NCBI RefSeq assembly: GCF_007625205.1
Contig: NZ_VMNI01000019.1
Span: 1 to 50,174 of the forward strand
Origin: Denitromonas ohlonensis
Lineage (GTDB): Bacteria; Pseudomonadota; Gammaproteobacteria; Burkholderiales; Rhodocyclaceae
DNA: 50,174 nucleotides
Reading direction: 5' to 3'
A program made the translations under genes and the position numbers. The notes below the pieces were generated by a model. It did no database searches. It was given only the letters and a program-made list of their open reading frames with translations, and was not told the DNA's origin. Every line of letters begins with the position of its first letter. The stretch's first letter is position 1. Positions 1-50,174 of the stretch are shown in pieces.

Positions 1-1
1 C

Positions 2-547
2 AACACCGTGCACGGCGCGCGCCATGTGGTGCTGCGCCAGCTGGTTGAAGAAGTGGGCGAGAGCTGCAACATCACCGCCTTCTCGGGCAGCGAGGTCTTG
101 TATCTGGACCGCGTCGAAACCGCCGCGCCGCTGCGCTTCTATCTGCACCCCGGCTCACGCGTGCCGGCGCACTGCTCGGCCAGCGGCAAACTGTTTCTCG
201 CCCAGATGAGCCCGGCCCAGCGCCGCCGCCTGCTCGCCCATGTGCCGCTTGAGCGCTTCACCCCCAAGACGCTGACCACGCTCGACGCGCTCGACGAAGA
301 GATCGACACGGTCAAGCGCCAGGGCTACGCGCTGGACGACGAAGAATTTCTGCCTGGGCTGATCTGCGCCGCGGTGCTGGTGCCGCGCCAGAACGGCCGC
401 TCGAACATGGGCATCGCCATTCAGGCGCCGATCATGCGTCTGAGCCACGACAAGGTGCTCACGCTGCTGCCGGCGCTCAAGCGCGCCGCCAAGGCGCTGG
501 CCGATATCGAAACGCAGGCAGAGAACGAATTGCAGCACTCGGCCTGA
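2..547 (+). CDS. IclR-family transcriptional regulator, C-terminal part (5' end outside window)
   Basis: The frame is open from the first bases, so the start and the winged-helix DNA-binding domain lie upstream of the window. What remains is the IclR effector-binding (GAF-like) domain. Hallmarks are the ESCNIT segment, the EVLYLDRVE strand, SGKLFLA and the late [13 protein letters not shown] segment. The same landmarks occur in the complete IclR protein at 43862-44716 (ETCNLT, VLYVERV, SGKLFLA, DNEEFVRGM), which confirms the family. The gene runs co-directionally into cobS/cobT about 80 bp downstream and may regulate that cluster. The effector cannot be predicted. Family is certain; the link to the downstream genes is inference. 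Confidence 0.9.
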
Positions 548-627
548 ACGGGGGGAGGTCTCCTGTTCGGGTGAAAACCGACGCCGTGGGCAATGACCCG
601 CGGCGCGCAACCCGAATGGAGAAGCCC

Positions 628-1605
628 GTGACAGACAATGTGATCACCGCGCCGGACAAGCAAGTGTCCGTTCGCAGCGTGTTTGGAATTGATTCCGACC
701 TGATGGTGCCAGCGTTCAGCGAGCGCGACGACCATGTGCCGGAAATCGATGAAGCCTATCGTTTCAACCCTGATGTGACGCTGGCGATTCTGGCCGGCTT
801 CACGCGCGACCGCCGCGTCATGGTGCAAGGCCTGCACGGCACCGGCAAATCCACGCATATCGAACAGGTCGCCGCGCGGCTCAACTGGCCTTGCGTGCGG
901 GTGAACCTCGATGGACACATCAGCCGGCTTGATCTGGTCGGTAAGGACACCATCGTCGTGCGCGACGGCCTGCAGGTGACCGAGTTTCAGGAAGGCATCG
1001 TGCCCTGGGCGCTGCAACGCCCGGTGGCGATGATCTTTGACGAATACGACGCCGGCCGGCCCGACGTGATGTTTGTCATCCAGCGCATTCTGGAGCGCGA
1101 CGGCAAGTTCACCCTGCTCGACCAGAACCGCGTGATCCGCCCGCACCCGTACTTCCGCCTGTTTGCCACCTCCAACACGGTCGGCCTGGGCAATCTGTCG
1201 GGCATGTATCACGGCACGCAAGTGCTCAACCATGCGCAGATCGACCGCTGGAACATTGTCGCCACGCTCAACTACCTGCCGCATGACGAAGAAGTCGCCA
1301 TCGTGCTCGCCCGCGTGCCCGCCAAGAACTACGACAAGGGCCGCAAGCTGATCGCGCAGATGGTGCAGGTGGCCGACCTGACCCGCAAGGGCTTTGCCGC
1401 CGGCGATCTGTCCACGCTGATGTCGCCACGCACGGTGATCACCTGGGCCGAGAACTGCGAGATCTTCCGCAACCCGCCGCTGGCCTTCCGCCTGTCCTTC
1501 CTCAACAAGTGCGACGAAGCCGAGCGCCCCATCGTGGCCGAGTATTACCAGCGCTGCTTTGGTGAAGAGCTGGACGAGTCGTGGATGCGCGAGGCGCAAA
1601 GCTGA
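628..1605 (+). CDS. cobS: CobS-type AAA+ ATPase (aerobic cobaltochelatase subunit CobS)
   Basis: MoxR/CobS-group AAA+ ATPase. In the aerobic B12 pathway CobS and CobT form the ATP-driven motor that helps CobN insert cobalt into hydrogenobyrinate a,c-diamide. Visible motifs are Walker A (GLHGTGKST, about residues 68-76), a Walker B-type IFDEYD segment near residue 137, and the CobS-typical stretches [22 protein letters not shown] and NTVGLGN. The N-terminal [13 protein letters not shown] resembles classical CobS as I recall it. I chose GTG 628 because GGAGAAG lies just upstream and the length (325 aa) is close to known CobS; ATG 616 or GTG 571 would only add N-terminal residues. The stop overlaps the cobT start. 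No cobN or other cobalamin gene is visible, so the partner and substrate here are open. Confidence 0.9.
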
Positions 1606-3344
1606 TGCAGGCGAGTGCGCAGCAGCGCGCCAAGCGTCAGCAGAAGGTGGAGGAGCTTTGCGCCGCCACCCTGCGCGCGCTGACCGGCGATGCCCAACTG
1701 CACTACCGGGGCCGGCGCCTGCACCAGGGCGCGCGGCCGCTGCCCATGCATGCGCCGCATTTGCGCATCGACTCCGATCAGGACGCGTTCGAAGACTGCC
1801 GCGCCGCGGCCGACGGCATGGCCTTGCGGCTGCTGCATTCTGACCCGGAACTGCATCGCAGTCTGGCCCCGGCGGGTGGCGTGCAGCGGCTGGTGTTCGA
1901 GTGGCTGGAGCAGTTGCGCGTCGAAACCCATGTGCCGATCGACATGCCCGGCATGGCCGAAAACTTGCACCACCGCTTCGAAAACTGGTCGCGCACCTTC
2001 TACCGCGAGGGGCTGACCGAGGGGCGCTTCGGCATTTTGCTCTACACCGTGGCGCAGATGAGTTGGTCGCGCCTGATGGCCAAGCCGGTCATGCACGAGA
2101 CCGAGGACTACATCGAGGGCACGCGCGCGTCGCTGGTGAGCGCGCTCGGCACGCCGCTGGCCGGCATGCGCCGCCACCGCGACAACCAGGCCGAGTTCGC
2201 CAAGCACGCGCTGGAAGTGGCGCGGGTGGTCGACGAGACCATGCGCTCCGACATGGCCGACGTCGGTGGCGACGACGCCGAGCGCGACCCCGAGGAAGAA
2301 GACGAAGCCAAGAGCCGCTTCGCGCTGTTGCTCGACTTCGATCAGGACGAAGGCGATGGCAACAACATCGCCGCCGCGACCACCGGCGACAGCAAGGTGT
2401 TTGAAGACGCCAAACAGGCCTACCACGTGTACACCACGCGCTTCGACACCGAGGTGCCCGCCGGCACGCTGGTGCGCAAAGCCCTGCTGCGCGAGTACCG
2501 CGAGCGTGTCGACAAGCGCATCACCGAGCAAGGCATCAACCTGCCGCGCCTGGCGCGCATGCTCGGCGCCATCCTGGCCCGACCGCAGCGCGATGGCTGG
2601 CTGTTTGGTCAGGAGGAGGGGCGCATTGACGGCGCCCGTCTGTCGCAGCTCATCAGTTCGCCGGCTGAGCGGCGTCTGTTCCGGCAAGACCAGTACAAGC
2701 CCTCGGCCGACTGTGTGGTCACGTTTCTGGTCGATTGCTCCGGCTCGATGAAGACCCATTCCGAACCGGTGGCGATGATGGTCGACCTGCTGATTCGCGC
2801 GCTTGAGATGGTCGGCGTCACCACCGAGATGCTCGGCTTCACCACTGGCGGCTGGAACGGCGGCCGGGCGGTCAAGGAGTGGATGGCGCACGGCAAGCCG
2901 GCGCATCCGGGCCGGCTCAACGAAGTCACCCACATGGTGTTCAAAGAGGCCGACCGTAACTGGCGCCGCGCGCGCATCGACATGATGGCCTTGCTCAAGC
3001 CTGACCTGTTTCGCGAAGGCATCGACGGCGAGGCGGTGGACTGGGCCTGCAATCGCCTGCTCGCGCGCAGCGAGGAGCGCCGCATCCTGATCGTGATCTC
3101 GGACGGCTGCCCCGCCGACAGCGCCACCGGCCGTGCCAACGACGAGTTCTACCTCGACAACCACCTCAAGGAAGTGGTCGCGCGGCGCGAGGCGCAAGGC
3201 GCGGTGGAGATCCTCGGCCTTGGCGTCGGCCTCGACCTGAGCCCCTTCTACCGCCGCTGCCTGGCCACCGACATGAGTCAGGCGCTCGACAACGAACTGT
3301 TTTACGACATCGTCCAGCTGATCGGCGGACGCCACCGGCGCTGA
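1605..3344 (+). CDS. cobT: CobT-like VWA-domain protein (cobaltochelatase subunit CobT family)
   Basis: Partner of CobS-type ATPases, 579 aa. The N-terminal half is the CobT-specific region. An acidic linker lies near residues 222-255 (GGDDAERDPEEEDEAK). The C-terminal third is a von Willebrand A domain whose MIDAS signature DCSGSMK (about residue 376, DxSxS) coordinates a divalent metal and binds a client protein. The ATG at 1605 overlaps the cobS stop as TGATG, so translation is probably coupled; an in-frame GTG at 1581 is less likely. The C-terminal segment GVGLDLSPFYRR differs from the GIGHDVTRYYRR form I remember for B12-pathway CobT. With no cobN nearby, this suggests a CobT-like paralogue with another client. 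Family is firm; client unknown. Confidence 0.85.
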   Translation: MQASAQQRAKRQQKVEELCAATLRALTGDAQLHYRGRRLHQGARPLPMHAPHLRIDSDQDAFEDCRAAADGMALRLLHSDPELHRSLAPAGGVQRLVFEWLEQLRVETHVPIDMPGMAENLHHRFENWSRTFYREGLTEGRFGILLYTVAQMSWSRLMAKPVMHETEDYIEGTRASLVSALGTPLAGMRRHRDNQAEFAKHALEVARVVDETMRSDMADVGGDDAERDPEEEDEAKSRFALLLDFDQDEGDGNNIAAATTGDSKVFEDAKQAYHVYTTRFDTEVPAGTLVRKALLREYRERVDKRITEQGINLPRLARMLGAILARPQRDGWLFGQEEGRIDGARLSQLISSPAERRLFRQDQYKPSADCVVTFLVDCSGSMKTHSEPVAMMVDLLIRALEMVGVTTEMLGFTTGGWNGGRAVKEWMAHGKPAHPGRLNEVTHMVFKEADRNWRRARIDMMALLKPDLFREGIDGEAVDWACNRLLARSEERRILIVISDGCPADSATGRANDEFYLDNHLKEVVARREAQGAVEILGLGVGLDLSPFYRRCLATDMSQALDNELFYDIVQLIGGRHRR

Positions 3345-3373
3345 TGCCGGCCTCAATACGGACGAAAAGCCCC

Positions 3374-3748
3374 ATGCCAAACCCCGTGATCAGTTTTGCC
3401 GAGAGCGACGCCGAATGCGTTGACAGCCGACTGGCTGACTTGCCCAATCGCGTGCTTGAAGGCGACCCGCAGCATCGCAACCAACTGCACTACCAAAGCG
3501 CCGACGGTGCACTCATTGCTGGCACCTGGACCAGTACCCCCGGCCGCTGGCACGCCTTCACCGATCGCGACGAGTTCTGCGTCATCCTCGCCGGCCACTG
3601 CCGCCTGATCGCCGACGACGGCACCGCCAAGACCTTCATGGCCGGTGACGCCTTCATGATCCCGAATGGCTTTCGCGGCTACTGGGACGTGATCGAAACC
3701 ACCACCAAACACTACGTCATCCGCAGCTACACCCCCACCGAGGACTAA
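3374..3748 (+). CDS. Small cupin protein (Cupin_3/DUF861-like, COG3450 type)
   Basis: Single-domain beta-barrel cupin of 124 aa. The core runs GTWTSTPGRWHAF, then DEFCVILAGHCRLIADDG, then AGDAFMIPNGFRGYWDV, the pattern of the COG3450/ureidoglycine-aminohydrolase-like cupins. Such proteins bind metal or small ligands, but I cannot assign a reaction. ATG 3374 is used because conserved sequence begins there. An upstream in-frame ATG at 3344 overlaps the cobT stop (TGATG) and could be the real, coupled start, adding ten residues. It sits between cobT and the Lin0512 pair in the same probable operon, four bases from the next start, so it presumably acts in the same process. Confidence 0.8.
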   Translation: MPNPVISFAESDAECVDSRLADLPNRVLEGDPQHRNQLHYQSADGALIAGTWTSTPGRWHAFTDRDEFCVILAGHCRLIADDGTAKTFMAGDAFMIPNGFRGYWDVIETTTKHYVIRSYTPTED

Positions 3749-3751
3749 ATC

Positions 3752-4105
3752 ATGGCCCTGAAAAAAATGGTGGTGCAGTTCGGCATGGGGACCTCGATCC
3801 GCAGCCGCAACTACACTCAGGCCGGCGCACGCGCGATCCGCGACGCGCTCTGGCATCACTCGCTCAACGTCGCCGATGCCTTCGGCTTCCCCCGTACCGC
3901 GATGGTCATCGACGCCGTCGTTGCCGTGCAGCGCCCCGATCTGGTCGACGAAGCCGAGCTGATCAAGGTGTTTCCGTACGGGCAGGTCACGGTTCGCGTG
4001 ATCGAAGGCGGGCTCGACGTACCCAAGCCCAGCGGCGACAGTATCAGCGTCATCGCCAACGCCGCCATCACCGTTTCCTTCGACATGGAGGCCGCCCATG
4101 ACTGA
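3752..4105 (+). CDS. Lin0512-family protein, divergent paralogue
   Basis: Protein of 117 aa in the Lin0512 family (TIGR02058/PF09585), for which I know no established function. The family hallmark near the N-terminus is GxGxDxHG followed by a helix rich in A and R. Here the motif is degenerate (GMGTSIRS), but the next helix (YTQAGARAIRDALWHHS) and the C-terminal VIANAAITVSFD strand align with the neighbouring copy. It starts four bases after the cupin gene and overlaps the next gene by eight bases. Tandem unequal copies suggest a hetero-oligomer in which this subunit has lost the conserved site. That role is inference. Confidence 0.75.
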   Translation: MALKKMVVQFGMGTSIRSRNYTQAGARAIRDALWHHSLNVADAFGFPRTAMVIDAVVAVQRPDLVDEAELIKVFPYGQVTVRVIEGGLDVPKPSGDSISVIANAAITVSFDMEAAHD

Positions 4106-4469
4106 AAAACGCATCATCCTCGAAATGGGCACCGGCAACGACCTCTACGGCGAGGACTACACCAAGGCCGCCTGCCGCGCCGTGCAGGACGCGCTGCACC
4201 ACTCGTCCATCCTGCTGTTTCGCAGCCTGGACATCGACCACCGCGACATGCGCGTGCAAGTCACCATCGGCGTGCAAGAGCCCGACAAGGTCGACACCGA
4301 TGCGGTCGCCGACACCCTGCCGCGCGGCTACGCTGAAGTGAAGGCGGTGAAGGGCGGGTTGAACGTGCACGACCCCGAGCAGGGCACCACCCACATCATC
4401 GCCACGGCAGCCGTTGAAGCTTTCGTGCCGCTCACCGCGGGCGCCTGGCGCTTGAGCGAAGGCGTGTGA
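4098..4469 (+). CDS. Lin0512-family protein, motif-bearing paralogue
   Basis: Protein of 123 aa, second Lin0512-family member. It keeps the N-terminal motif almost intact as GTGNDLYG (family GxGxDxHG, with Y for H), followed by YTKAACRAVQDALHHSS and a C-terminal IIATAAVEAFVPL strand. It overlaps the upstream paralogue by eight bases, which implies translational coupling and matched production. It is the last gene of the CobS-CobT-cupin-Lin0512 set and is followed by a strong hairpin terminator. Biochemical function is unknown; the context points to assembly or metal-related work with CobS/CobT, but this is inference. Confidence 0.78.
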   Translation: MTEKRIILEMGTGNDLYGEDYTKAACRAVQDALHHSSILLFRSLDIDHRDMRVQVTIGVQEPDKVDTDAVADTLPRGYAEVKAVKGGLNVHDPEQGTTHIIATAAVEAFVPLTAGAWRLSEGV

Positions 4470-4513
4470 TGACGTGACGCTCGCCGACACGGTGTGGGCG
4501 GCAACAAAAGGGC

Positions 4514-4560
4514 AGGGCGTATCGCTGGTGAAGTGGCCCGGCGATACGCCCTTTCTGTTT
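4514..4560 (+). terminator. Rho-independent-type terminator after the Lin0512 genes
   Basis: Perfect 12-bp inverted repeat (AGGGCGTATCGC at 4514-4525 and GCGATACGCCCT at 4541-4552) with a 15-base loop, followed by a T-rich tail (TTCTGTTTG). It lies about 45 bp after the last gene of the cobS-Lin0512 set and marks its end. Confidence 0.75.
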
Positions 4561-4634
4561 GTCTCTTGCGCGACCGTGCTCGCCCGACCGCGTCAGCATG
4601 CGGCCGGCTACGCTGAACGACGCAGCCCGCGTCG

Positions 4635-4715
4635 GGTGGAAAAGCGCAGCGCCTTCCACCGCATGCGGTGATCGGAGTGGAGGCATTCGGCGGATGATGC
4701 TTCGCTGATCCGCCC
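4635..4715. repeat. Interspersed intergenic repeat, two hairpin modules (also at 24110-24188)
   Basis: Two short palindromic modules: 4635-4660 (GGTGGAA, then AAGCGCAGCGCC, then TTCCACC) and 4689-4715 (GGCGGAT, then a centre containing GCTTCGCT, then ATCCGCC). Closely related modules occur in the same order at 24110-24136 and 24162-24188, next to the RAYT gene. They look like members of a mosaic REP/BIME-type family in this genome. Confidence 0.5.
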
Positions 4716-4719
4716 TGCA

Positions 4720-5253
4720 TCAGCGGGTGCGGAGGCTCATGGATAGGTCGAAGGTCGAGTGGTCAGTCGACGTTCAGGGTCGAGATAACGTTCTACTTGG
4801 GTCGAGTGTGTCGGCAAACACCTCGTCCGGTGTTGGCGAGGTGGCATCCGGTAGGCGGCGTTTGGCCGGAATCGGCTTTGGCAGATGTGGGTGAAGCGAG
4901 TGGGCGTCGGTGCCTTTCTTGACGCGGTGCTGTTGTGCGATGCACAATGCGGCGATGAACGTAGTCGCCGCGCGCCGCTCAATTGCACTGCAATGCATCC
5001 GCCTCCGTGGCTTTGCCGTGCATGGGGCTCAGCCTGTCAACTATCGTGGCGCCGCCTTGCCGCGTGGCTACTTCTGCGCTGTAACACCTCCTTGATCCAC
5101 GTCTGACGCCGTTTGACCTGAAGGCTTGTGCTGCCATCGCGTCGATGACGCTGGCACGCAGCTGATTGGCCGTTTTCGCTCGTCGTACCGACGGGCGTCG
5201 TGTGTTCTCCATTTTCTTGTTACTCGGCCATCGCGGTCGACAGACCTATAACT
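4720..5253. other. Long non-coding spacer with two short palindromes, upstream of the SulP gene
   Basis: I see no convincing gene here; the open frames are short and unlike any family I know. Two palindromes stand out: TTGTGC-GAT-GCACAA at 4933-4947 and ATTGCA-C-TGCAAT at 4982-4994. They may be operator sites or remnants of an earlier promoter. The last 150 bp should contain the promoter of the SulP-USP pair, but I cannot identify -35/-10 elements with confidence. Confidence 0.4.
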
Positions 5254-6735
5254 ATGTCCCTACACAGACTCCAGCAGGACTGGCTTTCGAACGTCCGCAA
5301 CGATCTGCTCGCAGGTCTTGTGGTCGCGCTGGCCTTGATTCCCGAGGCGATTGCCTTTTCCATCATTGCGGGCGTGGACCCCAAGGTGGGTTTGTACGCC
5401 TCGTTCTCGATCGCCACGCTGACCGCCTTCTTCGGCGGCCGGCCGGGCATGATCTCGGCGGCCACCGGCGCGATGGCGCTGGTCATCGTGACCCTGGTGA
5501 AAACGCATGGTCTCGACTATCTGCTGGCCGCGACGGTGTTGACCGGGGTGCTGCAGATCTTCGCCGGCTGGCTCAAGCTGGGCCAGCTGATGCGATTCGT
5601 GTCGCGCTCGGTGGTCACCGGCTTCGTCAATGCGCTGGCGATCCTGATCTTCATGGCGCAGTTGCCGGAGCTGATCGACGTGACCTGGCATGTCTATGCC
5701 ATGACGGCGGCCGGCCTGGCGATCATCTATGGCTTCCCGTACATCACCCGCGCGGTGCCCTCGCCGCTGGTGACCATTGTGTCGCTCACCGCGCTGTCGA
5801 TCGCGCTGGGTCTTGATATCCGCACGGTGGGCGACATGGGCGAGCTGCCCGACAGCCTGCCGTCCTTCCTGATGCCGAACGTGCCGTTCAACCTCGAAAC
5901 GCTGCAGATCATCCTGCCGTACTCACTGACGCTGATGGTGGTCGGCCTGCTCGAATCGCTGATGACGGCGACCATCGTCGATGACCTGACCGACACCAAG
6001 AGCGACAAGAGCCGCGAGTGCGTCGGCCAGGGCGTGGCCAACATCGCGACCGGTTTCATCGGCGGCATGGCGGGCTGCGCGATGATCGGTCAGTCGGTGA
6101 TTAACGTGAAATCGGGCGGCCGTGGCCGGCTGTCGACGCTGGTGGCCGGGGTCGTGCTGCTGATCCTGGTGGTCTTCCTGGGCGACTGGGTCAAGCAGAT
6201 TCCGATGGCGGCCCTGGTGGCGGTGATGATCATGGTGTCGATCGGCACCTTCAACTGGGGCTCCATCACCAGCCTGCGTGAACACCCGAAGAGCTCTTCG
6301 GTGGTGATGTTTGCCACAGTGGTGGTGACCGTGGCGACCCACGATCTGGCCAAGGGCGTGCTGACCGGCGTGCTGCTGTCGGGCTTCTTCTTTGCCCACA
6401 AGGTCGGGCAGATCCTGCGCATCGGCTCGCGCACCGAGGACGATGGCCGCAGCCGTAGCTACCAGGTCAGTGGTCAGGTGTTCTTTGCTTCGGCAGAACG
6501 CTTCGCCAACGCCTTCGACTACAAGGAAGTGCTCGACACCGTGCGCATCGATGTGAGCCGCGCCCACTTCTGGGACATCACAGCGATCAGCGCGCTGGAC
6601 AAGGTGGTACTCAAGTTCCGCCGCGAAGGCACCGAGGTCGAGGTCATCGGCCTGAATGAAGCGAGCGCCACCATGGTGGACAAGTTTGCCGTGCATGACA
6701 AAGACGGCGCCGACGACGTGCTGCTGGGCCACTGA
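5254..6735 (+). CDS. SulP-family anion transporter with C-terminal STAS domain
   Basis: Inner-membrane transporter of 493 aa. The N-terminal region ([36 protein letters not shown]) is the classic SulP entry segment, followed by many hydrophobic helices up to about residue 400. A cytoplasmic STAS domain (about 415-490; [31 protein letters not shown]) ends the protein. SulP members carry sulfate, bicarbonate or dicarboxylates, and the substrate cannot be read from sequence. ATG 5254 begins the conserved N-terminus ([18 protein letters not shown]); the upstream in-frame extension looks non-coding. A universal stress protein gene follows after 11 bp, so the two are probably co-transcribed, a common pairing that suggests regulation of the transporter by the USP. 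Confidence 0.9.
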
Positions 6736-6746
6736 GGAGAATGCAC

Positions 6747-7610
6747 ATGAATATCGATCGCAAGATTCTCGCCTGCGTGGATACCACGCCGATGGCCGAG
6801 GTGGTGACCGACTACGCGACCTGGGCGGCTCGCCGCCTCGATGCGCCGGTGGAGCTGCTGCATGTGCTCGAGCGGCATGTCGAGTTGTCCGACAATCAGG
6901 ACCACAGCGGCGCCATTGGCCTCGACGCCCAGGAGAAGCTGATGGACCGGCTGACCCAGGAGGATGCCGAGCGCACCCGCAGCGCGCGCGAGCAAGGCCG
7001 CGTGTTGCTCTCCGGCCTGCGCGAACGCGCCGAGCAAGGTGGCGCGACGACCGTCGACAGCCGCCTGCGCCATGGCGACATCGAAGAGACCCTGGCCGAG
7101 CAGCAAGAAGGCAGCCGGCTGCTGATCATTGGTCGCAACGGGCACCCCAAACGCGATGCCAAGACCGGCCTGGGTCAGCACCTGGAGTGGGTGGTGCGCT
7201 CTGCCACCCGGCCGGTCCTGGTGGTGACCGAAGCCTATCGGGAGCCGAAGTCGGTGCTGTTTGCCTTTGATGGCAGCAGCGTGACCCGCAAGGGCGTCGA
7301 CATGCTGGCTGGCAGCCCGCTGCTGCGCGGCCTCAAGCTGCAATTGCTGACCGCCGGTGAGCCCGGCGCGGCCGAGCAGAAGTCGCTGGATGCCGCGGTC
7401 GCCAGCCTGGTCGCCGCCGGCATCGACGCCACCGCCAGCACCCGCGCCGGCAGCCCGAAAGAGGTCGTCGCCGACGCGCTGGCCACCGGCGGCTTCGACA
7501 TGCTGGTGATGGGCGCCTACAGTCACTCCCCGCTGCGCAGCCTGTTGTTTGGCAGCAAGACCACCGACATGCTCACCTCGACCTGCGTGCCCACCTTGTT
7601 GCTGCGCTGA
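6747..7610 (+). CDS. Tandem-domain universal stress protein (UspA family)
   Basis: Cytoplasmic protein of 287 aa with two Usp domains. The first (residues 1-155) begins DRKILACVDTTPMAEVV and ends with the nucleotide-loop-like segment IGRNGHPKRD. The second (about 165-285) begins SVLFAFDGSSVTRKG and ends VMGAYSHSPLRSLLFGSKTTDML, a G-x2-G-x9-G-type ATP-binding end. ATG 6747 is preferred over ATG 6741 because GAGGAGA lies six bases upstream of it. It directly follows the SulP gene and precedes a perfect terminator, so the pair forms a two-gene operon. It probably modulates transporter activity or a stress response; no enzymatic role is implied. Confidence 0.9.
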   Translation: MNIDRKILACVDTTPMAEVVTDYATWAARRLDAPVELLHVLERHVELSDNQDHSGAIGLDAQEKLMDRLTQEDAERTRSAREQGRVLLSGLRERAEQGGATTVDSRLRHGDIEETLAEQQEGSRLLIIGRNGHPKRDAKTGLGQHLEWVVRSATRPVLVVTEAYREPKSVLFAFDGSSVTRKGVDMLAGSPLLRGLKLQLLTAGEPGAAEQKSLDAAVASLVAAGIDATASTRAGSPKEVVADALATGGFDMLVMGAYSHSPLRSLLFGSKTTDMLTSTCVPTLLLR

Positions 7611-7647
7611 CCGGCGCGGCCGGGTGGCCTGTTGCTGGCTCAATCAA

Positions 7648-7679
7648 GAAAGGCGCCGATGGCGCCTTTCTGCTTTTTT
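7648..7679 (+). terminator. Rho-independent terminator after the SulP-USP operon
   Basis: Perfect 10-bp stem (GAAAGGCGCC and GGCGCCTTTC) with a GAT loop, followed by TGCTTTTTTG. It separates the plus-strand operon from the convergent racemase gene ending at 7697. Confidence 0.92.
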
Positions 7680-7696
7680 GGGCGTGATGCGGGTAC

Positions 7697-8413
7697 TCAG
7701 GCGCGGGTGCGCTGCACCGTGGCGGCGATCATGCGGGTGAGGCTGGTGAGGTCGAATACGGGCAGACCGAAACGGCGGTGGAGCTCGGGGGCAAAGTGCG
7801 ACAGGTCGGTGCATTCGAGCACGAGTGCGCCGATGTCGGGGGTGTCGGCGAGCAGGCGTTCGACGACGCCGCCGAGTTCGGCGGAGAAGACATCCATGTC
7901 CAGGTCGTTGCGTTTGCCGTGGAGGATGACGTCGGCGAACTGCGGCTGAAGCTGCATGCCCGCGATGGCGATGGGCTCGTCGGCGATGCCGGCGCCGCGC
8001 AGGTGGTCGGGGCTGAGGGCCTCGCTGTTGGCGACGACCACGCCGACCTTTTTGTGGCTGCCGAGCATGCGTGAGACGAGCGGCACCTGGAGCAGGCTGG
8101 ACATGAAGACGGGCACGCTCACGGCGTCGGCGATTCGCATCTGATGCAGCGCGAGAAAGCCGCAGCTACCGGTGATGGCGCGCACGCCTTCGCGTTCGAG
8201 CTGACGGGCGGCATCGATGAAGGGCGCGAGCAGGGCCGGATCGCGCTCACGGATGAGGCGGTCGACGGTGGCGCCCCTGACGGTGTGGTAAAGCACCGGG
8301 AAGTCGAAGCTCGCCGCGTATTTGATGTGCCCTTCGGGTTTGGGAAAGAAGGACTCCAGCGAGATCACGCCGAGCGGGATGCCGTAGGTGTTGAAGCCGC
8401 CTTGAAGAATCAT
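7697..8413 (-). CDS. Aspartate/glutamate racemase-family protein
   Basis: Protein of 238 aa of the Asp/Glu/hydantoin racemase superfamily, which uses two cysteines for proton transfer. Both candidate catalytic cysteines are present: SCG in ITGSCGFLALHQ (about residue 84) and ECT in VLECTDLSHFAPEL (about residue 200). It is the last gene of the minus-strand operon, 36 bp after the FAD dehydrogenase gene. With the dehydrogenase, RidA and the solute transporter it probably interconverts stereoisomers of an imported amino or hydroxy acid so the dehydrogenase can act. The exact substrate is unknown. Confidence 0.85.
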   Translation of the reverse strand: MILQGGFNTYGIPLGVISLESFFPKPEGHIKYAASFDFPVLYHTVRGATVDRLIRERDPALLAPFIDAARQLEREGVRAITGSCGFLALHQMRIADAVSVPVFMSSLLQVPLVSRMLGSHKKVGVVVANSEALSPDHLRGAGIADEPIAIAGMQLQPQFADVILHGKRNDLDMDVFSAELGGVVERLLADTPDIGALVLECTDLSHFAPELHRRFGLPVFDLTSLTRMIAATVQRTRA

Positions 8414-8449
8414 GAGGGATCGCTCTGGTGAGATGAAGGCTGTGTTGGC

Positions 8450-9694
8450 TTAGCCGAATCGCGCGGGCGAGAAGGCGGCGAGTGCCGATTCGTTTGCAGG
8501 GTCTTGAATGCTTTCGGCGACCAGCTTGCCGGTGGCTGCCGCGAGTGTCAGTCCCACGTGGCCGTGCCCGAAGGCGACCATGAAGTTGGGGTGGCCCGGC
8601 AGGCGGCCGATGACCGGCAGGGAGTCGGGGGTGGAGGGGCGGCTGCCGACCCAGGTCGATTTGACGGGGGGGGTGTGGCCGATCATCTGGGTGGCGACGT
8701 CGAGAATGATGCCAGTCTGCCGCTCGCCCAGCGGCGCGTCGGGTTTGGCGAACTCGGCCATGCCGGCGATGCGCACGCCCTCGTTCATGGGGGTCATGAA
8801 CACGGCACGGTCGAGCCAGCCCACCGGGCGGCTGATGCGCCAGGCGGCGGTGTCGAGCATCAGGTGATAGCCGCGTTCGCTGACCATCGGGATGCGGGTG
8901 CCGAGCTGGGCGGCGAGTTTGGCGCCGGCCACGCCGGTGCAGATCACCACGCGATCGAAGTCATGACTGGCTTGCGCGGTCTGCACGCGGCAGCCGGTGG
9001 GCGTGTCGCTGAGCGCACTGACCGACTCTTGCAGCAGCCGGCCGCCGTGGGCCACAAAGTGGCGGGCGTAGCGGCGGCTGATGTCGATCGGGCTGACGGT
9101 GAAGCGGGTGTCGGGGTAGAGCACGCCGCCGGCGTGGAAGGGCGCGAGGTCGGGCTCCAGCGCGCGCACCTCATCGGCGCTCAGGGTCTGGATGTTGACG
9201 CCTTGCGCTTTGCGCTCGCTCAGGTGGCCGGCGAGGGCGGCGTCGAAGCCGTCGCGCGTGCTGAACAGCGCCAGGCAGCCTTTGTGCTGAACGAGATCGC
9301 TGGCGCCGGTGTCGCGTAACAGCACCTCGTCGGCGGCCGGCGCGATCATCTGGAGTGCGGTGAGCGCCTCGCGGCCGTGGCGGTAGTTGGCGGGCGTACA
9401 GGCTTTGACAAAGTGCCAGCCGTAGGCCGTCAGCTGCGGTGCGTAGCTCGGCTGCAGAGACAGCGGGCTGGTCTTGTCGAGCAGCATGCCGGGAATCTTG
9501 CGCAGCTGGGCAAAGTTGGCCATGGGCAGCCGGGCGTAGTCGGCGAACAGGCCAGCGTTGCCAAACGAGGTGCCTTCGCCGGGCGCTTCGCGGTCGATCA
9601 GGGTGACCTTGGCGCCGGTGCGTTGCAGCCACAAGGCGGTCGACAGGCCAACAATGCCTGCGCCGATGACCGCGATGTTGTGGGGGGCGTTCAT
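8450..9694 (-). CDS. FAD-dependent D-amino acid dehydrogenase-like oxidoreductase (DadA/DAO family)
   Basis: Flavoprotein of 414 aa with an N-terminal Rossmann FAD site (IAVIGAGIVGLSTALWLQRTG, residues 7-27) and the DadA-like SFGNAGLFADY segment. The C-terminal DAO-family end (GSRPSTPDSLPVIGRLPGHPNFMVAFGHGHVGLTLAAATGKLVAE) binds the flavin. It would oxidise a D-amino or N-substituted amino acid to the imino acid and pass electrons to the respiratory chain. Its start is three bases from the ridA stop, so the two are made together: RidA would remove the reactive imine. It is clearly different from the dadA at 28000-29253. Substrate is inferred only from the operon. Confidence 0.87.
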   Translation of the reverse strand: MNAPHNIAVIGAGIVGLSTALWLQRTGAKVTLIDREAPGEGTSFGNAGLFADYARLPMANFAQLRKIPGMLLDKTSPLSLQPSYAPQLTAYGWHFVKACTPANYRHGREALTALQMIAPAADEVLLRDTGASDLVQHKGCLALFSTRDGFDAALAGHLSERKAQGVNIQTLSADEVRALEPDLAPFHAGGVLYPDTRFTVSPIDISRRYARHFVAHGGRLLQESVSALSDTPTGCRVQTAQASHDFDRVVICTGVAGAKLAAQLGTRIPMVSERGYHLMLDTAAWRISRPVGWLDRAVFMTPMNEGVRIAGMAEFAKPDAPLGERQTGIILDVATQMIGHTPPVKSTWVGSRPSTPDSLPVIGRLPGHPNFMVAFGHGHVGLTLAAATGKLVAESIQDPANESALAAFSPARFG

Positions 9695-9697
9695 GCT

Positions 9698-10069
9698 TCA
9701 GTCGCCTGTGGCAGTGCTGGGGTTGCGCAGGGCAACCACCTGGATTTCAACCTTGAGCTCCGGGCGGGCCAGACGCGATTCGACGCAGGCGCGGGCGGGC
9801 GGATTCTGGCCGTCGATCCAGGCGTCCCAGACGGTGTTCATGGCCTGGAAGTCGCGAATGTCGGGCAGCCAGATGTTGGCTGACAGCAGCTGTGATTTGT
9901 CCGAGCCCGCGAGGGCGAGCAGTTCTTCGGTTTTGGCGAGAATCTGCGCGGTCTGACCGGCGACGTCGGCGGTGGGGTCTTGCGCGACCTGGCCGGCCAG
10001 AAAAACCATGGACCCGGCGCAGACCACCTGGCTTGCGCGCTGGTTGGAGCGGTGACGTTCGATCGTCAT
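9698..10069 (-). CDS. ridA: RidA-family enamine/imine deaminase
   Basis: Protein of 123 aa of the RidA (YjgF/YER057c/UK114) family, which hydrolyses enamine/imine intermediates to keto acids and ammonia. The Arg that binds the substrate carboxylate is present in PARACVES, and the catalytic Glu lies 15 residues later in KVEIQVVA, the spacing seen in active RidA. It lies immediately upstream of the FAD dehydrogenase gene and 66 bp after tctC, so it should deal with imines made by that dehydrogenase. A second RidA is encoded at 29298-29675, also behind a dehydrogenase. Confidence 0.9.
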   Translation of the reverse strand: MTIERHRSNQRASQVVCAGSMVFLAGQVAQDPTADVAGQTAQILAKTEELLALAGSDKSQLLSANIWLPDIRDFQAMNTVWDAWIDGQNPPARACVESRLARPELKVEIQVVALRNPSTATGD

Positions 10070-10135
10070 GTCGATGCCTCGTAAGTGCCCGAGTGCGGCA
10101 GCGCCACACTCGGGTGGGGATGAAACGCGGCGTGC

Positions 10136-11083
10136 TTACTGCTTCATCTTGGCGGCGGCGTCTTTCATGATGTCGTAGGTCTCGAGCATGTCCTTGACCC
10201 AGGCATCGCCATGACGGAAGTCGACATTGGCGCCCATGTTGGCGAAGGCCTGACGCACTTTCGGGTCTTCCATGGCCTGGGTGCTGGCGGTGACCAGCTT
10301 CTGGATCACGTCGGCCGGGGTGCCTTTCGGTGCAAACACGCCAGACCAGCCTTCAAAGCTGCCCTTGATGCCGTAATCGGCAAAGGTCGGCACGTTGGGG
10401 TACTCATCCATTTTTTGATTCAGAACGAGCAGTCGGGCGCGACCGGATTTGACGTGGGGGCCGAAGGCGGGCGGGAAGGACACGGCCGAATCAATATGGC
10501 CGCCGATCAGCGCCACCATCGACTCGGCGGTGGTGTTGCCGTGGACGAACTTGACGGTGTAGCCCGCTTGGTCGGCAATGATGTTGGCGAGCACGGTGCC
10601 CGACGAGGCGGCACCCCACGAACCCTGGGTGACCTTGCCGGCCTTGGCGGCAGCGATCAAATCGTCAAAGGTCTTGTAGGGGCTGTCGGCCGGCACCAGG
10701 ATGCCCAGCGGCACCGACGACAGCTTGACCACCGGCTCGAAGCTGCCGAAGTCGTACGGCGTCTTGCTGAAGTTGGGCGTGACCAGCACGTTGCTCAGGC
10801 CGGCGTTGATCAGGGTGTAGCCATCTTTGGCGCTGTTGGCGACAAAGGTGGTGCCGATCACACCGCCGCCGCCGGCTTTGTTGATGACCACGACGGGGCC
10901 GCCGAGGATGCCTTCCATGGCGTCGGCCCACAGGCGGGTAGTCAGGTCGGAGTCACCGCCCGCGCCCCAGGGGACGATGACGTTGATCGGCTTTTCGGGG
11001 TATTCGGCGAGGGCGGGGCCGGCGGTCAGGGTGACGGCGATGGCGGCGGTGATGCCGAGCAGGGATTGTGCAAACTTCTTCAT
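10136..11083 (-). CDS. tctC: Tripartite tricarboxylate transporter solute-binding receptor (TctC/Bug family)
   Basis: Periplasmic binding protein of 315 aa with a clear Sec signal peptide (MKKFAQSLLGITAAIAVTLT, then AGPALA-EYP cleavage). The mature start YPEKPINVIVPWGAGGDSD and the GGGGVIGTTFVANSAKDGYTL segment are typical of Bug receptors. It captures a carboxylated ligand and hands it to TctA/TctB. Characterised Bug proteins bind compounds such as aspartate, glutamate or pyroglutamate, which fits the racemase and dehydrogenase genes downstream. It lies 135 bp after tctA, with room for a secondary promoter or processing site. Ligand is inferred. Confidence 0.93.
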   Translation of the reverse strand: MKKFAQSLLGITAAIAVTLTAGPALAEYPEKPINVIVPWGAGGDSDLTTRLWADAMEGILGGPVVVINKAGGGGVIGTTFVANSAKDGYTLINAGLSNVLVTPNFSKTPYDFGSFEPVVKLSSVPLGILVPADSPYKTFDDLIAAAKAGKVTQGSWGAASSGTVLANIIADQAGYTVKFVHGNTTAESMVALIGGHIDSAVSFPPAFGPHVKSGRARLLVLNQKMDEYPNVPTFADYGIKGSFEGWSGVFAPKGTPADVIQKLVTASTQAMEDPKVRQAFANMGANVDFRHGDAWVKDMLETYDIMKDAAAKMKQ

Positions 11084-11218
11084 GTCATGCCTCCTGGGGG
11101 TGGGGGTGCTGCTGTTTTTGATTCACGAAAAAAGCTGAAACGGTGTCAGTTTTCTGGCGGGTTCGCCGGTTCGTTCTGGTGCTGCAAAGGCTTCCTCCTT
11201 GGTGTGGGGGGTGAGGCG

Positions 11219-12757
11219 CTACGCCGCTTGTTCGCTTGCGTTCTGGGTGGCTGCGGCTTTCTTTTTGCCCTTCTTCTTCATGCGCATCGCCGAATACACC
11301 GAGAACGCCGACAGCGCGGTGAAGATCCATGCAAAGGGCGAGGCGGCGATCATGCTGTAGTCGGTGCCGACGATGGCGATGGCCTGGTCGAGGTTTTGTT
11401 CGAGCAGCGGCGTGAGGATGAAACCGATGATGAAGGCCGCCGGATTGAGCCCGACCAGTCGCATGCCGTAGCCGAAGACCGTGAAGCAGATCAGGATCAG
11501 TACGTCGTACATGTCCTGATTGGTCGTGAATGCACCGGCAATGGCGAAGACCGTGACGCAGGGGAAGATGTAATAGCGCTGAATCGAGGCGATCTTGGTC
11601 CAGAAGCCGAACCCGGCGCGGGCAATGATCAGCAAGAACAGGTCGGTAATCAGGAAGCCGGCGAAGATCGCGTAGATGACGTCGGTGTGTTCATAGAAAA
11701 TCGTCGGCCCCGGCGTGATGCCGTGAATCAGGAAGGCGCCCATCAGCAAGGCCGTGACGTCATCACCCGGAATGCTCAGTGTGAGCATGGGGATCATGCT
11801 CGAGCCGCACACGGCGTTGTTGGCGGACTCGGCGGCGGCGATGCCCTTGAGCGAGCCTTTGCCGAACTCCTCGGGATTCTTCGACGTACGCTTGGCTTCG
11901 CCGTAGGCCAGGAAGGCCGCCGCACTGGAGCCCAGTCCCGGCAGCGCGCCGATGAAGGTGCCGATGCCGGTGGACTTGATCAGCGTGCCGAACACCGAGC
12001 GGTATTCCTTCCAGGTGACGCGGTTGTCATCCGGGTTGGCCGATTTGCTGAGCACCAGATCGTGGTGCGGCATCTTGCGGTTTTTGATCGCGTCAATCAC
12101 CTCGGGCATCACCAACACGCCGATCAGCAGCGGCAAAAAGGTGAAGCCACTCATCAACTCGGGCACGCCAAAGGTGAAGCGTGTCGCGCCGGTGATCGAC
12201 GACATGCCGACCATGGCGAACAGCATGCCGAGGCAGCACGACAGGATGCCGCGCGGGATCGACTCGCCGGTCATCGAGCCGACCACCGTGAAGGCAAAGA
12301 TCAGCAGGAACACCTTCTCGATCGGCCCGGCCTGCAGCGAAATGACCGAGATCGGCGCGGCGACGAAGATGAGCACCAGCGTGGCTAGCGCCTCGCCGGT
12401 GACCGAGGCGTAGAGCGCCATCGCCAAGGCCTTGCCGGCCTTGCCCGCTTTGGTGAGGGCGTGGCCGTCCTGCGCGGTGAGGAAGGAGGCGGCCGCGCCC
12501 GGGGTGTTGATCAGAATGGCCGAGATCGAGCCGCCGTAGATGCCGGCTTTATAGACCGCCAGCAGCATGGTGATGCCGATGATCGGGTCTACATAGAAGG
12601 TGAGCGGCAGGATGATGGCAATGGCCATGATCGCCGAGATGCCCGGAATCGCACCGAAGAAGATGCCGACGCAGACGCCGGCGATGATCCCGGCGATCGG
12701 GCCGACGGCCATGACGGACGCCACGCCACCGAAGAAGTTGTTGAGGATATCAATCAT
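11219..12757 (-). CDS. tctA: Tripartite tricarboxylate transporter large permease (TctA)
   Basis: Inner-membrane protein of 512 aa with about a dozen hydrophobic helices. The N-terminal GIIAGVCVGIFFGAIPGISAIMAIAIILPLTFYVDPI and the internal repeat-like GIGTFIGALPGLGSSAAAFLAYGEAKR are TctA signatures. The C-terminus is strongly basic (MRMKKKGKKKA). It forms the transport channel of the TTT system, driven by an ion gradient. It starts 13 bp after the tctB stop and is followed by tctC, the same operon. The plus strand opposite it carries a long open frame that is only a shadow. Confidence 0.95.
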   Translation of the reverse strand: MIDILNNFFGGVASVMAVGPIAGIIAGVCVGIFFGAIPGISAIMAIAIILPLTFYVDPIIGITMLLAVYKAGIYGGSISAILINTPGAAASFLTAQDGHALTKAGKAGKALAMALYASVTGEALATLVLIFVAAPISVISLQAGPIEKVFLLIFAFTVVGSMTGESIPRGILSCCLGMLFAMVGMSSITGATRFTFGVPELMSGFTFLPLLIGVLVMPEVIDAIKNRKMPHHDLVLSKSANPDDNRVTWKEYRSVFGTLIKSTGIGTFIGALPGLGSSAAAFLAYGEAKRTSKNPEEFGKGSLKGIAAAESANNAVCGSSMIPMLTLSIPGDDVTALLMGAFLIHGITPGPTIFYEHTDVIYAIFAGFLITDLFLLIIARAGFGFWTKIASIQRYYIFPCVTVFAIAGAFTTNQDMYDVLILICFTVFGYGMRLVGLNPAAFIIGFILTPLLEQNLDQAIAIVGTDYSMIAASPFAWIFTALSAFSVYSAMRMKKKGKKKAAATQNASEQAA

Positions 12758-12770
12758 GTTCTTCGCCCCT

Positions 12771-13238
12771 TCAGCTCAGCGACCAGGTGGGGAGAAAAAC
12801 GCGCAGGAAGGTGCTGCTCCCGTAATACACCGCCAGCGGGGTGAGCACCGACACCGCCGCCATCACCGGCCAGTTGCGGCCCTCCAGCAACACGGCAATG
12901 CTGAACATGGCGATTGGCGTCGCGATGAGAAAACCGACATGCGGGATGGCCGCCCAGTAGGCGACGAGGATGGCGATGTAGATGCCGATGCCCAGAAAGC
13001 CGGTGGTGTCGATGCGCTCCAGACCGCCGAGCGGGGCGTTCTTGAGCAGCTTGGCCAGCGAGGGGATGCCGATCATGACTGAGAACAGGATGATGAACAC
13101 CGCGACGATGCGGGGCAGAAACAGGGAGCCGAGGTCAGTCTCCATGCCGCCTTCAACCAGTTTGTCGCTGCTCAGGATCACCAGCGAAACAATGATCAGG
13201 AGGCTTGTAAAGGCGACATCAATTTTCCGTCTGTTCAT
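12771..13238 (-). CDS. tctB: Tripartite tricarboxylate transporter small permease (TctB)
   Basis: Membrane protein of 155 aa with four predicted helices: IDVAFTSLLIIVSLVILSS, FLPRIVAVFIILFSVMIGI, GIGIYIAILVAYWAAIPHVGFLIATPIAMF and VMAAVSVLTPLAVYYG. This is the normal TctB layout and length. It is the first gene of the minus-strand operon and is divergent from the LysR gene at 13635, with a 396-bp regulatory gap between. TctB works with TctA in the inner membrane. Confidence 0.92.
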   Translation of the reverse strand: MNRRKIDVAFTSLLIIVSLVILSSDKLVEGGMETDLGSLFLPRIVAVFIILFSVMIGIPSLAKLLKNAPLGGLERIDTTGFLGIGIYIAILVAYWAAIPHVGFLIATPIAMFSIAVLLEGRNWPVMAAVSVLTPLAVYYGSSTFLRVFLPTWSLS

Positions 13239-13634
13239 GGATTTATCCTGTTGAACATTGTCGGTCGCGCCGGATGAGCCATCTCGGTGCGATGAACGTG
13301 TCCCGACACCTGAGGCGTCGGATGAGCGAAGCGGTGCTGCCGCGAGATGCCTGGCGTGCCTTTGAAAGGCAGGCGGTGCTCGATGGACGAGGAGGCTGCG
13401 CTTGCTTCGCCATACGCGCGGGGGCTGTGCCCTTGCGCCAGCGATGCGAACTATCGGTGCGGGAGTCGTTGGGATGTCATGGCTTGTCTCCGAATCGTTT
13501 TAGGTGCGTTTCGTGTTGATTGCGGTGTGTGCAGTCAGAACGCGTTGTCGGTGGATTGATACTCGTCAATTTCACGTATCAGCACAAATCTTATTTTCTT
13601 AGTACTTGATCAGATTTGCTGATATTGTTGCCGC
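13239..13634. promoter_or_regulatory. Divergent control region between tctB operon and LysR gene
   Basis: The 396-bp gap holds no convincing gene; the two short plus-strand frames here lack any recognisable features. At 13557-13581 there is an inverted repeat TGATAC-N13-GTATCA, and an AT-rich tract follows at 13584-13612. The repeat lies 54 bp before the LysR start and contains a T-N11-A type arrangement, so it is the best candidate LysR operator. It lies about 320 bp from the tctB start, so either the operon has a long leader or more sites exist. Confidence 0.5.
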
Positions 13635-14558
13635 ATGAATCTTCGTCAGATGGAAGCCTTCCGGGCCGTGATGCTGACCGGCTCGGTGTCCGAAGCCGCC
13701 AAGCGGCTGTTCAAAACCCAGCCCGCGGTGAGCATGATGATCGCCGGGCTCGAGTCCGAGATTGGCTTTCAGTTGTTCGAGCGCCGCAAGAAGCGGCTCT
13801 TTCCGACGCCCGAGGCCAACTACCTGTATTCGGAAGTCGAGGGCATCTTCTCGCGCATTCATGATGTGTCGGAGACGATCAAGGACATCCAGAACAAGCA
13901 GCATGGATTTTTGCGCATCGGTTGCATGCCGGGGCCGTCGTATTCGTTCATGCCCGATCTGATCGCCGATTTTCTCGACGCGCACCCCAAGGTGCAGGTG
14001 TCGATGCAGACCCGGACCTCCGAGGGCATCAAGGAGTGGACCGCCTCCGCGCAATACGATCTGGCGCTGGCCGAAATCAGCGGGCCGGCGCCGTCGATCG
14101 ACCAGGAGTTGTTCGACCTGGAGTGCGTTTGCGCGGTGCCGGCCGGCCATGCGCTGGCCAACGAGGCCGTGCTCACGCCGCAGTTGCTCGACAACCAGCC
14201 GATGATCACGCTGTATGCCGACCATGTCATTTCGCATGCGCTCAACAGTGTGTTCGAAGCGGCCGGTTGCCGTTTGAGCGTGCGTCTGCGCACCCGGTTC
14301 TTTATCCCCGCGCTGCGCTTTGTCGAGCGCGGCTTGGGCGTCTGCCTCATGGACCCGATCACCGTTGCCAGCTATTCCGCCTATGGCCGCGACGACAAGA
14401 TCGTGTTCAAGCCCTTCGCGCCGGCTGTGCCGTTTCGGGTTGGCATTCTTTACCCGGCGCACACGCCCAAGTCGCGTCTGACGCAGGCCTTTGCCGAGCA
14501 GGTGCGAGACCGACTGCGTAGCCTGGTGCCAGCCACGCACGATGTTCCCGGCAGGTGA
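13635..14558 (+). CDS. LysR-family transcriptional regulator of the TTT/D-amino acid operon
   Basis: Regulator of 307 aa with an N-terminal winged helix-turn-helix (MNLRQMEAFRAVMLTGSVSEAAKRLFKTQPAVSMMIAGLE, residues 1-40) and a C-terminal periplasmic-binding-like effector domain (about 90-300; FLRIGCMPGPSYSFMPDLIADFL). It is divergent from tctBAC-ridA-dehydrogenase-racemase and is the obvious candidate regulator, probably responding to the imported substrate. ATG 13635 gives the canonical LysR start. The flavin reductase-like gene follows on the same strand after 40 bp. Confidence 0.92.
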   Translation: MNLRQMEAFRAVMLTGSVSEAAKRLFKTQPAVSMMIAGLESEIGFQLFERRKKRLFPTPEANYLYSEVEGIFSRIHDVSETIKDIQNKQHGFLRIGCMPGPSYSFMPDLIADFLDAHPKVQVSMQTRTSEGIKEWTASAQYDLALAEISGPAPSIDQELFDLECVCAVPAGHALANEAVLTPQLLDNQPMITLYADHVISHALNSVFEAAGCRLSVRLRTRFFIPALRFVERGLGVCLMDPITVASYSAYGRDDKIVFKPFAPAVPFRVGILYPAHTPKSRLTQAFAEQVRDRLRSLVPATHDVPGR

Positions 14559-14598
14559 AACTGCTAACGTGCAGGTCACGCTTAGCGCAGAGACTCGC

Positions 14599-15219
14599 AT
14601 GTCCGACACCGAACACTTCTACGAACCGCGTCTGGGCCACGGCCTGCCGCATGACCCCTTCAACGCCATCGTCGGCCCGCGGCCGATCGGGTGGATTTCG
14701 TCGCGCAGCGCCGACGGCGTGCTCAACCTGGCGCCCTACAGCTTCTTCAATGCCTTCAACTACACGCCGCCGATCATCGGCTTCGCGTCCACCGGCTACA
14801 AGGACACGGTGCGCAATATCGAGCAGACCGGCGAGTTCGCCTGGAATCTGGCGACGCGCGAGCTGGCCGAGGCGATGAACCAGAGTTGCGCAGCGGTGCC
14901 GCCCGAGGTTGATGAGTTTGCGCTGGCCGGGCTCACGCCGGTGGCGTCGCGCCTGATCGCGGTGCCGCGTGTCGCCGAGAGTCCGGTGAGCTTCGAGTGT
15001 CGCCGCACCCAGATCATTCAGCTGCAAAGTGCGGCCGGCGAAACCGTGCCGACCTGGCTGGTGCTGGGCGAGGTGGTGGCGGTGCACATCGACCGCGCGC
15101 TGCTCAAGGACGGCATCTACGACACCGCCAATGCCGGCCACGTGTTACGCGGCGGCGGGGCGGGCGACTACTTTTCGATTGGTCCGGCGCAGCTGTTTCG
15201 CATGCAGCGGCCACGCTGA
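14599..15219 (+). CDS. Flavin reductase-like (DIM6/NTAB) FMN-binding protein
   Basis: Protein of 206 aa with the split-barrel flavin reductase domain. Recognisable segments are FNAIVGPRPIGWISSRSADGVLNLAPYSFFNAFNYTPPIIGFAS and KDTVRNIEQTGEFAWNLAT, which build the FMN site, and later WLVLGEVVAVHID. Members either supply reduced flavin to monooxygenases or act alone; no partner monooxygenase is seen nearby. ATG 14599 starts the conserved MSDTEHFYEPRLGHG sequence; an upstream extension overlapping the LysR 3' end is unlikely. It may belong to the LysR transcription unit. Specific role unknown. Confidence 0.87.
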   Translation: MSDTEHFYEPRLGHGLPHDPFNAIVGPRPIGWISSRSADGVLNLAPYSFFNAFNYTPPIIGFASTGYKDTVRNIEQTGEFAWNLATRELAEAMNQSCAAVPPEVDEFALAGLTPVASRLIAVPRVAESPVSFECRRTQIIQLQSAAGETVPTWLVLGEVVAVHIDRALLKDGIYDTANAGHVLRGGGAGDYFSIGPAQLFRMQRPR

Positions 15220-15289
15220 GTCGCCCGCTCACGGCAGCAATGCACGTCGCACTGGCAAGTTGAGCGCCGGTGATCTAGTAGTAAAAACA

Positions 15290-15313
15290 GGCGCCCTCAA
15301 TGCGTCGGGCGCC
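15290..15313 (-). terminator. Hairpin with T-rich tail on the minus strand
   Basis: Inverted repeat GGCGCCC (15290-15296) and GGGCGCC (15307-15313) with a 10-base loop. Read on the minus strand it is followed by TGTTTTTAC, so it looks like an intrinsic terminator for leftward transcription. The nearest minus-strand genes are the Fe-S/thioredoxin pair, which would have to be read through the antisense of 15418-15816. It may instead be a weak terminator or hairpin after the flavin reductase gene. Confidence 0.4.
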
Positions 15314-15417
15314 GCCCTGATCGAGTCCATGACCATCGACCCCCGCGGCCCCTGGCCGTGCCCTCGACCACGGCGGCGGACGTCCTGTCCGCGGCCGGAT
15401 GATGTGAGGAGAGCGAG

Positions 15418-15816
15418 ATGAAACCGTGGCGATGGGGGCTCGGTGCCTTGTGGCTGAGCCTGGCCTTGGGGCTGGGCGGGCCGGTGACGGCGGCGGTGCC
15501 CCGGGTGGATCTGGGCTTGGCGCAGAGCCAGCCGATGTGTGATGGCAAGGCGACCTACAAATACGTGGTGATGTGGACGGCGCGTGGCAAGTCCCGCGAG
15601 TACCAGCTCAATTCAGGCAACAAGTGCCAGCTGGCGGGGCGGGTGTGCGGCATCAGCACCAAGAGCTGCTACACCCAGTGCGGTGCAGCCGGCGATTGCC
15701 GCGCCGAGGTCGGCGCCTGCCAGATCGGTCGTGGCTCGCCGTGGATTCAGGCCTACGCGACCGACGGCTCGGGCTATCAGCGCATCACGGCGCTGGCGCC
15801 GGGGAAATGCCAGTGA
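15418..15816 (+). CDS. Small cysteine-rich exported protein of unknown function
   Basis: Protein of 132 aa with a Sec signal peptide (MKPWRWGLGALWLSLALGLG, then cleavage near VTAA-VPR). The mature part has eight cysteines (MCDG, NKCQ, RVCG, KSCY, TQCG, GDCR, GACQ, GKCQ), enough for four disulfides. I recognise no family. The start is supported by GAGGAGAGCGAG immediately upstream of the ATG. A periplasmic thioredoxin-fold protein is encoded nearby on the other strand (16540-16932), which could help folding, but that is only proximity. Confidence 0.7.
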   Translation: MKPWRWGLGALWLSLALGLGGPVTAAVPRVDLGLAQSQPMCDGKATYKYVVMWTARGKSREYQLNSGNKCQLAGRVCGISTKSCYTQCGAAGDCRAEVGACQIGRGSPWIQAYATDGSGYQRITALAPGKCQ

Positions 15817-15835
15817 GCGGCGCCCTGTCGGGGTG

Positions 15836-16543
15836 TCAGGCCTGCGTCGCGCGATAGTGTCGGATCATGCGCAGCGAATTCGAATAGACATGCCGGATCT
15901 GCGCCGTGTCGTAGCGGCGCGCTTCGCCGACAGGGCAGGCCAGCCGCGCGACACAGGTGTCGGCACAGCGTGAGCCGGGCTGCTGGCGATAGTCGATGCA
16001 GGCGTCGAGTGCAAAGCCTCCGCCGGCCATCGCGTCCGCCGGGCAGGTGGTGATGCAGGGCGTGTCGGCGCAGTCGCGGCAGGGCGACCGGGTGCGCAGG
16101 GGCGTGGTGGTGCGGAGTGTGGTGTTGGTGAGCAAGGCCACCCGATAGGCAAACCAGGTGCCCAATTCGGCCTGGATGCCGACCTTGAATGGGCTGTCAT
16201 GGTGCCAGCCGGCGTGTTGTCCGAGTTGCTGCAGGTTGACCGGGGCATTGCCGGGGTAGAGGCGATGCTGGGTGCGGCCCGGGTGCCGCTGTTCGAACCA
16301 CCGGTTGACCTCGCGCACACTGAACGCATCGATCGGATCGTCGCCGTCGATGTCGTCGGCACAGAGCGCTCGCCATAGCGCAGGCCCGGCGTTGCCGATG
16401 AGGATAAGTTGTTGAAAGCCCGCTTGCGGACACGTGGCGTGCAGCACGCGCTCGCGCAGGGGGGCGGGCAGTTCGGCGAGGTTGAAGACCGCCTGCAGGT
16501 TGAGCCCGACGGCGTCGAGCGCGCTGAAATCGGGCGGGCTCAC
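15836..16543 (-). CDS. Iron-sulfur protein, QueG/ferredoxin-like, with two cysteine clusters
   Basis: Protein of 235 aa without signal peptide. The C-terminal third has two Cys groups: C155-x2-C158-x4-C163-x3-C167-P and C182, C193-x3-C197-x5-C203-P. The overall layout, with an ACIDYRQQPGS segment between the groups, resembles the C-terminal 4Fe-4S region of epoxyqueuosine reductase QueG, but the spacings are wider than the CxxCxxCxxxCP I know there. The N-terminal 150 residues also recall QueG-like proteins (LILIGNAGPALWRAL). It is probably a redox enzyme or electron carrier; substrate unknown. Its start overlaps the stop of the upstream thioredoxin gene by four bases (ATGA), so the two are coupled. 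Confidence 0.7.
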   Translation of the reverse strand: MSPPDFSALDAVGLNLQAVFNLAELPAPLRERVLHATCPQAGFQQLILIGNAGPALWRALCADDIDGDDPIDAFSVREVNRWFEQRHPGRTQHRLYPGNAPVNLQQLGQHAGWHHDSPFKVGIQAELGTWFAYRVALLTNTTLRTTTPLRTRSPCRDCADTPCITTCPADAMAGGGFALDACIDYRQQPGSRCADTCVARLACPVGEARRYDTAQIRHVYSNSLRMIRHYRATQA

Positions 16544-16932
16544 GCGTTGGCGTCGAGCAGTGCCAGTGCCTGCTCAAGGGCGGCGGCGTCTTCCGGGCGC
16601 ACCAGTCGGGCGACTTCCTGGCCGTTTTTCAGAAACACTAGCGTCGGCCACAGTCGCACAGTGAAGCTGCGCCCGAGGCGCCGGCCCGGGCCGTCTTCTA
16701 CCCGGATATGCTGCACGTCCGGGTGTCGCGCCAGCGCGGCTTGTACCATGGCGCTGGCGCCAAGGCAGTAGCCGCACCAGTTCGCGCCGAAGTCGAGCAC
16801 GGTCGGCTGATCGAGTGCGTCGACCGTCTGGCGGGTGAGCGGCGTGTCGAGGTAGGGCGTGTGCTGGGCCATGGCGGCGCTCGGCCAAATGGATGAGAGC
16901 AATAGCATAATCCAGCGTCGGGCGTAGTGCAC
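16540..16932 (-). CDS. Exported thioredoxin-fold protein (CGYC active site)
   Basis: Protein of 130 aa. The first 22 residues form a signal peptide with RR in the n-region, a LLLSSIWPSAAMA core and probable cleavage after AMA. The mature domain has a thioredoxin active site, FGANWCGYC, and the cis-Pro loop in RLWPTLVFLKNG. It should act as a periplasmic thiol-disulfide protein. The GTG start at 16932 is chosen because it supplies the basic n-region; ATG 16908 is the alternative. It is translationally coupled to the Fe-S protein downstream. Confidence 0.82.
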   Translation of the reverse strand: MHYARRWIMLLLSSIWPSAAMAQHTPYLDTPLTRQTVDALDQPTVLDFGANWCGYCLGASAMVQAALARHPDVQHIRVEDGPGRRLGRSFTVRLWPTLVFLKNGQEVARLVRPEDAAALEQALALLDANA

Positions 16933-17085
16933 TGCAATGCCATTAACCGCGTCCTTGGTATGGTGATGATGGAGGCATCTCTGTCATAATGCGTCAGATT
17001 TTTTTGCGCTATCACCAACGGATGATTGGCGCATACGCCAAGCCAGCATCTGTAGTAGCGAAATGCAATATTCGACGAGGCCCGT

Positions 17086-18129
17086 ATGACGACGTCCGAC
17101 ATGGATTCTTCAGCCACCCCGATGGATGCGGCAGTGCGGGAAGATGACGTCGCCTTTCGGGTCATTGACTTCCTGTTTGTGCACCGCTTGAGTACGACGC
17201 CGGTGCACTATGCCGTTGTGCATGCGTATTTCGATGGCAAGCATCAGGAAATCTGCGCGGCGGTCGATGGGCAGTTGGCTGCGGGCAAACCACTGGATGC
17301 CTTTTTTGTGGGTGAGCTCTATGAGGAGTATCTCGCGGCTGAGGCGATCCGCCGTTTTCGTGGCGTGGGTTCCGATGTCGAGCGCTTGCTTGACGGCTTG
17401 ATGGACAGCCTGCGTACGGCCGACCAGGGCTCGTTGGAATACCAGGCGTCCTTGCAGGAAAATATCGGCAAAGTTGGCCAGTCCAGCGACGCGCTGCATC
17501 TCAAGCAGGTGGCGCAAAGCCTGCTCGAATCGGCGCTCAAGGCCAGCGAGACCAATGATGTGCTCAAGAAAAACCTCGAAACCGCCGACCAGGAAGCCCG
17601 GCAGTTGCGCAGCGAACTTGAAAAGCATCGCCGCGAAACCATGACCGACCCGCTCACCGGCCTGCTCAATCGTCGCGGTATGGAAGTGGAGATGTCGCGG
17701 GTGCTGGGCGAAGACGTTGAGGGCCAGGCGGCCATGCTGGTGCTCGACATCGATCACTTCAAACGCATCAACGACACCTACGGCCATGCCGTGGGCGATG
17801 TGGTGATCCGCAAGGTGGCTCAGACCGTCAAGCGGCTGATCCCCACCGGTGCGGTGCCGGTACGCTATGGCGGTGAAGAGTTTGCCGTGCTGCTGCCGCG
17901 CAGTTCCGCGGATGAGGCCAAGGGCATTGCGGAATCGATCCGCGAGACCATCGAGAAGCTGCGCCTGATCCGTCGCCACGACAAGATGGCGATTTCCCAA
18001 TTCACCATTTCAATCGGCATCGCCAAGCGCAGCCTGCGCGACGACATGGAAACCCTGTTTCAGCGCGCCGACAAGGCGCTCTACGAGGCCAAGTCGGGCG
18101 GGCGAAATCGGGTGATGCTGGCGGCCTGA
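17086..18129 (+). CDS. Diguanylate cyclase (GGDEF protein)
   Basis: Protein of 347 aa. The N-terminal 180 residues carry no family I recognise and end in a probable coiled coil (about 140-185; KASETNDVLKKNLETADQEARQLRSELEKHRRE). The C-terminal GGDEF domain begins MTDPLTGLLNRRG, has the metal-binding DIDHFKRINDTYGH and an intact GGEEF active site in RYGGEEFAVLLPR, so it should make cyclic di-GMP. The RxxD inhibitory site that usually precedes the active site is absent (PTGAVPVRYGGEEF). No membrane segments are seen, so it is cytoplasmic. It is convergent with the ABC exporter gene, only ten bases apart. Confidence 0.93.
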   Translation: MTTSDMDSSATPMDAAVREDDVAFRVIDFLFVHRLSTTPVHYAVVHAYFDGKHQEICAAVDGQLAAGKPLDAFFVGELYEEYLAAEAIRRFRGVGSDVERLLDGLMDSLRTADQGSLEYQASLQENIGKVGQSSDALHLKQVAQSLLESALKASETNDVLKKNLETADQEARQLRSELEKHRRETMTDPLTGLLNRRGMEVEMSRVLGEDVEGQAAMLVLDIDHFKRINDTYGHAVGDVVIRKVAQTVKRLIPTGAVPVRYGGEEFAVLLPRSSADEAKGIAESIRETIEKLRLIRRHDKMAISQFTISIGIAKRSLRDDMETLFQRADKALYEAKSGGRNRVMLAA

Positions 18130-18139
18130 GGGCGCGTTG

Positions 18140-19945
18140 TTACAGATCCAGCTGTAGCGATGCCAGCCGGGCATACAGCCCGCCTTGTCGGCGCAGGTCG
18201 TCCGGCGTGCCGATTTCAACGATGCGCCCAGCGTCCATCACCACGATGCGATCGACCTGCTGCACCGTCGCCAGACGGTGGGCGATGATCAGCGTGGTGC
18301 GCCCGGCCATGGCGGCGGCCAGGCCTTGCTGAACGAGGATTTCCGATTCGGCGTCGAGCGCGCTGGTGGCCTCGTCGAGCATCAGCAGACGGGCGCCCTT
18401 GAGCATGGCGCGGGCAATGGCGATGCGCTGGCGCTGACCGCCCGACAGGCGGGTGCCGCGCTCGCCCAGAAAGGTCTGGTAGCCCTCGGGCAGGCGGTCG
18501 ATGAACTCATCGACCCGTGCCGCGCGGGCGGCCTGGATCACCTCGTCGTCGCTGGCGTCGCTGCGGCCGTAGCGGATGTTTTCCATCGCGCTGGCCGAGA
18601 AGATCACCGGGTCTTGCGGCACGATGGCGATGTCCTTGCGCAGCGCGTGCAGGCTGAGCTGGCGGATGTCCTGGCCGTTGATGGCGATGCTGCCGTCAGA
18701 CACATCGTAATAGCGCAGCAGCAACTGGAACAGCGTGGTTTTGCCGGCGCCCGAGGGGCCGACCAGCGCCACCGACTCGCCCGGTGCGATGTCGAGGCAG
18801 ATGTCGTCGAGCGCGTTGAGTTGCGGGCGGGCGGGGTAGGCAAAGCGCACATGCTCGAAGCGGATCGCGGCTTGTGGCGAGGCGGCGGGCGTGATTGGCG
18901 TGGCGGTTTCGTGGATGGCGGGCTCGGCGTGCAGCAGTTCGAGCAGGCGCTCGGTGGCGCCGGCGGCACGCATCGCGTCACCCCACACTTCGGCCAGCGT
19001 GCCCACGCCGCCCGCCACCAGCGCGGCATAGAGCACAAAGGAGAAGAGCTGGCCTTCGGTCATGCTGCCGGCGGCGACCTGCTGCGCGCCGATCCACAGC
19101 ACAAAAATGATGGTGCCCATGATGGCGGTGATGATCAGCGCGGTGAGCGCGGCGCGCACCCGGGTGCGGCGGATGGCCGTGACGAAGCTGGTTTCGGTGC
19201 GCTCGGCAAAGCGGCTGGCTTCGGCCGGCTCCTGCGTGTAGGCCTGCACGGTGGGCATGGCGTTGAGGATTTCGCCGGCCAGCGCCGAGGCGTCGGCGAT
19301 GCGGTCTTGCGACTCGCGCGAGAGCGCACGCACCTTGCGGCCAATGACGAAGATCGGCAGGGCGAGCAGGGCCATCAGCCCGAGGTTGAGCGAAAACAGA
19401 TGAAAGCTGGTGACGGCCAGCATGACCATGCCGCCGACAAACTGGAACAGGCTGCGCAGGCCCATCGAGATCGAGCTGCCAACCACGGTCTGGATCAGCG
19501 TGGTGTCGCCGGTCAGGCGCGACAGCACTTCGCCGGTCTGGGTGGTCTCGAAGAACTGCGGCGACTGCCTCAGCACGCGCGCGTACACCGCGCTGCGCAG
19601 GTCGGCGGTGGCGCGCTCGCCGATCCACGACACCGTGTAGTAGCGCCCGGCCACGGCCAGCGCCCACACGCTGGCCAGCGCAAACAAGGCCAGAAAGTGG
19701 TCGTTGAGGCTCAGGCCGCCGAGCAGGCCGGACGGGGGCTGTGCCGTGTTGCCGAAGCCCGCGTCGATGAGATCGCGAAAGGCCAGCGGCACCATCAGCA
19801 GTGTGGCCGAGGCCAGGCACAGCAGCACAAAGGCGAGCGCGATGCGGGGGCGGTAAGGGCGCAGAAACGGCCACAGACCCCGCAGGGTTGAGACTTTGCG
19901 GGAGCCGACAGGGCGGTTGGGAGCGGAGGGGGAGCGACGGGCCAT
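18140..19945 (-). CDS. ABC exporter, fused permease and ATPase (MsbA/ABCB type)
   Basis: Protein of 601 aa. Six transmembrane helices fill about residues 20-330 (FLRPYRPRIALAFVLLCLASATLLMVPLAFRDLID at the start). The nucleotide-binding domain holds Walker A (GPSGAGKTT), the LSGGQRQRIAIARAM signature, Walker B (LLMLDEATSALD) and the IAHRLATV H-loop. It should work as a homodimer exporting lipid or drug-like substrates; the substrate is not predictable. It is a single gene, convergent with the diguanylate cyclase, and 66 bp downstream of sdaA on the same strand is its nearest neighbour in the other direction. Confidence 0.93.
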   Translation of the reverse strand: MARRSPSAPNRPVGSRKVSTLRGLWPFLRPYRPRIALAFVLLCLASATLLMVPLAFRDLIDAGFGNTAQPPSGLLGGLSLNDHFLALFALASVWALAVAGRYYTVSWIGERATADLRSAVYARVLRQSPQFFETTQTGEVLSRLTGDTTLIQTVVGSSISMGLRSLFQFVGGMVMLAVTSFHLFSLNLGLMALLALPIFVIGRKVRALSRESQDRIADASALAGEILNAMPTVQAYTQEPAEASRFAERTETSFVTAIRRTRVRAALTALIITAIMGTIIFVLWIGAQQVAAGSMTEGQLFSFVLYAALVAGGVGTLAEVWGDAMRAAGATERLLELLHAEPAIHETATPITPAASPQAAIRFEHVRFAYPARPQLNALDDICLDIAPGESVALVGPSGAGKTTLFQLLLRYYDVSDGSIAINGQDIRQLSLHALRKDIAIVPQDPVIFSASAMENIRYGRSDASDDEVIQAARAARVDEFIDRLPEGYQTFLGERGTRLSGGQRQRIAIARAMLKGARLLMLDEATSALDAESEILVQQGLAAAMAGRTTLIIAHRLATVQQVDRIVVMDAGRIVEIGTPDDLRRQGGLYARLASLQLDL

Positions 19946-20011
19946 GCGCGATTATCGTTCATCGCGGCATGGCGTGCGTTGGTGCCGGCCAGCGTCAGGC
20001 GGTCGGTGCGC

Positions 20012-21391
<1,380 letters not shown>

Positions 21392-21407
21392 GGCTGCTCG
21401 CTCCGAT

Positions 21408-22673
<1,266 letters not shown>

Positions 22674-22802
22674 GGGCGTTCCTGTGGACGGGGTGGACGG
22701 ATCGGCCTTCGGGCCTGGGATCCGGCCATCCTACGACGGGCGGTGTATTGTCATTGTTGATAGTTCCAATAAAATCATTGGCAACGTCAATGGAATGTCG
22801 CC
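22674..22802. promoter_or_regulatory. Divergent promoter region between glyA-sdaA and LysR gene
   Basis: A 129-bp gap. The AT-rich half near 22745-22795 contains TTGATAGTTCCAATAAAATC and TTGGCAACGTCAATGG, which offer T-N11-A type LysR half-sites and promoter hexamer-like TTG/TA-rich elements. The LysR product encoded at 22803 would be expected to bind here. No perfect palindrome is seen. Confidence 0.4.
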
Positions 22803-23654
22803 ATGCTCAACCTGCCCACCGATTTGCTGCGCACCTTTGTCAAAACCGTCGAAACCGGCAGCTTCACCCGCGCCGCCGAGGCGGTCGGGCGCACCCAGTC
22901 GGCCGTCAGCCTACAGATCCGCCGGCTGGAAGATTTGCTGGACGCGCCCCTGTTGGTGCGCGGCTCGCATCGGGTGCGACTCACCGAGCAGGGCACGATG
23001 CTGCTCGACTATGGGCGGCGCATGCTGGCGCTCAACGACGAAGCGGTGAGCAGCCTGTTTCGCCCCAAGGTGGCCGGCAGCGTGCGGCTCGGCGCGCCGC
23101 ATGAATACACCGCCTCGCTGCTGCCGATCATCCTCGGCAAGTTCGCCCAGTCGCACCCCAAGGTGATGCTCGAAGTCACCTGCGACCTCTCCAAGAACCT
23201 GCTCAAGCGGATGGACGAAGGTGAGTTTGATCTCGTGGTGGCCCTGCATGACGGGCCGGACGACGCCAGCGGCGTCAAAGTGCTCACCGAGCCGCTGGTG
23301 TGGGTCACCAGCCAGGACCATGCGCGCCACGAAGAACGCCCGCTGTCGCTGGTGGTCGCGCCGCCGCCGTGCATCTACCGCAGCCGCGTCTTGCTCAACC
23401 TCAATCGCCTCGCCATGCCCTGGCAGATTTCCTACACCAGCTCAAGCTACAGCGGCATCACCGCCGCCGTGCGCGCCGGCCTTGGCGTGACCGTGCTGGC
23501 CGAGAGCACGATTCCGGACGGCGTGCGCCGGCTCGGCGAGCGCGACGGCTTCCCCGCCATCGGGAGCCTGGACGTGCGCCTGCACACCGCGCCGGCGTCG
23601 GCCAGCGAAGCTACCGCCTGCCTGTCGGACTACATCGCCAGCAGCCTGGCCTGA
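22803..23654 (+). CDS. LysR-family transcriptional regulator divergent from glyA-sdaA
   Basis: Regulator of 283 aa. The N-terminal helix-turn-helix is typical (LLRTFVKTVETGSFTRAAEAVGRTQSAVSLQIRRLED, residues 8-44). The effector-binding domain starts around residue 90 (GSVRLGAPHEYTASLLPIILGKF) and includes GLGVTVLAEST. Orientation makes it the probable activator of glyA-sdaA, perhaps responding to glycine or serine. The C-terminal part is slightly shorter than average for LysR but shows no break. Confidence 0.92.
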   Translation: MLNLPTDLLRTFVKTVETGSFTRAAEAVGRTQSAVSLQIRRLEDLLDAPLLVRGSHRVRLTEQGTMLLDYGRRMLALNDEAVSSLFRPKVAGSVRLGAPHEYTASLLPIILGKFAQSHPKVMLEVTCDLSKNLLKRMDEGEFDLVVALHDGPDDASGVKVLTEPLVWVTSQDHARHEERPLSLVVAPPPCIYRSRVLLNLNRLAMPWQISYTSSSYSGITAAVRAGLGVTVLAESTIPDGVRRLGERDGFPAIGSLDVRLHTAPASASEATACLSDYIASSLA

Positions 23655-23807
23655 GCGCGCGATACATCGTGAGATCAAACAGTCACCGTCTTCAGGCCGA
23701 GGCGGTGTAAATTTCGCCCCTTCCATGTCGTTAGCAGAATCAGGCGGCGCGAACCGTTCATCAGCGGTAGCAGCGCGCTACGGACGACCCATGACCCGGA
23801 GCAGTGA

Positions 23808-24092
23808 ATGAAGAAGATTGTGCTTGTCGCAGCGTTCTTGGCTGGCGCCTCCGCGCTAAGCCACGCGTCGGACGTCCGTATCGACGTCGACAGTGTCCGA
23901 ATCCAGGCCGGCGGCGTTACCGTTTCCATCGGCGACCGCGACCGACGCGGCTACTACTGGGATGGTGGCGTGTGGCGCGATCCGGTGTATTGGAAAAAGC
24001 ACCACCACCGTGACTACGACGACGACCACCGCCGCAAAGGGAACAAGGGCTATCACTGCCCGCCGGGGCAGGCCAAGAAAGGCAACTGCTGA
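23808..24092 (+). CDS. Small exported DUF2502 (YpeC-like) protein
   Basis: Protein of 94 aa with a signal peptide (MKKIVLVAAFLAGASALSHA, cleavage before SDV). The mature part has IQAGGVTVSIGDRDRRGYYWDGGVWRDPVYWKKHHH, matching the DUF2502/YpeC pattern of IGDRD followed by YYWDGG.WRD. It ends in a basic, His-rich tail with two Cys. Function unknown; a periplasmic role is likely. It lies upstream of the RAYT/REP patch. Confidence 0.82.
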   Translation: MKKIVLVAAFLAGASALSHASDVRIDVDSVRIQAGGVTVSIGDRDRRGYYWDGGVWRDPVYWKKHHHRDYDDDHRRKGNKGYHCPPGQAKKGNC

Positions 24093-24109
24093 CCTTGGCG
24101 CCTCGCGTC

Positions 24110-24188
24110 GCCTTGAAAAGCGCAACGCCTTTCGCCGAACGAGGCTGAAGCCATGACAGATGGCGGATGAAGCTTCGCTCTTCCGCCC
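24110..24188. repeat. Interspersed intergenic repeat, two hairpin modules (partner of 4635-4715)
   Basis: Module one, 24110-24136, shares the core GAAAAGCGCA(A/G)CGCCTT with 4635-4660. Module two, 24162-24188, matches 4689-4715 in 24 of 27 positions, differing only at the centre and the inner arm (GGCGGATGA, A or T, GCTTCGCT, then TCCGCCC). Same order and spacing class at both loci. It lies just upstream of the first REP copy of the RAYT locus. Confidence 0.5.
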
Positions 24189-24206
24189 GACGCGCCAAAC
24201 GCCTCC

Positions 24207-24250
24207 CGTAGGGTGCAATAACCGAAGGGCATTGCACCATTCAACGGTTG
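24207..24250 (+). repeat. REP element copy 1, left of the RAYT gene
   Basis: A 44-bp sequence beginning CGTAGGGTGCAATAACCGAA and containing the imperfect palindrome GGTGCAATaaccgaagggcATTGCACC. An identical 44-bp copy lies at 24887-24930, right of the RAYT gene, in the same orientation. Confidence 0.88.
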
Positions 24251-24330
24251 TCGCGGCGATGTCTGGAAGAACCGGGGTAGAACCCTACAAAGGGATTGCC
24301 TCATCGATTTGGCGTTGTCATTATTTCGGC

Positions 24331-24864
24331 ATGCCCGACTACCGACGCGCCCGGCACCCCGGCGGCACCTACTTCTTCACCGTCAATGCCTTGCAGCGAC
24401 ACGACAATGACATCTTCACCCGCCACATCGAAATGCTACGGGATGTCGTGCAGGATGTCCGCCAAAGGCATACCTTCGTCATTCACGGTTGGGTGGTGTT
24501 GCCAGAGCACATGCACTGCGTGATCGAGTTGCCCCCGAATGACGCCAACTTCGCCACACGCTGGCGCTTGATCAAGGCCGGGTTTTCAAAGCGCCTGCCC
24601 GACGTCGAACACCGGTCGACCGTGCGGCGGGCAAGAGGCGAGCGCGGGTTGTGGCAACGGCGCTATTGGGAACACCTGATTCGCGATGAGCGCGATTTCG
24701 CGGCGCACATGGACTACCTGCACTTCAACCCGGTCAAGCACGGGCATGTGTCACGTGTAGTCGACTGGCCGTACTCAACCTTCCATCGGCTGGTGGCGGT
24801 CGGTGTGTATCCGCAGGATTGGGCGGGCAGTGCCGACGCAGACGCGTTGGATGGTCTGGAGTGA
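24331..24864 (+). CDS. REP-associated tyrosine transposase (RAYT, Y1_Tnp family)
   Basis: Protein of 177 aa, single-domain Y1 (HUH) transposase of the TnpA_REP type. The start MPDYRRARHPGGTYFFTVN is characteristic. The HUH metal site is PEHMHCVIELP (HMH), and the catalytic Tyr is probably in the helix containing MDYLHFNPVKHG, a RAYT signature. ATG 24331 is chosen over an upstream frame because conserved sequence begins there. The gene is bracketed by identical 44-bp REP copies, with inverted copies further right. RAYTs are domesticated single-copy enzymes that mobilise or maintain REP sequences. Confidence 0.94.
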   Translation: MPDYRRARHPGGTYFFTVNALQRHDNDIFTRHIEMLRDVVQDVRQRHTFVIHGWVVLPEHMHCVIELPPNDANFATRWRLIKAGFSKRLPDVEHRSTVRRARGERGLWQRRYWEHLIRDERDFAAHMDYLHFNPVKHGHVSRVVDWPYSTFHRLVAVGVYPQDWAGSADADALDGLE

Positions 24865-24886
24865 CATGCCGAGGAACGCGCACCTT

Positions 24887-24930
24887 CGTAGGGTGCAATA
24901 ACCGAAGGGCATTGCACCATTCAACGGTTG
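24887..24930 (+). repeat. REP element copy 2, right of the RAYT gene
   Basis: Identical over 44 bp to 24207-24250 and in the same orientation, 680 bp further on. Similarity continues weakly into the next 11 bases (CCGCCGCGATG versus TCGCGGCGATG). It starts 22 bp after the RAYT stop codon. Confidence 0.88.
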
Positions 24931-25062
24931 CCGCCGCGATGCCTTTCGAAGAGACGCGATTGCCGATCGGCGGGCGCCGAAATTTCGTTGGCGCGCCAAT
25001 GCCTTGGAGGGTTGGCCGGGGGTGCCGCTTCGGATGTGCCTTGCGGATTGGGCGAGACATAC

Positions 25063-25125
25063 GGCGCAATGCCCTTCGGTTATTGCGCCCTACGCGGGCT
25101 GTGTTCTTCGGCTATTGCGTTCTAC
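25063..25125 (-). repeat. REP elements in inverted orientation, one good and one decayed copy
   Basis: 25063-25094 reads on the minus strand as CGTAGGGCGCAATAACCGAA followed by GGGCATTGCGCC, a one-arm-substituted version of the 44-bp REP with compensating changes in both palindrome arms. 25102-25125 is a shorter decayed copy (minus strand CGTAGAACGCAATAGCCGAA). Together with the direct copies this forms a BIME-like array. Confidence 0.8.
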
Positions 25126-25133
25126 GCGGGCTC

Positions 25134-25196
25134 GTCCAACAAACGGTTCAGATCGTGGCTCGCTTCGCGATCACGATCTAACCTTAGTCGTTAGGC
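25134..25196 (-). other. attC: Integron attC recombination site
   Basis: Read on the minus strand the site starts with the R'' box GCCTAAC and ends with the R' box GTTGGAC, which fits the GTTRRRY core. Between them the L boxes GGTTAGATCGTG and CACGATCTGAACC pair over 12 bp with a single unpaired base (plus-strand C at 25149), the extrahelical base typical of attC. The terminal loop is short (25158-25171). The stop codon of the adjacent hydrolase gene lies inside the R'' box, as in mobile gene cassettes. No integrase gene is in the window. Confidence 0.88.
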
Positions 25197-26105
25197 GTCA
25201 AGCGCGGCGCGCAGGTAGTGGACCTGAACATCGATTGCTTCGTTGAAGAGCTCTCCGGGGTGATAGAGCAGGCCAAAGTGACCACCGCGGATGTCGTACC
25301 AGCGTTTCTCGGTGGGAATCAGCTCGTACGCTTGCTGAGCGACGCTGTAGTTGGCATGAACCATCTCGTCCTCGGGCGCGACCATGAACAGTACCTTCGC
25401 CTGCACGTACGGCGCGCACAGGAACGGGCTGTAGAGAACAGGGGTCGGCGGTAGAACTCGCTTTGCTTCGTTGATCCATCCGGACCCCGGGCGACCTCCG
25501 TAGTCGAGGAACCAACGGAACGCCTGGATCGGCGCGAGCAGCGACGGATACGCCAACTGACTGGGTGAGACGACAGGAAGCGGGCCAGTCGTTGTGTCAG
25601 GGGTCCCCTGAACGTTGCCTGTCTGCAAGGTTGACCGAATCTGCTGCATCGCCTCGATACTCGGCGGGGAACTTGGCGCACTGGGGCCTAACACGGGGCA
25701 TTGAGCGACGATTACCTTCGCCCGTGCATCACACGCGGAGACGACCATGACCTGACCGCCCGTGTAGCTGTCGCCCCATAGTGCCAGCTTGCTGGGGTTC
25801 ACCTGCGGTAGCTCCAGAGCGAAGTCTATGGCGCTGACGTAGCCGCGGCACTGCACCCAGGGGTTAATCTCGCTGCGGGGTTCTCCGCCGCTGCGGCCAA
25901 AGCTCCTGTGGTCATAGATCAACGCGGCGATGCCTGCTTGGGCGAAGGCCCTGGCGTACTCGATTGCGACCATCTGAATGGTGGCCGAGGTGCCGTGAGC
26001 CATGACAACCACTGGATACTTCCCGGAGTGGTCGTCTGGGGTGATCAGAACGCCTCGCAGCGTTGCGCCCTCAGACTGGAAATCGACTTGTTGTTCCACA
26101 GGCAC
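25191..26105 (-). CDS. Alpha/beta hydrolase carried on an integron gene cassette
   Basis: Protein of 304 aa of the COG1073/dienelactone hydrolase-like group. Features: oxyanion region PVVVMAHGTSA, the YDHRSFGRSGG loop, a nucleophile elbow LWGDSYTGGQ (Ser), an acid in VAPEDEMVHAN (Asp) and the catalytic His in GGHFGLL. It has no signal peptide, so it acts in the cytoplasm on an unknown ester or amide. The stop codon TAA overlaps the attC R'' box, and cassette-like boundaries lie at 25134 and 26140. Its codon use looks less GC-biased than the surrounding catabolic genes. The start is GTG 26105 or GTG 26099. Cassette genes usually depend on outside promoters. Confidence 0.85.
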   Translation of the reverse strand: MPVEQQVDFQSEGATLRGVLITPDDHSGKYPVVVMAHGTSATIQMVAIEYARAFAQAGIAALIYDHRSFGRSGGEPRSEINPWVQCRGYVSAIDFALELPQVNPSKLALWGDSYTGGQVMVVSACDARAKVIVAQCPVLGPSAPSSPPSIEAMQQIRSTLQTGNVQGTPDTTTGPLPVVSPSQLAYPSLLAPIQAFRWFLDYGGRPGSGWINEAKRVLPPTPVLYSPFLCAPYVQAKVLFMVAPEDEMVHANYSVAQQAYELIPTEKRWYDIRGGHFGLLYHPGELFNEAIDVQVHYLRAALDA

Positions 26106-26133
26106 CGAGCACCTCTACCGAGTTGAAATTGAC

Positions 26134-26187
26134 GCCTAATGAGGATTAAACGCCGCTTTGCGGATCTGGACAAGCGCGCAGCGGCGT
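26134..26187 (-). repeat. Decayed attC-like remnant at the other cassette boundary
   Basis: On the minus strand ATTAGGC at 26134-26140 resembles an R' box (GTTAGGC) with the first base changed. Arms ACGCCGC (26150-26156) and GCGGCGT (26181-26187) can pair as an attC-type stem, and GATTAAAC lies in the L-box position. No good R'' box is seen. It abuts the stop codon of the TyrR-like gene (26201). Confidence 0.45.
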
Positions 26188-26200
26188 CGTGTGCCGGATG

Positions 26201-27730
26201 TCACCCAATCCCGTAGCGCTTCAACCTCACCGCGATCGCCGAATGCGATGCTGCAAGCCGCTTGGCCAGCCGGCGGCTGGACGGGTAGTCGCGGTAAAGC
26301 CGTTGGAGCAGCGACTTTTCGAAGTCGGCGACGGCGGCGTCAAGCGTGGTGATGTCGCCGTCGGCAGTGGTGTCGGCCGGGGTGGCGGCGTCGGCGAGTT
26401 CGAGGTCGGCGGCGTCGATGACGAGGCGTTCGGCCATGGTGACGGCGCGGAAGATGGTGTTTTGGAGTTGGCGCACGTTGCCGACCCAGCGGTTGGCGAG
26501 CAGGGCGGCTTTGGCGGTGGGTGACAGGCGCATGGCGGGGCGGGCGGCCTGGGCGCAGGCGCGGGCGAGGAAGGTGTCGGCGAGCGGGAGGATGTCGCCG
26601 GGGCGGTCGCGCAGGGCGGGCATGTGCAGGTTGAGCACGTTGAGGCGGAAGAGCAGGTCTTGCCGGAAGTGGCCGGCTTCGACCATGGCTTCGAGCGGGC
26701 GGTGGGTGGCGCTGATGATGCGGACGTCGACTTTGGCTTCGCGGTCGCCGCCGACGCGGCGGAAGCTGCCGTCGTTGAGAAAGCGCAGCAGCTTGGCTTG
26801 CAGGTAGGGCGACATTTCGCCGATCTCATCCAGAAACACGGTGCCGCCGTCGGCCATTTCGAGCAGGCCCGGCTTGCCGCCGCGCAGGGCGCCGGTGAAG
26901 GCGCCGGGGGAGTAGCCGAAGAGTTCGCTCTCGGCGAGGCTCTCGGGCAGGGCGGCGCAGTTGAGCGCGAAAAAGGGTTCGGCGTGGCGGCTGCTGCCGG
27001 CGTGGCAGGCGTGGGCGAGCAGTTCTTTGCCGGTGCCGGTTTCGCCGGTGATGAGCAGCGGGGCGTCGACTTGCGCCATGCGCGCGGCGCGCTGTTTGAG
27101 TTGTTCGATTTCCGGCGATTTGCCGAGGATGGCTTCGAAGCCGCCGGCGTTGTGGTTTTGCAGCGCGCTGAGGCGTTCGCCCATGCGGCTGGGGGCGTGC
27201 AAGGTGAGCACGGCGCCGGCGGCGCGGCCGCTGGTTTCGTGCAGCGGCAGGGTTTCGAGCATGTAGGGTTCGCTGTGGATTTCGATCTCGCGCACGGGCA
27301 GGTGAAAGCCGCCGTCGACCAGCACGTCGAGCAGGCTGGGGTCGCCGATGAGGGTCTGGATGGTGGTGGCGAGCAGCGCGGATTCGGGCATGCCACAGGC
27401 GGTGACGGCGGCGCCGTTGGCGATGACGATGCGGCCCTGGGCGTCGATGGCGAACACGGGGTCGGCCTGGGAGGCGAGCAGGGCGGCGAGGTAGAGCCGC
27501 CGCTGGGCGCCGGGGAGCATATCGACCACGTCGACCGACTGCACGTCGCGCACCTGTTGCAGTTGCCCGCGCAGTTTGACGAAATCGGCCTGCGCCAATG
27601 CCGGCGCTTCAATATAGATATAGGGCGGCTCGACTTCGACGGCGGTCACGCTGAGCGCGCGCTGGGCGAGGACGGCGAGGATTTCCTGCGCGATGCCGAC
27701 GCGGTCGGCAAAGAGGATGGCAATGCGCAT
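26201..27730 (-). CDS. TyrR-like sigma-54-dependent regulator (ACT-PAS-AAA+-HTH)
   Basis: Protein of 509 aa. An ACT-like domain leads (MRIAILFADRVGIAQEILAVLAQ, residues 1-70), then a PAS domain (about 80-190). The AAA+ domain (about 205-435) has Walker A GETGTGKE, the sigma-54 contact loop GAFTGA and Walker B GGTVFLDEIGEM. The C-terminus is a TyrR-type helix-turn-helix (SSRRLAKRLAASHSAIAVRLKRYGIG). An intact GAFTGA means it should activate sigma-54 RNA polymerase, unlike E. coli TyrR. ATG 27730 fits the ACT start. It is divergent from dadA-ridA and probably senses an amino acid through the ACT or PAS domain. An operator-like palindrome lies 29 bp upstream of its start, suggesting autoregulation. 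Confidence 0.93.
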   Translation of the reverse strand: MRIAILFADRVGIAQEILAVLAQRALSVTAVEVEPPYIYIEAPALAQADFVKLRGQLQQVRDVQSVDVVDMLPGAQRRLYLAALLASQADPVFAIDAQGRIVIANGAAVTACGMPESALLATTIQTLIGDPSLLDVLVDGGFHLPVREIEIHSEPYMLETLPLHETSGRAAGAVLTLHAPSRMGERLSALQNHNAGGFEAILGKSPEIEQLKQRAARMAQVDAPLLITGETGTGKELLAHACHAGSSRHAEPFFALNCAALPESLAESELFGYSPGAFTGALRGGKPGLLEMADGGTVFLDEIGEMSPYLQAKLLRFLNDGSFRRVGGDREAKVDVRIISATHRPLEAMVEAGHFRQDLLFRLNVLNLHMPALRDRPGDILPLADTFLARACAQAARPAMRLSPTAKAALLANRWVGNVRQLQNTIFRAVTMAERLVIDAADLELADAATPADTTADGDITTLDAAVADFEKSLLQRLYRDYPSSRRLAKRLAASHSAIAVRLKRYGIG

Positions 27731-27758
27731 GGCGGCTTCCGTGTTGATTTGCGTACAG

Positions 27759-27776
27759 TGTATGGATATCAGTACA
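27759..27776. promoter_or_regulatory. TyrR-box-like palindrome 1
   Basis: TGTATGGATATCAGTACA: outer arms TGTA/TACA around a GATATC centre. It matches the second palindrome at 27840-27857 in arms and centre. It lies just upstream of the TyrR-like gene start, a position suited to autorepression. TyrR boxes of enteric bacteria have the related form TGTAAA-N6-TTTACA. Confidence 0.6.
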
Positions 27777-27839
27777 GCTGTTGCAACGTTTTGATTCGTA
27801 ATGGTCAATAGCCGTCGGTGACATGCCATTGAGCCGAGG

Positions 27840-27857
27840 TGTATTGATATCGATACA
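27840..27857. promoter_or_regulatory. TyrR-box-like palindrome 2 (probable upstream activator site)
   Basis: TGTATTGATATCGATACA, an 18-bp inverted repeat with one mismatched pair (TGTAT, N8, ATACA). It is 81 bp from the first box and about 65-80 bp upstream of the sigma-54 promoter at 27921-27937, a normal distance for an enhancer-type activator site. Confidence 0.65.
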
Positions 27858-27920
27858 CAATTCCGCACCTGCGCCTGCGGCGATGTCGCGCAAGTGATTG
27901 GTTTTCCTGCCTTTTTGCTT

Positions 27921-27937
27921 CTGGCATGGCGGTTGCT
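27921..27937 (+). promoter_or_regulatory. Sigma-54 (-24/-12) promoter of dadA-ridA
   Basis: CTGGCATGGCGGTTGCT fits the consensus YTGGCACGRNNNTTGCW with a single change (T for C after GGCA). The invariant GG (27923-27924) and GC (27935-27936) are ten bases apart as required. It lies 63 bp upstream of the dadA start, and the divergent regulator has the sigma-54-activating GAFTGA loop. Confidence 0.8.
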
Positions 27938-27999
27938 AATTGACCTAGCATTGCGGCGCCGCTTTGGTGCTGCCTCATTCACAGCGGCGGAGCGGCCTC

Positions 28000-29253
28000 A
28001 TGCAAGTCCTCATTCTTGGTAGCGGCGTGATTGGCACCACCATGGCCTATTACCTGGCGAAGGCCGGGCACGAGGTGACGGTGGTGGATCGGCAGCCCGG
28101 CCCGGCGCTGGAGACGAGCTATGCCAACGCGGGCGAGGTGTCGCCGGGCTACTCGGCACCGTGGGCCGGCCCCGGCGTGCCGGTGAAGGCGGTCAAGTGG
28201 ATGCTGATGCATCACAGCCCGCTGGTGATCAAGCCCATGCTCGATCCGGCCATGTGGCGCTGGGGCTTGGCCATGCTGCGCAACTGCACGGAGGCGCGCT
28301 ATGGCATCAACAAGGGCCGCATGGTGCGTCTGGCCGAGTACAGTCGCGATTGCCTCAAGCAGCTGCGCGCCGACACCGGCATCCAGTACGACGACCGCAC
28401 CCAGGGCACGCTGCAGTTGTTCCGCACCCAGAAGCAGCTCGACAGCGTGGGCAAGGATGTCGACGTTCTCAAGCAATACGGTGTGCCCTATCAGGTGCTG
28501 GCGGGCGATGCCTATCTGCAATACGAGCCGGCGCTGGCGCAGGTGAAGCACAAGTTTGTGGGCGCGCTGCGCCTGCCGGCCGACGAGACCGGCGACTGCT
28601 TCAAGTTCACCCAGACACTCGCCACGATGGCCGAGGCGCTGGGCGTGAAGTTCCGCTTTGGCGTGAACATTCAGGGCATCGACTGCGAAGGCGACCGCGT
28701 GACCGGTGTGCGCACCGATGCGGGCGTGCTCACTGGCGACAAGATCATCCTCGCGCTGGGCAGCTATTCGCCGCAGTTGCTCAAGCCGATCGGCATCAAG
28801 ATTCCGGTGTATCCGGTCAAAGGCTTCTCGATCACGGTGCCGATCACCGATGCCACCATGGCGCCGGAGTCGACCATCATGGACGAGACCCACAAGGTGG
28901 CGGTGACCCGTCTGGGCGACCGCATCCGGGTCGGTGGCACGGCGCAGCTGTCGGGCTACGACCTGGCGCTCGACGCCTCGCGCCAGAAGACGCTCAACCA
29001 TGTGGTGACTGACTTGTTCCCGAAAGGCGGCGATGTGAGCAAGGCCGAATTCTGGACCGGCCTGCGCCCGATGACGCCGGACGGCACGCCGATTCTGGGC
29101 GAAACGCGCTACAGCAACCTCTACCTCAGCACCGGGCACGGCACGCTGGGCTGGACCATGGCCGCCGGCACGGGCCGCGTCATGGCCGACCTGATCAGCG
29201 GCCGCCAGCCCGACATCAGCATGGAAGGGCTGACCGTTGCCCGCTACAGTTGA
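28000..29253 (+). CDS. dadA: D-amino acid dehydrogenase small subunit
   Basis: Flavoprotein of 417 aa oxidising D-amino acids (typically D-alanine) to keto acids with electrons going to quinone. The FAD motif is [24 protein letters not shown] (residues 3-26), followed by the DadA hallmarks [22 protein letters not shown] and, near the end, [38 protein letters not shown] 28000 starts the conserved sequence. It is the first gene behind the sigma-54 promoter and precedes ridA by 44 bp. No alanine racemase gene is adjacent. Confidence 0.95.
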
Positions 29254-29297
29254 CTGATACCCAATAAAAAAACTGACGCACCAAAGGAGAACCCGCA

Positions 29298-29675
29298 ATG
29301 AAGATTATTTCCACGACCGCAGCACCGCAGGCCATCGGCCCCTACTCGCAAGCCATCGCGCTCGACGGCTTGTTGTTCACCTCCGGCCAGATCCCGCTGA
29401 CCGCCGATGGCGCCAAGGTCGAAGGCGATATCGCCGCACAGACCGAGCAAGTGTTCAACAACCTCGAGGGCATCGTGACCAGCGCCGGCGCCACGTTGTC
29501 CGACGTGGTCAAAGTCACCGTGTTCATGACGGATCTCGGCGAGTTCGCCGCCATGAACGCCGTGTTTGCCAAGCGCTTCGGCGAGCACCGCCCGGCGCGT
29601 TCGACCGTGCAAGTGGTCGCCCTGCCGACCGGCGCCCGCGTCGAGATCGAAGCCATCGCCCGTCTGCCGCGCTAA
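29298..29675 (+). CDS. ridA: RidA-family enamine/imine deaminase
   Basis: Protein of 125 aa, close to canonical RidA (AAPQAIGPYSQAIALDGLLFTSGQIPL). It keeps the carboxylate-binding Arg (PARSTVQV) and the catalytic Glu 15 residues later (RVEIEAIA). AAAGGAGAA stands eight bases before the ATG. Behind dadA it would convert the imino acids released by the dehydrogenase and prevent 2-aminoacrylate damage to PLP enzymes. A strong terminator follows. Confidence 0.95.
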   Translation: MKIISTTAAPQAIGPYSQAIALDGLLFTSGQIPLTADGAKVEGDIAAQTEQVFNNLEGIVTSAGATLSDVVKVTVFMTDLGEFAAMNAVFAKRFGEHRPARSTVQVVALPTGARVEIEAIARLPR

Positions 29676-29807
29676 GGCGCGATCCAGCTACCCCGTCCCG
29701 GCGGCTTCCCCCGCCCGGACACGCTCCCAGGGCGCCGTCCCGATCTCCCTCAGGATCACCCGGATGGCGCCCAAAGCGCGCAAGCCCCCCCGCTTGCGTG
29801 GTTTATG

Positions 29808-29837
29808 GCCCCGACCGTGTGTTGGGGCTTTTTTTTT
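29808..29837 (+). terminator. Rho-independent terminator after dadA-ridA
   Basis: Stem GCCCCGAC (29808-29815) with GTTGGGGC (29821-29828), one G-T wobble, loop CGTGT, followed by nine T residues (29829-29837). Its tail touches the stop codon of the convergent gene at 29836. The 130 bp between the ridA stop and this hairpin hold nothing I can identify. Confidence 0.9.
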
Positions 29838-30153
29838 AGTACGGCGGAATCGGGCGCTCGGACAGCACGCGCTTGCGGCCCGCGGCGTCGTGGCGAATAT
29901 ATTCCTGGCGGCCGTTGCGACAGCGCATGTAGATCGTGTTCAGCTCTCCGCCAGACTCGGCGATGCATTCCTGCTTCGATCGCGGCGCGATGGTCACCCA
30001 CTCTGGCTGCGTTTCACGCAGCGGCTGGGTCACGCCCTCCGCAATGCCGGTACTGATCTGACCAAGCGCCTTGCCGGCGCTGTGCAGCATGGACTCGGCC
30101 GTGGCGTTGGCGGACAGCACGGCCAGCAGGCAAGTGAGCAAGGTCTTTGTCAT
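29836..30153 (-). CDS. Small exported protein of unknown function
   Basis: Protein of 105 aa. A signal peptide (MTKTLLTCLLAVLSANATAE, cleavage after ATA) precedes a mature part with two Cys in the segment KQECIAESGGELNTIYMRCRNGRQEYIRHD, which could form one disulfide. The gene starts at the stop codon of the Mrr-like gene (TGATG overlap), so the two are coupled. A longer in-frame reading upstream only runs through the Mrr gene and is not real. I recognise no family. Confidence 0.65.
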   Translation of the reverse strand: MTKTLLTCLLAVLSANATAESMLHSAGKALGQISTGIAEGVTQPLRETQPEWVTIAPRSKQECIAESGGELNTIYMRCRNGRQEYIRHDAAGRKRVLSERPIPPY

Positions 30154-31106
30154 CAGGACATCTCCATGGCGGGCGCACGCGCGGCGGCGTCGCTCTGCCG
30201 CATTGGGATCATGCCCTTGCAGCGTGGGTAGCTCGGGCAGCCCCACAGCGGCCCGCGCTTGCTGTTGCGGGCGACGAGCTTTTTGCCGCAGCTTGGGCAC
30301 GTGGGCGTGGTCCAGTCGCCATCGGTGGCTAGCGCGAGCAGCCGTTGGCGGGACTCGGGGGGCAGGCGGGCGATCATGGCGTAGAACAGTTTGGCGTCGA
30401 GCAGGGTAATGCGGTGTTCGGTGGCAAAGGCGCGGGCCTCGTCGGTGAAGCCGCCGGGCGCCATGAAGAAGGCCTTGTCGACCTTCTCGTGGACCATCAC
30501 GCCGCGCAGCTCGCGGATCGGTTTGACGCCAATGCGGCTGTTGTGTGCCTTGCATTGAACGATGGCGGTGGCCTGGCTGGGCGCGGCGTCGTCCTGAAAC
30601 AGATGAATGTCTACGCCACCGTCCGGCCCCAGCGCCGTGGTGCGCGCGCGAATGCCTTTTTCGACATAAAAGGCGCAGCACAGGTCTTCGAAACGCTTCC
30701 ATTCAATGCGATGCAACACGTCGATGGACCAGGCTTCGGGCGTGGCCGCGGGCGTCGGCACGGGCCCGCGCGGGGCGACGCGAATGCTGGGCTCGCTGCG
30801 CGGTGTGCCTTTGAGTATCTGGCGGTCCGCCGGCGAGAGGCTGGGCCACTCGGGCAAGGGGCGGGGTTTGAGAAGCTGTTTGCCCAGTTTGATCACGGCG
30901 ATTGCGCCGAACACTGCAGCGAGCACGGTGCCAATCATCGAGAAGGCGGTGCCCAGGCCTTTGAGCAGGGGCGATGTGTCGAGGATGGCGCTCAGGATTC
31001 TGGGGCCAAAGAAGCACACGCCGGCCATGACGGCTGAGAAGCGCCAATCGGAAGCTAGGGCGAGGTCGAGCGGGGAGTCCTTCGATTTGCGTCGTCGTCG
31101 GGCCAT
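30153..31106 (-). CDS. Mrr-like restriction endonuclease-fold protein with membrane segment and zinc ribbon
   Basis: Protein of 317 aa. The N-terminus is basic (MARRRRKSKD) and is followed by two hydrophobic segments (about 20-75; SAVMAGVCFFGPRILSAIL and GTAFSMIGTVLAAVFGAIAVI). An Mrr_cat domain follows (about 130-250) with the PD-(D/E)xK motif as GPDGGVDIHLF ... AIVQCKAHNS. The C-terminus is a topoisomerase-type zinc ribbon with CPSCGKKLVARNSKRGPLWGCPSYPRC (four Cys). Such proteins cut or bind DNA; soluble Mrr relatives restrict modified DNA. Membrane anchoring suggests action on incoming DNA or a housekeeping role. It is coupled to the exported protein gene downstream. ATG 31106 is used; the frame continues upstream without support. 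Confidence 0.82.
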   Translation of the reverse strand: MARRRRKSKDSPLDLALASDWRFSAVMAGVCFFGPRILSAILDTSPLLKGLGTAFSMIGTVLAAVFGAIAVIKLGKQLLKPRPLPEWPSLSPADRQILKGTPRSEPSIRVAPRGPVPTPAATPEAWSIDVLHRIEWKRFEDLCCAFYVEKGIRARTTALGPDGGVDIHLFQDDAAPSQATAIVQCKAHNSRIGVKPIRELRGVMVHEKVDKAFFMAPGGFTDEARAFATEHRITLLDAKLFYAMIARLPPESRQRLLALATDGDWTTPTCPSCGKKLVARNSKRGPLWGCPSYPRCKGMIPMRQSDAAARAPAMEMS

Positions 31107-31299
31107 GTGCGGGGTGTCATTCCATGGGCAGTCATCGAGTGGCGAAGTATATGCCAAAGGGGACGCATGATTCTTTACGGGTGTGGCCAGGCGTGTGCGG
31201 CGCCGCGGTGAAGCCCGGCCGATGCATTGCGCTGCAGCGATGTCATATGGATGTTTTTACGCCTGCGTCGCCGGCCCGGCCGACTTGCCATGGCGAGCA

Positions 31300-31347
31300 A
31301 AATGCAATTATTCTTGATGTTGTTCTTCGTGATGCAAATTTTATTGC
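31300..31347 (+). promoter_or_regulatory. AT-rich promoter/operator region before the RpiR gene
   Basis: A strikingly AT-rich stretch in otherwise GC-rich DNA. It contains ATGCAA twice (31302 and 31332) and GCAAATTTTATTGC (31334-31347), whose ends GCAA/TTGC are inverted. It is probably the promoter and autoregulatory site of the RpiR gene and supports a translation start downstream of it. Confidence 0.4.
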
Positions 31348-31396
31348 GCGCTGGCGCGGTATCAATTCCGGCCTTGATCAGGAGCTTCCCCCCCTC

Positions 31397-32335
31397 GTGA
31401 ATTCCCCGCTTTCTTCGGCGCAGCTTGTTGAGCCGCCACTCCCGCCGCGTAGCCTGGAAGCGCTGCGTGAGTTGGTGGTGTGTATTCGGCGGGGCGAGGC
31501 TGCGGTGTCCTTGGGGAAGAAGGCGCTGGATGTGGTGGCGCGGCTGGTGGATCGCCCCGAGGAAGTGGCGGTGCGTTCGATTACCGAGCTGGCGAGCACG
31601 CTCGGGGTCAACGCTTCGACGCTGTCGCGCCTGGTGCGCAGCCTGGGCTACGCGGGGTTTTCGGACTTCCAGAATGTGTTTCGCGACCGCATCGCCGGCG
31701 CGCACGGCAACTTCTATAGCCGCCAGGGCCACCGCCTGATCGATGCCGATGCCGGCGGCGACGACTACATCGGCGTGGTCGGCCAGTTGGCGCGTGAATC
31801 GATTGCCAATGTGGATGGCTTTCTCTCCCAACTCGATGCCGCCGAGCTGCGCCAGGCGGCGCGACTGCTTGCGCGTGCGCAGCGGGTGCGGGTGTTTGGG
31901 GTGCGGCAGATCCACGCGGTGACCAGTTTGATCTCGTATGGCTTGAGCCTGGTACGACCGGGGGTGTCGCAACTGGACATGCCAGGGCAGGGGCTGGCCG
32001 AAGGGCTGGCGCAATTGAGCAAGAACGATGTGCTGGTGGTGTCCAGCGTCAAACCCTATAGCCGGCGTGTGGTCGAGGTGGCGCGGGTGGCCAGCGAGGC
32101 GGGCGTTGCGGTGATTGCGCTGACCGATTCGCGCGCATCCCCCTTGGCCGCGCGGGCCCGGCACACGTTTTTCATCCCGCATCAGAGCAGTTTCATCAGC
32201 AACAGCATTGGCGCCTACGTGGTGTTCAGCGAGGGGCTGATCAATCTGGTGGCCAAAGAGTTGGGCGGCAAGGCGCTGCGGGCGCTGGAGCGACAAGAGC
32301 AGTTTCTCGATGCCCTGGGCGTCGAGATGAGATGA
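31397..32335 (+). CDS. RpiR/MurR-family transcriptional regulator with SIS domain
   Basis: Protein of about 312 aa. The N-terminal RpiR helix-turn-helix spans about residues 25-105 (EEVAVRSITELASTLGVNASTLSRLVRSLGYAGFSDFQNVFR). The C-terminal SIS sugar/acyl-phosphate-binding domain spans about 145-285 (RVRVFGVRQIHAVTSLISYGL and VLVVSSVKPYSRRVVEVARVA). GTG 31397 is chosen because AGGAG lies 11 bases upstream, the length fits the family and the preceding DNA is AT-rich and non-coding in character; an ATG at 31247 is the alternative. It heads the crotonase/acyl-CoA synthetase operon, which it probably controls. Confidence 0.85.
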   Translation: MNSPLSSAQLVEPPLPPRSLEALRELVVCIRRGEAAVSLGKKALDVVARLVDRPEEVAVRSITELASTLGVNASTLSRLVRSLGYAGFSDFQNVFRDRIAGAHGNFYSRQGHRLIDADAGGDDYIGVVGQLARESIANVDGFLSQLDAAELRQAARLLARAQRVRVFGVRQIHAVTSLISYGLSLVRPGVSQLDMPGQGLAEGLAQLSKNDVLVVSSVKPYSRRVVEVARVASEAGVAVIALTDSRASPLAARARHTFFIPHQSSFISNSIGAYVVFSEGLINLVAKELGGKALRALERQEQFLDALGVEMR

Positions 32336-32362
32336 GGTTTGACGGGATTCGGAGAGGACAAC

Positions 32363-33145
32363 ATGGCTTACGAAACGATTCTGTATGAGATGAAAAATGG
32401 CATCGCCGAGATCCGGCTCAACCGGCCGCATCGCATGAATGCGGTGACGCAGACGCTGTATGACGAGCTGAACGATGCGCTGGGCGTGGCCGAGGCCGAC
32501 AAGGACGCGCGTGTGGTGCTGCTCACCGGCGAGGGCCGCGCGTTTTGCGTGGGTGCCGACCTGAAAGAACACAAGACCGGCCGTACGGCGTTTGATCGGC
32601 GCCAGTATCTGCAAGGCGAGCAGATTGTCTGCAAGCGGCTGATGTTGCTGTCGAAGCCGGTGATTGCGGCGGTCAATGGCTATGCCTTGGGCGCAGGCGC
32701 CGAAGTGGCCATGGCCTCGGACTTCATCCTGATGGCCGAGAGCGCGCAGATCGGGCTGCCCGAGGTGAGCATCGGCAACTATCTGGGTGGTGGCGTGACC
32801 TATCTGTTGCCGCGTCTGGTCGGGCTGGCCAAGGCGCGCGAGCTGGTGTTTCTCGGTGAGCGAATCAAGGGCGAGGAGGCGGTGCGCATTGGCCTGGCCA
32901 ACCGGGTGTTGCCGGACGCGGGCTTTCTGGACGGGGTGCGCGAGTTTGCACAGCGCATCGCCAGCAAGGCGCCGTTCTCGATGCAACTGGCCAAGGAGCA
33001 GCTCAACATGGCCGCCGAGCGCACGCTCGACGCGGCGCTCACCGCCGAGCTCGAAGGCATGATGTTTGTCGGCACGACCCAGGACTGGCAGGAAGGCATC
33101 GACGCCTTCGCCGAGAAGCGCACACCGGTTTTCAAGGGGGTTTGA
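32363..33145 (+). CDS. Enoyl-CoA hydratase/isomerase family protein (crotonase)
   Basis: Protein of 260 aa. The crotonase fold is clear: NGIAEIRLNRPHRMNAVT, RAFCVGADLKE (oxyanion region), and YALGAGAEVAMASDF ... IGLPEVSIGNYLGGG. Both Glu positions of classical hydratases are present (GAEVAM and GLPEV), so hydratase activity is plausible. GGAGAGGACAAC lies upstream of ATG 32363. It is followed directly by the ADP-forming acyl-CoA synthetase gene, so its substrate is probably the CoA ester that enzyme makes. Exact pathway unknown. Confidence 0.9.
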   Translation: MAYETILYEMKNGIAEIRLNRPHRMNAVTQTLYDELNDALGVAEADKDARVVLLTGEGRAFCVGADLKEHKTGRTAFDRRQYLQGEQIVCKRLMLLSKPVIAAVNGYALGAGAEVAMASDFILMAESAQIGLPEVSIGNYLGGGVTYLLPRLVGLAKARELVFLGERIKGEEAVRIGLANRVLPDAGFLDGVREFAQRIASKAPFSMQLAKEQLNMAAERTLDAALTAELEGMMFVGTTQDWQEGIDAFAEKRTPVFKGV

Positions 33146-33147
33146 AC

Positions 33148-35322
33148 ATGGCAATTGCAAAACATCAATCATTGAGCGGCCGCAGCCCGCTGCATGAGTT
33201 TCTCTCCCCCGACGCGATCGCCATTGTTGGCGCGTCGGCCGACCCGACCAAGCGCGGCTACAAGGCCATGGTCGGCCTGATCAAGGACGGCTACGCCGGC
33301 GACATCTATCCGATCAACCCCAAGGCGGACCGGGTGCTGGGCGTCAAGGCCTACCCGTCGCTGGAGTCGATTCCCGGCAAGATCGATCTGGCACTGATCT
33401 GCACGCCGGCGGCGACGCTGCCCGGCATTCTCACCGAGTGCGGCAAGAAGGGCGTCAAGGGCGCGGTGGTGCTGGCCAGCGGCTTCAAGGAAGTTGGCCC
33501 CGAAGGCGCGGCGCTCGAAGAGCAGATGATGGCGGCTGCGCGGGCGGGCGGCGTACGCATCATCGGCCCGAACACCTCGGGCATGTTCAACCTGCACAAG
33601 CAGGTCAACCTGCTGGCGCTGTCAAACGTCAAGCCGGGGCATGTGGGCTTCATCTCGCAGTCGGGCAACATGTTGCTGTCGCTGGTGCTCGAAGCCGAGC
33701 ACAACCGCCATGTTGGCTTTTCGACCTATGTTGGCCCGGGTAACCAGGTGGACATCGGCTTCAACGATTACCTGCGCTATCTGGGCGAGGACGAAAACAC
33801 CCATGTGGCGACGCTGTATGTTGAGGGCTTCCGCGACGGCGAGCGCTTCCTCGAAGTGGCGCGCGATGTGACTGCGGTCAAGCCGGTGGTGGTGTACAAG
33901 TCCGGCTCGACCGAATTGGGCGCCAAGGCCGCCAGTTCGCACACCGGCGCGCTGGCCGGCAGCTATGCGATGACGGTCGATCTGCTGCGCCAGGTGGGCG
34001 TCAGTGTGGTGCAGAACTCCGACGAGATCCTGCCGGTGGCCGAGGGTCTGGCGCAGTTGCAGAAGGCGCCGGGCAAGCGCATCGCGGTGATCGCCGACGG
34101 TGGCGGTCAGGCCACCATTGCCTCTGACCGGCTGTCGGAGGCGGGGCTGGAGTTGGCTGAGTTGTCTGACGCCACCCAGGCGCGCTTGCGCGAGGTGCTG
34201 TTTGCGCAAGCCTCGGTGATCAACCCGGTCGACGTGGCTGGCAGCACCGACGCCGACCCCGCGCTGCTCGCCACCTGCATGGAAATCGTGGCCGACGACG
34301 AAGGGGTCGATGCGATCTTCCTGGTCGGCATGTTCGGCGGCTACAGCATTCGTTTTGCCGAACATCTGCTCGGCGACGAGATGCGTGGCGCCGAGACAAT
34401 GATCGAGCTGGCCCACCGCATCGATAAGCCGCTGGTGATTTACAGCTTGTATGCGCCGGTCAAGCCGCCGCCGCTGCGTCGCCTGCACGAAGCCGGTCTG
34501 CCGGTGTATAGCTCGCTCGAACTTGCCGTGCGTGTGCTGGCGGCGCTGGGGGAGCGGGGCATTTACCTCAAGGGTGCGGCCGAGCAGGTGCCGGCTGCAG
34601 CGGTGGTGCCGCATGCCGACCAACTGGCGGTGTTCGCCAAGGCGCAAGCCGAGGGGCGCGACCTGTTCGAGGTTGAAGCCAAGGCGCTGCTGCGTTCGCA
34701 TGGCGTCAGCGTGGCCGAAGAGATTCTGGTTGAAGACGCCAAGGAACTGGGCGATGTCGCCGCGCACTTTGGCGATCAGGCGCTGGTGATGAAAGTGGTG
34801 TCAAAAGACATCCTGCACAAGTCCGACGCGGGTGGGGTGAAGCTCTTCCTGCGCGGCGAAGTGGCGCTCAAAGACGCCTACGAGCAGATCATGCGCTCGT
34901 GCAAGGCCTATCTGCCGACCGCCGAGATCAAGGGCGTGTTGGTGACGCCGATGGCCAAGAAGGGCACCGAGATCATCATCGGCGTGAGCCGCGATCCGAT
35001 CTTCGGCCCGGTGCTGATGTTCGGCCTGGGGGGCATCTTTGTCGAAATTCTCGAAGACGTCGCCTTCCGCGCCATTCCGCTGTCGCGGCATGCGGCCGAG
35101 TCGATGGTCAACCAGATCAAGGCGCGCAAGATCCTCGAAGGCGCGCGCGGCGAGGCGGCGGTGGACAAGGCCGCGCTGGTCGACCTGCTGCTCAAGGTCT
35201 CCAGCATCGTTTCGGCCTATCCGCAACTGGCCGAGCTGGACCTCAACCCTGTGCTGGCTTACGACGACGGCTACGCCATCGTTGATGCCCGCATCATCGT
35301 CAATCGCAAGGACGCCATCTGA
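33148..35322 (+). CDS. Acyl-CoA synthetase (NDP-forming), fused CoA-binding and ATP-grasp domains
   Basis: Protein of 724 aa. The CoA-binding domain comes first (about 15-110; SPDAIAIVGASADPTKRGYKAM). Succinyl-CoA-ligase-like domains follow (about 150-450), with the phosphohistidine segment SSHTGALAGSY and IADGGGQATIASDRL. The ATP-grasp domain is C-terminal (about 500-720; ILHKSDAGGVKLFL and MFGLGGIFVEILEDVAFR). It makes an acyl-CoA from acid, ATP and CoA with release of ADP. The start is two bases after the crotonase stop and the stop overlaps the second crotonase start. The acid is not identifiable. Confidence 0.92.
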   Translation: MAIAKHQSLSGRSPLHEFLSPDAIAIVGASADPTKRGYKAMVGLIKDGYAGDIYPINPKADRVLGVKAYPSLESIPGKIDLALICTPAATLPGILTECGKKGVKGAVVLASGFKEVGPEGAALEEQMMAAARAGGVRIIGPNTSGMFNLHKQVNLLALSNVKPGHVGFISQSGNMLLSLVLEAEHNRHVGFSTYVGPGNQVDIGFNDYLRYLGEDENTHVATLYVEGFRDGERFLEVARDVTAVKPVVVYKSGSTELGAKAASSHTGALAGSYAMTVDLLRQVGVSVVQNSDEILPVAEGLAQLQKAPGKRIAVIADGGGQATIASDRLSEAGLELAELSDATQARLREVLFAQASVINPVDVAGSTDADPALLATCMEIVADDEGVDAIFLVGMFGGYSIRFAEHLLGDEMRGAETMIELAHRIDKPLVIYSLYAPVKPPPLRRLHEAGLPVYSSLELAVRVLAALGERGIYLKGAAEQVPAAAVVPHADQLAVFAKAQAEGRDLFEVEAKALLRSHGVSVAEEILVEDAKELGDVAAHFGDQALVMKVVSKDILHKSDAGGVKLFLRGEVALKDAYEQIMRSCKAYLPTAEIKGVLVTPMAKKGTEIIIGVSRDPIFGPVLMFGLGGIFVEILEDVAFRAIPLSRHAAESMVNQIKARKILEGARGEAAVDKAALVDLLLKVSSIVSAYPQLAELDLNPVLAYDDGYAIVDARIIVNRKDAI

Positions 35323-36110
35323 TGACTCCACCGATCCTGAAAGACGCGCTGCTGAGCGTCGAAAACCGCGTCGCCACGCTGACCTTCAACCGTGACGATG
35401 TGCGCAACGCCCTCACCGGCACCGGCCTGATCGACGACATCGTACAGGTGGCCGAGTGGGTCAATGGCTGCGACGAGGTCTCGGTGCTGGTCATGACCGG
35501 CGCCGGCAGCGCCTTCTCTGCCGGCGGCAACGTCAAGGACATGGCCGAGCGCGGCGGCGATTTCGCCGGCGACGTGGCCGAATGCGCCGACCGCTACCGC
35601 CGCGGCATCCAGCGCATTCCGCTGGCGCTGCACAATGTCGAGATCCCGGTCATCGCCGCGGTCAATGGCCCGGCCATCGGCGCGGGTTTCGATCTCGCCA
35701 ACATGGCCGACATCCGCGTGGCCTCCAGCAAGGCCAAGTTCGGCGAAACCTTTCTCAACCTGGGCATCATCCCGGGCGACGGCGGGGCGTGGTTCATGCA
35801 GCGCCTGATCGGCTACCAGCAAGCCTTCGAGCTGACGCTGAGTGGCCGCATCGTCGGCGCCGATGAAGCCAAGACGCTGGGCATCGTGCTCGACGTGGTG
35901 GCGCCTGAGCAGCTGATGGCGCGGGCGCAGGAGATCGCCGCCCGCATCGCCAGCCAGCCGCCCAAGGCCACCCGCCTGACCAAACGCCTGATGAAGATGG
36001 CGCAGCGCATGGAGCTGAAAGACTTCCTCGACCTGTGCGCCACCTTCCAGGGTATGTGCCACAACGAGCCGGAGCACCTGGAAGCGGTGCATCAGATGTT
36101 GAAGCGCTAG
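35322..36110 (+). CDS. Crotonase-family protein lacking the classical hydratase glutamates
   Basis: Protein of 262 aa with clear crotonase landmarks (NRVATLTFNRDDVRNAL, GSAFSAGGNVKDMAE oxyanion region, PVIAAVNGPAIGAGFDLANMADIRVA). At the two catalytic Glu positions it has D (GAGFDLANM) and F (FGETFLNLGIIPGDGG), so it is not a standard hydratase; isomerase, hydrolase, dehalogenase-like or lyase chemistry is possible. It overlaps the acyl-CoA synthetase stop (TGATG). The operon ends at a perfect bidirectional terminator. Confidence 0.88.
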   Translation: MTPPILKDALLSVENRVATLTFNRDDVRNALTGTGLIDDIVQVAEWVNGCDEVSVLVMTGAGSAFSAGGNVKDMAERGGDFAGDVAECADRYRRGIQRIPLALHNVEIPVIAAVNGPAIGAGFDLANMADIRVASSKAKFGETFLNLGIIPGDGGAWFMQRLIGYQQAFELTLSGRIVGADEAKTLGIVLDVVAPEQLMARAQEIAARIASQPPKATRLTKRLMKMAQRMELKDFLDLCATFQGMCHNEPEHLEAVHQMLKR

Positions 36111-36128
36111 GCGACGTCAGGCCGCTGC

Positions 36129-36162
36129 AATAGAAAACGGACCGCGAGGTCCGTTTTCTATT
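36129..36162. terminator. Bidirectional terminator between convergent operons
   Basis: Perfect 15-bp stem (AATAGAAAACGGACC and GGTCCGTTTTCTATT) with a GCGA loop. A-rich and T-rich flanks on both sides let it stop the crotonase operon (plus) and the dehalogenase-like gene (minus). Confidence 0.93.
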
Positions 36163-36178
36163 GGTGTGCCCATGTTCA

Positions 36179-36898
36179 TCAGGGCGGCGTGTTCGCGGTG
36201 CTGAGCGCTTGCGCCAGCGCGATCAAACTGCCAGCCGATACATCGACCGGCACCGTCGCTGCCGACTCCCCCAACCCCGGTCCGTACTCGTCTGGCCGGG
36301 CAATGAAGGCAGTGCGCAATCCGGCCTCGGCCGCCGCGGCCAGGTCGGACGAGTGGGCGGCGACCATCATGACCTCGTCGGGGCGCAGGTCGAAGGCGTC
36401 GGCGGCCGACAGGTACACCGTCGGCTTGGGTTTGTAGTCGCGCGCCACTTCGGCGCCGAGGATGGCGTCCCAGGGGAAGTCGTTGCGCCGCGCCAGGTCG
36501 ACCATCAGCGAGATGTTGCCGTTGGAGCAGGGCGCGAGCCGGTAGTGCTGCCGCAGCGCATGCAGGCCCGCGCTGACGTCGGGCCAGGCGTCGAGGCGGT
36601 GCCAGGCGAGGTTGAGCTGCTGGCGGGTGGCTTCGTTAAGCTGGTCGAGGCCGAGGTCGGCGAGCACCACGTCGAGGTTGCGCCGGTGCAGGCAGTCGAG
36701 TTTGCAGAAGGGGATGCGGCCGGCGCGCACTTCTTCCATCGCCGGTTGATATTGATCGCGCCAGGCGTCGGCGAAGGCGAGCCAATCGACGGCGATGCCG
36801 AGCGGGGTCAGCGCCTGTTCGCTTTCCCGTGCGATGGACGTACGCCAATCGACCAGTGTGCCGAAAACGTCGAACACCAGTGCCTTGATCCGGGCCAT
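36179..36898 (-). CDS. Haloacid dehalogenase type II-like HAD hydrolase
   Basis: Protein of 239 aa, HAD superfamily. Motif I with the nucleophile Asp is VFDVFGTLVDW (residues 7-17), motif II is LAPCSNGN, motif III Lys is in YKPKPTVYLSAADAF and motif IV is MMVAAHSSDLAAA. The fold and length fit L-2-haloacid dehalogenases, which replace halogen with hydroxyl. In motif IV the SxN residues I recall for characterised enzymes are A and H here, so activity on haloacids is not assured. ATG 36898 is the conserved start. It is followed on the minus strand by the bidirectional terminator. Confidence 0.88.
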   Translation of the reverse strand: MARIKALVFDVFGTLVDWRTSIARESEQALTPLGIAVDWLAFADAWRDQYQPAMEEVRAGRIPFCKLDCLHRRNLDVVLADLGLDQLNEATRQQLNLAWHRLDAWPDVSAGLHALRQHYRLAPCSNGNISLMVDLARRNDFPWDAILGAEVARDYKPKPTVYLSAADAFDLRPDEVMMVAAHSSDLAAAAEAGLRTAFIARPDEYGPGLGESAATVPVDVSAGSLIALAQALSTANTPP

Positions 36899-36959
36899 GC
36901 GCCCCTCCTGTCGGTATTGCGTTGTCCCGACGATAGCAGAGGCCGGCCGTTGGCCGGTA

Positions 36960-37952
36960 TCAGGCGGCGTCGGTTGTGCCTGTCGGCGTCTCGTCGCGCT
37001 GCGCATAGTGTTGCGCCAGCGCCGCACAGACCATCAGCTGGATCTGGTGGAACAGCATCAGCGGCAGGATCAGCGGGCCCACCGCGCCGCCGGCAAAGAG
37101 GATCTGCGCCATCGGCACGCCGGTGGCCATGCTCTTTTTTGAGCCGGCGAAGACGATGGTGATGCAGTCTTCGGTGCTGAAGCCCAGGCGCAGCGCCAGC
37201 AACTGGGTGATCCACAGCACCATGGCCAGCAGCAGGCAGCACACCAGTGCGAGCGCGAGCAGATCGGCTGCCGGCACCAGTTGCCACAGGCCGCCGGTCA
37301 CCGCATCGCTGAAGGCGGTGTACACCACCAGCAGGATCGAGCCCTGATCGACGAACTTCAGCCAACGCTGGTGGCGTGCCACCCAGGCGCCAATCCAGTG
37401 GCGCGCGGCGTGGCCGGCGAGGAAGGGCACCAGCAGCTGCAGCACGATCTTGCCCACCGCGTCGAGGCCCGAGCCGCTGCCGTCGCCGGCATCCATCAGC
37501 ACCATCACCAGCAGCGGCGTGAGGACGATGCCCAGCAGGCTGGACGCCGCGGCGCTGCAGATGGCGGCCGGCACATTGCCGCGCGCCATCGAGGTGAAGG
37601 CAATGGCCGACTGCACCGTGGCCGGCAGCACCGACAGGTAGACCATGCCGCGGTACAGCGTCTCGCCCACCAGCGGCAGAATCAGCGGCTTGAGCGCCAG
37701 CACCAGCACCGGAAACAGCACGAAGGTGCAGGCAAACACCAGCGCATGCAGGCGCCAGTGGCCGGCGCCGGCGAGGATCGCCGCGCGCGACAGGCGGGCG
37801 CCGTGCAGGAAGAACAGCAGCGCGATGGCCAGGTGGGTGAGGCCGCCGAACACGGTGGCGCCCCGGCCGACCGCCGGCAACAGCGTAGCGATCAGCACGG
37901 CGACGATGACCGCGATGGAAAATGGGTCGAACAGGCGTCGGAGGAAGAGCAT
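36960..37952 (-). CDS. Bile acid:sodium symporter-family (YfeH/SBF-like) transporter
   Basis: Inner-membrane protein of 330 aa with about ten hydrophobic helices. The start MLFLRRLFDPFSIAVIVAVLIATLLPAVGRG and segments LFFLHGARLSRAAI, LPATVQSAIAFTSMARGNVPAAI and FAGSKKSMATGVPMAQ are typical of the SBF_like/YfeH branch. It is a sodium-coupled importer or exporter of an unidentified organic anion. It is divergent from the AraC gene at 38038, which probably regulates it, and lies 61 bp before the dehalogenase-like gene. Confidence 0.9.
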   Translation of the reverse strand: MLFLRRLFDPFSIAVIVAVLIATLLPAVGRGATVFGGLTHLAIALLFFLHGARLSRAAILAGAGHWRLHALVFACTFVLFPVLVLALKPLILPLVGETLYRGMVYLSVLPATVQSAIAFTSMARGNVPAAICSAAASSLLGIVLTPLLVMVLMDAGDGSGSGLDAVGKIVLQLLVPFLAGHAARHWIGAWVARHQRWLKFVDQGSILLVVYTAFSDAVTGGLWQLVPAADLLALALVCCLLLAMVLWITQLLALRLGFSTEDCITIVFAGSKKSMATGVPMAQILFAGGAVGPLILPLMLFHQIQLMVCAALAQHYAQRDETPTGTTDAA

Positions 37953-38037
37953 GGCGAGCCCCGGCTTGCGTTGAGATAGGGCACACGGTAGCGTGACCTG
38001 AAATTTCCGACTAACGCAGAAAGGCCATCAAGTGTCG

Positions 38038-38850
38038 ATGAACGGACAAACGCCCGGCGGCATCGCCCGCCGGCTGAGCGAACTGACGCAATTGCCACGC
38101 CCGCTCTATGGCCATGTCGAAGCCTTGCCTAATCTGGTGCTGGGGTATCGCCACCGCCACCCGTGGGGGCAGTTTGCCTACGCCGAACAAGGGGTGGTCG
38201 AGGTGCGCAGCAGCGCTGGGCGCTTCGTGGCGCCGCCGCAGCGAGCAGTGTGGATTCCGGCGGAGGTGATGCATCGGGTGGTGTGCAGCGCGCAGACGCG
38301 CATCCGCAGCTTGTATGTGGCGCCCGAGATCCCCGGCTGGGCGACCGACCGCTGCCGAGTGCTGGCGGTCAGCCCCTTGCTGCGCGAACTGATCCGCGCT
38401 TTCAGTCAGGTGCCGGAAGCCTATGACGAGGCCGGCCCCGACGGTCGGCTGGCGGCGGTGTTGCTCGATCAGATTGCTGCCGCGCCCGAGATGGCGCTGA
38501 TGCTGCCCCTGCCGACCGACCCGCGGCTGCGAACGCTGTGCGCGCGAGTGCAGGCCCACCCCGATCGACGCGTGAAGCTGGCCGACTGGAGCGCGCGGGT
38601 CGGGGTGTCGGAGAAGACCTTGAGCCGTATTTTTCTGCGCGAAACCGGGTTGAGCTTTCGGGTCTGGCGGCAGCGTGTGCGCTTACTGGGTGCGCTGCCG
38701 GCCTTGGCGCGGGGCGAGCGGGTCACCGACGTGGCGCTGGCCTGCGGCTACGATTCACTGTCGGCCTTCATCGCCGCCTTCAAGCAGCAGTTCGACGCCA
38801 CGCCGGGTGCGTTCGTGCTGGCCAATCGCGACCTCGCCGAGGACACATAA
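38038..38850 (+). CDS. AraC-family transcriptional regulator with cupin sensor domain
   Basis: Protein of 270 aa. The N-terminal AraC-type cupin (about 25-100; HRHPWGQFAYAEQGVVEVRS and RAVWIPAEVMHRV) senses a ligand. Two helix-turn-helix units follow (about 175-262; KLADWSARVGVSEKTLSRIFLRETGLSFRVWRQRVRL and VTDVALACGYDSLSAFIAAFKQQFDATPGAF). GTG 38032 is an alternative start. Divergent from the BASS-type transporter, it is likely its regulator. Confidence 0.92.
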   Translation: MNGQTPGGIARRLSELTQLPRPLYGHVEALPNLVLGYRHRHPWGQFAYAEQGVVEVRSSAGRFVAPPQRAVWIPAEVMHRVVCSAQTRIRSLYVAPEIPGWATDRCRVLAVSPLLRELIRAFSQVPEAYDEAGPDGRLAAVLLDQIAAAPEMALMLPLPTDPRLRTLCARVQAHPDRRVKLADWSARVGVSEKTLSRIFLRETGLSFRVWRQRVRLLGALPALARGERVTDVALACGYDSLSAFIAAFKQQFDATPGAFVLANRDLAEDT

Positions 38851-38855
38851 GAAGA

Positions 38856-38885
38856 CGCCCCGGTGTCCAAGGGACAACCGGGGCG
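38856..38885. terminator. Hairpin between convergent AraC and TRAP genes
   Basis: CGCCCCGGT (38856-38864) pairs with ACCGGGGCG (38877-38885); an inner GTCC/GGAC pair extends the stem with one bulged base. There is no strong T tract, so it may be a weak bidirectional terminator or a transcript-stabilising hairpin. Confidence 0.55.
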
Positions 38886-38907
38886 GTGTTGCGGGCATGG
38901 GCGGTGC

Positions 38908-40194
38908 TCAGCCCGGCGCCGGTATCAGTCCAAGCGACAGCCACGGGATGAAGGCGATGATCAGCCAGGAGATGATCAGTCCGGTCATGTACATCACCGC
39001 GAACTTCACCAGCTTGGCGTAGGGGATGCCGGTGACGCCGCTGGCCACGAACAGGTTGAGGCCGAAGGGCGGGGTGATGAAGCCGATGGCGGCGCCGACC
39101 AGGAAGATCACCGAGAAATGCACCGGATCGACCCCTGTGGCCACCGCGATGGGCGCCAGGATGGGGGCGAAGATGACGGTCACCGGCAGGCTCTCCAGGA
39201 TGCAGCCGGCGGCCAGCACGATGGCCATGCACACCAGCAGCACGACGATCTCGCCGTCACCGAACCAGGCCACGAAGGCTTGCACCGTCTCGGCCGCGCC
39301 GAGCAGGGCAAAGACTTGCTGCATGACGATGGAGATGGCGATCATCGGTGCCAGCATGCCGGTGAGCTGGCCGGAGCGCAGCAGGATGTCGGGCAGCGCC
39401 TTCCACTTGATTTCACGCGTGATCAGCAAACCGGCGATGAGGCAGAAGCCGACGGTGATCGCCGCTGCCTCGGTGGGCGAGAAGATGCCCGAGTAGATGC
39501 CGAAGATGACGATGAAGATCGCGAAGAAGCCGAGGTAGGCGCTGCGTGCGGTGCGCAGCACGCGGCCCATGTCGAGCGGCGTGACCGAGCCCCAGCCGTG
39601 CTTGCGGCACATCCACCAGCACACCAGCTGCATGGCGATCACCATCAAGAAGCCAGGCAGGATGCCGGCGACGAACAGGTCGGAGATCGACAGGTTCATC
39701 AGGAAGCCATAGACGATGAAGATGATCGATGGCGGGATGATGATGCCGACCGTACCGCCGGCGGCGGCCGTGGCCGCGGCGAAGCGGGTGTCGTAACCAT
39801 CCTTGACCAGCAGCGGATGCATGATGCCGCCGATGGTGGCCGTCGTTGCCGAGTTGGAGCCCGAGATGGCCGCGAACAGGCCGCAGGAGCCGATGGTGGC
39901 CAGGCCGAGACCGCCACGCATCCAGCTCAGGCAGGCGTGGGCGAAGTTGGCCAGGCGGGTGGCGATGCCGGCGGCGGCGATCAGGTCACCGGTGAGGATG
40001 AACAGCGGCAGTGACAGCAGGCCGAAGAAGTTGAGGCCTTCGAACAGCGTGACGCCGATGTTGGCCAGTGTGAAGTCGATGACGATCGAGACGCCGGTGA
40101 CCCAGAAGCCGATGACCAGAAAGATCGGTACGCCGACCAGGAACAGGATGCCGACACCCAGGGTGACGAGCGAAATAAGCAGTGTTTGGTCCAT
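38908..40194 (-). CDS. dctM: TRAP transporter large permease (DctM family)
   Basis: Membrane protein of 428 aa with about twelve helices. Characteristic segments are LPLFILTGDLIAAAGIATRLANFA, GSNSATTATIGGIMHPLLVKDGYDTRFAAATAAAGGTVGIIIPPSIIFIVYG and the C-terminal FGLNLFVASGVTGIPYAKLVKF. It forms the sodium-driven channel with DctQ and receives ligand from DctP. The start is four bases after the dctQ stop. In context it probably imports isethionate, as the IseKLM-type TRAP systems do; that is inference from the neighbouring GMC dehydrogenase and xsc. Confidence 0.93.
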   Translation of the reverse strand: MDQTLLISLVTLGVGILFLVGVPIFLVIGFWVTGVSIVIDFTLANIGVTLFEGLNFFGLLSLPLFILTGDLIAAAGIATRLANFAHACLSWMRGGLGLATIGSCGLFAAISGSNSATTATIGGIMHPLLVKDGYDTRFAAATAAAGGTVGIIIPPSIIFIVYGFLMNLSISDLFVAGILPGFLMVIAMQLVCWWMCRKHGWGSVTPLDMGRVLRTARSAYLGFFAIFIVIFGIYSGIFSPTEAAAITVGFCLIAGLLITREIKWKALPDILLRSGQLTGMLAPMIAISIVMQQVFALLGAAETVQAFVAWFGDGEIVVLLVCMAIVLAAGCILESLPVTVIFAPILAPIAVATGVDPVHFSVIFLVGAAIGFITPPFGLNLFVASGVTGIPYAKLVKFAVMYMTGLIISWLIIAFIPWLSLGLIPAPG

Positions 40195-40198
40195 GGTC

Positions 40199-40732
40199 TC
40201 AGTCTCCGCCGATGGTCTGGATGTCGACCAGGAAGGGATCGCCGCGGCGATAACGGCCGATGTCTTGAATCAGGTTCTGTAGCGCGCGGAACATCAGCAG
40301 GCCCCAGCCGATCGGCGTAGCGAGATAGAACCACCACTGCATGACGTTGTCGGTGCCCTGCACGATGGCGAAGTTCATGTACGCCAGCTGGGTCTGCTCG
40401 ATGGTGAACCAGGCCACCATGGAGCCGAAGCTGATCCACAGGATGGCGTCCAGCCACATCATGGCGAACTGCCATCCGTAGGACATGCGCAGGCGAAACT
40501 CGTTGAACACGAGGTGGGTGCGCTGGTTGACGTTGTAGGCGCAGCCGACCCAGGTGACCCACAAAAACAGGTAGATCGGGATCGAGGCGCTCCAGGGAAT
40601 CTGGGTGCTGAACACGTACCGCTCGAAGACCGCGTACACAATGATCAAAGCCATGCTTGAGTAGGCGATCAGTATGAGCGTGCGCTCGGCGTGGCGGTCC
40701 AGCCACCGAAGTATTGCCATCAGGAAAGACAT
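40199..40732 (-). CDS. dctQ: TRAP transporter small permease (DctQ family)
   Basis: Membrane protein of 177 aa with four hydrophobic segments (TLILIAYSSMALIIVYAVFERYVF, IPIYLFLWVTWVGCAYNV, FAMMWLDAILWISFGSMVAWFT and WFYLATPIGWGLLMFRALQ). The RTHLVFNEFRLRM segment matches the DctQ pattern of a charged patch after helix two. It sits between dctP (85 bp) and dctM (4 bp) and links them in the complex. Confidence 0.9.
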   Translation of the reverse strand: MSFLMAILRWLDRHAERTLILIAYSSMALIIVYAVFERYVFSTQIPWSASIPIYLFLWVTWVGCAYNVNQRTHLVFNEFRLRMSYGWQFAMMWLDAILWISFGSMVAWFTIEQTQLAYMNFAIVQGTDNVMQWWFYLATPIGWGLLMFRALQNLIQDIGRYRRGDPFLVDIQTIGGD

Positions 40733-40817
40733 GAGGTGGCCTCCGAAGTCAGGGGGAAAGCCCGCCCCGGTCTTTGCCGGGGCTGGGAGAGTGATGACGG
40801 GGTGAATCAGGCGCCGA

Positions 40818-42044
40818 TCAGGCGCTCTGCCACCAGCGGCGGGGCTTCACATCGGTGGCGGCCATGTCTTTGGGGATTTCGCGCGCGATGGCGTAGATTT
40901 CCTTGTACACATCCTGACCGCCCGACATCTTGTTGAGACGCTCGCGCCACTCTTCCCACGGCTTCGGTTGGTACTCGGGCGAGCACATTTTTTCGGCCTT
41001 GAGAATTTCGGCGTCGGACAGCGTCGCAACGCGCACGCCGTTCTTGCCGAACTCGGTGTTCGGACCCGGATTGGGTGCGGCGCCGACGACTTCGATCAGC
41101 GCTCGTTCCTGTTCGCGCTGAGTGTATTGCTGTGCGTCGTAAGCGGTTTCCATCACGATGTCACGCAGTGTGGAGGGCAGTTTTTCGAAGGTCTTGTTGT
41201 TCATGGCGGTGTGTTCGGTACCGCAGAAGAACTTCAGATCCACCGCTTGTGACAGCACCGGCGACATGTTGGCGTAGGCGGCGGCGCCCATCCAGGTTTC
41301 TGCGCCGTCGATCAGGCCTTGCTTGAGGCCGTCGAGGGTTTCCTCCCAGGCGAGCGGGATCGGGTTGAGATTCATCAACTGCATGGCGATGCGGCCCAGC
41401 TGGGTGCCGGTGACACGGTTCTTGGTGCCGGCGAGCTCGTCGATGCTGGTGACCAGTGGCTTGTCGGCGAACTTCTTGCCCAGCATGATGCCGCGCAGCT
41501 CGCAGTGGGTGTAGAGGAACTGGATGTTGTGCAGCTTGCGCAAGGGTTCGCGCAGCAGCTTCTCGCTCTTCGGGTGATAGAAGAAGTGATGCTGGGCCGC
41601 GCGCGACGGGAACATGTAGGCGAAGTCGAGCACGTTGTAATACGGTGCCGAGCCGGCCGAGTTTTGGGTGCTGGCGGAGTACAGATCGACGATGCCTTGT
41701 TGGGTTTTCTTGACGCAGTCGAGCTGGTTGCAGATGGCGTTGCTGCCGATGAATTCGATCTTCATCGCGCCGTTGCTGCGCTGCTCCAGTTGCTGGGCGA
41801 ACCACAGCTGGCCCGACTCCTGAATCTTCAGGTTGTTTTCGTTAAAACCCGATGCGCCAAACTTGAGCGTCACCAGCGGGGTGCTGGCGGCACGTGCATC
41901 GGCGTTTTTCGAGGCTGCGTGGGCGACGCTGCTGAGTGTCAGCGGGCCGGCGACGGTCGCCGCGGCAAAGGCGGTTGACGTCAGACCGTAGCGACTCGCA
42001 ATGCGCAGGAATCCACGACGATCGAGAGTGTTGTCGTTAGCCAT
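40818..42044 (-). CDS. dctP: TRAP transporter substrate-binding protein (DctP family) with Tat signal
   Basis: Periplasmic receptor of 408 aa. The N-terminus has a twin-arginine signal ([13 protein letters not shown]), then a hydrophobic core ending AHAASKN, so it is exported folded. The mature part has DctP landmarks: [40 protein letters not shown] and [44 protein letters not shown] 42044 is chosen because the twin-arginine region follows directly. It lies 71 bp behind the GMC dehydrogenase gene. Ligand predicted from context is isethionate or another C2 sulfonate. Confidence 0.92.
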
Positions 42045-42115
42045 TTGAGTGTCTCCTCTGGGTGGCAGGGCGGGCATGATTGCCCTTGTGAAACGTTTTA
42101 TAGGTATCGCGATGT

Positions 42116-43711
42116 TCAGCGCTTGTCGGCCAGGATCATGTCGGCCGCTTTCTCGGCGATCATGATCGTTGGCGCGTTGGTGTTGCCCGAGACCAGCTCC
42201 GGCATGATCGAGGCATCGACCACGCGCAGATTGCCCAGCCCGTGCACCTTAAGGCGTGCGTCGACCACCGCCATCGGGTCATTCCCCATCTTGCAGGTGC
42301 CGGCCGGGTGGTAAATGGACTGGCTGAAGCGGCGGGCCGCGTCGAGCAGTTCGTCGTCGGTCTGGAACTGCCGGCCGGGCACGAACTCGTCGATGATGTG
42401 TTTCTTGAGTGAGGGCGCCTCGGCAATGGCGCGGGCCACCTTGATGCCGCCGATCACCACCGGGTGGTCGCGTTCATCCGACAGATAGTTGGGCTGGATG
42501 GCCGGATACTTGAGCGGGTCGGAGCTGGTGATGCGCACATGGCCGCGGCTGAACGGGCGCAGCTGGCAGACCGAGGCGGTGAAGGCCGAGAACGGATGCG
42601 CGCCTTCGCCCGGCTTGTCGGCACTGAGCGGCTGCATGTGGAACTGGATGTCCGGGCGATCCACATCCGGGCCCGAGCGGGTGAAGATGGTCACCTGGCT
42701 GGCGGCCAGCGTCAGCGGGCCGGTGCGGTTGAGCATGTACTGCATGCCGATCCACAGCTTGTTGATCGGGTTGTTGACCTCGTCATTGAGCGTTCGCTCG
42801 CGGGTCTTGAGGACCAGACGGACCTGCAGGTGGTCTTGCAGGTTCTCGCCGACGCCGGGCAGGTCGTGAAGCACCGCGACGCCCGCTTTTTGCAATACCT
42901 CGGCCGGGCCGACGCCGGAGTTCTGCAGAATCTGCGGTGAGCCGATGGCGCCCGAGGCCAGAATGACTTCGGCCTTGGCGCGGGCTTGCTGCAGCTTGCC
43001 GCCCTTCATGTATTCCACGCCGACGGCGACCTTGCCTTCGAACAGCACGCGGGTGGTCTGCGCGCGGGTTTCGACGATCAGGTTGTCGCGGCTACGCGCC
43101 GGCTTCAGGAAGCCCTTGGCGGTGCTCCAGCGGAAGCCCTTGTGGGCGGTCTGCTGAAAGTAACCCACGCCTTCCTGTACCGCGCCGTTGTAGTCGTCGT
43201 TGTAGGGGATGCCGATGTCTTTGGCCGCCGCGATGAAGTGGTCGGCGATCGGGCGGCGCAGGCGCAGGTCAGAGACTTTCAGCGGGCCGCCGACGCCGTG
43301 GTATTCGCTCGCGCCGCGCTCCTGGTCTTCGGACTTCTTGAAGTAGGGCAATACCTCGGCAAAGCTCCAGCCCTCGTTGCCCAGCGCAGCCCAGCGGTCG
43401 TAGTCTTCGTGCTGACCGCGTACATACAGCAGGCCGTTGAGCGAGCTGGAGCCGCCCAATACCTTGCCGCGCGGCCACTGCAGCTGACGTCCGGCGATGC
43501 CGGCATCGGCCTCGGTCTTGTAGCACCAGTCGTACTTCGGGTCGTGCATGGTCTTGAAGTAGCCGACCGGGATGTGAATCCACGGGTTGTTGTCCGGGCC
43601 GCCCGCTTCGAGCAGCAGGACGCGGTTGGCCGGGTCGGCCGACAGGCGATTGGCCAGTACGCAGCCGGCAGAGCCAGCACCGACCACAATGTAGTCAACG
43701 TCGATGGACAT
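42116..43711 (-). CDS. GMC-family FAD oxidoreductase, probable isethionate dehydrogenase (IseJ-like)
   Basis: Flavoprotein of 531 aa of the glucose-methanol-choline family. The FAD-binding start is [21 protein letters not shown] (residues 7-27); GMC signatures [21 protein letters not shown] and [18 protein letters not shown] follow. The catalytic His segment is HPAGTCKMG, and the end is [19 protein letters not shown]. Such enzymes oxidise primary alcohols. Beside a TRAP transporter, an IclR gene and xsc/pta, it fits the isethionate dehydrogenase that makes sulfoacetaldehyde for Xsc. Choline or another alcohol remains possible. ATG 43711 has GGAGACGAG upstream. Confidence 0.9.
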
Positions 43712-43774
43712 GTTTCTCGTCTCCTGGGGTTCGGTCGATGACACGGCGTGCCCTACCGAAAATCTAGTTATAAA

Positions 43775-43791
43775 TGAAACGTATCGTTCCA
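43775..43791. promoter_or_regulatory. Candidate IclR-type operator
   Basis: TGAAACG-TAT-CGTTCCA, a 17-bp inverted repeat with one mismatched pair, in the 150-bp gap between the divergent GMC and IclR genes. Position and symmetry suit IclR binding. A half-site TGAAACG recurs at 42089-42095, in the gap before dctP. Confidence 0.6.
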
Positions 43792-43861
43792 ATAAATCCT
43801 TGAATGCACTATTGTGGCATTGAGATGAAAAGCCAAGCGCTAATCGCACAAGAGGCCTGAA

Positions 43862-44716
43862 ATGAAACGAAACCCGGACGAGACGAACCAGAATCGCACT
43901 GCAACACCGATTGAGCCCGTTTTTGACGATGTGGAAGACGCGGCCACCTCGGGCGCCAATGAGGACATCCGGCGCTTGCGCCCGCTCACCGTGCTGGAGT
44001 TGCTGACCCACTCACCGCAGCCGCTGACGCTGGCGCAACTGGCGCTTCAGATGCAGGTGCCCAAGAGCACGCTGATGCGGCTGCTGCATTCGATGGAGGC
44101 GCAGGGTTATGTGCTGCACATGCCGGCCGACCGCGGTTATGTGACCGGCACGCGCTCGGTGGCGCTGGCGCTCAACACCTTGCGCGGGTCAAACATGCGC
44201 CGGGAGTGTCGGGCGGTGCTGCGCGCTCTGGTGCGGCGCCTGGGCGAGACCTGCAACCTCACCGTGCCCGACGCCGGGCGGGTGCTCTACGTCGAGCGGG
44301 TCGACACCGCCGAGCCGCTGCGCATGTATGTGCAGCCGGGCACCTGGGTGCCCATGCATTGCACCGCTAGCGGTAAGCTGTTTCTGGCCTCGATGTCATT
44401 GCTTGAGCGGCAGGCGGTGCTCGCGCACATGCCGCTCCCGCGCTCGTCGCCGCGCACCATCACTGACCGGGCCGCGCTGGAAGTCGAGCTGGACCGCATC
44501 GCCAAGCGCGGCGTCGGCATCGACAATGAGGAGTTCGTGCGCGGCATGATCGCCGTCGCCGTGCCGGTGCGCGACCACGAGGGCAAGCTGGTGGCGGCCA
44601 TCGCCTGTCACGGGCCGAGCGCCCGCGTGTCGCTCGAGGACTTGCTCGGCAACGTGCCGCAGATGCGCACCGCTGCCGAACTCATGCGTGATGTGTTGCT
44701 GCCGCGCGAGGCGTGA
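43862..44716 (+). CDS. IclR-family transcriptional regulator of the GMC/TRAP operon
   Basis: Protein of 284 aa. A polar N-terminal extension (residues 1-36) precedes the winged helix-turn-helix (about 38-100; LRPLTVLELLTHSPQPLTLAQLALQMQVPKSTLMRLLHSME). The effector-binding domain follows (about 115-275; GETCNLTVPDAGRVLYVERVD and SGKLFLASMS). It is divergent from the GMC-TRAP operon with a palindromic candidate operator between, so it is the likely regulator, possibly sensing isethionate or sulfoacetaldehyde. It is related to the partial IclR protein at 2-547 but clearly distinct. Confidence 0.93.
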   Translation: MKRNPDETNQNRTATPIEPVFDDVEDAATSGANEDIRRLRPLTVLELLTHSPQPLTLAQLALQMQVPKSTLMRLLHSMEAQGYVLHMPADRGYVTGTRSVALALNTLRGSNMRRECRAVLRALVRRLGETCNLTVPDAGRVLYVERVDTAEPLRMYVQPGTWVPMHCTASGKLFLASMSLLERQAVLAHMPLPRSSPRTITDRAALEVELDRIAKRGVGIDNEEFVRGMIAVAVPVRDHEGKLVAAIACHGPSARVSLEDLLGNVPQMRTAAELMRDVLLPREA

Positions 44717-44740
44717 CGCGGGGGCGGGCCCCCGGCGTGC

Positions 44741-46621
44741 TCAGACTTTAAATCGCGCCAGCAGCGCGTTTTGCTGGCCGATGTGCTCGACCATGGAGGC
44801 GCACAGACCAACCCGCGTCTTCGCCCCGCCAGCGACCTCCTGACTGATGTCGCGGATGCTGCCGGTGCGCTGGTTCAACTCGCCGGCCCGAGTGCTTTGC
44901 GCTTTGGCGCTATCGGCGATCTGCAGATTCAAGTCGTTGATTCGGGTAATCGCCGTTCTGACTTCGCCAAGAATGGTGTTCGCCGTGCTGGCGTCTTCGA
45001 CGGTCTGGACCGCGGTTTTGCTGCATTGGCGCATGTTGTTTTCGGCCAGCGTCACGCCGCTTTGCAGCTGCTCGATGATGTTGCGGATTTCGCCGGTGGA
45101 CTCCTGGGTCAGCGAGGCCAGGGTGCGCACCTCGTCGGCCACCACCGCAAAACCCCGCCCCGACTCGCCGGCGCGCGCCGCTTCAATGGCCGCGTTGAGT
45201 GCCAGCAGGTTGGTCTGATCGGCGATGCCGGTGATCTTGGCCAGGATGCTGTCGATGTTCTTGCTCAGCTGCACCAGCTTGTTGATCGACTGGCCCGTGT
45301 CGCTCAGGTCATTGGCCAGGCGGCCGATCGCGTCCGAGGACTGCGACACCACTTTCACGCCTTGCTCGGTTTGGGTGTTGGCGGCCTGGGCGGCATGGGC
45401 CGCGGCGGCCGCCTGATCGGCCACGGAGATCGCCGTGCTGTTCATGCCATCCATTTCAGCCGCCAGCTGATCGAGCTCTTCGAGCTGGCGGTGCAGCCGG
45501 CCGGCCGCGGTTTGTACCTGGCTGGAGGTTTCGGAGCTGGCGTCGCTGACCTGACTGGCCTTGCCCATGACGTTGCCGATCAGCGACTGCAGCGACTCAA
45601 CAAAGCGGTTGAACTCCTGCGACAGCTGCGCGACCTCGTCCTTGCCATCGGCCGGCAGACGGCGGGTCAGGTCGCCCGCGCCCCCGTTGATCTCCTGCAA
45701 GGCCTGATGCAGGCGTTGCAGTGGGGTGAGCATGCGGCCCATCAGCGCGGCCAGCACGATGATGCTCAGCACCACGCCAATGACCGTGCCGATGATCGCG
45801 CGCACGGTGGCCGCCTGCGCCTCCTGCATCAGCACGGCTTTATCCAGCGCGATGCCCAGATACCACTCCATGCCCTTCAGATTGCTGAGCGGCGTGAAGG
45901 ACACCATCAGCTCCTTGCCGCCGCTTTGCACCGTGGCCAGCGTGGCCTGGAGCGCGGGGCGCTGGTTGTCGAACAGTTCTTCATACGGCTTGCCATTGCG
46001 GCTGGCGTCCGGGTGCGAAATGATCTTGCCGTTGCCCGCCATCAGGAAGGCTTGGCCCGCGCCGTTGAGGTCCAGCGCGTTGACGGCGTCCGAGATGGTC
46101 TTCAGGCTCAGGTCGCCGCCGAAGGCGCCCATGAACTGGCCCTTGTCGGTCAGCTTGGCCACGGCCGAGATCAGGATCTCGCCGGTGGCGGCATCGGCAT
46201 AGGGCTCGGTGAGCGCGGCGCGGGGGCTGTCCTTGGCCACGGGATACCAGGGCCGCTTGCGGGCGTCCCAGGCGGTGGGGTTCCAGCTTTGGGTGTTGGT
46301 GATGCGCTGGCCGTCGGTCTCCAGGCCACCAAAGATCAGCAGGAATTGCTCTTTGAGAATCGGCTGGTCGAAGACTCGCTGGATGTGCTCGGGGGTGAAT
46401 TCGGCGTCCACGCTTTGCGACATCATGTCGATCAGTTGCAGCTTGCCGTTGAGCCAGTTCTCGATCTGCCGCGCCAGCGCGCTGCCCGATTGCGAAATGC
46501 TCGACTCGGCCTGGCTTTGCAGGCTGCTGCGTAATTGACTGACCTGAATCCATGACAGGATGCCGACGGTCAGAAATAGTACGGCCGCGGCCGCGATGCC
46601 GACTTTGTGGGAAATCTTCAC
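44741..46621 (-). CDS. Methyl-accepting chemotaxis protein with dCache sensor
   Basis: Inner-membrane chemoreceptor of 626 aa. TM1 lies at residues 7-27. A periplasmic double-Cache domain spans about 33-275, TM2 about 285-310 ([20 protein letters not shown]), then HAMP and the cytoplasmic signalling region with the conserved tip [36 protein letters not shown]. In the distal Cache pocket it has W118, R123, W125, Y126, V128, Y141 and D170. Compared with the amino-acid dCache motif I recall (Y, R, W, Y, D, Y, D at the same spacing), five of seven are kept. GTG 46621 is preferred because GGAGAC is upstream; an upstream in-frame start would lack a signal-like start. Its place inside the sulfonate cluster suggests a C2-sulfonate ligand. 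Confidence 0.92.
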
Positions 46622-46713
46622 GATGCATGTCTCCGTTGGGCTGCGCCTTGAGCGCAACTCGGGTTAAGCCCAGATCGATGTCTGGTTTCCGGTGTTATCG
46701 GACATGCGGCGGT

Positions 46714-47472
46714 TTACTGAAGGGCGCTGACTGCGGAGGCGATCAGGCTCAGACCAATCAGGATCAGTACGCTGAAGGCGATGCGCCTGAGCGTGGTCGG
46801 TGCGACCGGGGGCGGGTAGCGTCGCCCGGCAAAGGCGGCCCCTGCGACCAGCACGAAGGCGAAGCCGGTGAGCAGCCAGACCTCGGTGGTGAGCCCGCCC
46901 TGGGCGCCGACGAACACGGTGCGGCTGGCCGAGGTAAAGGTGAACACCAGCAACAGCATGCTGCGCACCGCGGGCAGTGCCATCGGTTGCCGATAGAAAT
47001 GGAAGATCACCGGCGGACCAGCCATGCCGAACAGGCCGCCAAAAAGACCCGCGAGCACGCCACTGACGAAGAAGCTGCGGTTGGGCGAGCGTTCGGCCAG
47101 CTGGGTGGGGCGTAGCGCAAAGACGATGCCGCTGTAGGTGATCACGACGCCGAGCAGCAGCTTGAGTGCGGTGGCCGCGACCGCGCTGAGATAGTCGAGC
47201 AGCAGCACGCCGGCGACAATCGCCGGCACCACGCCGATCAGCACCGCGCGGGCCGCCGGCCAGTCGATGAGATGCAGGTTCCCGCGCAGCGCGATCGCGC
47301 TGTTGGTCAGCGCCATCAGGCTGACCACCGCCGCCACCACCGGCAGCGGCGCCAGATCAAAGCCGCTCGCCGCCCCCATCACGATCATGCCCAGTCCAAA
47401 ACCGGTGACGGTCTGGAAATAGGTGCCGATGGCGAAGAAGGCCAGCAGGGCGATGAGGGCGGGATCGGGCAT
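46714..47472 (-). CDS. TauE/SafE-family sulfite/anion exporter
   Basis: Membrane protein of 252 aa with about eight helices. The start ALIALLAFFAIGTYFQTVTGFGLGMIVMGAASGF and the repeat segment SGVLAGLFGGLFGMAGPPVIFHFY are the two TauE/SafE hallmarks. It would export the sulfite or sulfate released by Xsc. It starts five bases after the pta stop, so the pair is one transcription unit. Substrate assignment rests on the xsc-pta context. Confidence 0.9.
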   Translation of the reverse strand: MPDPALIALLAFFAIGTYFQTVTGFGLGMIVMGAASGFDLAPLPVVAAVVSLMALTNSAIALRGNLHLIDWPAARAVLIGVVPAIVAGVLLLDYLSAVAATALKLLLGVVITYSGIVFALRPTQLAERSPNRSFFVSGVLAGLFGGLFGMAGPPVIFHFYRQPMALPAVRSMLLLVFTFTSASRTVFVGAQGGLTTEVWLLTGFAFVLVAGAAFAGRRYPPPVAPTTLRRIAFSVLILIGLSLIASAVSALQ

Positions 47473-47477
47473 GCCGG

Positions 47478-48491
47478 TCAGGCCTGGGCTGCGGCGGCGC
47501 TGTGGCCTTGCACCACGGTCACGGCGATCACATGGAACACGTCCTCTGCGCTGCAGCCACGCGACAAGTCGTTGGCCGGCTGGCTCAGGCCTTGCATCAG
47601 CGGGCCGATGGCGACCGCGCCGCCGACCCGCTCGGCCAGCTTGTAGCCGATGTTGCCGGCTTCGAGATTGGGAAAGATCAGCACGTTGGCGTTGCCTTTG
47701 ACCTGTGAGTCCGGCAGTTTGCGGTTGGCGATTTCAGCGACGATGGCGGCGTCGAGTTGCACGTCTTCGTCAATCGCCATGGTCGGGCGCTGTGTCTTCA
47801 CGCGGCGCGCGGCCTCGACCACCTTGTCCACGGCCGCATGTCGGGCGCTGCCGCGTGTGGAGAACGATAGCATTGCCACGCGCGGCTCTTCCATCAGCAG
47901 GTCGCGCGCGCTGTCGGCGGCGGCCATGGCGATTTCCGACAACTCTTCCGCATTCGGATCGACCACCAGCCCGCAGTCTGAAAAGATCAGCCCGCCCTTG
48001 AGCGAGTGGAAGGGCTCGCACATCATCATCAGGAAGAAGCTGGAGATCAGCTTGAAGCCGGGCTTCACCCCCAGAATCTGGATGGCCGCGCGCACCACAT
48101 CACCCGTGGTGTGGACCGCACCCGACACGGTGCCATCGGCGTGGCCGGTCTTGACCAGCAAATTGGCGCAGATCAGCGGCTGGGCGGCCTGTTCGGCGGC
48201 CTGCTCGCGGGTCATGCCTTTGTGGCGACGCAGTTCGAATAGGGCGTCGGTCAGCTCGGGCATGAGTGGCGAATCGGTCGGGTCAACAAAGTCGACGCCG
48301 TCCAGCGGCAGGCCTTCCTTGGCGGCGAGCGCTTCGGCGTTGGCCCGGTTGCCAACCAGAATGATTCGGGCGATGCCTTGCTGGGTAGCGCGGACGGCTG
48401 CGGTCAGAACACGCGCGTCGTCGCCTTCGGAGAGGGCGATGCGGCCCGGTGCTTTGCGGGCCTGCTCGATGATGCGATTCAGTGCTTTCAT
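47478..48491 (-). CDS. pta: Phosphate acetyltransferase, short form
   Basis: Enzyme of 337 aa converting acetyl phosphate and CoA to acetyl-CoA and phosphate. It has only the PTA/PTB catalytic domain (LNRIIEQARKAPGRIALSEGDDARVL, HADGTVSGAVHTTGDVVRAAIQILG, FSTRGSARHAAVDKVVEA, PNLEAGNIGYKLAERVGGAVAIGPLMQGL), without the N-terminal extension of long forms. ATG 48491 sits nine bases after GGAG; ATG 48497 is too close to it. Located between xsc and the TauE/SafE gene, it would convert the acetyl phosphate made by Xsc. Confidence 0.95.
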   Translation of the reverse strand: MKALNRIIEQARKAPGRIALSEGDDARVLTAAVRATQQGIARIILVGNRANAEALAAKEGLPLDGVDFVDPTDSPLMPELTDALFELRRHKGMTREQAAEQAAQPLICANLLVKTGHADGTVSGAVHTTGDVVRAAIQILGVKPGFKLISSFFLMMMCEPFHSLKGGLIFSDCGLVVDPNAEELSEIAMAAADSARDLLMEEPRVAMLSFSTRGSARHAAVDKVVEAARRVKTQRPTMAIDEDVQLDAAIVAEIANRKLPDSQVKGNANVLIFPNLEAGNIGYKLAERVGGAVAIGPLMQGLSQPANDLSRGCSAEDVFHVIAVTVVQGHSAAAAQA

Positions 48492-48540
48492 GATCATCAG
48501 CTCCAGTGTCGGGTGACGGGGGAGCCCGTCAGCCAACCGA

Positions 48541-48591
48541 AAAAAATATGCCGGAACGATGCATCGGGGGAATGATGCTGACGTTCCGGCA
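48541..48591 (-). terminator. Rho-independent terminator between xsc and pta
   Basis: On the minus strand TGCCGGAACG pairs with CGTTCCGGCA over 10 bp. Inside it GCATC pairs with GATGC, giving a long stacked hairpin. It is followed by TATTTTTTTCGG. Position is 65 bp after the xsc stop and 50 bp before the pta start. Confidence 0.87.
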
Positions 48592-48655
48592 AAGCCTCTA
48601 CCCCGTTATGCGAGGGCGGGGCGAGGCGGGAGGAGAAATACGGTCAGGGCCGCCC

Positions 48656-50174
48656 TTAAACGTAGTCTTTGTACTTGTCGAGGTGACGCACCGGCTTGGA
48701 CAGCGCATCGCGGCGGAACGGGTCGCCCAGCTCGCGGGTACACATGATCTCGATGATGGTCGTCTTGCCCTCGTTCATCTGCATGTCGATGGCCTTCTTC
48801 AGTGCCGGGCCCACGTCCTCGATCTTGTCGACCGTGATGCCCTCGGCGCCCATGGCGCGGGCGATCTCGGCAAAGGAGGTGTTGTCCAGCTCACCGGCGA
48901 CGAAGCGACGGTTGTAGAAGTCGACCTGGTTCTTCTTCTCGGCACCCCACTGACGGTTGTGGAAGACCACCGCCGTGACCGGAATGTTGTGACGCACGCA
49001 GGTCATGGTTTCCATCAGGCTCATGCCCCAGGCGCCGTCACCGGCGTAGGAGATGGCCGGGCGATCGGGGGCCGCGGCCTTGGCACCGATGATGGTCGGG
49101 AAGGCGTAACCGCAGTTACCGAAGCTCATCGCGGCGAAGAAGGAGCGCGGCTCCTCGAAGCGCAGATAGCTGTTGGCCACCGAGTTGATGTTGCCAATGT
49201 CGGTCGACACCATCGCACGCGGCGGCATCGCCTTCTCCAGCTCGCGCAGCACCTGACGCGGGTGCAGGTAGTCGCCGCCCTGGAAAGTCTTCTCTTTCGC
49301 GTTCTCCTCGATCATGTCCAGGCTGAACGCATCCTTCTCGTGGGTCCACTCGTCGAGCTCCTTCTCCCACGCGGCCTTCTCGTTGGCGATGATCGCGGCG
49401 CGCTCGCCACGGTTCGCGTCACACACCAGATCCTTGCCCGCCAGACGGCTGGTCAGCGCAATCGCCGAGGCCTTCGCGTCGCCGCAGATACCCACCGAGA
49501 TCTTCTTCACCAGACCCAGCATCTTGTTGTCCGCGTCGATCTGAATGATCTTCGCCTGCTTGGGCCAGTAGTCCATACCGTGCTGGGGCAGCGTGCCGAA
49601 GGGGCCCAGACGCGAACCGAGCGCGATGACCACGTCGGCCTGCGCCATCAGCTTCATCGCCGCCTTGGAACCCTGGTAGCCCAGCGGGCCGCACCACAGC
49701 GGGTGGCTGGCCGGGAAGGAATCGTTGTGCAGATAGCTATTGACCACCGGCGCACCCAGGCGCTCGGCCAGTGCCTTGCACTCTTCGATCGCACCCGACA
49801 TCACCACACCACCGCCCGAGATGATCACCGGGAACTTGGCCGTGGCCAGCAGCTCGGCCGCCTCGTTCAGCGACTGCTCGCCGCCGGGGCCGCGATCCAG
49901 ACGCGAAGGCTTCGGAATCTCGCAGGTGATCTCGCCATAGAAATAGTCACGCGGAATGTTCAGCTGCGTCGGGCCCATCTCGCTCATGGCGCGATCAAAG
50001 CAGCGACCCGTGTACTCGGCCATCCGGGCCGGATGCGTCACATGGCCCTGGTACTTCGTGAACTCCTGGAACATCGGCAGCTGGTTGCACTCCTGAAAGC
50101 CGCCCAGACCCATCGTGCCCGTGCCCGTCTCCGGCGTGATCATCACCACCGGGGTGTGCGCCCAGTAAGCGGCC
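48656..50174 (-). CDS. xsc: Sulfoacetaldehyde acetyltransferase (5' end outside window)
   Basis: Thiamine diphosphate enzyme that cleaves sulfoacetaldehyde with phosphate to acetyl phosphate and sulfite. The frame is open to the window edge, reading AAYWAHTPVVMITPETGTG, so the N-terminal ThDP-pyrimidine part is missing only because the window ends. The visible part has the central domain (about PVIISGGGVVMSG) and the PP domain with the ThDP/Mg motif GDGAWGMSLMETMTCVRHNIPVTAVVFHN. The segments GFQECNQLPMFQEFTKYQGHV, FGNCGYAFP and NRQWGAEKKNQVDFYNRRFVAGEL are typical of Xsc. It is the central enzyme of isethionate/taurine degradation and leads into pta and the TauE/SafE gene, though a strong terminator separates it from them. 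Confidence 0.95.
   Translation of the reverse strand, partial: AAYWAHTPVVMITPETGTGTMGLGGFQECNQLPMFQEFTKYQGHVTHPARMAEYTGRCFDRAMSEMGPTQLNIPRDYFYGEITCEIPKPSRLDRGPGGEQSLNEAAELLATAKFPVIISGGGVVMSGAIEECKALAERLGAPVVNSYLHNDSFPASHPLWCGPLGYQGSKAAMKLMAQADVVIALGSRLGPFGTLPQHGMDYWPKQAKIIQIDADNKMLGLVKKISVGICGDAKASAIALTSRLAGKDLVCDANRGERAAIIANEKAAWEKELDEWTHEKDAFSLDMIEENAKEKTFQGGDYLHPRQVLRELEKAMPPRAMVSTDIGNINSVANSYLRFEEPRSFFAAMSFGNCGYAFPTIIGAKAAAPDRPAISYAGDGAWGMSLMETMTCVRHNIPVTAVVFHNRQWGAEKKNQVDFYNRRFVAGELDNTSFAEIARAMGAEGITVDKIEDVGPALKKAIDMQMNEGKTTIIEIMCTRELGDPFRRDALSKPVRHLDKYKDYV

Follow-up and report, generated by a model that had tools for sequence, protein, structure and literature searches.

Several described machines pair an AAA+ ATPase with a protein that carries a von Willebrand factor A (VWA) domain. 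In the cobaltochelatase CobNST, the AAA+ ring protein CobS and the VWA protein CobT are encoded side by side. In the Rubisco activase CbbQ-CbbO, a MoxR-type AAA+ motor works with a VWA adaptor, and the genes lie near the enzyme served; CbbQO is described as removing inhibitors from Rubisco and docking via the VWA metal site, and the same is predicted for similar systems (PMC4660213). NorQ-NorD, also a MoxR AAA+/VWA pair, drives metal insertion into the enzyme that it serves, nitric oxide reductase (PMC13036017). Known MoxR/VWA pairs thus act on an enzyme that is encoded nearby (PMC4660213, PMC13036017).

We analyzed a stretch of 50,174 nucleotides from Denitromonas ohlonensis, called the window below, which makes up the entire contig C1; the assembly comprises 40 contigs and 4.42 Mb and is rated 100% complete. 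Its CobS is closely similar to that of CobNST. The locus differs from that system in that CobN is missing in 15 of 28 genomes carrying this type of CobT, in a separate CobT clade, in its linkage to xsc, the gene of sulfoacetaldehyde acetyltransferase (Xsc), an enzyme that frees sulfite from taurine-like compounds, and in the motifs GVGLDL and DCSGS, which most rows of the clade have in place of GIGHDV and DNSGS. Unlike CbbQ-CbbO, the pair belongs to the CobS and CobT families and has a thiamine diphosphate enzyme as its putative client by linkage. Most loci are also without a metal link, in contrast to the metal insertion described for NorQ-NorD (PMC13036017).

The left-end operon encodes a probable MoxR-type AAA+/VWA pair

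On the plus strand, the first 4.5 kb of the window carry a truncated iclR gene, then cobS and cobT, and after these the cupin gene and the Lin0512 pair; a strong hairpin closes the series.

2..547, plus strand: C-terminal part of iclR, truncated at the contig end (PF01614, 127.7 bits)
616..1605 (frame open from 571), plus strand: cobS, AAA+ ATPase (PF12556, AAA_5; Walker A GLHGTGKS, Walker B MIFDE)
1605..3344, plus strand: cobT of the Xsc-linked clade, as placed in the tree, putative VWA adaptor (PF06213, PF11775; MIDAS DCSGS)
3374..3748 (another in-frame ATG at 3344), plus strand: Cupin_3 gene (PF05899, 74.7 bits)
3752..4105, plus strand: linA, Lin0512 protein A (PF09585, 100.9 bits, above the gathering cut-off of 23.4)
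4098..4469, plus strand: linB, Lin0512 protein B (PF09585, 119.6 bits, above the same cut-off of 23.4)
4500..4563 (within 4498-4566), plus strand: hairpin and U-rich stretch, likely terminator (fold -35.9 kcal/mol, z -5.0)

The first-pass annotation had described a tight operon in which cobS and cobT are joined with a cupin gene and a pair of Lin0512 genes, with an IclR gene in front and a strong terminator at the end. Sequence and family matches bear out both the order and the joins: the cobS stop TGA (1603-1605) has one base in common with the cobT ATG at 1605, the cupin ATG lies at 3374 with an in-frame ATG at 3344 that touches the cobT stop, 3 bases stand between the cupin stop and linA, and linA runs 8 bases into linB (4098-4105). 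The preceding gene is an iclR by its PF01614 match and, because the window is the whole of contig C1, is cut by the contig end; its product is 78-79% identical to the IclR that adjoins cobS in loci L009 and L031 (L and G numbers denote loci and genomes). The terminator is made likely by the fold energy and z score of the hairpin and its U-rich stretch; a simple terminator scan did not list this hairpin and gave 6 other sites, with 3.5 expected.

The AAA+ protein, with intact Walker motifs, adjoins a VWA protein with an intact MIDAS motif, the arrangement of a MoxR-type pair, and we take CobS to be a member of the MoxR clade. Further along the window, at 7697-9694 on the minus strand, an Asp/Glu/hydantoin racemase-type gene adjoins a gene for a D-amino-acid dehydrogenase-like FAD oxidoreductase.

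Sulfonate genes lie at the right end of the window and on a second contig

Sulfonate genes (xsc, pta, tauE, iseJ-like, and TRAP genes) occupy the minus strand at the right end of the window, together with an iclR gene on the plus strand.

38908..40194, minus strand: TRAP transporter large subunit (open frame; named from reading the sequence)
40818..42077, minus strand: TRAP transporter binding protein (open frame; named from reading the sequence)
42116..43714, minus strand: GMC oxidoreductase, iseJ-like (PF00732, PF05199)
43862..44716, plus strand: second iclR-type regulator (open frame; 43% identical to the left IclR)
46714..47472, minus strand: tauE-type exporter (PF01925, 74.7 bits)
47478..48536, minus strand: pta, phosphate acetyltransferase (PF01515, 378.6 bits)
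48656..50173, minus strand: xsc, first copy, N terminus cut by the contig end (TIGR03457, 896.5 bits over 85-579, above the equivalog cut-off of 676.4)

The product of 42116..43714 is presumably an IseJ-like isethionate dehydrogenase. A second xsc lies at the end of a 3.5-kb contig, C11, which also carries a thiC fragment; 1442 of its last 1505 bases are identical to the first copy. In Azoarcus sp. L1K30 (L031), the order is thiG, yeiH, xsc, iclR, cobS, cobT, linA, linB. Because this locus has the xsc-iclR-cobS-cobT-linA-linB order, C11 likely adjoins the left end of the window. Each of the near-identical xsc copies is interrupted by a contig end (window 50173; right end of C11, L101), so the xsc repeat sets the assembly's contig ends.

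The window CobT belongs to a clade apart from the B12 cobaltochelatase

The window CobS scores 556.3 bits against TIGR01650, whose equivalog cut-off is 558.55, and matches solved CobS (PDB 9uka and others) at E 2.4e-148. CobT reaches 304.6 bits against TIGR01651, far below the equivalog cut-off of 759.05. It is the only CobT of its genome, and a PF02514 search of that whole genome found no CobN.

The CobN search was extended to 40 hand-picked genomes carrying Lin0512, 38 of them reached via 38 of the 80 Lin0512 loci described below and the others being G143 and G258. In this set, CobT was taken as window-type when it scored 134-194 bits against PF11775; G285 was included with two fragments, scoring 81 and 59 bits. 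CobT was of the window type in 27 genomes, scored 338-350 bits in 10, and occurred in G258 as two copies of 277-303 bits; the PF11775 search found no CobT in G279 and G284. CobN was absent from 14 of the 27, which with the window's own genome makes 15 of 28 (nine isolates, five MAGs, and the own genome). The other 13 have CobN, but never close by: 12 carry it on a different contig, and in one it is 134 kb away. All 11 genomes with a high-scoring CobT among the 40 have CobN.

In a CobT tree of 70 rows, made by a quick search and containing several long branches and one outlier row, the 44 window-type rows are set off by a branch with SH-aLRT 99 and a stem of 1.39, and 25 B12-signature rows lie apart; the window CobT does not group with B12-type CobT. 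The "Xsc genome" label on this tree is true for 43 of the 44 clade rows at best, because L043 (G298) and L028 (G293) lack Xsc at E 1e-120, the latter having only xsc pieces at contig ends. An early observation that the C terminus of CobT differs from the B12-pathway form proved correct: the segment GVGLDLSPFYRR of the window CobT marks the clade apart from B12-type CobT, at the branch with SH-aLRT 99. Besides the window, GVGLDL followed by S or G is found in 37 of 43 clade rows, other CobT rows having mostly GIGHDV, and the MIDAS motif DCSGS in 42 of 43, with DNSGS in most other rows; L155, outside the clade, also has DCSGS. Both CobT types are present in G265.

The missing CobN, the low TIGR01651 score, and the separate CobT clade led us to reject an ordinary cobaltochelatase. 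Together with the recurrence of the gene order in other genomes (see below), they uphold the proposal of a separate AAA+/VWA machine that is not the CobNST chelatase.

xsc is the most constant neighbor of window-type CobT

We compared the layout of 34 of the 44 window-type-CobT loci, those with flanks of 5 kb or more to either side. Within 7.5 kb, xsc was present in 28 of these loci, followed by iclR (27), pta (25), a TauY-like FAD oxidoreductase (20), and Lin0512 (13). This makes xsc, which the first-pass annotation did not bring up although the window itself has it, the most constant neighbor; six of the 34 had no xsc within this distance. Thirteen of the 34 were drawn from the surveys below, and nine of these had xsc and nine had pta. 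The orientation of xsc to cobT is divergent, convergent, or co-directional, and because layouts vary, the xsc-cobT link has outlived rearrangement. The feeder genes vary as well, with a TauY-like oxidoreductase and TauR in Halomonadaceae, IseJ-like proteins in some loci, and SauS/SauT-like proteins in L009, L018, and L198 (the names SauS, SauT, TauY, TauR, and IseJ are assumed or given by similarity). The step common to these varied feeder sets is Xsc.

A COG0523 GTPase was considered as a constant partner and rejected, being within 7.5 kb in only two of the 34 loci; the metal insertion role suggested earlier for this machine is thus not indicated. Some sulfonate loci have a COG0523 GTPase gene followed by an amidohydrolase gene beside them (L089 11627-14244, L010 6426-8898, and L027 223-2221).

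Window-type CobT co-occurs with one type of Xsc

Genomes of the order and of the class were surveyed without the window locus as bait, and the types of CobT and Xsc were set by bit score. Among the 399 genomes of the order, 49 have Xsc. The high type comprises 14 genomes, 13 with scores of at least 1020 bits and the own genome, whose two truncated copies were counted here because they were placed in that clade of the Xsc tree. Window-type CobT is present in 12 of these 14 (the exceptions are G545 and G731) and in none of the 35 genomes with other Xsc, one of which has a B12-type CobT. The twelve are spread over six family codes. The distance from xsc to the CobT VWA domain is 1.0-3.1 kb in nine of the twelve, 21-28 kb in two, and 45 kb on the same contig in the own genome, which has its second xsc on C11. 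Fisher tests of CobT against Xsc type, uncorrected for relatedness, gave 9.9e-10 when limited to the Xsc carriers and 2.9e-19 for all genomes of the order, the latter with G658 and G522 counted as CobT without Xsc. These two (94-104 bits, no Xsc) were rejected as window-type CobT; their loci, L239 (G658) and L240 (G522), hold a further CobS/CobT-like subfamily at about 32% identity.

In the class survey of 369 genomes, Xsc was found in 22. Window-type CobT occurs in five genomes, at 107-193 bits, and each of them also has high-type Xsc; another 13, whose CobT_C matches are weak (at most 62 bits), were counted as neither type. cobT and xsc lie on different contigs in two of the five, G265 and G047. 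G042 and G183, of one family, have high-type Xsc without any CobT match. Because G545, G731, G042, and G183 do without it, CobT is not strictly needed for high-type Xsc. Beside the high-type xsc of these four genomes, no other AAA+/VWA pair was recognized by eye; G183 has a ClpS/ClpA-like pair, so named by reading, upstream of xsc. G298 has window-type CobT without Xsc at E 1e-120, and its assembly ends 310 bases before cobS. Other Xsc types, e.g. in roseobacters, occur without window-type CobT.

On the Xsc tree, where most labeled rows come from baited loci, the CobT label changes 3 times compared with a shuffled mean of 14.9. The Xsc C-terminal tail KYKDYV was rejected as a handle for the motor because L187, L188, L200, and L201, without window-type CobT, keep a similar tail. 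In the open-licence PMC literature, no paper appeared to link sulfoacetaldehyde or Xsc with a von Willebrand protein or cobT.

CobS-CobT as a possible remodelling machine for the Xsc step

The travelling of this CobS-CobT branch with Xsc suggests a dedicated ATP-driven helper machine for the sulfonate pathway. In our judgment, the odds are even that CobS and CobT form a remodelling machine of the MoxR-type AAA+/VWA kind and work for the Xsc step by which C2 sulfonates (taurine, isethionate, and sulfoacetate) are broken down, not for B12 cobalt insertion. CobS would be the ATP-driven ring, and CobT the adaptor that docks on the client through its VWA metal site. Judged by position and co-occurrence, the direct client is most probably Xsc itself, which would be remodelled for activation, cofactor loading, or repair, with the Lin0512 pair and the cupin as putative optional accessory proteins of some lineages. 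The products of pta and iclR, nearly as constant in the loci, are also possible clients by linkage, a regulator being an unlikely one.

It seems somewhat unlikely to us that the machine instead matures another pathway protein, be it Pta, a transporter, the FAD oxidoreductase, or a molybdenum sulfite dehydrogenase, and owes its place near xsc to gene clustering. Such a role would fit the presence of pta in 25 and of the TauY-like oxidoreductase in 20 of the 34 loci, the togetherness of pta, cobS, and cobT in G047, where xsc is on a separate contig, and the metal insertion by NorQD (PMC13036017). However, a molybdenum enzyme is near in only seven of the 34 loci, and the genome-wide counts cover xsc alone among these pathway genes.

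Xsc is a thiamine diphosphate enzyme that releases sulfite. Thiamine is cleaved by sulfite (PMC8839250); another review describes its loss as a conversion to the disulfide (PMC5753639). A more specific form of the proposal that Xsc is the client, which we put forward tentatively and consider unlikely, is that CobST is an Xsc activase, an AAA+ repair machine swapping out sulfite-damaged thiamine diphosphate. Xsc makes sulfite in the same site that holds its cofactor; CobST would open Xsc, and the damaged cofactor would be swapped out, much as CbbQO clears inhibited Rubisco.

Matches to thiO, thiG, or thiC at 33% identity or more over >100 residues were counted as thiamine genes. They are present in 11 of the 44 window-type-CobT loci (L021, L024, L031, L034, L050, L053, L080, L193, L194, L225, and L227); among all other fetched loci (1.84 Mb; L208, which is L080 again, set aside), a thiamine gene is found in L014 only, a Halomonas Lin0512 locus from a genome without Xsc and CobT matches. 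Seven of the 11 loci are from Halomonadaceae, so at most three independent lineages have thiamine genes; a binomial estimate of this enrichment was set aside because it takes no account of relatedness. thiC is on C11 of the own genome beside the second xsc, thiG in Azoarcus and Aromatoleum, thiO in the Halomonadaceae loci, one of them also with thiC; G670 and G610 have both thiO and a thiG-like gene. Against the ThiO family model, with a cut-off of 250.8 bits, L021 scores above it (303.2) and L225 below it (218.3); in L225, a ThiG-like gene adjoins the ThiO candidate. Thiamine genes in loci of three lineages would fit a higher thiamine demand.

The Lin0512 pair is probably not the obligate client of CobST

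In the open-licence PMC literature, we found no paper on any member of Lin0512 (PF09585 / TIGR02058) or on PDB 3c8l. Both window proteins score above the Pfam cut-off, and a profile of five Lin0512 proteins matches 3c8l, described as FtsZ-like, at E 3.4e-24; here the genes form a two-gene pair adjoining CobST. R27, D31, and H35 are invariant in 40 aligned Lin0512 proteins. Because LinB keeps D15, D20, and K23, which are missing from the window's LinA, it may be the ligand-binding partner of the pair.

The loci compared belong to the 80 nearest of at least 558 relatives and are a sample of the nearest, because the query favors LinB-like members. All 80 have the linA-linB pair, and single Lin0512 genes are found in G143 and on an Azospirillum plasmid. 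CobS-CobT stands beside the pair in 20 of these 80, though not in the roseobacter/SAR116 loci among them, so the gene order does recur elsewhere.

That CobST is a metal-insertion or maturation machine with the Lin0512 pair as its client, as the first-pass annotation had proposed, now appears quite improbable. The adjacency in 20 of the 80 nearest loci and the single cobS-cobT-cupin-linA-linB operon of the window are what one would expect of such a client, but PF09585 is absent from three of the five class-survey genomes with window-type CobT (G224, G047, and G265), in ten roseobacter/SAR116 genomes with the pair the only full-length CobT gene is of the B12 type, and pairs without window-type CobT also occur in G258 and G279. 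We therefore rejected the pair as an obligate client: since it is optional in CobT genomes and present in roseobacters without window-type CobT, CobST probably does not depend on it as client.

In G275, G278, and G296, the pair occurs with a TauY-like oxidoreductase, with or without the cupin; CobT is on another contig in G278 and G296 and about 19 kb away, apparently on the same contig, in G275. Besides its B12-type CobT, G307 (Leisingera) has a short second CobT match at C9:60940-61557 (162 bits, 289-aa frame). L014 (Halomonas urumqiensis) has kept the Lin0512 pair, tauE, and a pta remnant in a genome with no Xsc or CobT match, which looks like loss of the module.

Finally, it is very improbable that CobS-CobT still inserts cobalt into B12, together with CobN or another chelatase standing in for it, and has come to lie near xsc through a chance of regulation: CobS is just 2 bits short of its equivalog cut-off and matches solved CobS, and 13 of the 28 genomes have CobN, but CobN is absent from the other 15, nine of them isolates, is elsewhere on other contigs (12) or 134 kb off (one), and CobT lies far below its cut-off and in another clade.

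Significance and side observations

The CobS/CobT genes annotated as cobaltochelatase in Halomonas, Azoarcus, and Burkholderia relatives probably carry the wrong name and are part of organosulfonate breakdown, one of the routes in the sulfur cycle. We know of no enzyme of the class of Xsc that needs an AAA+/VWA activase. If Xsc is the client, the pair would be such an activase for this class, and the reason may be self-inflicted sulfite damage. For part of its range, Lin0512, a family without known function, can now be set in the context of a pathway.

On a Pandoraea plasmid (L094, 4254-9677), CobS-CobT lies directly behind ureG, beside urease genes; this CobT has the B12-type signature, yet again is not beside CobN. 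A CobT match was also found in 941 plasmid records, most of them in Klebsiella, Escherichia, and Acinetobacter; the matches listed cover about half of the query at about 30% identity and are mostly hypothetical proteins.
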